From: an uncultured Spirochaetaceae bacterium
GTDB lineage: Bacteria > Spirochaetota > Spirochaetia > Sphaerochaetales > Sphaerochaetaceae
Assembly (NCBI GenBank): GCA_944392705.1
Contig: CALXXO010000006.1
Location: 1-38,373, forward strand
Length of the DNA stretch: 38,373 nt
Reading direction: 5' to 3'
Of the stretch, positions 1-38,373 are shown in pieces. How positions within the stretch are numbered: position 1 is the stretch's first letter; every line of letters starts with the position of its first letter. The notes under the pieces were generated by a model. That model was not told the origin of the DNA. It was given only the letters and a program-made list of their open reading frames with translations, and did no database searches. A program made the position numbers and the translations under genes.

Positions 1-10
1 TAGAAGAATC

Positions 11-535
11 CTACCCACAAAATACACTGCCCTTGGAATCTATCACGCAGATTGTAGGGAAATTCTCAATCTCGAGTTTCAAAAGCGCTTCAGGCCCCAG
101 TTCCGGATATGCTACGAGCGATGATGATTTTATGCGTGAAGCATATAGCGCGCCACAGCCACCATAGGCCTGTAGGTACAATCCACCGTTTTCCTCAATC
201 GCTCTCCTCACCTCCTCGCTCCGAGGTCCTTTTCCGACCATCACACGGAGGGAAGCTTTTATGAGCGAGGGGGAAAAGGCATCCATCCTCGCGCTAGTCG
301 TAGGGCCGGCGGCTCCTATCAGGAATCCATCTGGAGCTGGACTCGGGCCCATATAGTAAATGGCATTACCTTCGAACTTGAAAGGAAGGGGATCTCCATT
401 CTTCAGCGCTTCATAGAGTCTCTTATGGACCTGGTCGCGGCCGACATAGAGAGTCCCTGATAAAACCACCTCATCCCCCGGCTCTACTGCGGAGATAGAT
501 ACATCGGTATATGGCAGCTCAATATACCTTCTCAT
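11..535 (-). CDS. Class I fumarate hydratase (or L-tartrate dehydratase) beta subunit
   Basis: This is the small subunit of a two-part [4Fe-4S] hydro-lyase that would interconvert fumarate and L-malate in the cytoplasm. The 174 residues match the C-terminal domain of class I fumarases; the signature GPTTSARMD lies near residues 78-85, and YGGCGALYA near 125-132. The ATG at 535 follows a GGAAAGGGGG stretch and overlaps the stop codon of the alpha subunit (ATGA), so the two are probably translated together. An upstream in-frame Met at 583 lies inside the alpha gene and is unlikely to be used. Tartrate dehydratase subunits look the same, so the substrate is not proven; fumarate is the more common case in anaerobes. 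Confidence 0.9.
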   Translation of the reverse strand: MRRYIELPYTDVSISAVEPGDEVVLSGTLYVGRDQVHKRLYEALKNGDPLPFKFEGNAIYYMGPSPAPDGFLIGAAGPTTSARMDAFSPSLIKASLRVMVGKGPRSEEVRRAIEENGGLYLQAYGGCGALYASRIKSSSLVAYPELGPEALLKLEIENFPTICVIDSKGSVFCG

Positions 536-1371
536 ATTTCCCCCTTTCCAAACCGCACAACAGCCTTTCTCTCCGCCCAGCAATTAACTGTCAGAGCAAC
601 AGGAAGCCCCGCGATATGCGTCGGCTCAACAGCAACTGAAACACTGAGGACCGTAGGCATTCCACCAAGACCACCGGGACCTATCCCAAGGCTGTTTACG
701 GCATCCATTATCTTCTCAGAGAGGACAGGATCCTCGCTCTCCCTGAAGAAAGCTTTCTTTGAAAGAAATGCGGCCCTGTCCATCGTCCCTCCGATTCCGA
801 CCCCGAGGAAGACAGGAGGACATGGCTTGCCGCCAGCTTTCTCCATCATCTCCCTGACTGCCTGAACAACCCCCTCTTCGCCAGCGGTTGGATTGAGCAT
901 CCTGATCTGAGAGCAATTCTCCGAGCCGAAGCCTTTCAGAAGGAACGAGACCTCCACATCGCTTCCAGTCCCCAGCTCATAGAAGATGAACGGAGGAAGA
1001 TTATTTCCTGTATTCTTTCTTTCCCTGACGGGATCTGTAACTATGCTTTTACGGAAGAATCCCTCCTCAGCTGCTTTCATTGTACCCTCAAGCACCACGC
1101 TCTCGATATCCCTAAGAGAAGCATCGGAATCCCTTCCTACTGTCACCATGCACCAGAAGGCACCTGTATCCTGGCACATTGGAAGCCCTGTTTCAGAAGC
1201 AACCTTGAGATTCTCCTTTATTGCGGAGAGTACACATTCAGCCTTTCCTCCTTCCGCTATCGCATTGTTTATCATCGACGCCGCATCAGGGGGAAGGATT
1301 CTCGCAGCTTTTATAAGTGCATCTCTAATTCTATCCGCAGCACTATGCAAGATCGCCTTGTCTTGTTCCAT
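532..1371 (-). CDS. Class I fumarate hydratase (or L-tartrate dehydratase) alpha subunit
   Basis: This is the 279-residue iron-sulfur subunit of the two-part fumarase; it holds the oxygen-labile [4Fe-4S] cluster that binds the substrate. Three candidate ligands are visible: Cys66 in MCQDTG, Cys153 in GSENCSQ and Cys184 in KPCPPV, the last just before the GVGIGGTMDRA stretch. The chosen ATG at 1371 begins MEQDKAIL, a usual family start; the longer frame back to 1437 would lie in the radical SAM gene. The start overlaps the end of that gene by 29 bases. In a fermenting anaerobe the enzyme most likely serves a partial TCA branch or malate/fumarate metabolism. Confidence 0.9.
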   Translation of the reverse strand: MEQDKAILHSAADRIRDALIKAARILPPDAASMINNAIAEGGKAECVLSAIKENLKVASETGLPMCQDTGAFWCMVTVGRDSDASLRDIESVVLEGTMKAAEEGFFRKSIVTDPVRERKNTGNNLPPFIFYELGTGSDVEVSFLLKGFGSENCSQIRMLNPTAGEEGVVQAVREMMEKAGGKPCPPVFLGVGIGGTMDRAAFLSKKAFFRESEDPVLSEKIMDAVNSLGIGPGGLGGMPTVLSVSVAVEPTHIAGLPVALTVNCWAERKAVVRFGKGEI

Positions 1372-2317
1372 TTCGTTCCATCCTTTCCTCAAGATGCCTG
1401 AGGAATTTCGATTTATCGGGAAAGACCCTTGGCGCAAGGAGTCTATGGTAAGGTGTCTCCGATATAAGTCTCTCTATTATGATTTCACTATCAAGATGGC
1501 GCAGGAAGAGCTCTGTGCTCTCAAGTGTCCTCTCTTCTGACATAACGGTAAGCAATCCTGAAAGGTAATCATCGGAGAGCGCGGTTCCTCCTGTTATATG
1601 AAGATTATGGATCTTAACAGCGTCCGCACCCGATTCATTCACAGCTTCCGCAGTAGCTATGAAGTGTTCCCGGCCTTCTCCGGGAAGCCCCAGTATTACA
1701 TGGGTCGCAACTTTCAGATTATGGGCATGGGCCCTTCTGACCGCATCCATATACTCCTGCAAAGTATGACCGCGGTTGATGCTGCGGAGAGTATTGTCAT
1801 CTGCGCTCTGAAGGCCGAACTCAACCCATACATCCCTGTCCGATGTAATATACGATTCAAGAAGCGAGAGAACATCCTCCTCCACGCAATCTGGACGAGT
1901 GGAAATCAGGAGCTCCTTGAAAGGCATTATCGAAAGCGCATCATCGTAAATCCTCTTGAGGTTCTCAACGCTGTCATATGTATTTGTCCAGGACTGGAAT
2001 GAAAGGCTGAAGAGCCTAGCCTTGTATCGCCTTGAAAGGAATTCCCTGCCCCTTTCTATCTGCTCTTTTATCGACAAGAGCCTGGGAAGGATTGTATCTG
2101 CGACAGTGCTATCATAACAGGCCGTCCTCCTGAAAGATGACTCGCTCGACCTCTGGTATACCGCAATAGAGCCCGTTCCATCGCAGAAGGCACAGCCACC
2201 ATGTCTGGTTTTATCGCGGTTCGGACAGGAAAAACCAGCGTCAACACCTATCCTGTAGACCGCTTCCCCGTACTTTCCCTTAAGATATGACGAATATGTA
2301 TTCCATCGCGTATACAT
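1343..2317 (-). CDS. Radical SAM protein, YhcC/TIGR01212 type
   Basis: This is a 324-residue radical SAM protein of the YhcC family, whose reaction is not established. The cluster-binding cysteines are Cys31, Cys42 and Cys45 in a CPNR(x)7CAFC arrangement, the wide spacing that marks this family and differs from the usual CX3CX2C. A following GTGS segment (residues 47-50) and a GLQSADD motif in the mid-region fit the barrel. The ATG at 2317 shares one base with the patatin stop codon (TAATG), which suggests coupled translation. Nothing in the neighbours points to a substrate. Confidence 0.85.
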   Translation of the reverse strand: MYTRWNTYSSYLKGKYGEAVYRIGVDAGFSCPNRDKTRHGGCAFCDGTGSIAVYQRSSESSFRRTACYDSTVADTILPRLLSIKEQIERGREFLSRRYKARLFSLSFQSWTNTYDSVENLKRIYDDALSIMPFKELLISTRPDCVEEDVLSLLESYITSDRDVWVEFGLQSADDNTLRSINRGHTLQEYMDAVRRAHAHNLKVATHVILGLPGEGREHFIATAEAVNESGADAVKIHNLHITGGTALSDDYLSGLLTVMSEERTLESTELFLRHLDSEIIIERLISETPYHRLLAPRVFPDKSKFLRHLEERMERNGTRQGDLA

Positions 2318-4494
2318 TACTCTATACCGACCATGAATGAGACGCGAGGTGTCATCGATATGTGGAGCGCAGCTGTCACCTGTCCGAACGATGTCGCGAT
2401 TCCAACTCCAACGTATCCACCTATATCCATATTCTCCTTGTCCAGTGTCAGCTCTGAATATGGCACGAGGTTTTTATCAGGATTCATCGCATCGTACTCA
2501 CCGCCGAAGATCTCGAAGAAAATCCCGGCATCGACGAAAATCGAATAAGGAAGAGGAAGGCGCACTCCGCCCATCAGATAGATGTAGTCAGATGCCGTCA
2601 ATCCCATATTCGTCGATACATAAGCAGCGGCCAGCTCCTGAGCTCTTCTTATCGTCGCAGTCTCTCCCGAGACAATGAACTTGAAGATATCAGTAGGTCC
2701 GAATGAACCGAAGAAATCGCCATGGATTGAGTATGCAATCACAGAACGTGGGAAATCGCCGCCGAATTCGAGCGTCAGCTCCCCTTCAAAGCCATTTGAA
2801 GCTGCTTCTGTATTGTCATAGGCATCGAATACAAACCCTAGTCCAAGATACGGATAGGAATGGTGGTGCTCCGTGAATCTGTCCGAACCAAGATATGAAT
2901 AGCTGTATCCGACAATGGCATCCATGCGGAACGACCTGGATGGAAGGAAGCCTATACCCGCTTTCATGAAGACACCAACATCGTTGCTGAATGTATAATC
3001 CTCCGTTCCAGGTACTGAATCATATGCCTGCTGACCATATTTTATTCCCGCGCTTCCATAGAGGAATGCAGACGACAGGAATGGATATGAAAGCCCCGCT
3101 TCTACCGTTATCCCCTCATCGACCACAACACCGTATTCGAGATCAAGTCTCTCCAACAGCGCCATACGGCCAGATATAGTGAAATTAGGAGTGTAGGCAA
3201 AGTATGGGTTTCCCCCATCGCTGCCATCATACCTGACACCTATACCACCTGTAAGACCGAGATATATGCTCCCGGAAAGCGATGGATAGCGCTCTCCATA
3301 AACATAGATGACACCATCTTCGATCTCATATGTGACGGTTTTAAGGCCTTCATGCCTTCTTATTTCATCGAGAAGTCTCTCGAACTCCGTAATCGTTTTA
3401 TAATCCATCAGCTGTCCCTCGAAAGCTGAGAGATCCGAGGAGAATGATGAAGGGATTATATCATCAGCGACAACATGATCGATGACAGGAGCCGGAAGTG
3501 AATCATAGCTCTCCCTCTCATCCCAGAGCCATCTTTCAAGGCGGTCTTCCAGTTCATCGAAGACTTCCTGATTCTCCTCAACAGCCTTCTTTCCAGCTTC
3601 GAGAATCACCTCGCTGTCTCCGAACCCAAGGGAGGAATAGGAAGTTGTATCAGGGACGATTACCCAATCGGCTTCATCGTAGTTGGCAGCGGAATTCGGC
3701 TCTGTAAGATAATCAGAGAACTGGCTGAAAGTACCGGAGAGCGTCGCCATATCATTCTTGTGCTCTCCATAGATATGGCGAGCATCGTTCACATCCACGG
3801 CAAGCACAAGATCTGCTCCCAGGTCCCTCGCGATATCAGTCGGAAGATTATCCTCCAGCCCGCCATCGATTATATAGCTACCATCCTCAAGCTGTACCGG
3901 AGCGAAGATGACAGGAATAGCCATCGATGCCCTCACAGCATCGAACAAAGATCCGCTCGAGAAAACAACCTTCCTATTGTTTGTTATATCAGTACCGATT
4001 GCCCTGAACGGAATCGGGAGATCGTCGAAATCCTTAACTTCGAGGACCTTCGAGAGGTAACGGCGAAGAAAGCCATTTATGTACTGGTCATCTATAAGCC
4101 CATTGGATGCACCAATTCCCGAAGCTCCGAACTCAACAGTCAAAAGATTCGTATCATAGTCGGAGAAAGGACTTGGGAGCGTATCTGAGCCCCTTACGGC
4201 GGAAAGGTGCATGAAATAAGCCATCAAATCAGTCTCCAGGACAAGCTCTTCAAGCTCAGCTCCTGAATAACCTGAGGAATAGAAACTCCCGATTACAGCT
4301 CCCATGCTTGTGCCTATCACGATATCGGGGACAATCCCTCGCCTATCGAGCTCCTCAAGCACCGGAATATGGGCAATGCCTTTTGCTCCTCCACCGGAGA
4401 GAACAAGCGCAAAGCGCGGCCTGAATATTGAAGCCGGAAGGATGGTCAGTACGGCAGAAAGCACAAAAAGAAAAACAGCTATCTTCCTCTTCAA
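2317..4494 (-). CDS. Patatin-like phospholipase with C-terminal outer-membrane barrel
   Basis: This 725-residue protein joins a patatin lipase domain to a surface-antigen/Omp85-like barrel, the plan of type Vd autotransporters such as PlpD. Residues 1-24 look like a signal peptide. The patatin domain (about 27-330) has the oxyanion loop GGGAKG at 34-39, nucleophile Ser63 in GTSMG and Asp210 in DGG, so the catalytic dyad is complete. A POTRA-like stretch follows around 340-410, and the remainder is alternating, aromatic-rich beta sequence. It probably acts at or outside the outer membrane. The start is TTG at 4494 with GGAGG six bases upstream. Whether the lipase is released or stays attached cannot be read from the sequence. 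Confidence 0.87.
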   Translation of the reverse strand: MKRKIAVFLFVLSAVLTILPASIFRPRFALVLSGGGAKGIAHIPVLEELDRRGIVPDIVIGTSMGAVIGSFYSSGYSGAELEELVLETDLMAYFMHLSAVRGSDTLPSPFSDYDTNLLTVEFGASGIGASNGLIDDQYINGFLRRYLSKVLEVKDFDDLPIPFRAIGTDITNNRKVVFSSGSLFDAVRASMAIPVIFAPVQLEDGSYIIDGGLEDNLPTDIARDLGADLVLAVDVNDARHIYGEHKNDMATLSGTFSQFSDYLTEPNSAANYDEADWVIVPDTTSYSSLGFGDSEVILEAGKKAVEENQEVFDELEDRLERWLWDERESYDSLPAPVIDHVVADDIIPSSFSSDLSAFEGQLMDYKTITEFERLLDEIRRHEGLKTVTYEIEDGVIYVYGERYPSLSGSIYLGLTGGIGVRYDGSDGGNPYFAYTPNFTISGRMALLERLDLEYGVVVDEGITVEAGLSYPFLSSAFLYGSAGIKYGQQAYDSVPGTEDYTFSNDVGVFMKAGIGFLPSRSFRMDAIVGYSYSYLGSDRFTEHHHSYPYLGLGFVFDAYDNTEAASNGFEGELTLEFGGDFPRSVIAYSIHGDFFGSFGPTDIFKFIVSGETATIRRAQELAAAYVSTNMGLTASDYIYLMGGVRLPLPYSIFVDAGIFFEIFGGEYDAMNPDKNLVPYSELTLDKENMDIGGYVGVGIATSFGQVTAALHISMTPRVSFMVGIE

Positions 4495-4506
4495 CGTTTT
4501 CCTCCT

Positions 4507-5433
4507 CTATTCCAGAACCTTCCCTATAAGGTCACGGTGTCCATTAAGAAAAGAAGCAGCATCCATCTCCTTCTTCATAGGAGGAAGCACCCTCTGGATG
4601 TATATATAACCATCAGGAAATGCAACCTTCAGCCCTTTTTTCTTATCATACAATACAATTGTACCAGGCTTTTCCTCCGGAGTACATTTCTCCAGATCAA
4701 ATACGCTACCGTGAACAGCTGTTATGTAAAGCGGTGTCCCAGAAAGCATCGCATAGGCCTTTGGCCACGGCATACAGGCTCTTATCTGGGAATGGGCAAC
4801 GGAAGCAGAGGAAGCGAAATCTATCTTTCCATCCTCCTTGCTCACAAATGACGTATATGTAGCATCGCCCTGCTGCGGCAAAGCTTTCCTGCTTTCATCC
4901 TTAAGCACCGGAAGCACTAAAGATGGTACAGCAGCTGCCACGACACTGGACAATGATTCCTCAGTCTCCGTCCCATCAAGGCTGAGATGCAAAGTACTGA
5001 AAACATCCCCCTCATCGATTCCCAGACCTATTTTCTGCAGCGATACACCTGTTTTCCTGTCCCCATTCCGTATTGCCTGATAAACAGGCGATGGACCTCG
5101 GTACTTCGGGAGAATCGAAGGATGGACGTTGAAGGTATTGGAGAAGATGGAGAGGAACTTAGGTCCGAATATCTTCCCATAGCAGAAGGACAGAAGGGTA
5201 TCTGCACCATACGATGCGATATGCTCCCTTGCTTCTTTCCTGATCGTCTCCGGCTGATAGACCTCAAGGCCAAGCTCCAAAGCAAGTTTTTTCACAGGGG
5301 ATTGGACAAGTGTCTTTCCCCTCTTTCCAGGAGCATCAGGGGCTGTAAGCACAAGGGCTATGAGCTTTTCTTCCGCAAGTGCGGAAAGAAGAGGAAGAGC
5401 AATTTCACCTGTCGCAGCAAATACTATTCTCAT
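4507..5433 (-). CDS. fmt: Methionyl-tRNA formyltransferase
   Basis: The enzyme formylates the methionine on initiator tRNA using 10-formyltetrahydrofolate. The 308 residues have the usual length and layout: an N-terminal Rossmann-type formyltransferase domain with the catalytic set Asn102, His104 (in NVHPSILPKYRG) and Asp140 (in GIDEGD), then a C-terminal OB-like domain from about 205. Its ATG shares one base with the stop codon of def (TGATG). The def-fmt pair is very common, since deformylase later removes the same formyl group. Confidence 0.95.
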   Translation of the reverse strand: MRIVFAATGEIALPLLSALAEEKLIALVLTAPDAPGKRGKTLVQSPVKKLALELGLEVYQPETIRKEAREHIASYGADTLLSFCYGKIFGPKFLSIFSNTFNVHPSILPKYRGPSPVYQAIRNGDRKTGVSLQKIGLGIDEGDVFSTLHLSLDGTETEESLSSVVAAAVPSLVLPVLKDESRKALPQQGDATYTSFVSKEDGKIDFASSASVAHSQIRACMPWPKAYAMLSGTPLYITAVHGSVFDLEKCTPEEKPGTIVLYDKKKGLKVAFPDGYIYIQRVLPPMKKEMDAASFLNGHRDLIGKVLE

Positions 5434-5945
5434 CAGACCCTCGACTTCTGTCTCCGCCTTATCCTGTTCTTCTTCTCGTAGGCGTGGACAACCTTCTCCC
5501 TCTCTTTCTCGTCGAGGTGGTCTATATAGAGCTTTCCGTGAAGATGGTCATTCTCATGCTGTATGACCCTGGCAAGAAGGCCGTCCGCTTCAAGCGTGAA
5601 TGGTTTTCCGCTCACATCCTGTGCCTGTACTGTCACCTTAACAGGACGTACAACATCGTGATAGACCCCCGGAATGGATAGACAGCCTTCCTCATAAACA
5701 CCTGTCTCGATACTCGTTCCGATGATGGAGGGATTGATGAACACCATAGGCTTTTCGCCCCTGATGTGGACCACGAAAAGCTTCTTGCTGACCCCTACCT
5801 GAGGACCTGCAAGCCCTACCCCGTCAGCTTCCTCGAGGGTATCAATCATAGCATCGCAGAGCATTCTGAGAGCTTCATCGAATTCCGTTATATCAGAGCA
5901 CTCCTCGCGGAGCACTTCATCTCCAAGTTTGTAGATATCCAACAT
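5433..5945 (-). CDS. def: Peptide deformylase
   Basis: This metallo-enzyme removes the N-formyl group from new proteins. All three family motifs are present in 170 residues: GVGLAGPQVG (42-51), EGCLS with metal ligand Cys88, and QHENDHL with His130, Glu131 and His134. The family usually has HEIDH or HEYDH, so the Asn at the third position is a mild variant away from the metal ligands. The ATG at 5945 has no clear Shine-Dalgarno sequence and lies three bases after the stop of the kinase gene, so translation may depend on coupling. It is followed directly by fmt. Confidence 0.95.
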   Translation of the reverse strand: MLDIYKLGDEVLREECSDITEFDEALRMLCDAMIDTLEEADGVGLAGPQVGVSKKLFVVHIRGEKPMVFINPSIIGTSIETGVYEEGCLSIPGVYHDVVRPVKVTVQAQDVSGKPFTLEADGLLARVIQHENDHLHGKLYIDHLDEKEREKVVHAYEKKNRIRRRQKSRV

Positions 5946-5948
5946 ATC

Positions 5949-6527
5949 TCAGGATGGTATACTTCCATCCTCTTCTTGGCAACAGATTATACGATCTGCA
6001 TTCTCCTCAATGGAGAAGGCGGAGAAATACGATTCCTCCAAGGGTATCCACTTTGTTTTGAACACATGGGCCTTATCATAGCCATTGCGCTTTATGATCC
6101 TCTCAATCTGGAGCCCTTCATCGACCGTCATGAAAAGAGAGAGATCATAGTATTTTCCAAACCTGGGGCTAAGGCTGTATGCACCTTCGACTATCACAAG
6201 GGAAGAAGGGTCCACTGTGACGCTACCATCGTAATCCATAACAGAGCAATCGAAACGCCTGTATGAGAAAGTCATTGTCCCTCTTATGAATGGGAGCACC
6301 TCCTCCATGAATCTCTCATAGTGGACATTTCCTCCTTTCTCTGCCAATCGCTCAGTTGTCCTCATTTCAGGAGGAAGGAAGAAATCATCCATGTGGATTA
6401 CAGTTCCACCCGTTTCGGCTGCGAGCTTTGATGCAAGGGTTGTCTTTCCTGATGCGGAACGACCATCTATTGCTATTATGCGCGTATCTGGATTTATCAG
6501 AGCAAGGATTTCATCGACGGCCGTCAT
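5949..6527 (-). CDS. Uridine-kinase-like P-loop kinase
   Basis: This 192-residue kinase belongs to the uridine kinase/phosphoribulokinase group. The P-loop GRSASGKTT is at 22-30, MDDFF follows at about 47-51, and an IVEGAYS strand lies near 113-119. It resembles the short uridine-kinase-like proteins of Firmicutes and lacks the C-terminal UPRT domain of some larger enzymes. The real acceptor is uncertain; uridine, another nucleoside or a vitamin-like alcohol are possible. Its ATG overlaps the stop of the ECF S component by four bases (ATGA), which suggests that the two products work on the same compound. Confidence 0.75.
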   Translation of the reverse strand: MTAVDEILALINPDTRIIAIDGRSASGKTTLASKLAAETGGTVIHMDDFFLPPEMRTTERLAEKGGNVHYERFMEEVLPFIRGTMTFSYRRFDCSVMDYDGSVTVDPSSLVIVEGAYSLSPRFGKYYDLSLFMTVDEGLQIERIIKRNGYDKAHVFKTKWIPLEESYFSAFSIEENADRIICCQEEDGSIPS

Positions 6528-7054
6528 CCCATCTTCCTTCCAGTGAATCCGGCTTTATCCAGAGCTGCCGCAATGACTGGAATGAGCACAAGCTGCATGA
6601 CAATTGCGGGAAGGCATGAGACAAAGTAGCTTGAAATCCACATAGGAAGCGAATAAGAACCACGGGCGAAGATAAAGGCCCTTGCACATCCTGCTGTAAT
6701 CCTCCCGAAAAGCATAGCTATAAGAAGGCTAATGATGACAGCTGCACTCCTCTTTCTGATTCCGATGAGGTTAATCATCAAACCCGCCATGAACCCGTAG
6801 GATGCAAGCTCTACCATCATCTGCGGCAGCATAGGTGCACCTGGCATTCCAGTGAACAGAGATGACAGAAGAGGTCCCGCGATTCCGCATAGCAGTCCGA
6901 AAGGCCACGATGTGAGTATGCCACAGAGCAGTACTGGAAGATGCATCGGGGAAAAGAGCACCCCGCCATTTGGGATGGCATGGAATGCCATTGGAAGCAC
7001 AACACAGAGCGCGATGCAGACAGCTGTCACTAATGATTTCTTAAGAACCGACAA
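6524..7054 (-). CDS. ECF transporter S component (substrate unknown)
   Basis: This is the substrate-binding membrane subunit of an energy-coupling-factor importer. The 176 residues are mostly hydrophobic and fit five or six transmembrane helices, with short loops such as FHAIPNGG and SPMHLPVL near the N-terminal end that are typical of S components. No motif reveals the substrate. The start is TTG at 7054 with AAAGGAG six bases upstream, and it overlaps the end of ecfT by 14 bases. Gene order (two ATPases, EcfT, S component) indicates a dedicated group-I transporter in which the S component belongs to this energizing module. The next gene downstream encodes a kinase. Confidence 0.8.
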   Translation of the reverse strand: MSVLKKSLVTAVCIALCVVLPMAFHAIPNGGVLFSPMHLPVLLCGILTSWPFGLLCGIAGPLLSSLFTGMPGAPMLPQMMVELASYGFMAGLMINLIGIRKRSAAVIISLLIAMLFGRITAGCARAFIFARGSYSLPMWISSYFVSCLPAIVMQLVLIPVIAAALDKAGFTGRKMG

Positions 7055-7844
7055 TTGAAACTCCTTTCAGCAGAATTGCTGCAATCAGTATTGATAAACT
7101 TATAAAAACAGACACAGCTTCATTCAGACCGAATGATAGCTTTACCCTTCTCTTTATACTGCCGTTATAACCTCTGGCTTCCATAGCGAAGGATAGCTCA
7201 TCGGCTCTTCTGAATGCAGAGAGAAAGAGAGGGACTGTAAGAGGAATGAGGGACATGGCCTTATCTTTCAGTTTTCTCCCTCCAGGAAATGCGCCACGCG
7301 AGAGTGCAGAAAGCGTAATGTTCTCCCCTTCCGCGGCAAGGACAGGAATGAAACTGATAGCTATCGATATAATCGAAGAAGCCTGATCAACCGGAATATG
7401 CAGAAATGAGAGCGGATGCAGAAGAGTCCTGAGTCCATCTGTTATCTCAAGCGGCGTGGCTACAGCTGTCAGCAATGCCGCAAGCGATGTCAGAAGTATA
7501 ACGCTAAGCACCATCCTCAATCCGAACATTATCCCATCGATGGAAAAAGTCAAAATCCACCAAGAAAAGAAAGGATTCTCCGATGGCTGGAAGAATGCAT
7601 TCATCAGGAATATCGTGATGAAGAACATCCTGAACCTTTTCATTGAATGCAGCACAGGACGGATTGGAATAGACCCCGTTCTGTATAGGACTAAAAGGAC
7701 TGCGACGCTGAAGACATATCCTAAGATTGATCCAGATGCAATCAGGAATGCTGCAAACAGCATGGAGAAGGATACTATCCTAGCTGTGTTATCCATCCTG
7801 TGCAGGGGGGATGTTCCCGGCTTATATGCTCCGATCAGTTCCAC
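7041..7844 (-). CDS. ecfT: ECF transporter transmembrane subunit EcfT
   Basis: EcfT joins the two ATPases to the S component in the inner membrane. The 267 residues have an N-terminal membrane bundle and, in the cytoplasmic loop region, the two short XRG motifs used to dock onto the ATPases: SRG in ALSRGAFPGG (about residue 185) and ARG in MEARGYNG (about 224). The start is GTG at 7844 with GGGGG five bases upstream, and it overlaps the ecfA2 stop by ten bases. Confidence 0.9.
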   Translation of the reverse strand: MELIGAYKPGTSPLHRMDNTARIVSFSMLFAAFLIASGSILGYVFSVAVLLVLYRTGSIPIRPVLHSMKRFRMFFITIFLMNAFFQPSENPFFSWWILTFSIDGIMFGLRMVLSVILLTSLAALLTAVATPLEITDGLRTLLHPLSFLHIPVDQASSIISIAISFIPVLAAEGENITLSALSRGAFPGGRKLKDKAMSLIPLTVPLFLSAFRRADELSFAMEARGYNGSIKRRVKLSFGLNEAVSVFISLSILIAAILLKGVSIVGS

Positions 7845-8593
7845 TTTCGCCCCCTGCAGAACGCTTCAATGCCGGATACAAGCTTGTTGTAATCGGAGGT
7901 TCTCTCAATCCCCAGCGCTTCGGAAAGCCTGACAATATCTGATGAAAGGATATCAGAAGGAAGACAATCTGCAGAAATTCTGCCATCATCCAGGACTATC
8001 ACCCGGTCAGCAAACCCCGCTATCTCCTGATCGTGAGTGACTATCACAACGCATCTGCTTTCCTTTCTGTATGAGTCCAGAATCCCATACAGCCTTTCAT
8101 AGGATGCAGAATCAAGCCCGACCGTAGGTTCATCCATGAAAAGGAATGATGGCTCTGTGACAAGAACCCCTGCGGCTGCTACCCTGCGTCGCTCACCGCC
8201 GGAGAGGAAGAACGGCGATTCGTTCCACTTCTCCTTTCCTATATCCATCAGGGATAGGACCTTTTCGCACCTTGAGACAATCTCATCCCTATCCAGTCCT
8301 GAGCGCCTGAGTGCGAATGAAACATCTTCAATGACGGTAGAAGCGAAAAGCTGGCGCTCCGGATGCTGGAATATTATGCCGCAGGATGGGAGCAGTCCTT
8401 CGACTTCTTTACCATCCAATGACAATTTCCCTTCATCGGGTCTGATTAGGCCTGCAAGAAGCGATAAAAGCGTTGTTTTTCCGCTCCCGCTTTTTCCTGT
8501 TATGGCAGTAAGCCCAGCTCCGATCGAGATGGAAATATCAGAGAGGTGGAAGGTATCACGCTTAAGGGATGCATGGCTCAGCGAAAGTTCCAT
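7835..8593 (-). CDS. ecfA2: ECF transporter ATPase EcfA2
   Basis: This is one of the two ABC ATPases that power the importer. In the 252-residue form starting at ATG 8593 the motifs are Walker A GKSGSGKTT (33-41), a Q-loop at FQHPERQLF (about 75-83), signature LSGGERRR (130-137) and Walker B FLFMDEPT (150-157). The chosen start has an ideal AAGGAGG four to five bases upstream and overlaps the ecfA1 stop by 16 bases; a longer frame back to 8722 runs inside ecfA1 and is not supported. A1/A2 naming follows gene order and is tentative. Confidence 0.92.
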   Translation of the reverse strand: MELSLSHASLKRDTFHLSDISISIGAGLTAITGKSGSGKTTLLSLLAGLIRPDEGKLSLDGKEVEGLLPSCGIIFQHPERQLFASTVIEDVSFALRRSGLDRDEIVSRCEKVLSLMDIGKEKWNESPFFLSGGERRRVAAAGVLVTEPSFLFMDEPTVGLDSASYERLYGILDSYRKESRCVVIVTHDQEIAGFADRVIVLDDGRISADCLPSDILSSDIVRLSEALGIERTSDYNKLVSGIEAFCRGRKWN

Positions 8594-9384
8594 AGCACCT
8601 CCTTGAGCTCTCCTGTAGTTAGTACAGGTGGAATAGATATACCTCTCTCTTTCAGCGATTCCCTTACTCTCACCGCAAATGGTGGTCTTACATCTGCTTT
8701 TCTGAGAAGGGAAACGGAACATAGAACTTCCCTAGGGCTTCCATCTGCTATCAGCTTGCCGCCGGAGAGGAGAATGACCCTGTCTGAATTAATGGCCTGA
8801 TCTGCACTATGTGTTATTGAAATTATCAGACGTTCTTTCCAGATATCCCCGACAAGGGCATCCATCTCTTTCCTGCCATCATCATCCAGCATGGAGAAAG
8901 ACTCATCCAGAAGCACTATATCTGGATTCACGGCAAGAGCCCCTGCAATCTGCGCTCTTTCCTTCTCTCCACCTGAGAGAGTCTGGGGAACACGCTTCCT
9001 GAAATCAGAAAGGGAAACGGCAGAAAGGCTTCTGGAAACAATCTGATCGATATTCTCCATTTCATAGTTCTCTGGCCCGAATGCAGTATCCTCTTCAAGG
9101 ACGGGAGAGACAAACTGACTGTCCGGATCCTGGAAGATTATCGCGATGCTTTCCCTTATCTCCCTGATACTCTTTTCATCCTTCACAGAGATTCCATTGA
9201 CCAGGATATCGCCACGGCGAAGCGGCAAGAGCCCATCGATGAGCCTGACAAGCGTCGATTTACCAGATCCGTTAGATCCAAGTATTGAAATATGACAGCT
9301 CCCTTCAGCGCGAAATGACAGAGATGAAAGCACATCACCTCTGCCGTATGAGAAGGAAATATTATCAACAACAATCGAGGGCAA
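8578..9384 (-). CDS. ecfA1: ECF transporter ATPase EcfA1
   Basis: This is the second ABC ATPase of the ECF module, about 268 residues. Walker A GSNGSGKST is near residues 31-39, the Q-loop is FQDPDSQF, the signature is LSGGEKER and Walker B is IVLLDES; the last lacks the Pro of the usual DEPT, a change seen in some ECF ATPases. I prefer the TTG at 9384 because GAGG lies five bases upstream and the protein then begins PSIVVDNISFSYG, a standard ABC start. A GTG at 9399 is possible but has no Shine-Dalgarno sequence and lies inside a 16-base palindrome (9396-9411). Confidence 0.88.
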   Translation of the reverse strand: MPSIVVDNISFSYGRGDVLSSLSFRAEGSCHISILGSNGSGKSTLVRLIDGLLPLRRGDILVNGISVKDEKSIREIRESIAIIFQDPDSQFVSPVLEEDTAFGPENYEMENIDQIVSRSLSAVSLSDFRKRVPQTLSGGEKERAQIAGALAVNPDIVLLDESFSMLDDDGRKEMDALVGDIWKERLIISITHSADQAINSDRVILLSGGKLIADGSPREVLCSVSLLRKADVRPPFAVRVRESLKERGISIPPVLTTGELKEVLWNFR

Positions 9385-9395
9385 ACCAACCTCGG

Positions 9396-9411
9396 GCACT
9401 CTTCAGAGTGC
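9396..9411. repeat. 16-base palindrome at the ecfA1 start region
   Basis: GCACTCTTCAGAGTGC is a perfect inverted repeat. As minus-strand RNA it can form a six-pair stem closed by UGAA. It sits 11 bases before the preferred TTG start of ecfA1 and covers the alternative GTG. It could be a protein-binding site, an mRNA hairpin that affects translation, or chance; no T-run follows on the minus strand, so it is not an intrinsic terminator. Confidence 0.5.
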
Positions 9412-9439
9412 AGCTATCGATGGATTGAAAAGGAAGTCT

Positions 9440-9850
9440 TCAGACCTTGCAAACAGCTTCAGCTGCTTTTATGACGCCGTCAATCATAGCAGAGATAGAT
9501 GTATCCTGTACACCCACGACGAAGTTACCGCAGATATTAACAGGGATGAGAATCCTCTTCGCTCTTGATGAACCTACAGCTTCAGCCATCTTTGGAGTCA
9601 CTTCGCCGTACATACTGTCAGCGATGCATATGCCAATCGGCCCAACTATGATATCCGCACTTCTGGAGAGTACAACAACTGGATTCTCACCTGTAGCACC
9701 ATGATTGGCACCTGCTTTCAGCATCTGCTGGGTTGCTATGCTATTTGTACCTACCGCGTTTATCTCGGCCTCGGGGAAATGGGCTCTAAGAGCAGCGACT
9801 ATGGTCTTCCCCAGTCCTCCGCCCTGTCCATCTATAACAAGGATTTCCAT
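9440..9850 (-). CDS. DUF3842 family protein
   Basis: This 136-residue protein matches DUF3842, a small family of unknown function found mainly in Firmicutes and other anaerobes. Its N-terminal MEILVIDGQGGGLGK looks like a nucleotide-binding beta-alpha loop, and an IVGPIGICIADS segment follows around 66-77. The ATG at 9850 gives the normal family start, but it has no Shine-Dalgarno sequence and lies seven bases after a good promoter -10, so the mRNA may be leaderless. A GTG at 9892 overlapping the priA stop (GTGA) would add 14 residues by coupled translation. I can suggest no function. Confidence 0.8.
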   Translation of the reverse strand: MEILVIDGQGGGLGKTIVAALRAHFPEAEINAVGTNSIATQQMLKAGANHGATGENPVVVLSRSADIIVGPIGICIADSMYGEVTPKMAEAVGSSRAKRILIPVNICGNFVVGVQDTSISAMIDGVIKAAEAVCKV

Positions 9851-9857
9851 GCAAAAA

Positions 9858-9886
9858 ATAATCGCAAAGAGATCAATTAGAGTCAA
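9858..9886 (-). promoter_or_regulatory. Putative promoter of the DUF3842-ECF segment
   Basis: On the minus strand TTGACT (9881-9886) is separated by exactly 17 bases from GATTAT (9858-9863). The -10 ends seven bases before the ATG at 9850, so transcription would start at or next to the start codon. It lies in the short gap after priA and could give the DUF3842, ECF, kinase, def and fmt genes their own transcript inside the long cluster. Confidence 0.5.
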
Positions 9887-9888
9887 TC

Positions 9889-11856
9889 TCACATCAGAGA
9901 GATAGGATCCATATCGATTTCCATATATATAGATGAAGGTACCTTGTACATATCGAGAAGCTCATGGGTGAATTTAAGCAGGAGCGCTGCGCTAACTGAA
10001 CGAAGAAGGATATGGTACCTGTAATACTGGGCTTTCCTCTCGACAAGGCATGGTGACGGGGAGAATATCTCTATATCATCATACCCGCCCTTCTCTTCCA
10101 GTTTTTCGGCAAGAATCCCAACCTCTGACGCTGTTTTCTCAACCTTCTCTTCCGACTTTCCTCTGAAAGTGAGATTCAAAAGCCTTGAGAAAGGAGGAAA
10201 TCCAGTTGCTTTCCTCTCCTCGAGTTCCTTCCTGTAGAATGAGTCGAGGTCATTGTTTTCCACAGCTGTTATAGCAGAGGAAAAAGGCTGAGTAGTCTGA
10301 ATGATCACAAATCCATCATCCCTGTATCTTCCGGCCCTGCCCGCAACCTGATGCAGCAAATCGAAAGTGCGTTCAGAAGCCCTGAAGTCGGGGATGGCAA
10401 GGGATGAATCCGCATTCAGCACACCAATCAATGAGACCTTCGGGAAATTAAGCCCCTTTGCAATCATCTGAGTACCAAGGAGTATATCTATGCGTCCATC
10501 CCTGAATCCCTGGAGAATCTCCTGGGTCTTTCCCCTTCCGCTCTCTGCAACATCAGTATCCAGCCGTGCAATGCGGGCATAGGGAAAAAGCACTTTTGCT
10601 TCCTCCTCTATATTCTCAGTCCCGAAACCATGAGGAGAGAGATCTCTCGAATGGCACTCAGGACAGACTCTGACAAGAGGTTCTGAATAGCCGCAGGTAT
10701 GGCAGACAAGGCGGCCTTCCTTTTTATGGTAGGTCATTGAAACGGAGCAGTTCGGGCAGGTGATTATATGACCGCATTCACCACAGACATAATTGTATGT
10801 ATATCCGCGCCTGTTCAGGAAAAGGATTACACCTTTGTTTTCAGAAAGAGTTCTTCGGATTGCATTTTCCAGCTCCTTCGTGATGTTTCTCTTTTCTCGG
10901 AGACTGTTGACGACCATGACCTTTGGGTACTTTCCCTCGCCTATGCGCTCAGGCATATCGATTCGGTGAATCCTCTTCTCGGCCATCATATTCCAGGCTT
11001 CGAGGGAGGGAGTCGCAGAGCCCATTATAAGGACAGCATCCTCTTTTCTTGCCCTGTATTCGGCTATCTGCCGGGCATGGTAGCGTGGAGCGTTCCCTGA
11101 TTTATACGAAGTCTCATGCTCTTCATCTATTATGATAAGACCAAGCGATTTGAAAGGCGCGAAAACACTACTTCGTGCACCTATCACGATATCTATATCC
11201 CCGGACATTATCCCACGCCATGCAGCAAGGCGCTGAGATGGAGTCAATGAAGAATGAAGGATGGCCACACGTCCTGAGAATCTGGAATAGACCTCATCGG
11301 AAAGCTGCTCGGAAAGCGTTATCTCAGGAACCATATACAGTACCTGGCGCCCGGATGTTATCACATCTTCAGCCCTCCTGAGATATACCTCGCTCTTTCC
11401 GGATCCTGTGACACCGAAAAGATAGAATACCTTATCCTCCGAAGAGCGCAGCACATCCAGTGCATGGCGCTGGCAGCTGGAAAGATCTTCAATCGGCCTA
11501 AATGATGCGGGCTCGAAAAACGGACTGACCTCGCTCTCCCGCCTTCCTGAAGGAATCATCATAGAAAGGTTGAGTCCTGTCGGTGAGAAATACATCTTTC
11601 TCATCCAGCTGGCAAGGTCAAGAAGAGAATGGGTGAAGACAGGTTCCTTGTCTATAACCCTGTCAATCGCCTTCAGCTCATAATCCCCCTCAGGCTTATC
11701 CTCTCCCACTTCGATGATATAGCCTGTCATCTTCCTGCGGCCGAAAGAAACTGCAGCACGTACGCCGAACACAGCTTTATCCTCCAGCTCGCTAGGTACT
11801 ATGTAGCTGTATTCAGCTTCATATGGAAGATCTAGGAGAACTCTGGCATACTTCAC
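9889..11856 (-). CDS. priA: Primosomal protein N' (replication restart helicase)
   Basis: PriA binds stalled replication forks and reloads the replisome. The 655-residue protein has an N-terminal DNA-binding region, Walker A GVTGSGKS at 148-155, DEEH at 244-247, and a zinc-binding insert with paired cysteines (CGECGH, CPNC, CHTC, CPEC) near 365-405, followed by the second helicase lobe with GTQMIAKGLNFP and QVAGRAGR motifs. It is somewhat shorter than the E. coli protein (732), mostly at the N-terminus. The start is GTG at 11856, overlapping the upstream stop as GTGA; a GGAGG lies ten bases before it. Confidence 0.95.
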   Translation of the reverse strand: MKYARVLLDLPYEAEYSYIVPSELEDKAVFGVRAAVSFGRRKMTGYIIEVGEDKPEGDYELKAIDRVIDKEPVFTHSLLDLASWMRKMYFSPTGLNLSMMIPSGRRESEVSPFFEPASFRPIEDLSSCQRHALDVLRSSEDKVFYLFGVTGSGKSEVYLRRAEDVITSGRQVLYMVPEITLSEQLSDEVYSRFSGRVAILHSSLTPSQRLAAWRGIMSGDIDIVIGARSSVFAPFKSLGLIIIDEEHETSYKSGNAPRYHARQIAEYRARKEDAVLIMGSATPSLEAWNMMAEKRIHRIDMPERIGEGKYPKVMVVNSLREKRNITKELENAIRRTLSENKGVILFLNRRGYTYNYVCGECGHIITCPNCSVSMTYHKKEGRLVCHTCGYSEPLVRVCPECHSRDLSPHGFGTENIEEEAKVLFPYARIARLDTDVAESGRGKTQEILQGFRDGRIDILLGTQMIAKGLNFPKVSLIGVLNADSSLAIPDFRASERTFDLLHQVAGRAGRYRDDGFVIIQTTQPFSSAITAVENNDLDSFYRKELEERKATGFPPFSRLLNLTFRGKSEEKVEKTASEVGILAEKLEEKGGYDDIEIFSPSPCLVERKAQYYRYHILLRSVSAALLLKFTHELLDMYKVPSSIYMEIDMDPISLM

Positions 11857-12542
11857 CCCTTTCTGTCCTCCGTTCCTATGCTCTTCCTGATAAACAGCAT
11901 ATCATTCCATATTGCTCTCTGAAGAGATGGGGCTCTAAGGTAATCGCCAGGAGTATATGTAACGAAAACCGGGATGTGGTTCACCACGAATTTTCTATTC
12001 CTGAGCATGGCCATCGGCATATCCTTTCTGAGCATATAGGATGCGGTTTCATGGCCAAGGAGAACCATGGCTTCAGGGTTTATTATCTTCATCTCCTCTC
12101 TGAGCGTGCTGCGGCATTCATCGGCAGCTTCAGCTGAAAACTCCCCCACTGGGCATTTGATCAAAGTCGTGAGCGCCCATTCCCCTTCCTCTAAGAGGAG
12201 GGAAAGCTTCCACCAGGCTCTGAATTTCTCAAGGCTTTCAGGAGTGAATATCATATCGCCTTCGGGAAATGGAGCGATGAAAAGCACCTTGGGATTGATT
12301 TTTATCACAGGTTCCGCAAATACCCTTCGCTTCGAAAATCCCTGGCAGAGGTGGCAGGATGCCGATTCAGTGTAAAGTGCCGTTAGCGGGGACTGTGTCT
12401 TCTTCTCAACCTTCTTACCCGCAGGATCTTTGAGGGTATATGACACATATGGCACCTCGTCTCCGAGGTTATCGGAGAGAAGCAAGCGCTCGGCATCGTC
12501 GAGGAGGGACAAGAAATAACCTTCGCTGAATTTATCGCCCAT
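11853..12542 (-). CDS. Uracil-DNA-glycosylase-like Fe-S protein with altered active site
   Basis: This 229-residue protein follows the plan of family 4/5 uracil-DNA glycosylases. Four cysteines that fit a [4Fe-4S] cluster are present: Cys63 and Cys66 (CHLC), Cys130 (IKCPV) and Cys143. The central strands VLFIAPFP (86-93), ALTTLIKC and AMVLLGHETA also align by eye. However, motif A, normally GEAPG, reads APFPEGD, and the motif B region, normally HPS, reads YTPGDYL, so activity on uracil is doubtful. The ATG at 12542 follows GGAGGAG and overlaps the truA stop by 11 bases. It may be a related glycosylase with another substrate or a non-catalytic DNA-binding protein. Confidence 0.7.
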   Translation of the reverse strand: MGDKFSEGYFLSLLDDAERLLLSDNLGDEVPYVSYTLKDPAGKKVEKKTQSPLTALYTESASCHLCQGFSKRRVFAEPVIKINPKVLFIAPFPEGDMIFTPESLEKFRAWWKLSLLLEEGEWALTTLIKCPVGEFSAEAADECRSTLREEMKIINPEAMVLLGHETASYMLRKDMPMAMLRNRKFVVNHIPVFVTYTPGDYLRAPSLQRAIWNDMLFIRKSIGTEDRKG

Positions 12543-13374
12543 ACTCCTCCTCGAACCACTGGTACTTTGAACTGTCATAGCTAACATCGGCAAGATACAA
12601 GCCATCTGGAGGGGCTGTACGTAGCGCAAGACTCCTGTCTTTACTCTCCAGCCGGTTCCTGAACGCAGCAACGCTCTCGGACGCAAGGGAAGCATGAATC
12701 ATAGTTCCGACCATGCTCCTCACCTGATGATAAAGATAGGCATTCCCTGCTGTCCTGTATCTCAGTATCGGAGAGGAAAAGCTATCATGTATCATATCCC
12801 ACTCGGATACGTAGATATCGCGGACTTTGGAAACCGAAGGGTCTTTTGCCGCAGCATATGTAGTAAAATCATGAGTACCCTGAAGCACTGCAGCATATTC
12901 ATTAAGCAGAGCGATATCAGGGAGTGTCTTGAAGCCTGCAATCCTTCCATCATCCCATGGGAGCATGGCACTTATCGGTTTTGCAAGATACCAGTATTCC
13001 CTGGACATTGTCGAGAAACGTGCATGGAATCCCTCGGGAGCTTCCTCAGAAGAGAGAATCCTTATGCTTTTCGGAAGCCTGGTGTTGAGAATCAGGGCAT
13101 ATGTCTCCGGCTTTATGGTAGATGCTGTGTCGAAATGACAGACCTGGGAGAGAGCATGAACTCCCCTGTCTGTACGACCAGAGCCATAGACCATTGTCTC
13201 CGTCCCGAAAAGCTCGGACAGGCATGATGATATGGTTCCCTGGACTGAAACAGCATTTCCCTGTGCCTGCCATCCATGATAGAAAGAGCCATCATAAGCT
13301 ACGCGTAGCTTAATCCGAATCTCGCCCTCTGCAGGTAGGCTGTATGTTTCCGGACGCTTCCAATCACTCCGCAT
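12532..13374 (-). CDS. truA: tRNA pseudouridine synthase A
   Basis: TruA makes pseudouridine at positions 38-40 of tRNA anticodon arms. The catalytic Asp69 is in GRTDRGVHA, VAYDGSFYHGWQ (about 25-36) precedes it, and RYRTAGNAYLYHQVRSMVG-type sequence in the C-terminal half is typical. The ATG at 13374 overlaps acpS by 11 bases and has only a weak Shine-Dalgarno sequence; it leaves about 20 more N-terminal residues than most TruA proteins, so a later non-ATG start is possible. Confidence 0.93.
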   Translation of the reverse strand: MRSDWKRPETYSLPAEGEIRIKLRVAYDGSFYHGWQAQGNAVSVQGTISSCLSELFGTETMVYGSGRTDRGVHALSQVCHFDTASTIKPETYALILNTRLPKSIRILSSEEAPEGFHARFSTMSREYWYLAKPISAMLPWDDGRIAGFKTLPDIALLNEYAAVLQGTHDFTTYAAAKDPSVSKVRDIYVSEWDMIHDSFSSPILRYRTAGNAYLYHQVRSMVGTMIHASLASESVAAFRNRLESKDRSLALRTAPPDGLYLADVSYDSSKYQWFEEEYGR

Positions 13375-13720
13375 CTTCTGCAACCACCATAGCAACAGCA
13401 GCTTCCCTCTCATGGCTCATCGACAGATGCAGCGTAAGGGAAGAAGCTAGCTCCTTAGCTCGCCCGGAAAGGCTGAAATAGGGTTTGCCTTTATCATCTT
13501 CCAGGATTTCAATTTCAGTAAGGGAGAACCCGACAATACCAGTACCAAGGGCCTTTGCGAATGCTTCCTTTGCGGCGAACCGCACGGCAAAGTATTCCGC
13601 AGAGCGGCTTGGCGCTTTAGCAATCTCGGATCCAGTGAACATCCTCGACAGAAGCTTCTCCCCCATTCCTTCAAAGCGCTCGGGGGATGAGATATCAACG
13701 CCGATACCTCTTATCATCAT
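13364..13720 (-). CDS. acpS: Holo-[acyl-carrier-protein] synthase
   Basis: AcpS moves the phosphopantetheine arm from CoA to apo-ACP, which fatty acid synthesis needs. The 118 residues have the two family motifs: GIGVDI with metal ligand Asp9, and RFAAKEAFAKALGTG with Glu52. Two adjacent ATG codons begin the gene (13720 and 13717); the second has the better spacing from GGAG (five bases). The gene overlaps the stop of the YbbR gene upstream and truA downstream. Confidence 0.94.
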   Translation of the reverse strand: MMIRGIGVDISSPERFEGMGEKLLSRMFTGSEIAKAPSRSAEYFAVRFAAKEAFAKALGTGIVGFSLTEIEILEDDKGKPYFSLSGRAKELASSLTLHLSMSHEREAAVAMVVAEDAE

Positions 13721-14109
13721 TTCTCCTCGAAGAGTATTCTCACAGTCGATGGACGTGAGCTTACGACAAGACCATCGCGTGTGTAGATATCATCGCGGTA
13801 ATCCAGGGCAACCGGAACCCTAACAATTCCCGCACCATCAACTGAGGAGAAATCCGCAGTTGCAGTTATAGCAGAAGGATCCACCAGATAGATTATGCTA
13901 TCAGGTCCTGTAATGACGGCATCCACAGTATCCGGGACAAGCGATGCTGCATTGTAATTCTCGGGGAGAATGACGTTAAGCGGCAGTGTCACAACCCTGT
14001 CATGGACATTCATGAAACGCACAGACAGCACAATAAAGAGCGCTGCAAGGAATGAGAAGATCTTCGGTATCCAGTTCTGGAATGCGGAGGAAAGTGCTTT
14101 GCTCTTCAT
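13717..14109 (-). CDS. YbbR-domain membrane protein (CdaR-like partner of CdaA)
   Basis: This 130-residue protein has one N-terminal transmembrane segment (about 15-33) followed by a single YbbR domain, so most of it should lie outside the inner membrane. The neighbouring cdaA gene, overlapping by ATGA, makes it the likely CdaR-type regulator of diadenylate cyclase. Known CdaR proteins usually carry three or four YbbR domains, so this is a minimal form. In many Firmicutes glmM follows; here acpS follows instead. Confidence 0.8.
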   Translation of the reverse strand: MKSKALSSAFQNWIPKIFSFLAALFIVLSVRFMNVHDRVVTLPLNVILPENYNAASLVPDTVDAVITGPDSIIYLVDPSAITATADFSSVDGAGIVRVPVALDYRDDIYTRDGLVVSSRPSTVRILFEEK

Positions 14110-14933
14110 ATTGCATTCTCTCCTTCACCACCTTCTGCCTTCTGCTGCGGTTCATCTGGAAGAACATCCCTATAGCTCAGGAGCTTCAGAAGGGTCTTTT
14201 TTATTGTCTCCGACGAAAGGTCATAGTAAATATTCGCATTATATGCCAGAGAGATGGCACCTGTTTCCTCTGATACCACAAGGATTACAGCATCGGACTC
14301 CTCCGCAAGGCCAAGCGATGCCCTGTGCCTTGTTCCGAACGTCGCTTTTATATTCCTCTGCTCCGAAAGGGGAAGATAACAGGCTGCGTATGTTATACGT
14401 CCACCTTGAACGACACACGCACCGTCGTGCAGTGGAGTATCGTGATCGAATATGGTGAGAATCAACGTGGATGAGAGATCCGCATTCAGCTTTGTACCGG
14501 AATCGAGTATTGACTGTATATCGGTATGGCGGGGGAAGACTATAAGAGCACCCCTTTTCTTCTCAACCAGTATATTGCAGGCATTCAGTATCGAATCAAT
14601 CTGGTCCCCGGTTGTCTGCTGCCCCCTGAAAAGCCTTGACTTCCTTGTGAATGAAGAGGAAAAAGCCCTCCTAAGCTCTGGATGATAGAAAACACAAAGC
14701 AGCATCAGGAATGGGACAATCAAGGTGTTGATGATTGATGTCAGCACATCCAGGCGCAGAACCACGCACAAGAGATAGACAACGGCGATGCCGAAAAGCA
14801 GCCCGAAGACTTCTGTAGCTTTTGTATCGGATATGGCGATATAGAATCTGTATATGACAAAGGTGAGAACAGCTATCTCAACCCCCATCCTCAGATACTC
14901 CGACCATTCCAAACCAGCAAAGACCTGAAACAC
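14106..14933 (-). CDS. cdaA: Diadenylate cyclase CdaA
   Basis: CdaA joins two ATP molecules into c-di-AMP, a second messenger that in other bacteria controls potassium and osmolyte balance and cell-wall status. The 275 residues show three N-terminal membrane helices (about 17-34, 41-60, 66-83) and a DAC domain with DGA at 170-172 (in HDGA) and RHR at 202-204. The start is GTG at 14933 with AAGGAG six bases upstream, directly after the glpK stop (TGAGTG). A YbbR partner gene follows. Confidence 0.94.
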   Translation of the reverse strand: MFQVFAGLEWSEYLRMGVEIAVLTFVIYRFYIAISDTKATEVFGLLFGIAVVYLLCVVLRLDVLTSIINTLIVPFLMLLCVFYHPELRRAFSSSFTRKSRLFRGQQTTGDQIDSILNACNILVEKKRGALIVFPRHTDIQSILDSGTKLNADLSSTLILTIFDHDTPLHDGACVVQGGRITYAACYLPLSEQRNIKATFGTRHRASLGLAEESDAVILVVSEETGAISLAYNANIYYDLSSETIKKTLLKLLSYRDVLPDEPQQKAEGGEGENAI

Positions 14934-16445
14934 TCAACTCTCCTTATCAGACGGCATCCAGCCAAGGGTGCAACGCACAGCCTTATTCCAGAATCCTACC
15001 TTGTTTTCCCTCTCCTTGTCATCCATTGTAGGAAGCCATCTCATCTGCTCCTTCCAATACTTTCCAACCTCCTCACGGCTCTTCCACACCCCCATCGTAA
15101 GTCCTGCAGCATAAGCAGCACCCAGCGATGTGGTCTCCACAATCTGAGGTCTTATCACGGGGACTCTCATGATATCAGCTTGGAATGCCATGAGAGGAAT
15201 GGAGTTCGTCATTCCCCCATCGACCTTGAGGCTCTGGATTTTTATCCCGCTGTCCTGCTCCATTACAGAGAAAATATCATTTGCCTGGAATGCGGTGGCT
15301 TCAAGCACAGCCCTGCAGATATGAGCCCTTGTAGCATATCCAGTAAGACCTGCAATCACTCCACGGGCATCGCTTCTCCAGTATGGAGCAAACAGGCCGG
15401 AAAAAGCCGGCACTATGTATACGCCACCGTTATCCGGGACGGATGCGGCAAGAGCATCGAGCTCCTTTGGAGATGAGACCATCTTGAGCTGGTCGCGAAT
15501 CCACTGGACAAGTGACCCTGCAACAGCAATTGAACCCTCCAATGCGTAGCTTATACCCTCTCCCTCTATCCTGTAAGCTGCAGTGGTAAGAAGGCCATGG
15601 GAAGAGAAACAAGGCTCATTGCCCACATTGGTGAGAAGGAAGCAACCGGTACCATAAGTACACTTGGACTCGCCCTTCGAGAAACAGGCCTGGCCGAAGA
15701 GCGCAGCCTGCTGGTCTCCGAGGATTCCTGCGACAGGAACTGAAGCACCGACAGGTCCATCTGGATCGGTATAGCCATAGACACAGCCTGAGGAGGAGAC
15801 AATCTCGGGCAGAAGCTCTCTTTCTATCCCCGTAAGCTCTAGAAGCTTATCGTCCCACTCTCCCTTCCTTATATCCATCAGCATATACCTGGATGCATTT
15901 GTAACATCCGTAACAATGGCACTGCAGCCTGTAAGCCTTGCCGTAAGATAGGTGTCCATTGTACCGAAGACAATATCGCCTTTATCAGCAGCGCGTCTCA
16001 CCTTCTGTATATTGTCCAGAAGCCAGCGTATTTTGCTTGCTGAGAAATATGGGGAATACAGAAGTCCCGTCCTGTCCCTCAGCTCATCCTCGCTAAGAAC
16101 CGACGAAAGCTCCTTGATATAATCTGCGCCCCTCATATCCTGCCAGACGATAGCATTGTAAATTGGACGGCCAGTTGTCCTGGAGAAAGGTACTATTGTT
16201 TCCCTCTGGTTAGTTATACCTATACAGGAGAGATCTGAACCATTCAATCCAGCCTTCTCTATAGCATCGGATATGACGGTGGATGTATTTTTCCAGATTT
16301 CCTCAGCATCGTGCTCCACCCAGCCCGGACGGGGGAAAATCTGGCGGTGTTCAAGCTGGGAGGAAGAGACGATATTCCCTTCCTCGTCGAATATCATGAA
16401 ACGGGTGCTTGTAGTACCCTGATCAATAGAACCTACATACTTCAC
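14934..16445 (-). CDS. glpK: Glycerol kinase
   Basis: GlpK phosphorylates glycerol to glycerol 3-phosphate, trapping it in the cell. The 503 residues match the family length, with the phosphate-binding DQGTTSTR near 8-15, the HRQIFPRPGWVEHDAEEI region near 33-50, and NGGVYIVPAFSGLFAPYW-type sequence in the C-terminal half. No facilitator or GlpD gene is in the window. The start is GTG at 16445 with no Shine-Dalgarno sequence; an extended -10 lies six bases upstream, so the message may be leaderless, though read-through from the M16 gene is also likely across the 27-base gap. Confidence 0.95.
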   Translation of the reverse strand: MKYVGSIDQGTTSTRFMIFDEEGNIVSSSQLEHRQIFPRPGWVEHDAEEIWKNTSTVISDAIEKAGLNGSDLSCIGITNQRETIVPFSRTTGRPIYNAIVWQDMRGADYIKELSSVLSEDELRDRTGLLYSPYFSASKIRWLLDNIQKVRRAADKGDIVFGTMDTYLTARLTGCSAIVTDVTNASRYMLMDIRKGEWDDKLLELTGIERELLPEIVSSSGCVYGYTDPDGPVGASVPVAGILGDQQAALFGQACFSKGESKCTYGTGCFLLTNVGNEPCFSSHGLLTTAAYRIEGEGISYALEGSIAVAGSLVQWIRDQLKMVSSPKELDALAASVPDNGGVYIVPAFSGLFAPYWRSDARGVIAGLTGYATRAHICRAVLEATAFQANDIFSVMEQDSGIKIQSLKVDGGMTNSIPLMAFQADIMRVPVIRPQIVETTSLGAAYAAGLTMGVWKSREEVGKYWKEQMRWLPTMDDKERENKVGFWNKAVRCTLGWMPSDKES

Positions 16446-16451
16446 GAGTAT

Positions 16452-16460
16452 AGTATATCA
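16452..16460 (-). promoter_or_regulatory. Putative extended -10 promoter for glpK
   Basis: On the minus strand TGATATACT fits an extended -10 (TG-N-TATACT). No good -35 is seen 16-18 bases upstream. The element ends six bases before the GTG start of glpK, so the transcript would begin at or very near the start codon. A second overlapping TATACT follows directly. Confidence 0.4.
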
Positions 16461-16472
16461 CAGCAGAAGCCC

Positions 16473-19334
16473 TCACTGTGGAAGACTCTCCTGCTCCCAG
16501 CTATATCCGGAATTCTCCAAAGCTTTCCTGTCGCCGATCACAGCGATGCAATACTCCCCTTTCCTGAGTTCAGAAGCGAAAGTCCTTCCCGCTTCCACAA
16601 CATCATCCACGGTCAGGGAGAGTACCTCCTGCTGCTTTCTTTCCCTGTCGCTATCGCTGATTCTGTAAATCATCCTCCTGATATCAACAAGGGAACGGAC
16701 AGCTGGCGACATTGGCCTGAGGTCCTTTGCAAGTACTCCGATAACGGCATCCTCGAGTTTTCCGGAATCAATCTTCAGTGTTTCGGCGGCTGAGAGGAAA
16801 TCCTTTATGCTCCCATCCAGCCGTGGATCGCGATAGGTATAGAATGTGAATATCCGTTCAGTATGATCAAGATAAGCCCCGGTACCATAAGCTCCGCCTT
16901 TTTCTCTTATCAAGGACCAAAGCGATGTCTGTGAGAGAATGGAAAGGAATATCCTCTCAGAAGAGGAAAGCTTTTCAGCTATTCCCGGAGCATGGCCGGA
17001 AAGCCCTATGAAAGAAACGGACGAAGAGAGCGTCCTTGCCATGAACCTGGGAAGTTCTGGAAGTTTGTGTACACATTCACCGAGCGCTCCACCTTCAGGT
17101 ATTCTTCTCACGAAGGACGAAGCCGTATCAACTGCCATGTCAATCAGATCGGAATCTGTAGTGACATGGATCATCATCCGCTCACGGCGAAGCATCTTGT
17201 CCCTTATCCTCTCGAAATCCTTTCCAAGCTCCGATAAATCGGAAGAGAGCATCTCGTTTATCCTGTACCAGCAGGTGATTCCAGAAAGCCTTTCCCCGAT
17301 ATAAAGTGATGGGGAAAGCGGAGAGGAAGCAAGCGATGATGCATAAGTATGGCCATTCTGCACTACAGAGCTTGAGAAATCCGTCGCTATATCTGTCAGG
17401 GCTGCTTTTATGCGTTTTTCATCAGAAATGACCCCCTCGAAGAGCACATTCATAAAGAGATCAAGACCTTCCCACTGAAGCTCGGGGAGCGACTTAAGCC
17501 TGCATACGAAGAAGACTTTTTCCTTTCCATCGGATGATGATCCCGACTCGACATAGAATGCATAGCCGCCGGAGACAAAGCGAAGCTCCGTATTCACTTC
17601 AGGGTATGACATACCGGCTGCATCGCACATTGAATAAAGGCGGGCAAGGACATTGGCTTTATCGAGATCCTCATAGCAAAAGTCGGAGATATCGAAAACA
17701 AGATCGGTATAGACTATGCCGCCGGATGCCATAGGAGCTGCAATCACACCATTTCTGTATGTGTGCATTATCCTGTCGAAAGCCCTTGGGAGATCGGAAC
17801 GCGTCAGGCGGGGAATTGAATCGACAGCAGCATCGGAATCCGGAGTCAGCTGGAATGTCTGGAACTTCTTTTCCTTCTCCTCGGAGTATTCTTCCTTTCG
17901 CTTTTCCAGTGTCTTTGCAATGCTCTCCTCGATGGCCTTGCCTGCGTTGCTATCACGGCTGACCACAGCAAGAAGCCTGTGAGGATTCTCAACGAGATTA
18001 TCGATAATCCAGTCCTCAAAGAAGCGTGGATTATCCTTCCATTTCCGTCTTATCGACTCTATGACAGCGGAAGGAGATAGGAAGAGAGATGGGTCACGGC
18101 CAAATGTAAGCCCCTTCTCCGCCTGGAAGAAAAGTCTCATTCCCTGAGGTATTCCACCTGGGATTTCCTTCAGAGAGAACTCCATTCTCCTTATAGCTGC
18201 TTCAACTGCCTTTCTATCAAGACCTCTATCTGCGATTGCCCTGAGAGAAGACAGGATGAATGACTCTACTTCATCCGCATTTTTCTCATCAGAGCCAGAG
18301 AAACCGGCACTGAACACAAGATTCCGATAGCTTGAGCTCATACCGCTCTCAGTTGAGAGATCGGTACCCAGCGGAGACTCAGCTATTGCCTTGTACAGAG
18401 GACACCCTGGAGATCCCAGGAGGATATCGACAATAAGGGATAGAAGAGTGCTTTCTCCCGGTTCTGCATTATCGCCAAGAAGCCAGGAAACCATTATCGA
18501 TGCGCCCTTCTCACCATCGGATGCGGGGGAAGCTGTGTAGAATTTCCCAGGTTTGGTCCATCGCAAAGCAGCATCGATTCTTGGAATCTTCTCTCCCCCT
18601 TCGCTGAGATACTCCCTGTCGAGAAGCCTTAGCCGCGCTTCAAGCTCCGTATTACCGTAGATGAAAAGGGACATATTTCTTGGCTGATAATACCTTCTAT
18701 AAGCTTCAATATACTCATTGTATGTCAGCTGGCATATCTCCCTGGCATCTCCGCCGGAATCATATTTATAAGGGGAATCACCGAAAAGCGGCTTGGTAGA
18801 AGCAGAGGAAAGGACGTACTCATGCTCCGCCATCTCCCCCAGCATCTCCGAAAAGACGACTCCTTCGAAATGAAGGCCACCTTCAGAGGATATCCTTATA
18901 CCCTCCTGCATGAATGTCTCTTCCCTCAAAAGCGGAGCAAAAACCGCATCGGTGTAGACGCTGAAGAGATTTCCAAAGTCCTTCTCGACAGTGGATGCCG
19001 CAGGATAATAAGTACGGTCAACACCAGTAAGTGCATTAAGGAATGTATTGCAGCTGTTGCGTACAAGCAGCATGAACGGATCCTTCACAGGATACTTCCT
19101 GCTTCCCGAAAGCACTGTATGCTCGATTATATGTGGAATACCCTTGCTGTTCATCGGTGGGGTATAGGCAGTATATGAGAAGAATTTCTCGTTATCATCG
19201 GTATCGACATAGTAGACGATGAAGCCTGTACGCTCGTGAATAAGCTGGATACCTTTTGCTCTGTAATCAGGGAGATCCGATACCTTCTCCACCCTGAAGC
19301 CTTCTATAACGCTTCCTTCTTTGTAGTCATGCAT
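16473..19334 (-). CDS. M16C zinc metallopeptidase (presequence-protease type)
   Basis: This 953-residue peptidase belongs to the M16C group (PreP, falcilysin), which degrades short peptides inside a large two-half chamber. The inverted zinc motif is HIIEH at 68-72 and the distal metal ligand is probably Glu163 in VVFSEMLGE. Sequence such as LSGSRKYPVKDPF and the full four-domain length are typical. No signal peptide is present, so it should be cytoplasmic. It is the first gene of the long minus-strand cluster. The ATG at 19334 lacks a Shine-Dalgarno sequence and lies seven bases from a promoter -10. Confidence 0.92.
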   Translation of the reverse strand: MHDYKEGSVIEGFRVEKVSDLPDYRAKGIQLIHERTGFIVYYVDTDDNEKFFSYTAYTPPMNSKGIPHIIEHTVLSGSRKYPVKDPFMLLVRNSCNTFLNALTGVDRTYYPAASTVEKDFGNLFSVYTDAVFAPLLREETFMQEGIRISSEGGLHFEGVVFSEMLGEMAEHEYVLSSASTKPLFGDSPYKYDSGGDAREICQLTYNEYIEAYRRYYQPRNMSLFIYGNTELEARLRLLDREYLSEGGEKIPRIDAALRWTKPGKFYTASPASDGEKGASIMVSWLLGDNAEPGESTLLSLIVDILLGSPGCPLYKAIAESPLGTDLSTESGMSSSYRNLVFSAGFSGSDEKNADEVESFILSSLRAIADRGLDRKAVEAAIRRMEFSLKEIPGGIPQGMRLFFQAEKGLTFGRDPSLFLSPSAVIESIRRKWKDNPRFFEDWIIDNLVENPHRLLAVVSRDSNAGKAIEESIAKTLEKRKEEYSEEKEKKFQTFQLTPDSDAAVDSIPRLTRSDLPRAFDRIMHTYRNGVIAAPMASGGIVYTDLVFDISDFCYEDLDKANVLARLYSMCDAAGMSYPEVNTELRFVSGGYAFYVESGSSSDGKEKVFFVCRLKSLPELQWEGLDLFMNVLFEGVISDEKRIKAALTDIATDFSSSVVQNGHTYASSLASSPLSPSLYIGERLSGITCWYRINEMLSSDLSELGKDFERIRDKMLRRERMMIHVTTDSDLIDMAVDTASSFVRRIPEGGALGECVHKLPELPRFMARTLSSSVSFIGLSGHAPGIAEKLSSSERIFLSILSQTSLWSLIREKGGAYGTGAYLDHTERIFTFYTYRDPRLDGSIKDFLSAAETLKIDSGKLEDAVIGVLAKDLRPMSPAVRSLVDIRRMIYRISDSDRERKQQEVLSLTVDDVVEAGRTFASELRKGEYCIAVIGDRKALENSGYSWEQESLPQ

Positions 19335-19341
19335 GAGAATG

Positions 19342-19371
19342 AAGATAAACGAGAGGGCGCTTGATTGACAA
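19342..19371 (-). promoter_or_regulatory. Putative promoter of the M16 peptidase and long minus-strand cluster
   Basis: TTGTCA (19366-19371) and TATCTT (19342-19347), read on the minus strand, are 18 bases apart. The -10 ends seven bases before the ATG at 19334. The -35 overlaps that of the divergent nfo promoter by five bases. Confidence 0.5.
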
Positions 19372-19393
19372 CTCCGGACACTGAAACTACCCT
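19365..19393 (+). promoter_or_regulatory. Putative promoter of nfo
   Basis: TTGACA (19365-19370) is a consensus -35; TACCCT (19388-19393) is a weak -10 at 17-base spacing and ends six bases before the nfo ATG. The two divergent -35 boxes share TGACA/TGTCA, so only one polymerase could bind at a time. Confidence 0.45.
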
Positions 19394-19399
19394 CTTGAT

Positions 19400-20236
19400 A
19401 TGCATTTCATAGGACCCCATGTATCGATAAAGGAAAACATAGCGTTGTCTGTAGATAGGGCGAAAGCGCTAGGAGCTACAGGTTTTGCGATTTTCACAAA
19501 GAACCAGAGAATATGGACAGCACCGCCATTGCAGGATGAGGATGCAGCAGCATTCAGGGAAGGTATCAGGGAAAATGGATACACTCCCGATGCAGTCCTT
19601 CCCCACGCTGGTTATCTCATAAACCCCGCCACCCCTGACCGTGATTTATGGAACAAATCATTCGCACTCTTTGAAGATGAAGCGATGAGGACAGTAAAAC
19701 TCGGTCTCAGGACAATAAACATACACCCAGGTGCCTACAAGGAAGGAAGCAGGGAGGATGGAATCAAGAGAGCTGCCCAAATGATTGATTCCGTCATCGA
19801 GAATGTCCCGGAAATAAGAATCGCAGTGGAAAACACAGCGGGCGCAGGAACAATACTCGGCTCCTCGTTCGATGAGCTGGAAGCAATACTCCAGGAATCG
19901 AAACATGGGGAAAATGTCGGATTCACCCTAGATACCGCACATCTCTTCGGAGCTGGCTACGATGTGAAGACAGATCCTGTGAGAATACTCGACGATTTTG
20001 TCTCGCGATTCGGAAAGGAAAAGCTTTTTGGTATGCACCTGAATGACTCGAAGGTTGGTCTGGGCTCGAAGAAAGACAGACACGAAAGCATTGGCCTTGG
20101 ACTTATCGGAAAGGAAGCATTTGTCGAGATTGTTAAGCACCCTGCGACGGAAGGGATTCCTCTCATACTAGAAACACCCGATGAAAACAGATGGCAGGCT
20201 GAGATAGCCTGTCTGCTCCAGGAATCAAAGCTCTGA
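19400..20236 (+). CDS. nfo: Endonuclease IV (AP endonuclease)
   Basis: Nfo cuts DNA 5' of abasic sites during base excision repair. The 278 residues keep all expected zinc ligands: His69, His109, Glu144, Asp178, His181, His213, Asp226, His228 and Glu258, in motifs NIHPGAY, VENTAG, LDTAH, HLNDSK, DRHESIG and LETP. An in-frame stop at 19382-19384 rules out a start further upstream, and no Shine-Dalgarno sequence precedes the ATG. It is transcribed away from the M16 gene, and its end overlaps the end of the convergent lipoprotein gene by 12 bases. Confidence 0.96.
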   Translation: MHFIGPHVSIKENIALSVDRAKALGATGFAIFTKNQRIWTAPPLQDEDAAAFREGIRENGYTPDAVLPHAGYLINPATPDRDLWNKSFALFEDEAMRTVKLGLRTINIHPGAYKEGSREDGIKRAAQMIDSVIENVPEIRIAVENTAGAGTILGSSFDELEAILQESKHGENVGFTLDTAHLFGAGYDVKTDPVRILDDFVSRFGKEKLFGMHLNDSKVGLGSKKDRHESIGLGLIGKEAFVEIVKHPATEGIPLILETPDENRWQAEIACLLQESKL

Positions 20237-21589
20237 GAGAAACATACCAGCGGCTGCAGAGCCAGCTCTGACAAGGGCAGCTTCTCCGGCCGCTTCCTCA
20301 TCTTCCCCTCCTCCGCTTACTACGAGCTGCTTGACAGTATACGGCTCACTCTCACCATTGCGGTAAAAAGATAGCTGTGCTTCTGCAAGCACGTACTCCA
20401 CACCGCCGCCGCTCTCGGAATCAACTATACCGACACGGAGGAGAATGTAATTATCGAGACCTGGATAATCCGACTGGAGATTGCCAAGGACTTCCAGCTC
20501 CTCCTCCCCTTCGCCGGGAACTATCGCATAACCAGACACCGATGCCTTCTCAAGATATGATGAGAATGAATTGAGCGCTGTCGACAGTCCAAGCTGCACT
20601 CCATCCTCCCCGTACTCCGCTACCGCGATTACCGTATCCGAGGGAGGAAGAAGATAATCTTCATCGTAACTGTAATAGACAGTACTATCATCGAGAAGTG
20701 AAAAGAGCGAGGAAAGAAAGCCTTCCGGTGCCTTCGATTCTATTGATGCTATAAGATCCTCGGGAATATAGACGGAAAAGCTTATAGTTCCATCCCAGAG
20801 CATATATGGATTCGTGCGGAAGAACCTTGCAGTTCCATCTTCATCCGTCATAAGTGTAACGAACGAATCAATCGCTTCACCATCCCCATTCACCATTGTG
20901 TACCCGGCTTCTGCCAGGCCGCCAACGATAGCAGGGTGCATAAAGCCTTTCGAACGGCGCATCCTGATACTCACATCTGTACCACGGCCGCCGCGCATAA
21001 CTGTTATTTCAATATTCCTGAGATACTCCACAGCCTGTTCAAGAATAAGCTGAGGAGAGTATGAATCGTTCATCACAGGGCCTGAAAGCGATAAATCAAG
21101 CGCGTTCAGGACATCGATAAGCGCTTCTGTATCATGGTTTTCCCTATAGCTTTCAAGCGCAGAATCCAGAAGCTCCCCTATCCTTCCTGTACGCTCTATG
21201 GACGCTGAGTACTCCTCGCTTCTTGAGCTGTAGTAAATCGATTCGGGAATTTCAAGCATCGCATAATACGATGTGCCATCGTTTATCGGGGAAGAATAGG
21301 TATTGGTTATCACAGCTTCAAGCGGCGCTATGGCATCGGTGGAAAGAAGCTGCCTGTAATACGGGGAGACTGCATCGTAGCCAAGTTCATAGCCGACCTG
21401 CTCAAGCAGATTCATATAGGCATCTGCCCTTGCAGAGCGTTCATCGGAACCTGTCCCATTGCCAACAAAGACAACATAGCCTGAATGTGTAGGTGTTGTC
21501 CTCGTCCATTCAGGACCTTCTGTGGACATGAATGTCGAGCATGAGAAAAGCAGGAACAATGACAGAAGCAGAACAAGAAGATTCCTCAA
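20225..21589 (-). CDS. Lipoprotein with LPP20-like N-terminal region
   Basis: This is a 454-residue exported lipoprotein of unknown role. The signal peptide ends in LLFSC with acylated Cys17. Residues about 25-70 (PEWTRTTP, YVVFVGNGTGSD, then an Ala-rich helix) resemble the LPP20/FlgT-type domain, in which a Trp-Pro start is followed by a VG(x)G strand; this match is by eye. The rest is acidic and beta-rich. The start is TTG at 21589 behind AGGAGGTGA, overlapping the upstream stop as TTGA, so it is cotranslated with the barrel-like protein before it. Confidence 0.7.
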   Translation of the reverse strand: MRNLLVLLLSLFLLFSCSTFMSTEGPEWTRTTPTHSGYVVFVGNGTGSDERSARADAYMNLLEQVGYELGYDAVSPYYRQLLSTDAIAPLEAVITNTYSSPINDGTSYYAMLEIPESIYYSSRSEEYSASIERTGRIGELLDSALESYRENHDTEALIDVLNALDLSLSGPVMNDSYSPQLILEQAVEYLRNIEITVMRGGRGTDVSIRMRRSKGFMHPAIVGGLAEAGYTMVNGDGEAIDSFVTLMTDEDGTARFFRTNPYMLWDGTISFSVYIPEDLIASIESKAPEGFLSSLFSLLDDSTVYYSYDEDYLLPPSDTVIAVAEYGEDGVQLGLSTALNSFSSYLEKASVSGYAIVPGEGEEELEVLGNLQSDYPGLDNYILLRVGIVDSESGGGVEYVLAEAQLSFYRNGESEPYTVKQLVVSGGGEDEEAAGEAALVRAGSAAAGMFLSEL

Positions 21590-22545
21590 AAATCACCTCC
21601 TACTCCCAGGACGAGCATATGAGACCCCTGAAGGTTCTGGTATCCCAGACGCCAGTAAAATGATGGAAGAGCCCGGTGTTCATAGAAAATCGAGAAGACA
21701 GAACGCCAGTCAAAGCCCTCGCTGCCACCACCAACAAGAAGCGAAACATTTCCCCCGATTCTTCCCTCCTGCACCAGAGTGAAACCAGCAGAGGGGAAAA
21801 TCCTGGAGAGATTCATATAGGCTTCAAGTCCGATGCCCCCGTAAACATCACTTCTTCCCGCTGAGTAGCGGTATGCAAATGATAAAGTAGGAACAAAAGG
21901 ATAGATCAGGTCATTTCTTCCAAGCGATACTATCCCAAAGACTTCAGGGGATGAGAAATTGAATCCCATAGCTGCAGAGCCTGTAAGCTTCCACTCCCCC
22001 TCGCTCTCCAACGACATTCCCGGGAATGGATGATTCAGATAAACAGGCTCCAATGTAACAGCTTCCCCATAGCGTTCGCTGACTTCGAAGATGCCACGGG
22101 TATCTCCGAAGCTGTCTACTGCTCTGAGCCTTGTTCCCCTCCTCATAGCTGTATCAGTAAGGGCGGAATATGAATTATCGAGAGTATAATCAAGACGTAA
22201 ACCGGAATCGCTATAGAGCCCTTCCTCATATAGAAGAATACCTTCCACGCTGTTCTCAAGGGATGAGAGAAGGGCATCCCTTCCATCGCCGAAGAATTCA
22301 ACGAGTATTTCCTTATCATTGAAAGAAAGAAGGAACTCGGACTCAATCTTTCCATCTTCCAGAGCTCTCTCAGAGTATCCAGAAGCCATGAATTCGATAT
22401 CACCGCGTCCATAAGTCATGGCCCCTACCGAATCAGCCAATGCGGATAGAATATAATCCGGGAGAGAGCCATCGGAAACTATATGCGATGCGTGAAGCGG
22501 AGAGAGAAAAAGGAGAAAGAAAAGAATTATCGCAATCTTTCCCAC
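21586..22545 (-). CDS. Exported beta-rich protein, probably outer membrane
   Basis: I do not recognise this 319-residue protein. It begins with a clear signal peptide (about 1-20, ending LHASH) and has alternating aromatic and glycine-rich strands in the C-terminal half (for example FVPTLSFAYRYSAG, VYGGIGLEAYMNL, FYWRLGYQN), ending in GVGGDF with a terminal Phe, as in outer-membrane barrels. I chose the GTG at 22545, which has AGGG five bases upstream and starts right at the signal peptide; an upstream start at 22614 would add 23 unlikely residues. It precedes the lipoprotein gene, with which it overlaps by four bases. Confidence 0.65.
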   Translation of the reverse strand: MGKIAIILFFLLFLSPLHASHIVSDGSLPDYILSALADSVGAMTYGRGDIEFMASGYSERALEDGKIESEFLLSFNDKEILVEFFGDGRDALLSSLENSVEGILLYEEGLYSDSGLRLDYTLDNSYSALTDTAMRRGTRLRAVDSFGDTRGIFEVSERYGEAVTLEPVYLNHPFPGMSLESEGEWKLTGSAAMGFNFSSPEVFGIVSLGRNDLIYPFVPTLSFAYRYSAGRSDVYGGIGLEAYMNLSRIFPSAGFTLVQEGRIGGNVSLLVGGGSEGFDWRSVFSIFYEHRALPSFYWRLGYQNLQGSHMLVLGVGGDF

Positions 22546-22612
22546 TTTAACCCTGCTTTCATGAAAAATACTTACAACTCTATTTGGCGGGACCAAAACG
22601 ACCTCCAGACAC

Positions 22613-22650
22613 AATGCCGTCTCTCTGGATTATCCCACATTGACGGCATT
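22613..22650. repeat. Inverted repeat with nested palindrome in a 121-base gap
   Basis: AATGCCGTC (22613-22621) and GACGGCATT (22642-22650) are perfect nine-base arms. The 20-base spacer contains a second small palindrome, GGATTATCC. On the minus strand this lies between the stop of the 281-residue lipoprotein and the start of the exported protein. No T-run follows on either strand, so it is not a standard terminator; it could be an operator, an mRNA hairpin or a weak attenuator. Nothing else is clear in the gap 22546-22666. Confidence 0.55.
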
Positions 22651-22666
22651 TAGAAAACAACTCAGA

Positions 22667-23512
22667 TTATGCACTGAAATTGTATTTCTCAAGCATTGTC
22701 TTGGCATCCTCGGAGACTCCGAAGATCGCGAATATGCCAAGAATGACGGAAGTCACCACAGGTCCTCTGTTAAGAGACTGGCTTATGCTTATGACCGATG
22801 ATGCAAGCCCCCAATATACAACGGGTTCCTTTGCAACGGCTTCCAACCATTCGGCAAAGGATTCATCGAGGTCGACATCCGCTTTATAGTACTCGACTAT
22901 CGCCATAATCGTTGCGGCAAGCACACCTGCTGCAATGGCCACAGCGGATGCTGCTGTCACCTTTCCCCATAGAATCGTCGTTGGAACGAGCGAATAAACA
23001 ACTGCGGCAGTAAGCAGCACAGCGCTCTTTATTACAAGTGCAGTGAGGTCATTGTAGAATTCCTCCTGCTGGCTTGGGGTGAGAACCCGCACATCATCCT
23101 CGACGGCGCGGAAAAGTCTTTCCTCCGCTTCTTTCACACGGTCCTTCACTTCCTCAAGCTCTGAAGCCGGTACCAGTTTCTCAGCTGCTTCGAAGACCTC
23201 ATCCGCTGTTTCGAATCTGGATGTCTCAAGGGTGAATTCAAGATACTCCCTTCCATTCTCCTCCTCCATCGTCCGCGTTGCCACATCGTAGCCATCAGCG
23301 CCATCGAGAACACTCCTTACTGGAAGATCCGGCTCCACATATTGCCTTATATCATCAAGGTAGAGGTCTATGGCCCTGCCGGATGCTGAAATAAGCGCGG
23401 AAGAGGAAATCGCACCTGGCCCGGATTGGGGAATTGTGCATGATACAACCAGAATCGATGCAATCAGAAGTAGTGATAAACCTTTGTCAAAAAGAACTCT
23501 CGCTTTATTCAT
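22667..23512 (-). CDS. Lipoprotein with internal hydrophobic segments, unknown function
   Basis: This 281-residue protein is not recognised. The signal sequence ends in LVVSC (Cys25), giving a lipoprotein. Residues about 100-140 are highly charged and probably helical. After that come two strong hydrophobic stretches (158-182 and 185-207) and two weaker ones (about 230-246 and 252-266), which is unusual for a lipoprotein. The ATG at 23512 has AAAGGAG five to six bases upstream. It lies 12 bases after the 168-residue exported protein gene. Confidence 0.65.
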   Translation of the reverse strand: MNKARVLFDKGLSLLLIASILVVSCTIPQSGPGAISSSALISASGRAIDLYLDDIRQYVEPDLPVRSVLDGADGYDVATRTMEEENGREYLEFTLETSRFETADEVFEAAEKLVPASELEEVKDRVKEAEERLFRAVEDDVRVLTPSQQEEFYNDLTALVIKSAVLLTAAVVYSLVPTTILWGKVTAASAVAIAAGVLAATIMAIVEYYKADVDLDESFAEWLEAVAKEPVVYWGLASSVISISQSLNRGPVVTSVILGIFAIFGVSEDAKTMLEKYNFSA

Positions 23513-23524
23513 ATTTACTCCTTT

Positions 23525-24031
23525 TCATGGAATCTCTATTCCGGCGATCAGCGATATCCTGATTTTCGAATACTGCGGCACAGCCTTTCCAAGCTCTCCC
23601 AGCCGTCCGGCTTCCGAGGAGAAGGCATCGAGGATTGAGATACGAGGTTCGACAAAGAACCAGGGGAATGAGAATGTCCAGCCTGCCGCAATCTCCGAAA
23701 ATAGGATGAATCTCTCCTCCGGGGATTCCAGCCCCCAGAAAAGTCCTGCCCTGACCATGCTTGCCCCTACAAATAACCCAAGCTCATCGAAGGGATAGGC
23801 AGAGACAAATAGCGATGCTTCAAGAAACGAAAGCTCGTAAGAAAGCGATGCAGAGTACCGCACAGGAACAGACACTCTGATACTCCCCCACCTGTATCCA
23901 GCTTCAGCATCAACTCTGACAGCATCCAGGAATATGGAATCAATACATCTCAGGTCCACACCGAACTGCCATGCCGCAGAGAGGGCTGATACAGAGAGAA
24001 TGATGATTAAAAATAAAAGAAGCCGTCGCAT
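23525..24031 (-). CDS. Small exported beta-barrel-like protein
   Basis: This is a 168-residue unrecognised protein with a signal peptide (about 1-19, ending SALSA) and a mature part of alternating hydrophobic strands rich in Trp, Phe and Tyr (for example YRWGSIRVSVPVRYSAS and GWTFSFPWFFVEPRIS). It could form a small eight-stranded outer-membrane barrel. No Shine-Dalgarno sequence is visible before the ATG at 24031. The 85-base gap upstream (24032-24116) shows no convincing promoter. Confidence 0.6.
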   Translation of the reverse strand: MRRLLLFLIIILSVSALSAAWQFGVDLRCIDSIFLDAVRVDAEAGYRWGSIRVSVPVRYSASLSYELSFLEASLFVSAYPFDELGLFVGASMVRAGLFWGLESPEERFILFSEIAAGWTFSFPWFFVEPRISILDAFSSEAGRLGELGKAVPQYSKIRISLIAGIEIP

Positions 24032-24116
24032 ATAAGAAAGCTAAACGGCTTACTGTCACAATTGCAGGGGCAAAAGTGGCCAATATCTATTCAATTATTA
24101 AGTTCCTTAATCGGAA

Positions 24117-24602
24117 TTATTCTTCAGGCCATCCTAAAGCTTTTCTGAAGTCCTTCTCCTTTTTTCCAAAATCACGGGAAGTGAAAAGGATCGGCTTGCT
24201 CTCTCCGGAAACGGAAAGGGAAAGACCAGGGTGATGGGTATCGACCTTCCCTATCGTATATCCCTCGATTGCCTGGACAAAGCATGACCATGAAGGCTTC
24301 ACTCCGCCCTTCTCCGCTTTTCTGGAGTAAAAGACTATCTCAGTCTCGGTGACGGCAAGTGCACCACCAAGCAGCTCCGTGCCATCTTTCACTATCATGG
24401 AGCAACGCTGAAAGAAGAAGGAACTGTCACCTCTGGCTTTCTCTACCATCTTCCTGGTGACAACGGAAGTTATCACATAGTAAACGACGATGAGGACGAG
24501 AAGCGGGGCAAGAAGCGGAAAAATAATCATTGCCTTGAATGCAGCAAAGTAAACGAATACTCCGAATATCGCAAGAATCAAGAACAAAACAAGACGTTTC
24601 AT
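24117..24602 (-). CDS. Small membrane protein with cytoplasmic beta domain, unknown function
   Basis: This 161-residue protein has two adjacent N-terminal membrane segments (about 3-23 and 27-48) followed by a roughly 110-residue soluble part with short beta-type stretches (KDGTELLGGALAVTETEIVFYS), loosely like a PH/GRAM-type fold; this is a guess from pattern only. The ATG overlaps the stop of the PTS IIA gene by four bases, so the two are cotranslated. Confidence 0.6.
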   Translation of the reverse strand: MKRLVLFLILAIFGVFVYFAAFKAMIIFPLLAPLLVLIVVYYVITSVVTRKMVEKARGDSSFFFQRCSMIVKDGTELLGGALAVTETEIVFYSRKAEKGGVKPSWSCFVQAIEGYTIGKVDTHHPGLSLSVSGESKPILFTSRDFGKKEKDFRKALGWPEE

Positions 24603-25015
24603 CTGAATAGAACCTCCGCAGAGACTGAATCATCTGGGCACAGAATAAGTCTCCTTCTGTTTTTCTCGGAAGAAAGAGACTGCACAATAGTAGAAAGCAG
24701 ATCGACATGGCTTTCCGCTGCGCTCTCTGGAAATAGCATAAGAACAAAAATCCTTACAGTCTCCCCATCGATATCAATACCATCTGGAGCAATTCCAAGC
24801 ACTATCGAAAGCTTCTTCACGCTGTCCGTCTTCGCATGGGGAATGGCAACCTCATTTCCTATTGCAGTAGATCCCTTCTTCTCTCTTTCAATCACAGCAG
24901 AAAGCGCGGATGGCTTGTCAGAGGAGGAAGATGCAGACACAAGACGCCTTAGCACCTCTTCCATCGTGCTTCCTCCGAGATCTGGAATTACTGAAAAATC
25001 TATCTGATTATCCAT
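24599..25015 (-). CDS. PTS EIIA domain protein (fructose/Ntr type), orphan
   Basis: This 138-residue protein is a single EIIA domain of the fructose/nitrogen PTS class. The phosphorylated histidine is probably His60 in AIPHAKT, following a REKKGSTAIGN stretch, both typical. No EIIB, EIIC, HPr or EI gene is near, so it is more likely regulatory (PtsN-like) than part of a sugar transporter. Its only close partner is the overlapping membrane-protein gene. A TGG-TATAGA extended -10 lies eight bases upstream of the ATG. Confidence 0.85.
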   Translation of the reverse strand: MDNQIDFSVIPDLGGSTMEEVLRRLVSASSSSDKPSALSAVIEREKKGSTAIGNEVAIPHAKTDSVKKLSIVLGIAPDGIDIDGETVRIFVLMLFPESAAESHVDLLSTIVQSLSSEKNRRRLILCPDDSVSAEVLFR

Positions 25016-25023
25016 AGCCTGAG

Positions 25024-25032
25024 TCTATACCA
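25024..25032 (-). promoter_or_regulatory. Putative extended -10 promoter for the PTS IIA gene
   Basis: On the minus strand TGG-TATAGA matches an extended -10 and ends eight bases before the ATG at 25015, leaving a leader of about one base. No good -35 is seen at 16-18 bases. Confidence 0.35.
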
Positions 25033-25113
25033 TCGGACAATTTGACGGAAGATGCACAAAAAAGCTGACCAGAATGGAGGGAAAAAGCGAATAGAAGGAC
25101 AAAGGAGAAACAA

Positions 25114-27189
25114 ATGAAAGCAAAATCCTCTTTTGCAGTAATGCTGCTTGCCGTTCTTCTTGTCTTTGCTTCGTGCGAGACGGGAAGCGATCATGCTACG
25201 CTCCGTGTCAATCTGAGAAAAGATAGCAGATCGATCGTACCCGCTGACTACCCGTTGGAAATCGAATCTTATAGGATTTCCGGCACAGGACCTGGCGGGG
25301 CTTCTTTCAGCATCGAAACGAACAAGGAAACAGCATCTCTTGAAGGCCTGGTGATCGGGGAATGGGAAATCACAGCGGAAGGACTTAACTCGAAGAATGA
25401 TATTCTCGTCACCGGAAGTACCACGCATAAGCTATCACCGACAAATGGCAGCTGCACTATCATTCTGGAGAATCTGACAGGTACCGGCTCGCTGGAAATC
25501 ATCCTGAAATGGGATCCAGACAGAATCGCGGGAGAAGCTTCGATAGAACTCGAGCTTACCCCACAGTATGGAGATAAAGAGACAAGGCTTCTCGATCTTA
25601 CATCCATGGACAGCGCCCGCGGACAGGCGACATATACCGGTACTGATTATCCTTCCGGTTCCTATGTACTTGCAGCAAGGCTCTTCGATGGAAGTGTGCA
25701 GGTTGCAGGCTTTGTAGAAGCTGTACGGATAGCGGGAGACCAAAAATCAACAGGAGAGGTTGAATTCGATCTCGACAAATATCCGCTGGAGCCGGGAACG
25801 CTCGATCTTGTGAACAATACAGGAATTCCAGTATCCTGTACCATCACAGGCCTTGAGGACTCAGTGGACGCGGACATACCTGTGACAGTATGCATAGAGT
25901 GTAATACGGACGATGTATCAAGCTACGAGATACTCTGGTACCTCGATGGCAATCTGATTGGCGAAGGAGAGGAAGTGGAATTCACTCCTGAAGTCGGGAC
26001 ACACAGGCTTGATGTTGTTGCTTCTACTTCGCGTTTAGGCACTTCCGGATCCGCATCAATCAATTTCGAAGCTGTATCAGCAGCAGCTCCTGGCGTTCCA
26101 TCACATGGGAATGTAGTTGAAAATGGCGAAGGCATTGAGATAGCAGGATCGACGATTGTGAGATTCCTTCCCGACGGCAACGCAATGATACTCTCCAATA
26201 CCGAGCGGACTGTGCACATCGCTTCGATAATCCGCAGCAGTCTCGATATCCAGAGAGAGTATACATTCGATGACCTTGGCATCGATGGAACGGTACAGGA
26301 TTTTGAGTCGATGAAGATATCCGAAGGACTGTCAAAGGTCCTTATTGCACAGGAGGACCCAATAAAGGCCATCGTCTTCAATTACAATCCGTCCTCTGTA
26401 TCTCTTTCGAGGTTCTCAGAAGGCGTACCTGTCAGTTACTACTATCCGGAGGACAATGAAGTCAGCGAAATCGGAAGCGTCGCGATGATGGAGGATGTAA
26501 CTGTAAATGGTGTGGAAGGAACTGCTATTATGACTGTCTCGGATCTGGAAACCGACGAGTGGAAGTACATCACAGTATCGCTTACACGCTCCACAGGCGA
26601 TGATCTCTACTTTGATGATGGCTTGATAATGAACAGCGTATATGAACCAGCGATAAACGATGTTGGAGACAGGATAAGCACTTCAAATCAGACGCTTTTC
26701 CAGATATTCGAGGATGGCGAGCTATTCTTCGCTTCCTATAACAAACCGCGACCTGGAAGGATCATAATCGGATTCATAAATCCGGGACGTGAATACCCGG
26801 ACAGAGTCGATGAGTTCATGGGGACAACCACAGGAGCTCTCCTGAGTCCTAATACAATGATGATGCTCGGCGACTATGCGTTGATTCTGAAGCATGATTA
26901 CACGGAGAACAATGACTGGACAATCTGCAGCTCAACGAAGATGGATCATGAAGCGATAAGCCTTATAACGAGCGCTGACTACGAATATGCATACTATATC
27001 GATGTGGATACCGATGAAATCGTCACCCTCGATATCTCATCCGATGGCACATCGGTAAGCGAAGTCGGAAGGACAGCTCTCTCCAAAAATGGAATCGACA
27101 GTCTCGCGATATCATCGAGCGGAGCGACAATAATCGCATACGACAGCGACAATGCAGATTCGCTGATGGTATTCAGAACGACAAGGTAA
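25114..27189 (+). CDS. Large multidomain lipoprotein
   Basis: This 691-residue surface-type lipoprotein is not assigned to a known family. The signal peptide ends in LVFASC (Cys21). Residues about 25-215 are beta-rich repeats of an adhesin or carboxypeptidase-regulatory-like type (GEWEITAEGLN, SYVLAARLFDG). Residues about 235-318 look like one Ig/PKD-type module (YEILWYLDGN, EGEEVEFTPEVGTHRLDV). The remaining part (about 320-691) has repeating beta segments that could be a propeller. The ATG follows AAAGGAG at good spacing. It stands alone, diverging from the PTS IIA gene and converging on hydA. Confidence 0.75.
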   Translation: MKAKSSFAVMLLAVLLVFASCETGSDHATLRVNLRKDSRSIVPADYPLEIESYRISGTGPGGASFSIETNKETASLEGLVIGEWEITAEGLNSKNDILVTGSTTHKLSPTNGSCTIILENLTGTGSLEIILKWDPDRIAGEASIELELTPQYGDKETRLLDLTSMDSARGQATYTGTDYPSGSYVLAARLFDGSVQVAGFVEAVRIAGDQKSTGEVEFDLDKYPLEPGTLDLVNNTGIPVSCTITGLEDSVDADIPVTVCIECNTDDVSSYEILWYLDGNLIGEGEEVEFTPEVGTHRLDVVASTSRLGTSGSASINFEAVSAAAPGVPSHGNVVENGEGIEIAGSTIVRFLPDGNAMILSNTERTVHIASIIRSSLDIQREYTFDDLGIDGTVQDFESMKISEGLSKVLIAQEDPIKAIVFNYNPSSVSLSRFSEGVPVSYYYPEDNEVSEIGSVAMMEDVTVNGVEGTAIMTVSDLETDEWKYITVSLTRSTGDDLYFDDGLIMNSVYEPAINDVGDRISTSNQTLFQIFEDGELFFASYNKPRPGRIIIGFINPGREYPDRVDEFMGTTTGALLSPNTMMMLGDYALILKHDYTENNDWTICSSTKMDHEAISLITSADYEYAYYIDVDTDEIVTLDISSDGTSVSEVGRTALSKNGIDSLAISSSGATIIAYDSDNADSLMVFRTTR

Positions 27190-27199
27190 ATGATGCAAA

Positions 27200-27222
27200 C
27201 AGGCCAGGAAGACCCTGGCCTG
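27200..27222. terminator. Bidirectional hairpin between lipoprotein gene and hydA
   Basis: CAGGCCAGG and CCTGGCCTG form a perfect nine-pair stem with a five-base loop in the 41-base gap between two convergent stop codons. On the minus strand it is followed by TTTGCATCATTT, modestly T-rich; on the plus strand no T-run follows. It probably ends transcription of both genes. Confidence 0.7.
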
Positions 27223-27230
27223 CATAAAAC

Positions 27231-28976
27231 TCAGTCCTTGTAGAGCGGTGAAGCCTGATACTCCGTATGGAGCAGATGGTGAGCTTTTTCCGAAAGAGGA
27301 GCTCCGAGATAATCCGCATAGAGCTTCTGAATCGATGGGTTCTGATGAGAACATCTCTTAACGGACTTCTCATCATCCTCATAAAGACCTTCGATTCTTT
27401 CTGCTCTAACATCATCATCCGTACCATATGGCTGGCCACCACCAGCTATACAGCCACCCCTACAAGCCATGATCTCAACGAAGTCGACATCAGATGGACG
27501 TCCGGCTTTCTTATCCTCGCGGATTTTGTCGAGAAGCGGCTTTGCATTGGCCATTCCATGGACAACAGCGACGCGGACAGTCTTTCCATCAACATCAATC
27601 TCTCCGCGCTTGATATCATCAAGGCCACGGACAAGCTTAATCTCCGGATCTTCCAGGTCCTTGCCGGTAAGTCCATAATATGCTGTCCTGATAGCAGCTT
27701 CCATAACACCGCCAGTTGCGCCGAAGATAGTACCAGCTCCGCTGTATTCAGCAATCGGGCTATCGGCTTCGCTATCTGGAAGATTCTTGAAATCAAGGCC
27801 GCGCGATGCGATAAGGCGGGCAAGCTCCCTTGTGGTCAGCACAAGATCAACATCCCATTCCCCGCTCGATGCAGCATGGTCTCCATCCCTTCTTATCTCA
27901 ACTTTCTTTGCTGTACATGGCATTATTGCGACAGAGTAGACATTCTTCTTGTCGATTCCGACTTTCTCCGCCCAGTATGTCTTCGTGATAGCACCCTGCA
28001 TCATCATAGGGCTCTTTGCAGATGAGAGGTTCTCAAAAAGATCCGGATAATACTCCTCAACATAACCAATCCAGCCAGGGCAGCAGGATGTGAGCTGTGG
28101 CATGACACCACCATTCTTGATTCTATCAAGAAGCTCGTAACCCTCTTCCATGATTGTAAGGTCGGCACCGAAGTTAGTGTCGAATACATAGTTTATGCCA
28201 AGGCGTCTGAGTGCTGTATAGAGCTTCTTTGTCGTCACCTCGCCAGGCTTGAGACCGAATTCCTCACCGATTGCAACACGTACAGATGGTGCAATCTGGA
28301 CAGCTACGACCTTATCTGGATCCGCGATAGCGCGCATCAGGTCATTTGTCTGATCCTGCTCATAGATAGCACCTACCGGACAATGCGTGATGCACTGGCC
28401 GCACTTGATACAAGGGCTGTCATTCAGAGGAAGCTTTGCAGCAGGACTCATCGTTGTATGATCGCCACGCCCGATGAACTCGAGAGCATATACACCCTGC
28501 ATTTCCTGACAGACCTGGATACAGCGGCCACACTTGATACACTTCTCAGGATCCAGCACCACAGCGCCTGTAGACCTATCCTTCTTATCCTCAGCAAGCC
28601 TGATCTCAAAAGGCTGCTCCCTCACGCCATATTCAATTGCAAGCTTCTGGAGCTCACACTTGTTATTCCTCGTGCAGAGAAGACAGGAAGATGGATGTGT
28701 GGACATTGTCAGCTCAAGAATAGTGCGCCTGACTTCATAAAGATCCTGGTCATGTGTGATGATCTTCATTCCCTCAGCAGCTGGTGTAGAGCAAGCACGT
28801 ATTATCTTCGCAGATCCCTCCTGCTTGCAGACACAAAGCCCGCAGGAACCGAACGGCTTAAGATCCGGATGATAACACAACGTCGGGATTCTGATTCCCG
28901 CTTTCCTGGCAGCATCAAGGACGGTTGCCCCCTCAGCCACCTCAACTTCGATTCCCTGTACAGTAAGATGAATCAT
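27231..28976 (-). CDS. hydA: NADH-linked [FeFe] hydrogenase catalytic subunit
   Basis: HydA is the catalytic subunit of a trimeric, probably electron-bifurcating hydrogenase that uses NADH and ferredoxin. In 581 residues the cluster sites appear in order: [2Fe-2S] Cys34, Cys45, Cys48, Cys62; the His-Cys3 site His94, Cys98, Cys101, Cys107; two [4Fe-4S] ferredoxin motifs (146-156 and 189-199); then H-cluster motifs TSCCPGW (Cys299), MPCTAKK (Cys354) and MACRGGC (Cys505, Cys509), and the small-subunit-like tail. GGAGG lies six bases before the ATG. No maturase genes (hydE, hydF, hydG) are in the window. It is the last gene of the operon. Confidence 0.96.
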   Translation of the reverse strand: MIHLTVQGIEVEVAEGATVLDAARKAGIRIPTLCYHPDLKPFGSCGLCVCKQEGSAKIIRACSTPAAEGMKIITHDQDLYEVRRTILELTMSTHPSSCLLCTRNNKCELQKLAIEYGVREQPFEIRLAEDKKDRSTGAVVLDPEKCIKCGRCIQVCQEMQGVYALEFIGRGDHTTMSPAAKLPLNDSPCIKCGQCITHCPVGAIYEQDQTNDLMRAIADPDKVVAVQIAPSVRVAIGEEFGLKPGEVTTKKLYTALRRLGINYVFDTNFGADLTIMEEGYELLDRIKNGGVMPQLTSCCPGWIGYVEEYYPDLFENLSSAKSPMMMQGAITKTYWAEKVGIDKKNVYSVAIMPCTAKKVEIRRDGDHAASSGEWDVDLVLTTRELARLIASRGLDFKNLPDSEADSPIAEYSGAGTIFGATGGVMEAAIRTAYYGLTGKDLEDPEIKLVRGLDDIKRGEIDVDGKTVRVAVVHGMANAKPLLDKIREDKKAGRPSDVDFVEIMACRGGCIAGGGQPYGTDDDVRAERIEGLYEDDEKSVKRCSHQNPSIQKLYADYLGAPLSEKAHHLLHTEYQASPLYKD

Positions 28977-28988
28977 CGCTAACCTCCA

Positions 28989-30776
28989 TTAATGAATCTC
29001 GATGGCCGAGAACTTGCAGGTATCCTTACAGACACCGCACTTGATACATACATTTCCGTTGATCTTATGAGGTTTCTTGACCTCACCGGAAATAGCACCG
29101 ACAGGACACTTCCTGGAGCAGGCTGTACAGCCGATACACTTGGAAGGATTGATCTCATAGCTTATGAGCTTCTTACACTTTCCAGATGGACACTTCTTGT
29201 CGACAATATGTGCCTTATACTCCTCAGGGAAGTAGTGAAGCGTCGAGAGAACCGGGTTAGGCGCAGTCTGTCCAAGAGCGCAAAGCGAACCGATTTTCAT
29301 AGCATGGGCAATCTGCTCTATCTGCTTGATATCATTCTCCTCACCTTTACCCTGTGTGATTTTCTCCAGGATATTGTAAAGGCTCTTTCCACCAATGCGG
29401 CATGGAGCACACTTGCCACATGATTCATCTACGGTAAAGTTGAGATAGAACTTGGCAACATCTACGATACAATCGTCCTCGTCCATGACAATCATTCCAC
29501 CGGAACCCATCATCGAACCGATTCTCTGAAGTCCGCCGAAATCGATAGGAGTATCGAGATTCTCCTCGGTTATGACACCACCGGAAGGGCCACCTGTCTG
29601 GACAGCCTTGAATTTCTTACCGTGTGCGATTCCGCCACCGATATCATAGACAATCTCGCGGAGGGTTGTTCCCATAGGAACCTCAACAAGACCGGAATTG
29701 CAGATCTTTCCTGTAAGAGCGAAGACCTTTGTTCCATGGCTGTCTGGAGTACCGATTGAAGCGAACCACTCGCCACCATTATTGATGATCTGTGCGACAT
29801 TAGCCCATGTCTCAACATTGTTGATGACGGTAGGCTTGCCCCAGAGACCTTTGGATGCCGGGAATGGCGGTCTCGGCTTTGGCATACCTCTATGGCCTTC
29901 TATGGACTGAAGAAGCGCAGTCTCCTCACCGCAGACAAATGCACCAGCACCGAGCCTTATCTCGATATCGTAATCGAAGCCGGAACCGAGAATATCCTTT
30001 CCGAGAAGTCCATACTCCCTGGCCTGCTTCATAGCCACCTCGAGACGATGGATTGCGAGAGGATACTCCGCGCGGATGTAGATGAAGCCCTGATGAGCAC
30101 CGACTGTATGACCGCAGATAGTCATAGCTTCGAGAACAGAATGGGGATCGCCCTCGAGCGTGGAACGGTCCATGTACGCACCTGGGTCGCCCTCATCGGC
30201 GTTACATACAACATATTTGACAGGATTGTTCTCCTGCTTCGTGAAGTTCCACTTCATCCATGTCGGGAATCCTGCACCACCGCGACCACGGAGACCAGCT
30301 GTCTTGAGCTCGTTGATTACATCATCCGGAGTCATATCGAAAAGGACTTTCTCAAGCGCCTTATAACCACCGGCAGCAATGTACTCATCGATATTCTCAG
30401 GATCGATTGAGCCACAGTTGCGGAGGACGATTCTCATCTGCTTCTGATAGAACTGAATGTCCTCAACTTCCTCATACGCCTTATGAGGAGCCTTGTTGTA
30501 CAGAAGCCTTGTCACTTCGCGTCCTTTTATGACGTGCTCTGCGATAAGCTCCTTTGCATCCTCCGGCTTGACCTGGACATAGAAAGAATCCTCAGGAAGG
30601 ATTTTTACAATCGGGCCCTGCTCACAGAAACCGAAACAGCCTGTCTTGATGACCTGTACCTGGTCAGCAACACCCTGAGCTACAGCTTCATCGATGAGAG
30701 CATGATAAATCTGATCGGAGCGCGATGACTCGCAGCCAGTACCTCCGCAGACTAGAATATAGTTCTTGAAACCCAT
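28989..30776 (-). CDS. hydB: Hydrogenase NuoF-like subunit (NADH/FMN)
   Basis: HydB carries FMN and the NADH site and passes electrons among the hydrogenase clusters. The 595 residues contain an N-terminal thioredoxin-like [2Fe-2S] domain (Cys10, Cys15, then TGCFGFC), the NuoF core with glycine-rich RGRGGAGFPTWMKW and GAGAFVCGEETAL, a [4Fe-4S] site in SCGKCAPCRIGG, and a C-terminal two-cluster ferredoxin (CIGCTACSRKCP and CIKCGVCKDTC). The start is the ATG at 30776, with AAGGAG seven bases upstream, one base after the preceding stop. Confidence 0.95.
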   Translation of the reverse strand: MGFKNYILVCGGTGCESSRSDQIYHALIDEAVAQGVADQVQVIKTGCFGFCEQGPIVKILPEDSFYVQVKPEDAKELIAEHVIKGREVTRLLYNKAPHKAYEEVEDIQFYQKQMRIVLRNCGSIDPENIDEYIAAGGYKALEKVLFDMTPDDVINELKTAGLRGRGGAGFPTWMKWNFTKQENNPVKYVVCNADEGDPGAYMDRSTLEGDPHSVLEAMTICGHTVGAHQGFIYIRAEYPLAIHRLEVAMKQAREYGLLGKDILGSGFDYDIEIRLGAGAFVCGEETALLQSIEGHRGMPKPRPPFPASKGLWGKPTVINNVETWANVAQIINNGGEWFASIGTPDSHGTKVFALTGKICNSGLVEVPMGTTLREIVYDIGGGIAHGKKFKAVQTGGPSGGVITEENLDTPIDFGGLQRIGSMMGSGGMIVMDEDDCIVDVAKFYLNFTVDESCGKCAPCRIGGKSLYNILEKITQGKGEENDIKQIEQIAHAMKIGSLCALGQTAPNPVLSTLHYFPEEYKAHIVDKKCPSGKCKKLISYEINPSKCIGCTACSRKCPVGAISGEVKKPHKINGNVCIKCGVCKDTCKFSAIEIH

Positions 30777-30777
30777 A

Positions 30778-31158
30778 TCACTGCTCCTTCTCAACAAGCT
30801 CGATCCTCAGGTCCTCGAGGATTTTGCCATTCTTCAGATGCTCCTCGACGATACGATGTGCCGCATCCTTGTCTACCGAGCCATATGCTACAAGACCGGT
30901 TTTAGGCATATAGACCTCAACTACCGGTTCCGGATTAGGAGCTGCGCTCCCCGTCTGTGTGATGATTACATTATCGAGCCCAAGCTTCTCCACATCATCT
31001 GCGATGGTATTTAGCGTGAGCTTGGCACCGGCATCTATTCCCGAAGTGCCCATTGCGACAACTACATGGACAGTGCGGCCATGAATATCGCGTTTTTTCA
31101 GATTCTTCTCCTCGCGTTCACGGATACTGCGAAGATCGGAAAGCGAAAGCTTAGCCAT
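30778..31158 (-). CDS. Cysteine-less thioredoxin-like [2Fe-2S] ferredoxin homologue
   Basis: This 126-residue protein has the shape of the small [2Fe-2S] ferredoxin-domain proteins encoded between the ATPase-like gene and hydB in clostridial hydrogenase operons. The framing motifs remain (VVVAMGTSGIDAGA at 32-45, IITQTGSAAP at 65-74, EPVVEVY at 77-83), but there is no cysteine in the whole protein: the positions expected to be Cys are Ser39 and Ser71, and the last is lost in a shortened loop. It cannot hold the usual cluster. The start is ATG 31158 behind AAAGGAG; it overlaps the ATPase gene by eight bases. Confidence 0.82.
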   Translation of the reverse strand: MAKLSLSDLRSIREREEKNLKKRDIHGRTVHVVVAMGTSGIDAGAKLTLNTIADDVEKLGLDNVIITQTGSAAPNPEPVVEVYMPKTGLVAYGSVDKDAAHRIVEEHLKNGKILEDLRIELVEKEQ

Positions 31159-31642
31159 AAATCTCTCCTTTCTCAAGGTCGGATAGAAGTTCTCTAAACC
31201 TTTTTATGCACCCGGCCCTGTCAGGGACTGCGTCCCTCTCTTCAAGAAGCTTCCGGGAAACAGAGATGTCCCGGCCATCCTTCTTTATTGTAATCGTTAT
31301 GCTTTCTTCTCTGCAGAAAACAGGCAGCAAGGCTTCGTAAAGGTCATCGAAGCTGCCATCATCAGAAGCAGAGAATTCAAGCACCGTTCCTGCCCATCCT
31401 CGTGTTAAGCGGCATCTGCCTTCGCTTCTCTCTTTTATGATATGAAGACCACGGCCACGCCCTTCGCCCTTGGTAGTGCTTCCATCCTCAAACGGATCAG
31501 ACAACAGGTTGTATTCCCCATCATCCTCGACCCGGACACCAATCTTTCCGCTCCCTATCTCAACCAGTGCATTTATATGCCTGGCACCTGCTTCAATGCT
31601 GTTCTCTACAGATTCAAGCAGAAGAGCGGCGGTGTCATGCAT
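31151..31642 (-). CDS. HATPase-domain protein of the hydrogenase operon
   Basis: This 163-residue protein is a free-standing GHKL/histidine-kinase-type ATPase domain without a dimerisation histidine or sensor region. The N box is ESVENSIEAGA (Asn14), a D-box-like EDDGEYN lies at 39-45, and the G box is TTKGEGRGRGLHIIKE at 56-71. A C-terminal part (about 110-163) has no assigned role. The family is known beside hydC in clostridial-type hydrogenase operons, where its function is not established. It begins with ATG sharing one base with the hydC stop (TGATG). Confidence 0.8.
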   Translation of the reverse strand: MHDTAALLLESVENSIEAGARHINALVEIGSGKIGVRVEDDGEYNLLSDPFEDGSTTKGEGRGRGLHIIKERSEGRCRLTRGWAGTVLEFSASDDGSFDDLYEALLPVFCREESITITIKKDGRDISVSRKLLEERDAVPDRAGCIKRFRELLSDLEKGEIYG

Positions 31643-32106
31643 CAGACGAACTTATCCAGGATTCCGGATATCTGATTCTTCGAAACCTTTCCGAATACCT
31701 CTCCGGATATCGTCATAACTGGAGCCAGTCCGCAGCATCCAACGCATCTGACGGCTTCAAGTGAGAACTTCCCATCCTCTGTAAGTCCTCCAACTTCAAG
31801 TCCGATTTCCTTTCCAAGTTCCTCGACAATCATATCGCCACCCTTAAGATAGCAGGCGGTACCGAGACATACCTGGATGTTGTATCTGCCAGGTTTATTC
31901 AGCTTGAAGAAATGATAGAAAGTAAGAACTCCCCATATTGTCGCAAGCGGAACACCAGTCTCAATGGAAACGCCTTCTGCAGCTTCCCTGGAGACATAGC
32001 CGAATTCCTCCTGGACTCTATGAAGGATCATGATGAGATTACCCGGCTTATCCTTCCACTCGGAAATGTAAGCGTTAAGCTCATCAGAGAATATGCTCTG
32101 AGCCAT
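31642..32106 (-). CDS. hydC: Hydrogenase NuoE-like [2Fe-2S] subunit
   Basis: HydC is the small NuoE-type electron carrier of the hydrogenase complex. The 154 residues hold the four cluster ligands Cys80 and Cys85 (CLGTAC) and Cys121 and Cys125 (CVGCC), after the helical N-terminal domain with FGYVSREA and IWGVLTFYHFF. It is the first gene of the operon, and the ATG follows AGGAGGAG. A promoter (TTGCAA-18-TAGAAT) lies 27-56 bases upstream, in the region shared with rex. Confidence 0.95.
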   Translation of the reverse strand: MAQSIFSDELNAYISEWKDKPGNLIMILHRVQEEFGYVSREAAEGVSIETGVPLATIWGVLTFYHFFKLNKPGRYNIQVCLGTACYLKGGDMIVEELGKEIGLEVGGLTEDGKFSLEAVRCVGCCGLAPVMTISGEVFGKVSKNQISGILDKFV

Positions 32107-32132
32107 AACTCCTCCTTTTAGTCACCAAAATG

Positions 32133-32162
32133 ATTCTAGCTTAATGGGATATCTTTTTGCAA
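32133..32162 (-). promoter_or_regulatory. Putative hydC operon promoter
   Basis: On the minus strand TTGCAA (32157-32162) and TAGAAT (32133-32138) are 18 bases apart. The transcript would have a leader of about 20 bases containing the strong AGGAGGAG site. No clear full Rex operator overlaps it. Confidence 0.5.
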
Positions 32163-32218
32163 TAAAAGTTATTTGAAAGAGGGATGAAGAACACAAGGAG
32201 AACATCTTCCTTTATTTA

Positions 32219-32247
32219 TTGACATGGTTTTTCAATTAATATACTTT
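32219..32247 (+). promoter_or_regulatory. Putative rex promoter with possible partial Rex-like site
   Basis: TTGACA (32219-32224) is a consensus -35. TACTTT lies at 17-base spacing (32242-32247) and TATACT at 15 (32240-32245). TTGACATGGTTTTTCAA (32219-32235) has TTG/CAA ends like a Rex operator, but the arms match poorly, so autoregulation is only a possibility. The remainder of the gap 32107-32273 is AT-rich and shows no other feature. Confidence 0.4.
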
Positions 32248-32273
32248 CAATCACATAAACTGGAGAAAAAATA

Positions 32274-32933
32274 ATGAACAGTGATATGCTTATCCGCATT
32301 ACCCGCTATTACAGGGCTCTTAATCGTCTGAGAGCCATTGGTTTAGAGAAAGTCTTCGCACACAACCTTGCAGATGCAGCAGGAGTTTCCGCGGCAGTCG
32401 TCAGAAAAGACTTCTCAATCCTGGAGATCCATGGCCAGAAAAGAGGGGGCTATGAAATAACGGATCTCATTGAGAGAATCTCTAAAATACTCGGGAAAGG
32501 GGATCCTCAGAATGTCATTGTCGTAGGCTGCGGAAGAATCGGAAAGGCGCTGATGCACTATTCAGGATTCGAGCCGGATGGAATAAGGATTGTCGCAGGG
32601 TTCGATTCCGACCCCATCGTCTACTCCGATGTTTCCCACCCCGTTCCGGTGTATCCTATGTCCAGGCTAGATGAGATGGTGGAAGCGCTGGATGTAAAAG
32701 TCGCAATCATCACAGTTCCGGAATCAGCGGCAGCAGATACAGCGGAAAAGCTCATGGAAGCGGGAGTGAAAGGCATACTCAACTTCTCTCCTATCACACT
32801 AAAGCCCCATCCGGTAGCGGCGGGAGATACACCTGCAGTGATTCACAACATAAACATAGCACTGGAGCTAGAACAGATCTTCTACCAGTTGCAATTCCCG
32901 GATGGAAAATCATCCAAGAGAACGGATCCATGA
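32274..32933 (+). CDS. rex: Redox-sensing transcriptional repressor Rex
   Basis: Rex binds DNA when NADH is low and releases it as NADH rises, so fermentation and hydrogenase genes are turned on under reducing conditions. The 219 residues have an N-terminal winged helix (to about 70, with SAAVVRKDFSILEI in the recognition region and KRGGYEI in the wing) and a Rossmann domain starting with VVGCGRIGKA at 84-92. The C-terminal swapped helix (INIALELEQIFYQL) is intact. TGGAG precedes the ATG by eight bases. It diverges from the hydrogenase operon, a likely target, and its end overlaps the convergent ogg gene by 24 bases. Confidence 0.94.
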   Translation: MNSDMLIRITRYYRALNRLRAIGLEKVFAHNLADAAGVSAAVVRKDFSILEIHGQKRGGYEITDLIERISKILGKGDPQNVIVVGCGRIGKALMHYSGFEPDGIRIVAGFDSDPIVYSDVSHPVPVYPMSRLDEMVEALDVKVAIITVPESAAADTAEKLMEAGVKGILNFSPITLKPHPVAAGDTPAVIHNINIALELEQIFYQLQFPDGKSSKRTDP

Positions 32934-33650
32934 AAAGAGATACTGCTGTGACAATGCCTCATATGGATGAAAGTATGAGGCATCTTTATCAGGGTAATAC
33001 TCCCGCATGACCTTCTTCATCCAAACATCCATCGGGAAACCTTCCCTCCTCTGATACGAGAAGATAAGAATACAGGAAGCCACTTTCGGCCCTATCCCCT
33101 TTATACTCTGAAGCTTTTCCATAGCTTCATCGAATGTAAGCCCATCAATTTCATCAAGAACGGGAGCTTTCGCAATAGCGTCGAGAATGAAGGGAGCACG
33201 GAAACCTGTCCCTAGCGCCCTCAGGTCCTCCTCGGTAGCCCTGCTCATCTCCATAGGAGTCGGGAATGTGAAACGTCCCGGCACTACTTCATGGCCATAT
33301 TTCTCCGAAAGCCTGTTGTAAAGACCGGTTATCCTCTTGATGTTGTTATTCTGGGAAAGGATGAATGAGATTGTCGCCGTCCAATGATCCTGCTTGAGAA
33401 GCCTTATCGTTCCGGTACTCTCAACAGCTTTTCTCAGTATGTCATCCTTCGATGCAATCGCGGCGGCAGCTGCATCATAGTCGTAGCCCATATCGAAATA
33501 GTCATAAAGGAACGGATCGGACAAAGCATCCTCCAGCTTTGCTATCCTGTAAACCCTCTCATTCAGGACAGCGGAGAAGCTGCCATCCTCCTCTTCCCTC
33601 CAGCTGAAAGACTGTCCGCCTAAAAGTATTTCCCTGAGATTATCCTTCAT
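32910..33650 (-). CDS. 8-oxoguanine DNA glycosylase/AP lyase, OGG1-like
   Basis: This 246-residue repair enzyme of the HhH-GPD superfamily should remove oxidised guanine. It has the OGG1-type N-terminal GGQSFSWR (11-18), SQNNNIKRI (99-107), and the helix-hairpin-helix IKGIGPKVASC with catalytic Lys189, then FPMDVW with Asp208. The lysine predicts a bifunctional glycosylase/lyase. It is shorter than eukaryotic OGG1, as is normal for bacterial members. The ATG follows GGAGGAG and overlaps the response regulator end by 11 bases, which may be only positional. Confidence 0.9.
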   Translation of the reverse strand: MKDNLREILLGGQSFSWREEEDGSFSAVLNERVYRIAKLEDALSDPFLYDYFDMGYDYDAAAAAIASKDDILRKAVESTGTIRLLKQDHWTATISFILSQNNNIKRITGLYNRLSEKYGHEVVPGRFTFPTPMEMSRATEEDLRALGTGFRAPFILDAIAKAPVLDEIDGLTFDEAMEKLQSIKGIGPKVASCILIFSYQRREGFPMDVWMKKVMREYYPDKDASYFHPYEALSQQYLFSWIRSLG

Positions 33651-35115
33651 TCTTCTCCTCCAATGGATTCTTCCTGACTTTATCCATATATTCGCCGGGT
33701 GTCATCCCTGTATAACGCCTGAATATATGGAAGAAATAGCCAGGATTGCTGTATCCAACCTTCTCGGCTATCTCGCTGACTGTACTCTGATGATAGACGG
33801 ACATGAGCTTCCGGGCTTCATTAACCCTTGTCGTATTAAGATAATCAGTAAACCTCTGCCCCATCTCCTTCTGGAAAAGCCTTGAGAGATATTCGGGATT
33901 CATATAGACGACATTCTCCGAAATCCACTTCAGGGAAATTTCCGGATTGGAGAAATTCTCGCTTATGTATCTTCGCATCGTATCCACAGGGAACGGATCA
34001 CGGTCCCCTGGAACCTTATGGTCAACAAATGAACGCGCAAGGGAAATGAGGTCCTCCATATTGCCGACTTTTCCCAGTTCCTTGAAAAGGAGCTCATAAT
34101 CGATGCTTCTGAGAGACATCCTAACGAAGAGGGATTCTGCTTCATCAAGTTCCTTCTCCCTGAAATTTCTCTCTATATCATCGATGAGCGACGAATCCTC
34201 GCTGCCGGAAAGGACTGCCCTGTAACGTTTGACAAGCTCCCCATCGGAATCCCTGTATCCCGGAATTACTTTGACAGCTTCCTTCTTCCCCTCATCGTCG
34301 TAGATCGATGCCGTACTGGACGAACTTGCTTCCTTCACGAACTTCATAATGAGGTCCGAGGGTGTGCCACGAGAAATGGAGACAAGCACCCCGCGCTTTG
34401 ACTGTATCTCATCTTTTATTGTCTCAAGCGACGACAAAGAGGAGATATCGAGGACAAAAAAAACGCGGCCGGACACAGAGACAGGATGTATTGGCATCCT
34501 GATTCCAAGCTTCCTGATCACTGGCAGCATGAAAGAGATAAACCGGTCTGGCTCCAGTACCTGGGAAGCAATCATTGTAAGAGTCTCATCCGGATCGAAA
34601 GGAGCCAGTCGCCTGCATCTTTCGATTATCGCATCGATTGAGCTGGAATCAGAGAGGACTTCCATCAGCATACTGCGCTGCAGATAGAATGCATACTTTT
34701 CCTTTGAGTCGAAGAAGGCACTGAGCCTTGTGCTCTGCCGCTCCTCAATCTCGGCCTTTACCTCCAGAAGGCTTTCCTTGAGTTCTTCCTTGAGAGCTGG
34801 CTTGAGCATATAGTGTTTGACACCATAGCGCATCGCAGTCTGGGCATATTCGAACTCGCTGAACCCTGAGAGGATTATGAACTCAGTATCCTTCAGCTTC
34901 TTGTGCACCTTCTTGATAAGCTCCAGCCCATCGAGCTTCGGCATCTTTATATCGGTTATAACGATATCGGGATGTAGCTGGACAATCAGGTCATACGCCT
35001 CCTCCCCATCGGTTGCAAGACCTGCAAGCTTTATCCCAAGTTCCTTCCAGGGAATCCATTTAGCCATGGAGCTACGGACTATTTCTTCATCATCTGCCAG
35101 AATCGCTGTCAGCAT
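33640..35115 (-). CDS. YesN-type response regulator, receiver plus AraC DNA-binding domain
   Basis: This 491-residue transcription factor has an N-terminal receiver domain with acidic pair Asp8/Asp9, phosphorylation site Asp55 (VITDIKMPK) and conserved Lys in MLKPA (about 105), a long middle region of unknown fold (about 125-385), and a C-terminal AraC-type double helix-turn-helix ending in VGYSNPGYFFHIFRRYTGMTPGEY. It is the partner of the adjacent YesM-type kinase. The ATG at 35115 has GGAGGGAAG directly upstream; a longer frame to 35217 lies within the kinase gene. Overlap with the kinase gene is 26 bases. Targets are not visible here. Confidence 0.92.
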   Translation of the reverse strand: MLTAILADDEEIVRSSMAKWIPWKELGIKLAGLATDGEEAYDLIVQLHPDIVITDIKMPKLDGLELIKKVHKKLKDTEFIILSGFSEFEYAQTAMRYGVKHYMLKPALKEELKESLLEVKAEIEERQSTRLSAFFDSKEKYAFYLQRSMLMEVLSDSSSIDAIIERCRRLAPFDPDETLTMIASQVLEPDRFISFMLPVIRKLGIRMPIHPVSVSGRVFFVLDISSLSSLETIKDEIQSKRGVLVSISRGTPSDLIMKFVKEASSSSTASIYDDEGKKEAVKVIPGYRDSDGELVKRYRAVLSGSEDSSLIDDIERNFREKELDEAESLFVRMSLRSIDYELLFKELGKVGNMEDLISLARSFVDHKVPGDRDPFPVDTMRRYISENFSNPEISLKWISENVVYMNPEYLSRLFQKEMGQRFTDYLNTTRVNEARKLMSVYHQSTVSEIAEKVGYSNPGYFFHIFRRYTGMTPGEYMDKVRKNPLEEKNEG

Positions 35116-36784
35116 CTTCCCTCCAAGGAACGTAGAACGAGACAATGGCCCTTCCATTCTCGTTCCTAAAACCAAGCCCACTTCCATCGCCGAAAAGAAG
35201 ATGGAGCCTTTCATCAATATTCTGGAGTCCTATCCTCTCCGAAGAGGATGACACCGTACCTTTCCTGAGTTTTTCCTGCAAATCGGAAGGGAACTGAGAT
35301 CCCGTATTGGAAACCTCGAAAAGTACCCCATTATCGCACCGGGAGCATTTCACTTCAATCTCAGTTGAACCGCCATGCTCCTCAATCGAATGCTTTACTG
35401 CATTCTCAACTAGCGGCTGAAGGGAGAATTTAGGCAGAAGAACATTCATAAGAGCATCATCGGCATCGACTTTATATGAGATCTGATCGGGAAAACGACT
35501 GCGCTGGATATCGAGAAAGCTCTTCAAAAGCTCAAGTTCTTTCCTGAGAGTTACAAGGTCCTCAGATGACACTGCCGCCCGGAAAAGAGATGCAAGGGAA
35601 TAGCTCATTGCCGCTATATCATCGGCATCGTATTTCTGGCTCAGCCAGTATATCGAATCGAGTACATTGTAAAGGAAATGTGGATTGATCTGCTGCGTAA
35701 GCATTCTTATCGCGCTGTCCTTGAGCATGATCTGGCGGTTGTAGTTGTCTTCAACAACCTCTTTGTAGCGTTTTGCCATGCTGTCGAAACGTTCATTGAG
35801 ACCAGCTATCTCATCAGTCCCAGGGAGCGCTTCGATATCGGAGAAACTCTGCCCGCTTTCGAATGCATCCATCTTGTCTTTCAGTGCATTTATCCTGGAA
35901 ATCATCCGCTTGACGATATGATGAAGGAAAAGAAGAAAGAGAATCAGTATGAGCAGAAGGAAAGCAAAAGCTTCCACAACGCTCTCGACCATTCCATTAT
36001 AAAGGGAAGCCCTGGGCACTGCTGCTATATAAGAAAAACCGCTTTCAGGCAAAGTCCCCCTGTATATGAAACATGGAACAGAATCCACGGAGAATGCCAC
36101 AGCATCATCGTCAGGTATTTCGGAGAACTCCGAATACAGCAATCTATCGCCGTATGAGAGCAGCAGATTCGTACCGAAGTTCTGGGAAGTAGACCTGAGC
36201 GATGCGACAAGAGACTTTGTATCGATTCGCAGGAACAGTACCGCAAGCTCATCTAGTGACAGGAATTCAAGGCGCCGGATTACTCTTATCAGATAGATGC
36301 TGCCATCATCGCTGCCAATCCAGAGCGATGCACCCTCTTCGCTGCGGGCAAGCGCAGAAGCTTCCTCAATTGCCTGGGATGAAAGCCCAACACCTTCACC
36401 GAAGTGGATTATCGATCCATTGGCTGTCACAAGCGATATATCCGATAGAAAAGTGTATGAATCCTGGAATGTACTAAGCCTTGCAAGGATATCACCTTCA
36501 ATTCCCTCCAATATATCCTCATCGCTCTCATCCTTCATCGCACTGAGATTGCTCTGGAAGAAATCCTCCGTGACAATCATATCGCTCAGAAGCAATGCAG
36601 ATGAGAAAACAGAGTCGGCTTTTGAAAGTATGTTGCTGGTATTCTCACCGTTTATCGTATATACGCTCTCCTCATACTCTCCCCTGAGCCGGAAAAGCAG
36701 GGCAAATACAATCAGGAGCATCGAAATGAAAAATGCAACAAGGATGAAAGTAAGCTTCTTAGTAAGCGTCAGGGCTCTTTTCAT
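35090..36784 (-). CDS. YesM-type membrane sensor histidine kinase
   Basis: This 564-residue kinase has a transmembrane helix at about 11-32, an extracytoplasmic sensing region of about 230 residues, a second helix at about 271-290, a HAMP linker (291-345), and a His_kinase (PF06580) domain with His369 in QQINPHFLYNVLDS, then a HATPase domain with N box PLVENAVKHS (about 455-465) and G box RIGLQNIDERL. The outer region begins right after the membrane and could contact the lipoprotein encoded just upstream, whose stop codon it overlaps by four bases (ATGA). Confidence 0.92.
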   Translation of the reverse strand: MKRALTLTKKLTFILVAFFISMLLIVFALLFRLRGEYEESVYTINGENTSNILSKADSVFSSALLLSDMIVTEDFFQSNLSAMKDESDEDILEGIEGDILARLSTFQDSYTFLSDISLVTANGSIIHFGEGVGLSSQAIEEASALARSEEGASLWIGSDDGSIYLIRVIRRLEFLSLDELAVLFLRIDTKSLVASLRSTSQNFGTNLLLSYGDRLLYSEFSEIPDDDAVAFSVDSVPCFIYRGTLPESGFSYIAAVPRASLYNGMVESVVEAFAFLLLILILFLLFLHHIVKRMISRINALKDKMDAFESGQSFSDIEALPGTDEIAGLNERFDSMAKRYKEVVEDNYNRQIMLKDSAIRMLTQQINPHFLYNVLDSIYWLSQKYDADDIAAMSYSLASLFRAAVSSEDLVTLRKELELLKSFLDIQRSRFPDQISYKVDADDALMNVLLPKFSLQPLVENAVKHSIEEHGGSTEIEVKCSRCDNGVLFEVSNTGSQFPSDLQEKLRKGTVSSSSERIGLQNIDERLHLLFGDGSGLGFRNENGRAIVSFYVPWREDADSDSGR

Positions 36785-38109
36785 ATCGCACCCGCTCGCT
36801 CAAGGATTATTCTGGAATCATGTATGAATAGAGACGTAGCTTCTGATGCATCGAGCATTCCTGAACGCACTTTCGATGAATAATCAAGAAGGATTCTTGC
36901 AACCTCCGGGCTCCCAATCGGCGGCAGAGAACCATATGGGATGAAGTCGACAGAAGAGATGAAAGAAAGCTGTTCCTTCTCATCTCCCGTAAAATGCTCT
37001 TCAGATATATCCCTGAATGCCGGCACACCGAAATCAAGGCGGAGTATTTTCCCAGCTTCTTCCGACAGCAGCAGCCAGGATAAGAACTGTCCAATGCTCT
37101 TATTCTCCGAAGCTTCCGATGTAATGGACAGGAGGGCATATGGCTCCAGTCTGGAGAATGGAACAGCAGAGTATCCCTCTCCATGTTCAAGCTCAGTTGT
37201 ATCTGTAAACGAATTCCAGCAACCGGAGCCGCTGAAAGAGAAAAACCCATAATCAGAGAGCGAGGAGAGGAATCTGAAATACTTAAGGACAGTGTCTTTC
37301 CGTCCTTCCGCTATCTCCTCATATATATCCCTACCATCTGCCGCGGCGAGCGATTCAAGGAAATCCATCTTGAGGGAGACTGCTGTCTTTATACCCTTTT
37401 CCTCGTATATACGCTCTCCAACATCGACGAGATTATCCATTGTCAACGGATTGGAGACCACTGTCCCCGATTCATCGACCAAAGCTTCATCGTAAAGCAT
37501 CACATCGGAAACAAGGCCGAGCGGAAGCCCGTAGCCTGAAATGCCATCAAAGTATTCTGAGATATCTTTTATCAAGGAGCGCTGCTCAAATGTACGCAGA
37601 TGAGTTCTGTCCATTTCGATGATATCCGAAAGGCGGCCGCTACCTGCATCCAGCGCAATATTCCCCCAGTAGCCATTATAGTCTATGAATTCCGCATCTA
37701 TCGATACGCCGGGGTGAAGGGATTCATACAGATCGAAAGCCCTCTCGAGTCTCTCCTTTCTCTCCCCGCTCTCCCACATGGAGACGGTTATAACCTCTTC
37801 CTCAGTGCTCTCCGGCTCATAGGGCAAAGTCCCGAGAAGAGTGCTGCCAGGAAATACGAGAGGTTCTGCTTCAGCCTGAGGAACTGGCTTCTCCTCAGCC
37901 GCCTCAATCTCGGGAGGGACTATCTCAACAGGAAATTCCTGCTCTTCAACAACAGGCTTATCATCGCTCTGAGGAACTTCCACAGGCACCTCTGGTGAAG
38001 CAACAGAGGGTGTTACAGTAGCACAAGATGCAAGGGCAAGGCAGAGAAATGCTGCAAGCATCCCCAAGACTTTCCTTACTCTCCTTCTACAAAAATTCAA
38101 TGCATTCAC
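36781..38109 (-). CDS. Solute-binding-type lipoprotein with Pro/Glu-rich tether
   Basis: This roughly 442-residue lipoprotein has a basic n-region (RRRVRK), a hydrophobic core and lipobox LASC (Cys29 when counted from the GTG at 38109). Residues about 30-93 form a Pro/Glu/Val-rich linker. The rest resembles an ABC sugar-binding protein of the extracellular family 1 type (ITVSMWESGERKERLERAFDLYESLHPGV, then SDIIEMD), a match made by eye. No permease gene is near; a kinase and a regulator follow in overlap, so a sensory role is likely. Start choice is uncertain: GTG 38109 has GGAAGGG too close, and TTG 38100 has better spacing. Confidence 0.78.
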   Translation of the reverse strand: MNALNFCRRRVRKVLGMLAAFLCLALASCATVTPSVASPEVPVEVPQSDDKPVVEEQEFPVEIVPPEIEAAEEKPVPQAEAEPLVFPGSTLLGTLPYEPESTEEEVITVSMWESGERKERLERAFDLYESLHPGVSIDAEFIDYNGYWGNIALDAGSGRLSDIIEMDRTHLRTFEQRSLIKDISEYFDGISGYGLPLGLVSDVMLYDEALVDESGTVVSNPLTMDNLVDVGERIYEEKGIKTAVSLKMDFLESLAAADGRDIYEEIAEGRKDTVLKYFRFLSSLSDYGFFSFSGSGCWNSFTDTTELEHGEGYSAVPFSRLEPYALLSITSEASENKSIGQFLSWLLLSEEAGKILRLDFGVPAFRDISEEHFTGDEKEQLSFISSVDFIPYGSLPPIGSPEVARILLDYSSKVRSGMLDASEATSLFIHDSRIILERAGAI

Positions 38110-38228
38110 CCCTTCCAAAAAGAAGCATACACCATAATTTCCATGTTTTCCTCTGTTTTCTGCATATAGCTTATCGCTTTTTTGAATTAAATCATTTGAA
38201 CAATGGGTATAGATTAAACTTGTCAAAC

Positions 38229-38373
38229 GGGAGAACAATGACTGGTCTGTCTCATGTTGATACGCATGACAGGACACAAGACCCTGCTGGTTCCGATCCC
38301 CCCTTCTTTTTTCCAGCAGGAGTCCGCTATTCCCTCGGGCTATGCTTGAGAGCATGAGAGCATAGCCTTTTTT
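38229..38373 (+). ncRNA. Candidate structured RNA or leader, unassigned
   Basis: On the plus strand three successive inverted repeats are seen. Hairpin 1 is 38247-38272 (CTGTC-TC-ATG with CAT-GACAG). Hairpin 2 is 38280-38324: GAC plus CCTGCTGG pairs with CCAGCAGG, a bulged A and GTC, and its 22-base loop is C/T-only toward the 3' side. The third is an intrinsic terminator (38338-38373). The sequence does not match SRP, 6S, tmRNA or T-box hallmarks that I know. A 39-codon frame (ATG 38238, TGA ending 38357) with GGGAG four bases upstream runs through it, so it could instead be an attenuator leader for a gene beyond the window. No convincing promoter was found. Confidence 0.4.
38338..38373 (+). 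terminator. Rho-independent terminator at the right edge
   Basis: GGCTATGCT (38338-38346) and AGCATAGCC (38359-38367) form a perfect nine-pair stem with a 12-base loop, followed by six T up to the last base. An alternative inner hairpin, ATGCT-TGAG-AGCAT (38342-38355), would compete with it. It ends a plus-strand transcript coming from the left. The gap 38110-38237 to its left shows no clear promoter for either direction. Confidence 0.8.

Follow-up and report, generated by a model that had tools for sequence, protein, structure and literature searches.

The small fourth subunit of a hydrogenase operon in an uncultured Spirochaetaceae bacterium contains no cysteine, and the safe reading of the sequence comparisons is that the three-Cys motif found in most of its homologues has been lost at least three independent times, provided that the genes of the operon share one history. 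The gene, hydD, lies at 30778..31158 on the minus strand of the window (the whole stretch of DNA analysed, 38,373 nucleotides of contig CALXXO010000006.1). In our best reading, HydD has an accessory or structural function, any cluster that it carries in other lineages is outside the bifurcation pathway, and only the fold and a docking surface are left of it in this bacterium. We assign this reading a probability of about 0.6.

The hydrogenase operon

The minus strand of the window encodes, in this order, hydC, a GHKL ATPase, hydD, hydB and hydA. The hydC gene (31642..32106, minus strand) encodes a NuoE-like [2Fe-2S] subunit in which every ligand Cys is present. The GHKL (HATPase_c) protein encoded upstream of hydD (31151..31642, minus strand) matched PF02518 with 28.1 bits (cut-off 26.4). 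The NuoF-like HydB (28989..30776, minus strand) consists of a four-Cys N-terminal thioredoxin-like domain, an FMN domain and a C-terminal ferredoxin domain. HydA (27231..28976, minus strand) scored 787 bits against NF040763, the family of NADH-dependent [FeFe] hydrogenases of group A6 (cut-off 765), and its H-cluster motifs are intact (TSCCPGW, MPCTAKKVE and EIMACRGGCIAGGGQP). With HydA over the curated cut-off, Fe-S domains at both ends of HydB, and HydC, the set shows the features of group A6. By sequence, the operon is of the NADH-dependent HydABCD-type [FeFe] hydrogenase and is predicted from its family to be electron-bifurcating.

The hydD gene starts with an ATG at 31158 and encodes 126 amino acids. 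An AGGAG precedes this ATG, the start overlaps the stop of the ATPase gene by 8 nt, and the hydB ATG lies one base past the hydD stop and has its own GGAG. The ribosome-binding site, the tight overlaps and the retained operon place named in the original prediction were thus all found. Translation of the minus-strand ORF agreed with the predicted complete absence of Cys, with 0 Cys among the 126 residues. In the homologue alignment, Ser39 and Ser71 occupy two of the three motif columns and the third is a one-residue gap between residues 74 and 75, which is the arrangement that had been proposed.

A gene for the redox-sensing repressor Rex (32274-32933, plus strand; 201 bits in NCBIfam, cut-off 138) is located divergently upstream of the hydrogenase operon. 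No clear match to the Rex operator consensus was detected between rex and the operon, and the only match in the window, a weak one at another place, was within chance expectation. HydG, HydF and HydE over cut-off were all missing in eight genomes, seven of them from the window genus and 94-96% complete and one (G057) 100% complete. In these genomes the entire hydC-D-B-A operon is present and the H-cluster motifs of HydA are intact, and the maturase genes are clustered in their sister genomes. Their maturases may be encoded on contigs that were not binned; otherwise the hydrogenase is matured by another route or stays immature. The genome from which the window comes (75% complete) likewise had no HydG match.

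Family and fold of HydD

The window gene is HydD as assigned by position, between the GHKL ATPase gene and hydB in a hydC-ATPase-hydD-hydB-hydA operon. Its sequence is homologous to the operon-linked thioredoxin-like ferredoxin family, and its relatives form a continuous family at the same operon position with about 35 to 90% identity. The majority form of the motif in our sample, GTC...TGCxxxC, is absent from the window protein (S/S/gap). We did not treat this motif as defining HydD, because a quarter of the operon-linked homologues lack it. Among curated models, the window protein had no match over the cut-off to PF01257, the Pfam family of thioredoxin-like ferredoxins, and reached 22.7 bits against NF041612 of NCBIfam (cut-off 150).

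A sequence search of the PDB found no HydD structure, and a HydD alignment profile matched HydB N-terminal domains and the Aquifex ferredoxin (E 1e-20 to 1e-10). The AlphaFold2 model of the window protein, built with 36 sequences (pLDDT 84), matched thioredoxin-like [2Fe-2S] ferredoxins over residues 27-126 with Z of 13-15, so that the ferredoxin fold, proposed earlier from the letters alone, is retained in the predicted structure. The fold is shared with the Aquifex ferredoxin (1f37), Azotobacter FeSI (5abr) and the N-terminal domain of HydB, NfnB and StnB. In contrast to these ferredoxins, which carry the Cys that ligate the cluster, the window protein has no Cys, and it has an additional N-terminal helix in the model (residues 6-23). 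Even the Cys-bearing HydD proteins have only three Cys, compared with four in classical thioredoxin-like ferredoxins.

Distribution of the cysteine motif

HydD homologues were collected from the window genus and its class, across the phylum Spirochaetota (393 genomes), and also from named genome contigs and two plasmid records; the matches listed in the genome-contig scan came mostly from spirochaetes and Kiritimatiellota/Lentisphaerota. Among 214 distinct homologues, 160 have all three motif Cys (hereafter CCC), 54 have none, and not one has one or two. The Cys-bearing proteins include HydD of Breznakiella homolactica (L082). This all-or-none pattern is what a joint role of the three Cys in binding a single cofactor would produce. 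The sequences without the motif, about 25% of those sampled, fall into three types. Type I has GTSG and TG[SG]xGLD, with Ser39 and an Asp in the third column invariant, and type II has GTSG and TGEKGxSS. Type III is that of the window genus, in which the third column is deleted and position 39 is Ser, Ala or Gln and position 71 Ser, Ala, Val or Leu.

Every HydD copy found in the window genus is of type III, and the motif was absent in 36 of the 36 distinct homologues scored, a few of which have a Cys elsewhere, outside the motif. Therefore, the absence of Cys from the window protein is not due to chance or to a sequencing error. A sister genus in the same family (g29) keeps all three Cys (GTCG and QAGCQGxC). 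Cys loss thus does mark a clade, as the original prediction suggested might be seen, but it is not unique to the window protein, as the two further types show. In the phylum set of a Pontiellaceae genome, the small HydD homologues that were fetched are Cys-bearing, with the second and third motif Cys read in all and the first unreadable by pattern in four. One genome (G377) encodes a type II operon (L228) together with an operon with a Cys-bearing HydD (L190).

Throughout these types the core subunits keep their ligands. The four N-terminal Cys of HydB are retained in all HydD types, except for one CCC locus with CCAC and one gapped type III row, and the ligand Cys of HydC are likewise retained.

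Number of independent losses

The HydB tree, which is independent of the HydD data, requires six changes of the Cys label. In AU tests on a 45-row HydB set, clades joining types I and III (p = 3.9e-5), types II and III (p = 9.9e-6), types I and II (p = 5.1e-5) or all types (p = 1.5e-33) were rejected, whereas a single clade was not rejected for type I (p = 0.083) or type III (p = 0.39). Our estimate of at least three losses follows from the rejection of every pairing of Cys-less types on the HydB tree (AU p <= 5.1e-5). The tree of HydD itself has three label changes with the motif columns and five without them; in the latter case, with 122 columns only, one Cys-less clade was not rejected (p = 0.088). 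A single origin of all Cys-less forms is therefore rejected on the HydB data, and the HydD tree alone is not decisive. If hydD alone moved between lineages, which the HydD data by themselves allow (p = 0.088), fewer losses would be needed.

Selection and evolutionary rate

Within the window genus, dN/dS was about 0.14 for hydD, about 0.035 for hydB and hydC and about 0.34 for the ATPase gene, values that are rough because dS is near 1. The hydD gene is under purifying selection and is not decayed, as had been proposed. With the motif absent throughout the genus, an artefact, a sequencing error or a decayed gene is rejected as the explanation. Conservation across all types extends to at least eleven positions of HydD, the N-terminal helix included; those common to Cys-bearing and Cys-less proteins include L9, R13, R23, M36, G37, T38, G40, G44, E77, P78 and Y92.

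HydD nevertheless evolves faster in the window genus than elsewhere. Its distance relative to that of HydB was 7.1 in type III, compared with 2.3 in CCC lineages, 2.5 in type I and 1.8 in type II. The corresponding ratio for the ATPase was 15.8 in type III, 3.9 in CCC lineages and 22.9 in the sister genus (five pairs only). Measured against HydB, HydD and the ATPase of the window genus thus change three to four times as fast as their counterparts in Cys-bearing lineages. The ratio for HydC was about 2 in CCC lineages and types I and III (2.1 in the window genus and 2.0 in CCC lineages).

Erosion of the neighbouring ATPase

The ATPase of the window keeps its N box and G2 box, but the G1 box DxGxG is degenerate (DDGEY). 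The lid is shortened by about seven residues (the G1-G2 distance falls from 29 to 22 residues), and the sister genus has the same G1-box loss and short lid. The G1 box is lost in 28 of the 31 type III loci scored and in three of four in the sister genus, and it is intact in all 104 CCC loci scored elsewhere, where about 32 further loci were unscorable and 23 more had no detected ATPase. Because the G1 box is already lost in the sister genus, which keeps its Cys, erosion of the ATPase probably came first and the loss of the HydD Cys second. Cys loss does not require this erosion, since types I and II retain the G1 box (six of six and three of three scored loci), and strict coupling of the two events is rejected.

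The original prediction also proposed a role of HydD with its ATPase neighbour. Joint erosion and acceleration in the window's family speak for it indirectly, whereas the intact ATPases of types I and II speak against it; nucleotide binding by HydD itself found no support. In one member of the genus, the HATPase and HydD are read in a single 301-aa frame (L021, 970-1875). We did not count this fusion as evidence of contact: the junction is preceded by an A6 run, HydD still has an AGGAG and an ATG of its own, and the fused frame is possibly an indel artefact.

Proposed role of HydD

The three-Cys site that HydD carries in most lineages is a probable binding site for an Fe-S cluster, as suggested by the all-or-none pattern and the fold for a motif of three Cys, not four. 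This cluster would lie off the path between H2, FMN and NADH/ferredoxin, because the core clusters are invariant and HydABC without HydD exists, as the enzyme of T. maritima and as a set of genes in the window's own family (L262). The core reaction can probably proceed without this cluster, given its repeated complete loss from enzymes whose core stayed intact. The site would have been lost as a unit in the window genus and in at least two other lineages, with the fold, the N-terminal helix, the operon place and the conserved surface retained after the loss. Cys-less HydD would then most likely act only through protein contacts, in assembly, stability or docking on HydB, HydC or HydA, and perhaps also on the GHKL protein.

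HydD and the GHKL protein may instead form a regulatory or maturation module, with redox sensing by HydD and nucleotide-dependent output by the ATPase, that has eroded here into a vestige or passive scaffold. The acceleration of both proteins but not of HydC, and the loss of the G1 box in the window genus and its sister genus, are consistent with such a module. The ATPase of A. woodii, HydE, is outside the enzyme and was linked with assembly or signalling as a possibility (PMC3315566), and HydD and HisK are absent from the NiFe holoenzyme of A. mobile (PMC8880783, PMC9304861). However, HydD was reported within purified [FeFe] enzymes (PMC4694547), and the Cys losses of types I and II occurred beside intact G1 boxes. 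We regard this alternative as unlikely.

Somewhat more doubtful is a variant in which the HydD cluster has a sensory or gating function, is coupled to the ATPase and stands outside catalysis. The control module would then have been disarmed in two steps, with the G1 box and lid lost in an ancestor shared with the sister genus and the HydD cluster afterwards. If true, these lineages would be a natural knock-out series showing a bifurcating hydrogenase running without its regulator.

Partial loss of function could also account for the faster evolution of HydD in the window genus (7.1 against 2.3), and the HydD-less HydC-HydB-HydA set in the same family would suit a non-functional remnant heading for loss. 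We doubt this just as much, since the ORF persists at the same operon place in the operon-bearing members of the genus with dN/dS of about 0.14. In four members of the genus (L260, L261, L264 and L265), the window-type operon is missing and there is another HydC-HydB-HydA-like set, whose HydB is 54-55% identical. The genomes without HydD have only this other HydB, so no case of HydD loss from a window-type operon was observed.

Single Cys-to-Ser changes can leave a cluster in place. That HydD of the window type still has a cluster or other metal, ligated by Ser, Asp or other non-Cys residues, is nevertheless highly improbable: the fold matches that rank best include the Cys55Ser and Cys59Ser variants of the Aquifex ferredoxin (1m2b, 1m2d), and Ser39 and the third-column Asp are invariant in type I, but in the window genus the positions vary freely or are deleted, and all three Cys were lost together.

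Comparison with known systems

In tetrameric bifurcating hydrogenases, the function of the fourth subunit, which we take to be accessory or structural, is unsettled in the literature, where it is an Fe-S protein in some papers and cofactor-free in others. A cofactor-free HydD is already a known idea: no apparent cofactor site was described for HydD of A. woodii (PMC3315566), and HndB of S. fructosivorans is probably without a redox centre (PMC10084766). Against this view, HydD is regarded as an Fe-S protein in PMC6085437 and PMC6163223. Repeated concerted loss of the Cys was not found in the papers open to search, with subscription papers mostly outside it. Such loss, with the clusters of HydB and HydC kept, could reconcile both descriptions.

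HydD is not part of every related enzyme. The T. maritima enzyme consists of HydABC only (PMC6288185), and no HydD was found in the NiFe-HydABCSL enzyme purified from A. mobile (PMC8880783), so that HydD may serve in maturation or regulation and not be a subunit.

Acetobacterium woodii HydABCD and Solidesulfovibrio fructosivorans Hnd have the same kind of operon and small fourth subunit as the window. The A. woodii order C, ATPase, D, B, A was deduced from locus numbers (PMC3315566), and HydD of A. woodii and HndB are likened to the window protein by published description. The operon of Caldanaerobacter subterraneus subsp. tengcongensis (hydC-tte0891-hydD-hydB-hydA) has the same order as in the window, and its HydD purifies together with the other subunits as a stable complex of four (PMC4694547). 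That HydD is predicted to carry one Fe-S cluster, whereas the window HydD cannot do so through Cys. The repeated loss of the site allows Cys-bearing and Cys-less HydD to be compared directly in otherwise similar enzymes, and it predicts a HydD cluster away from the bifurcation path.
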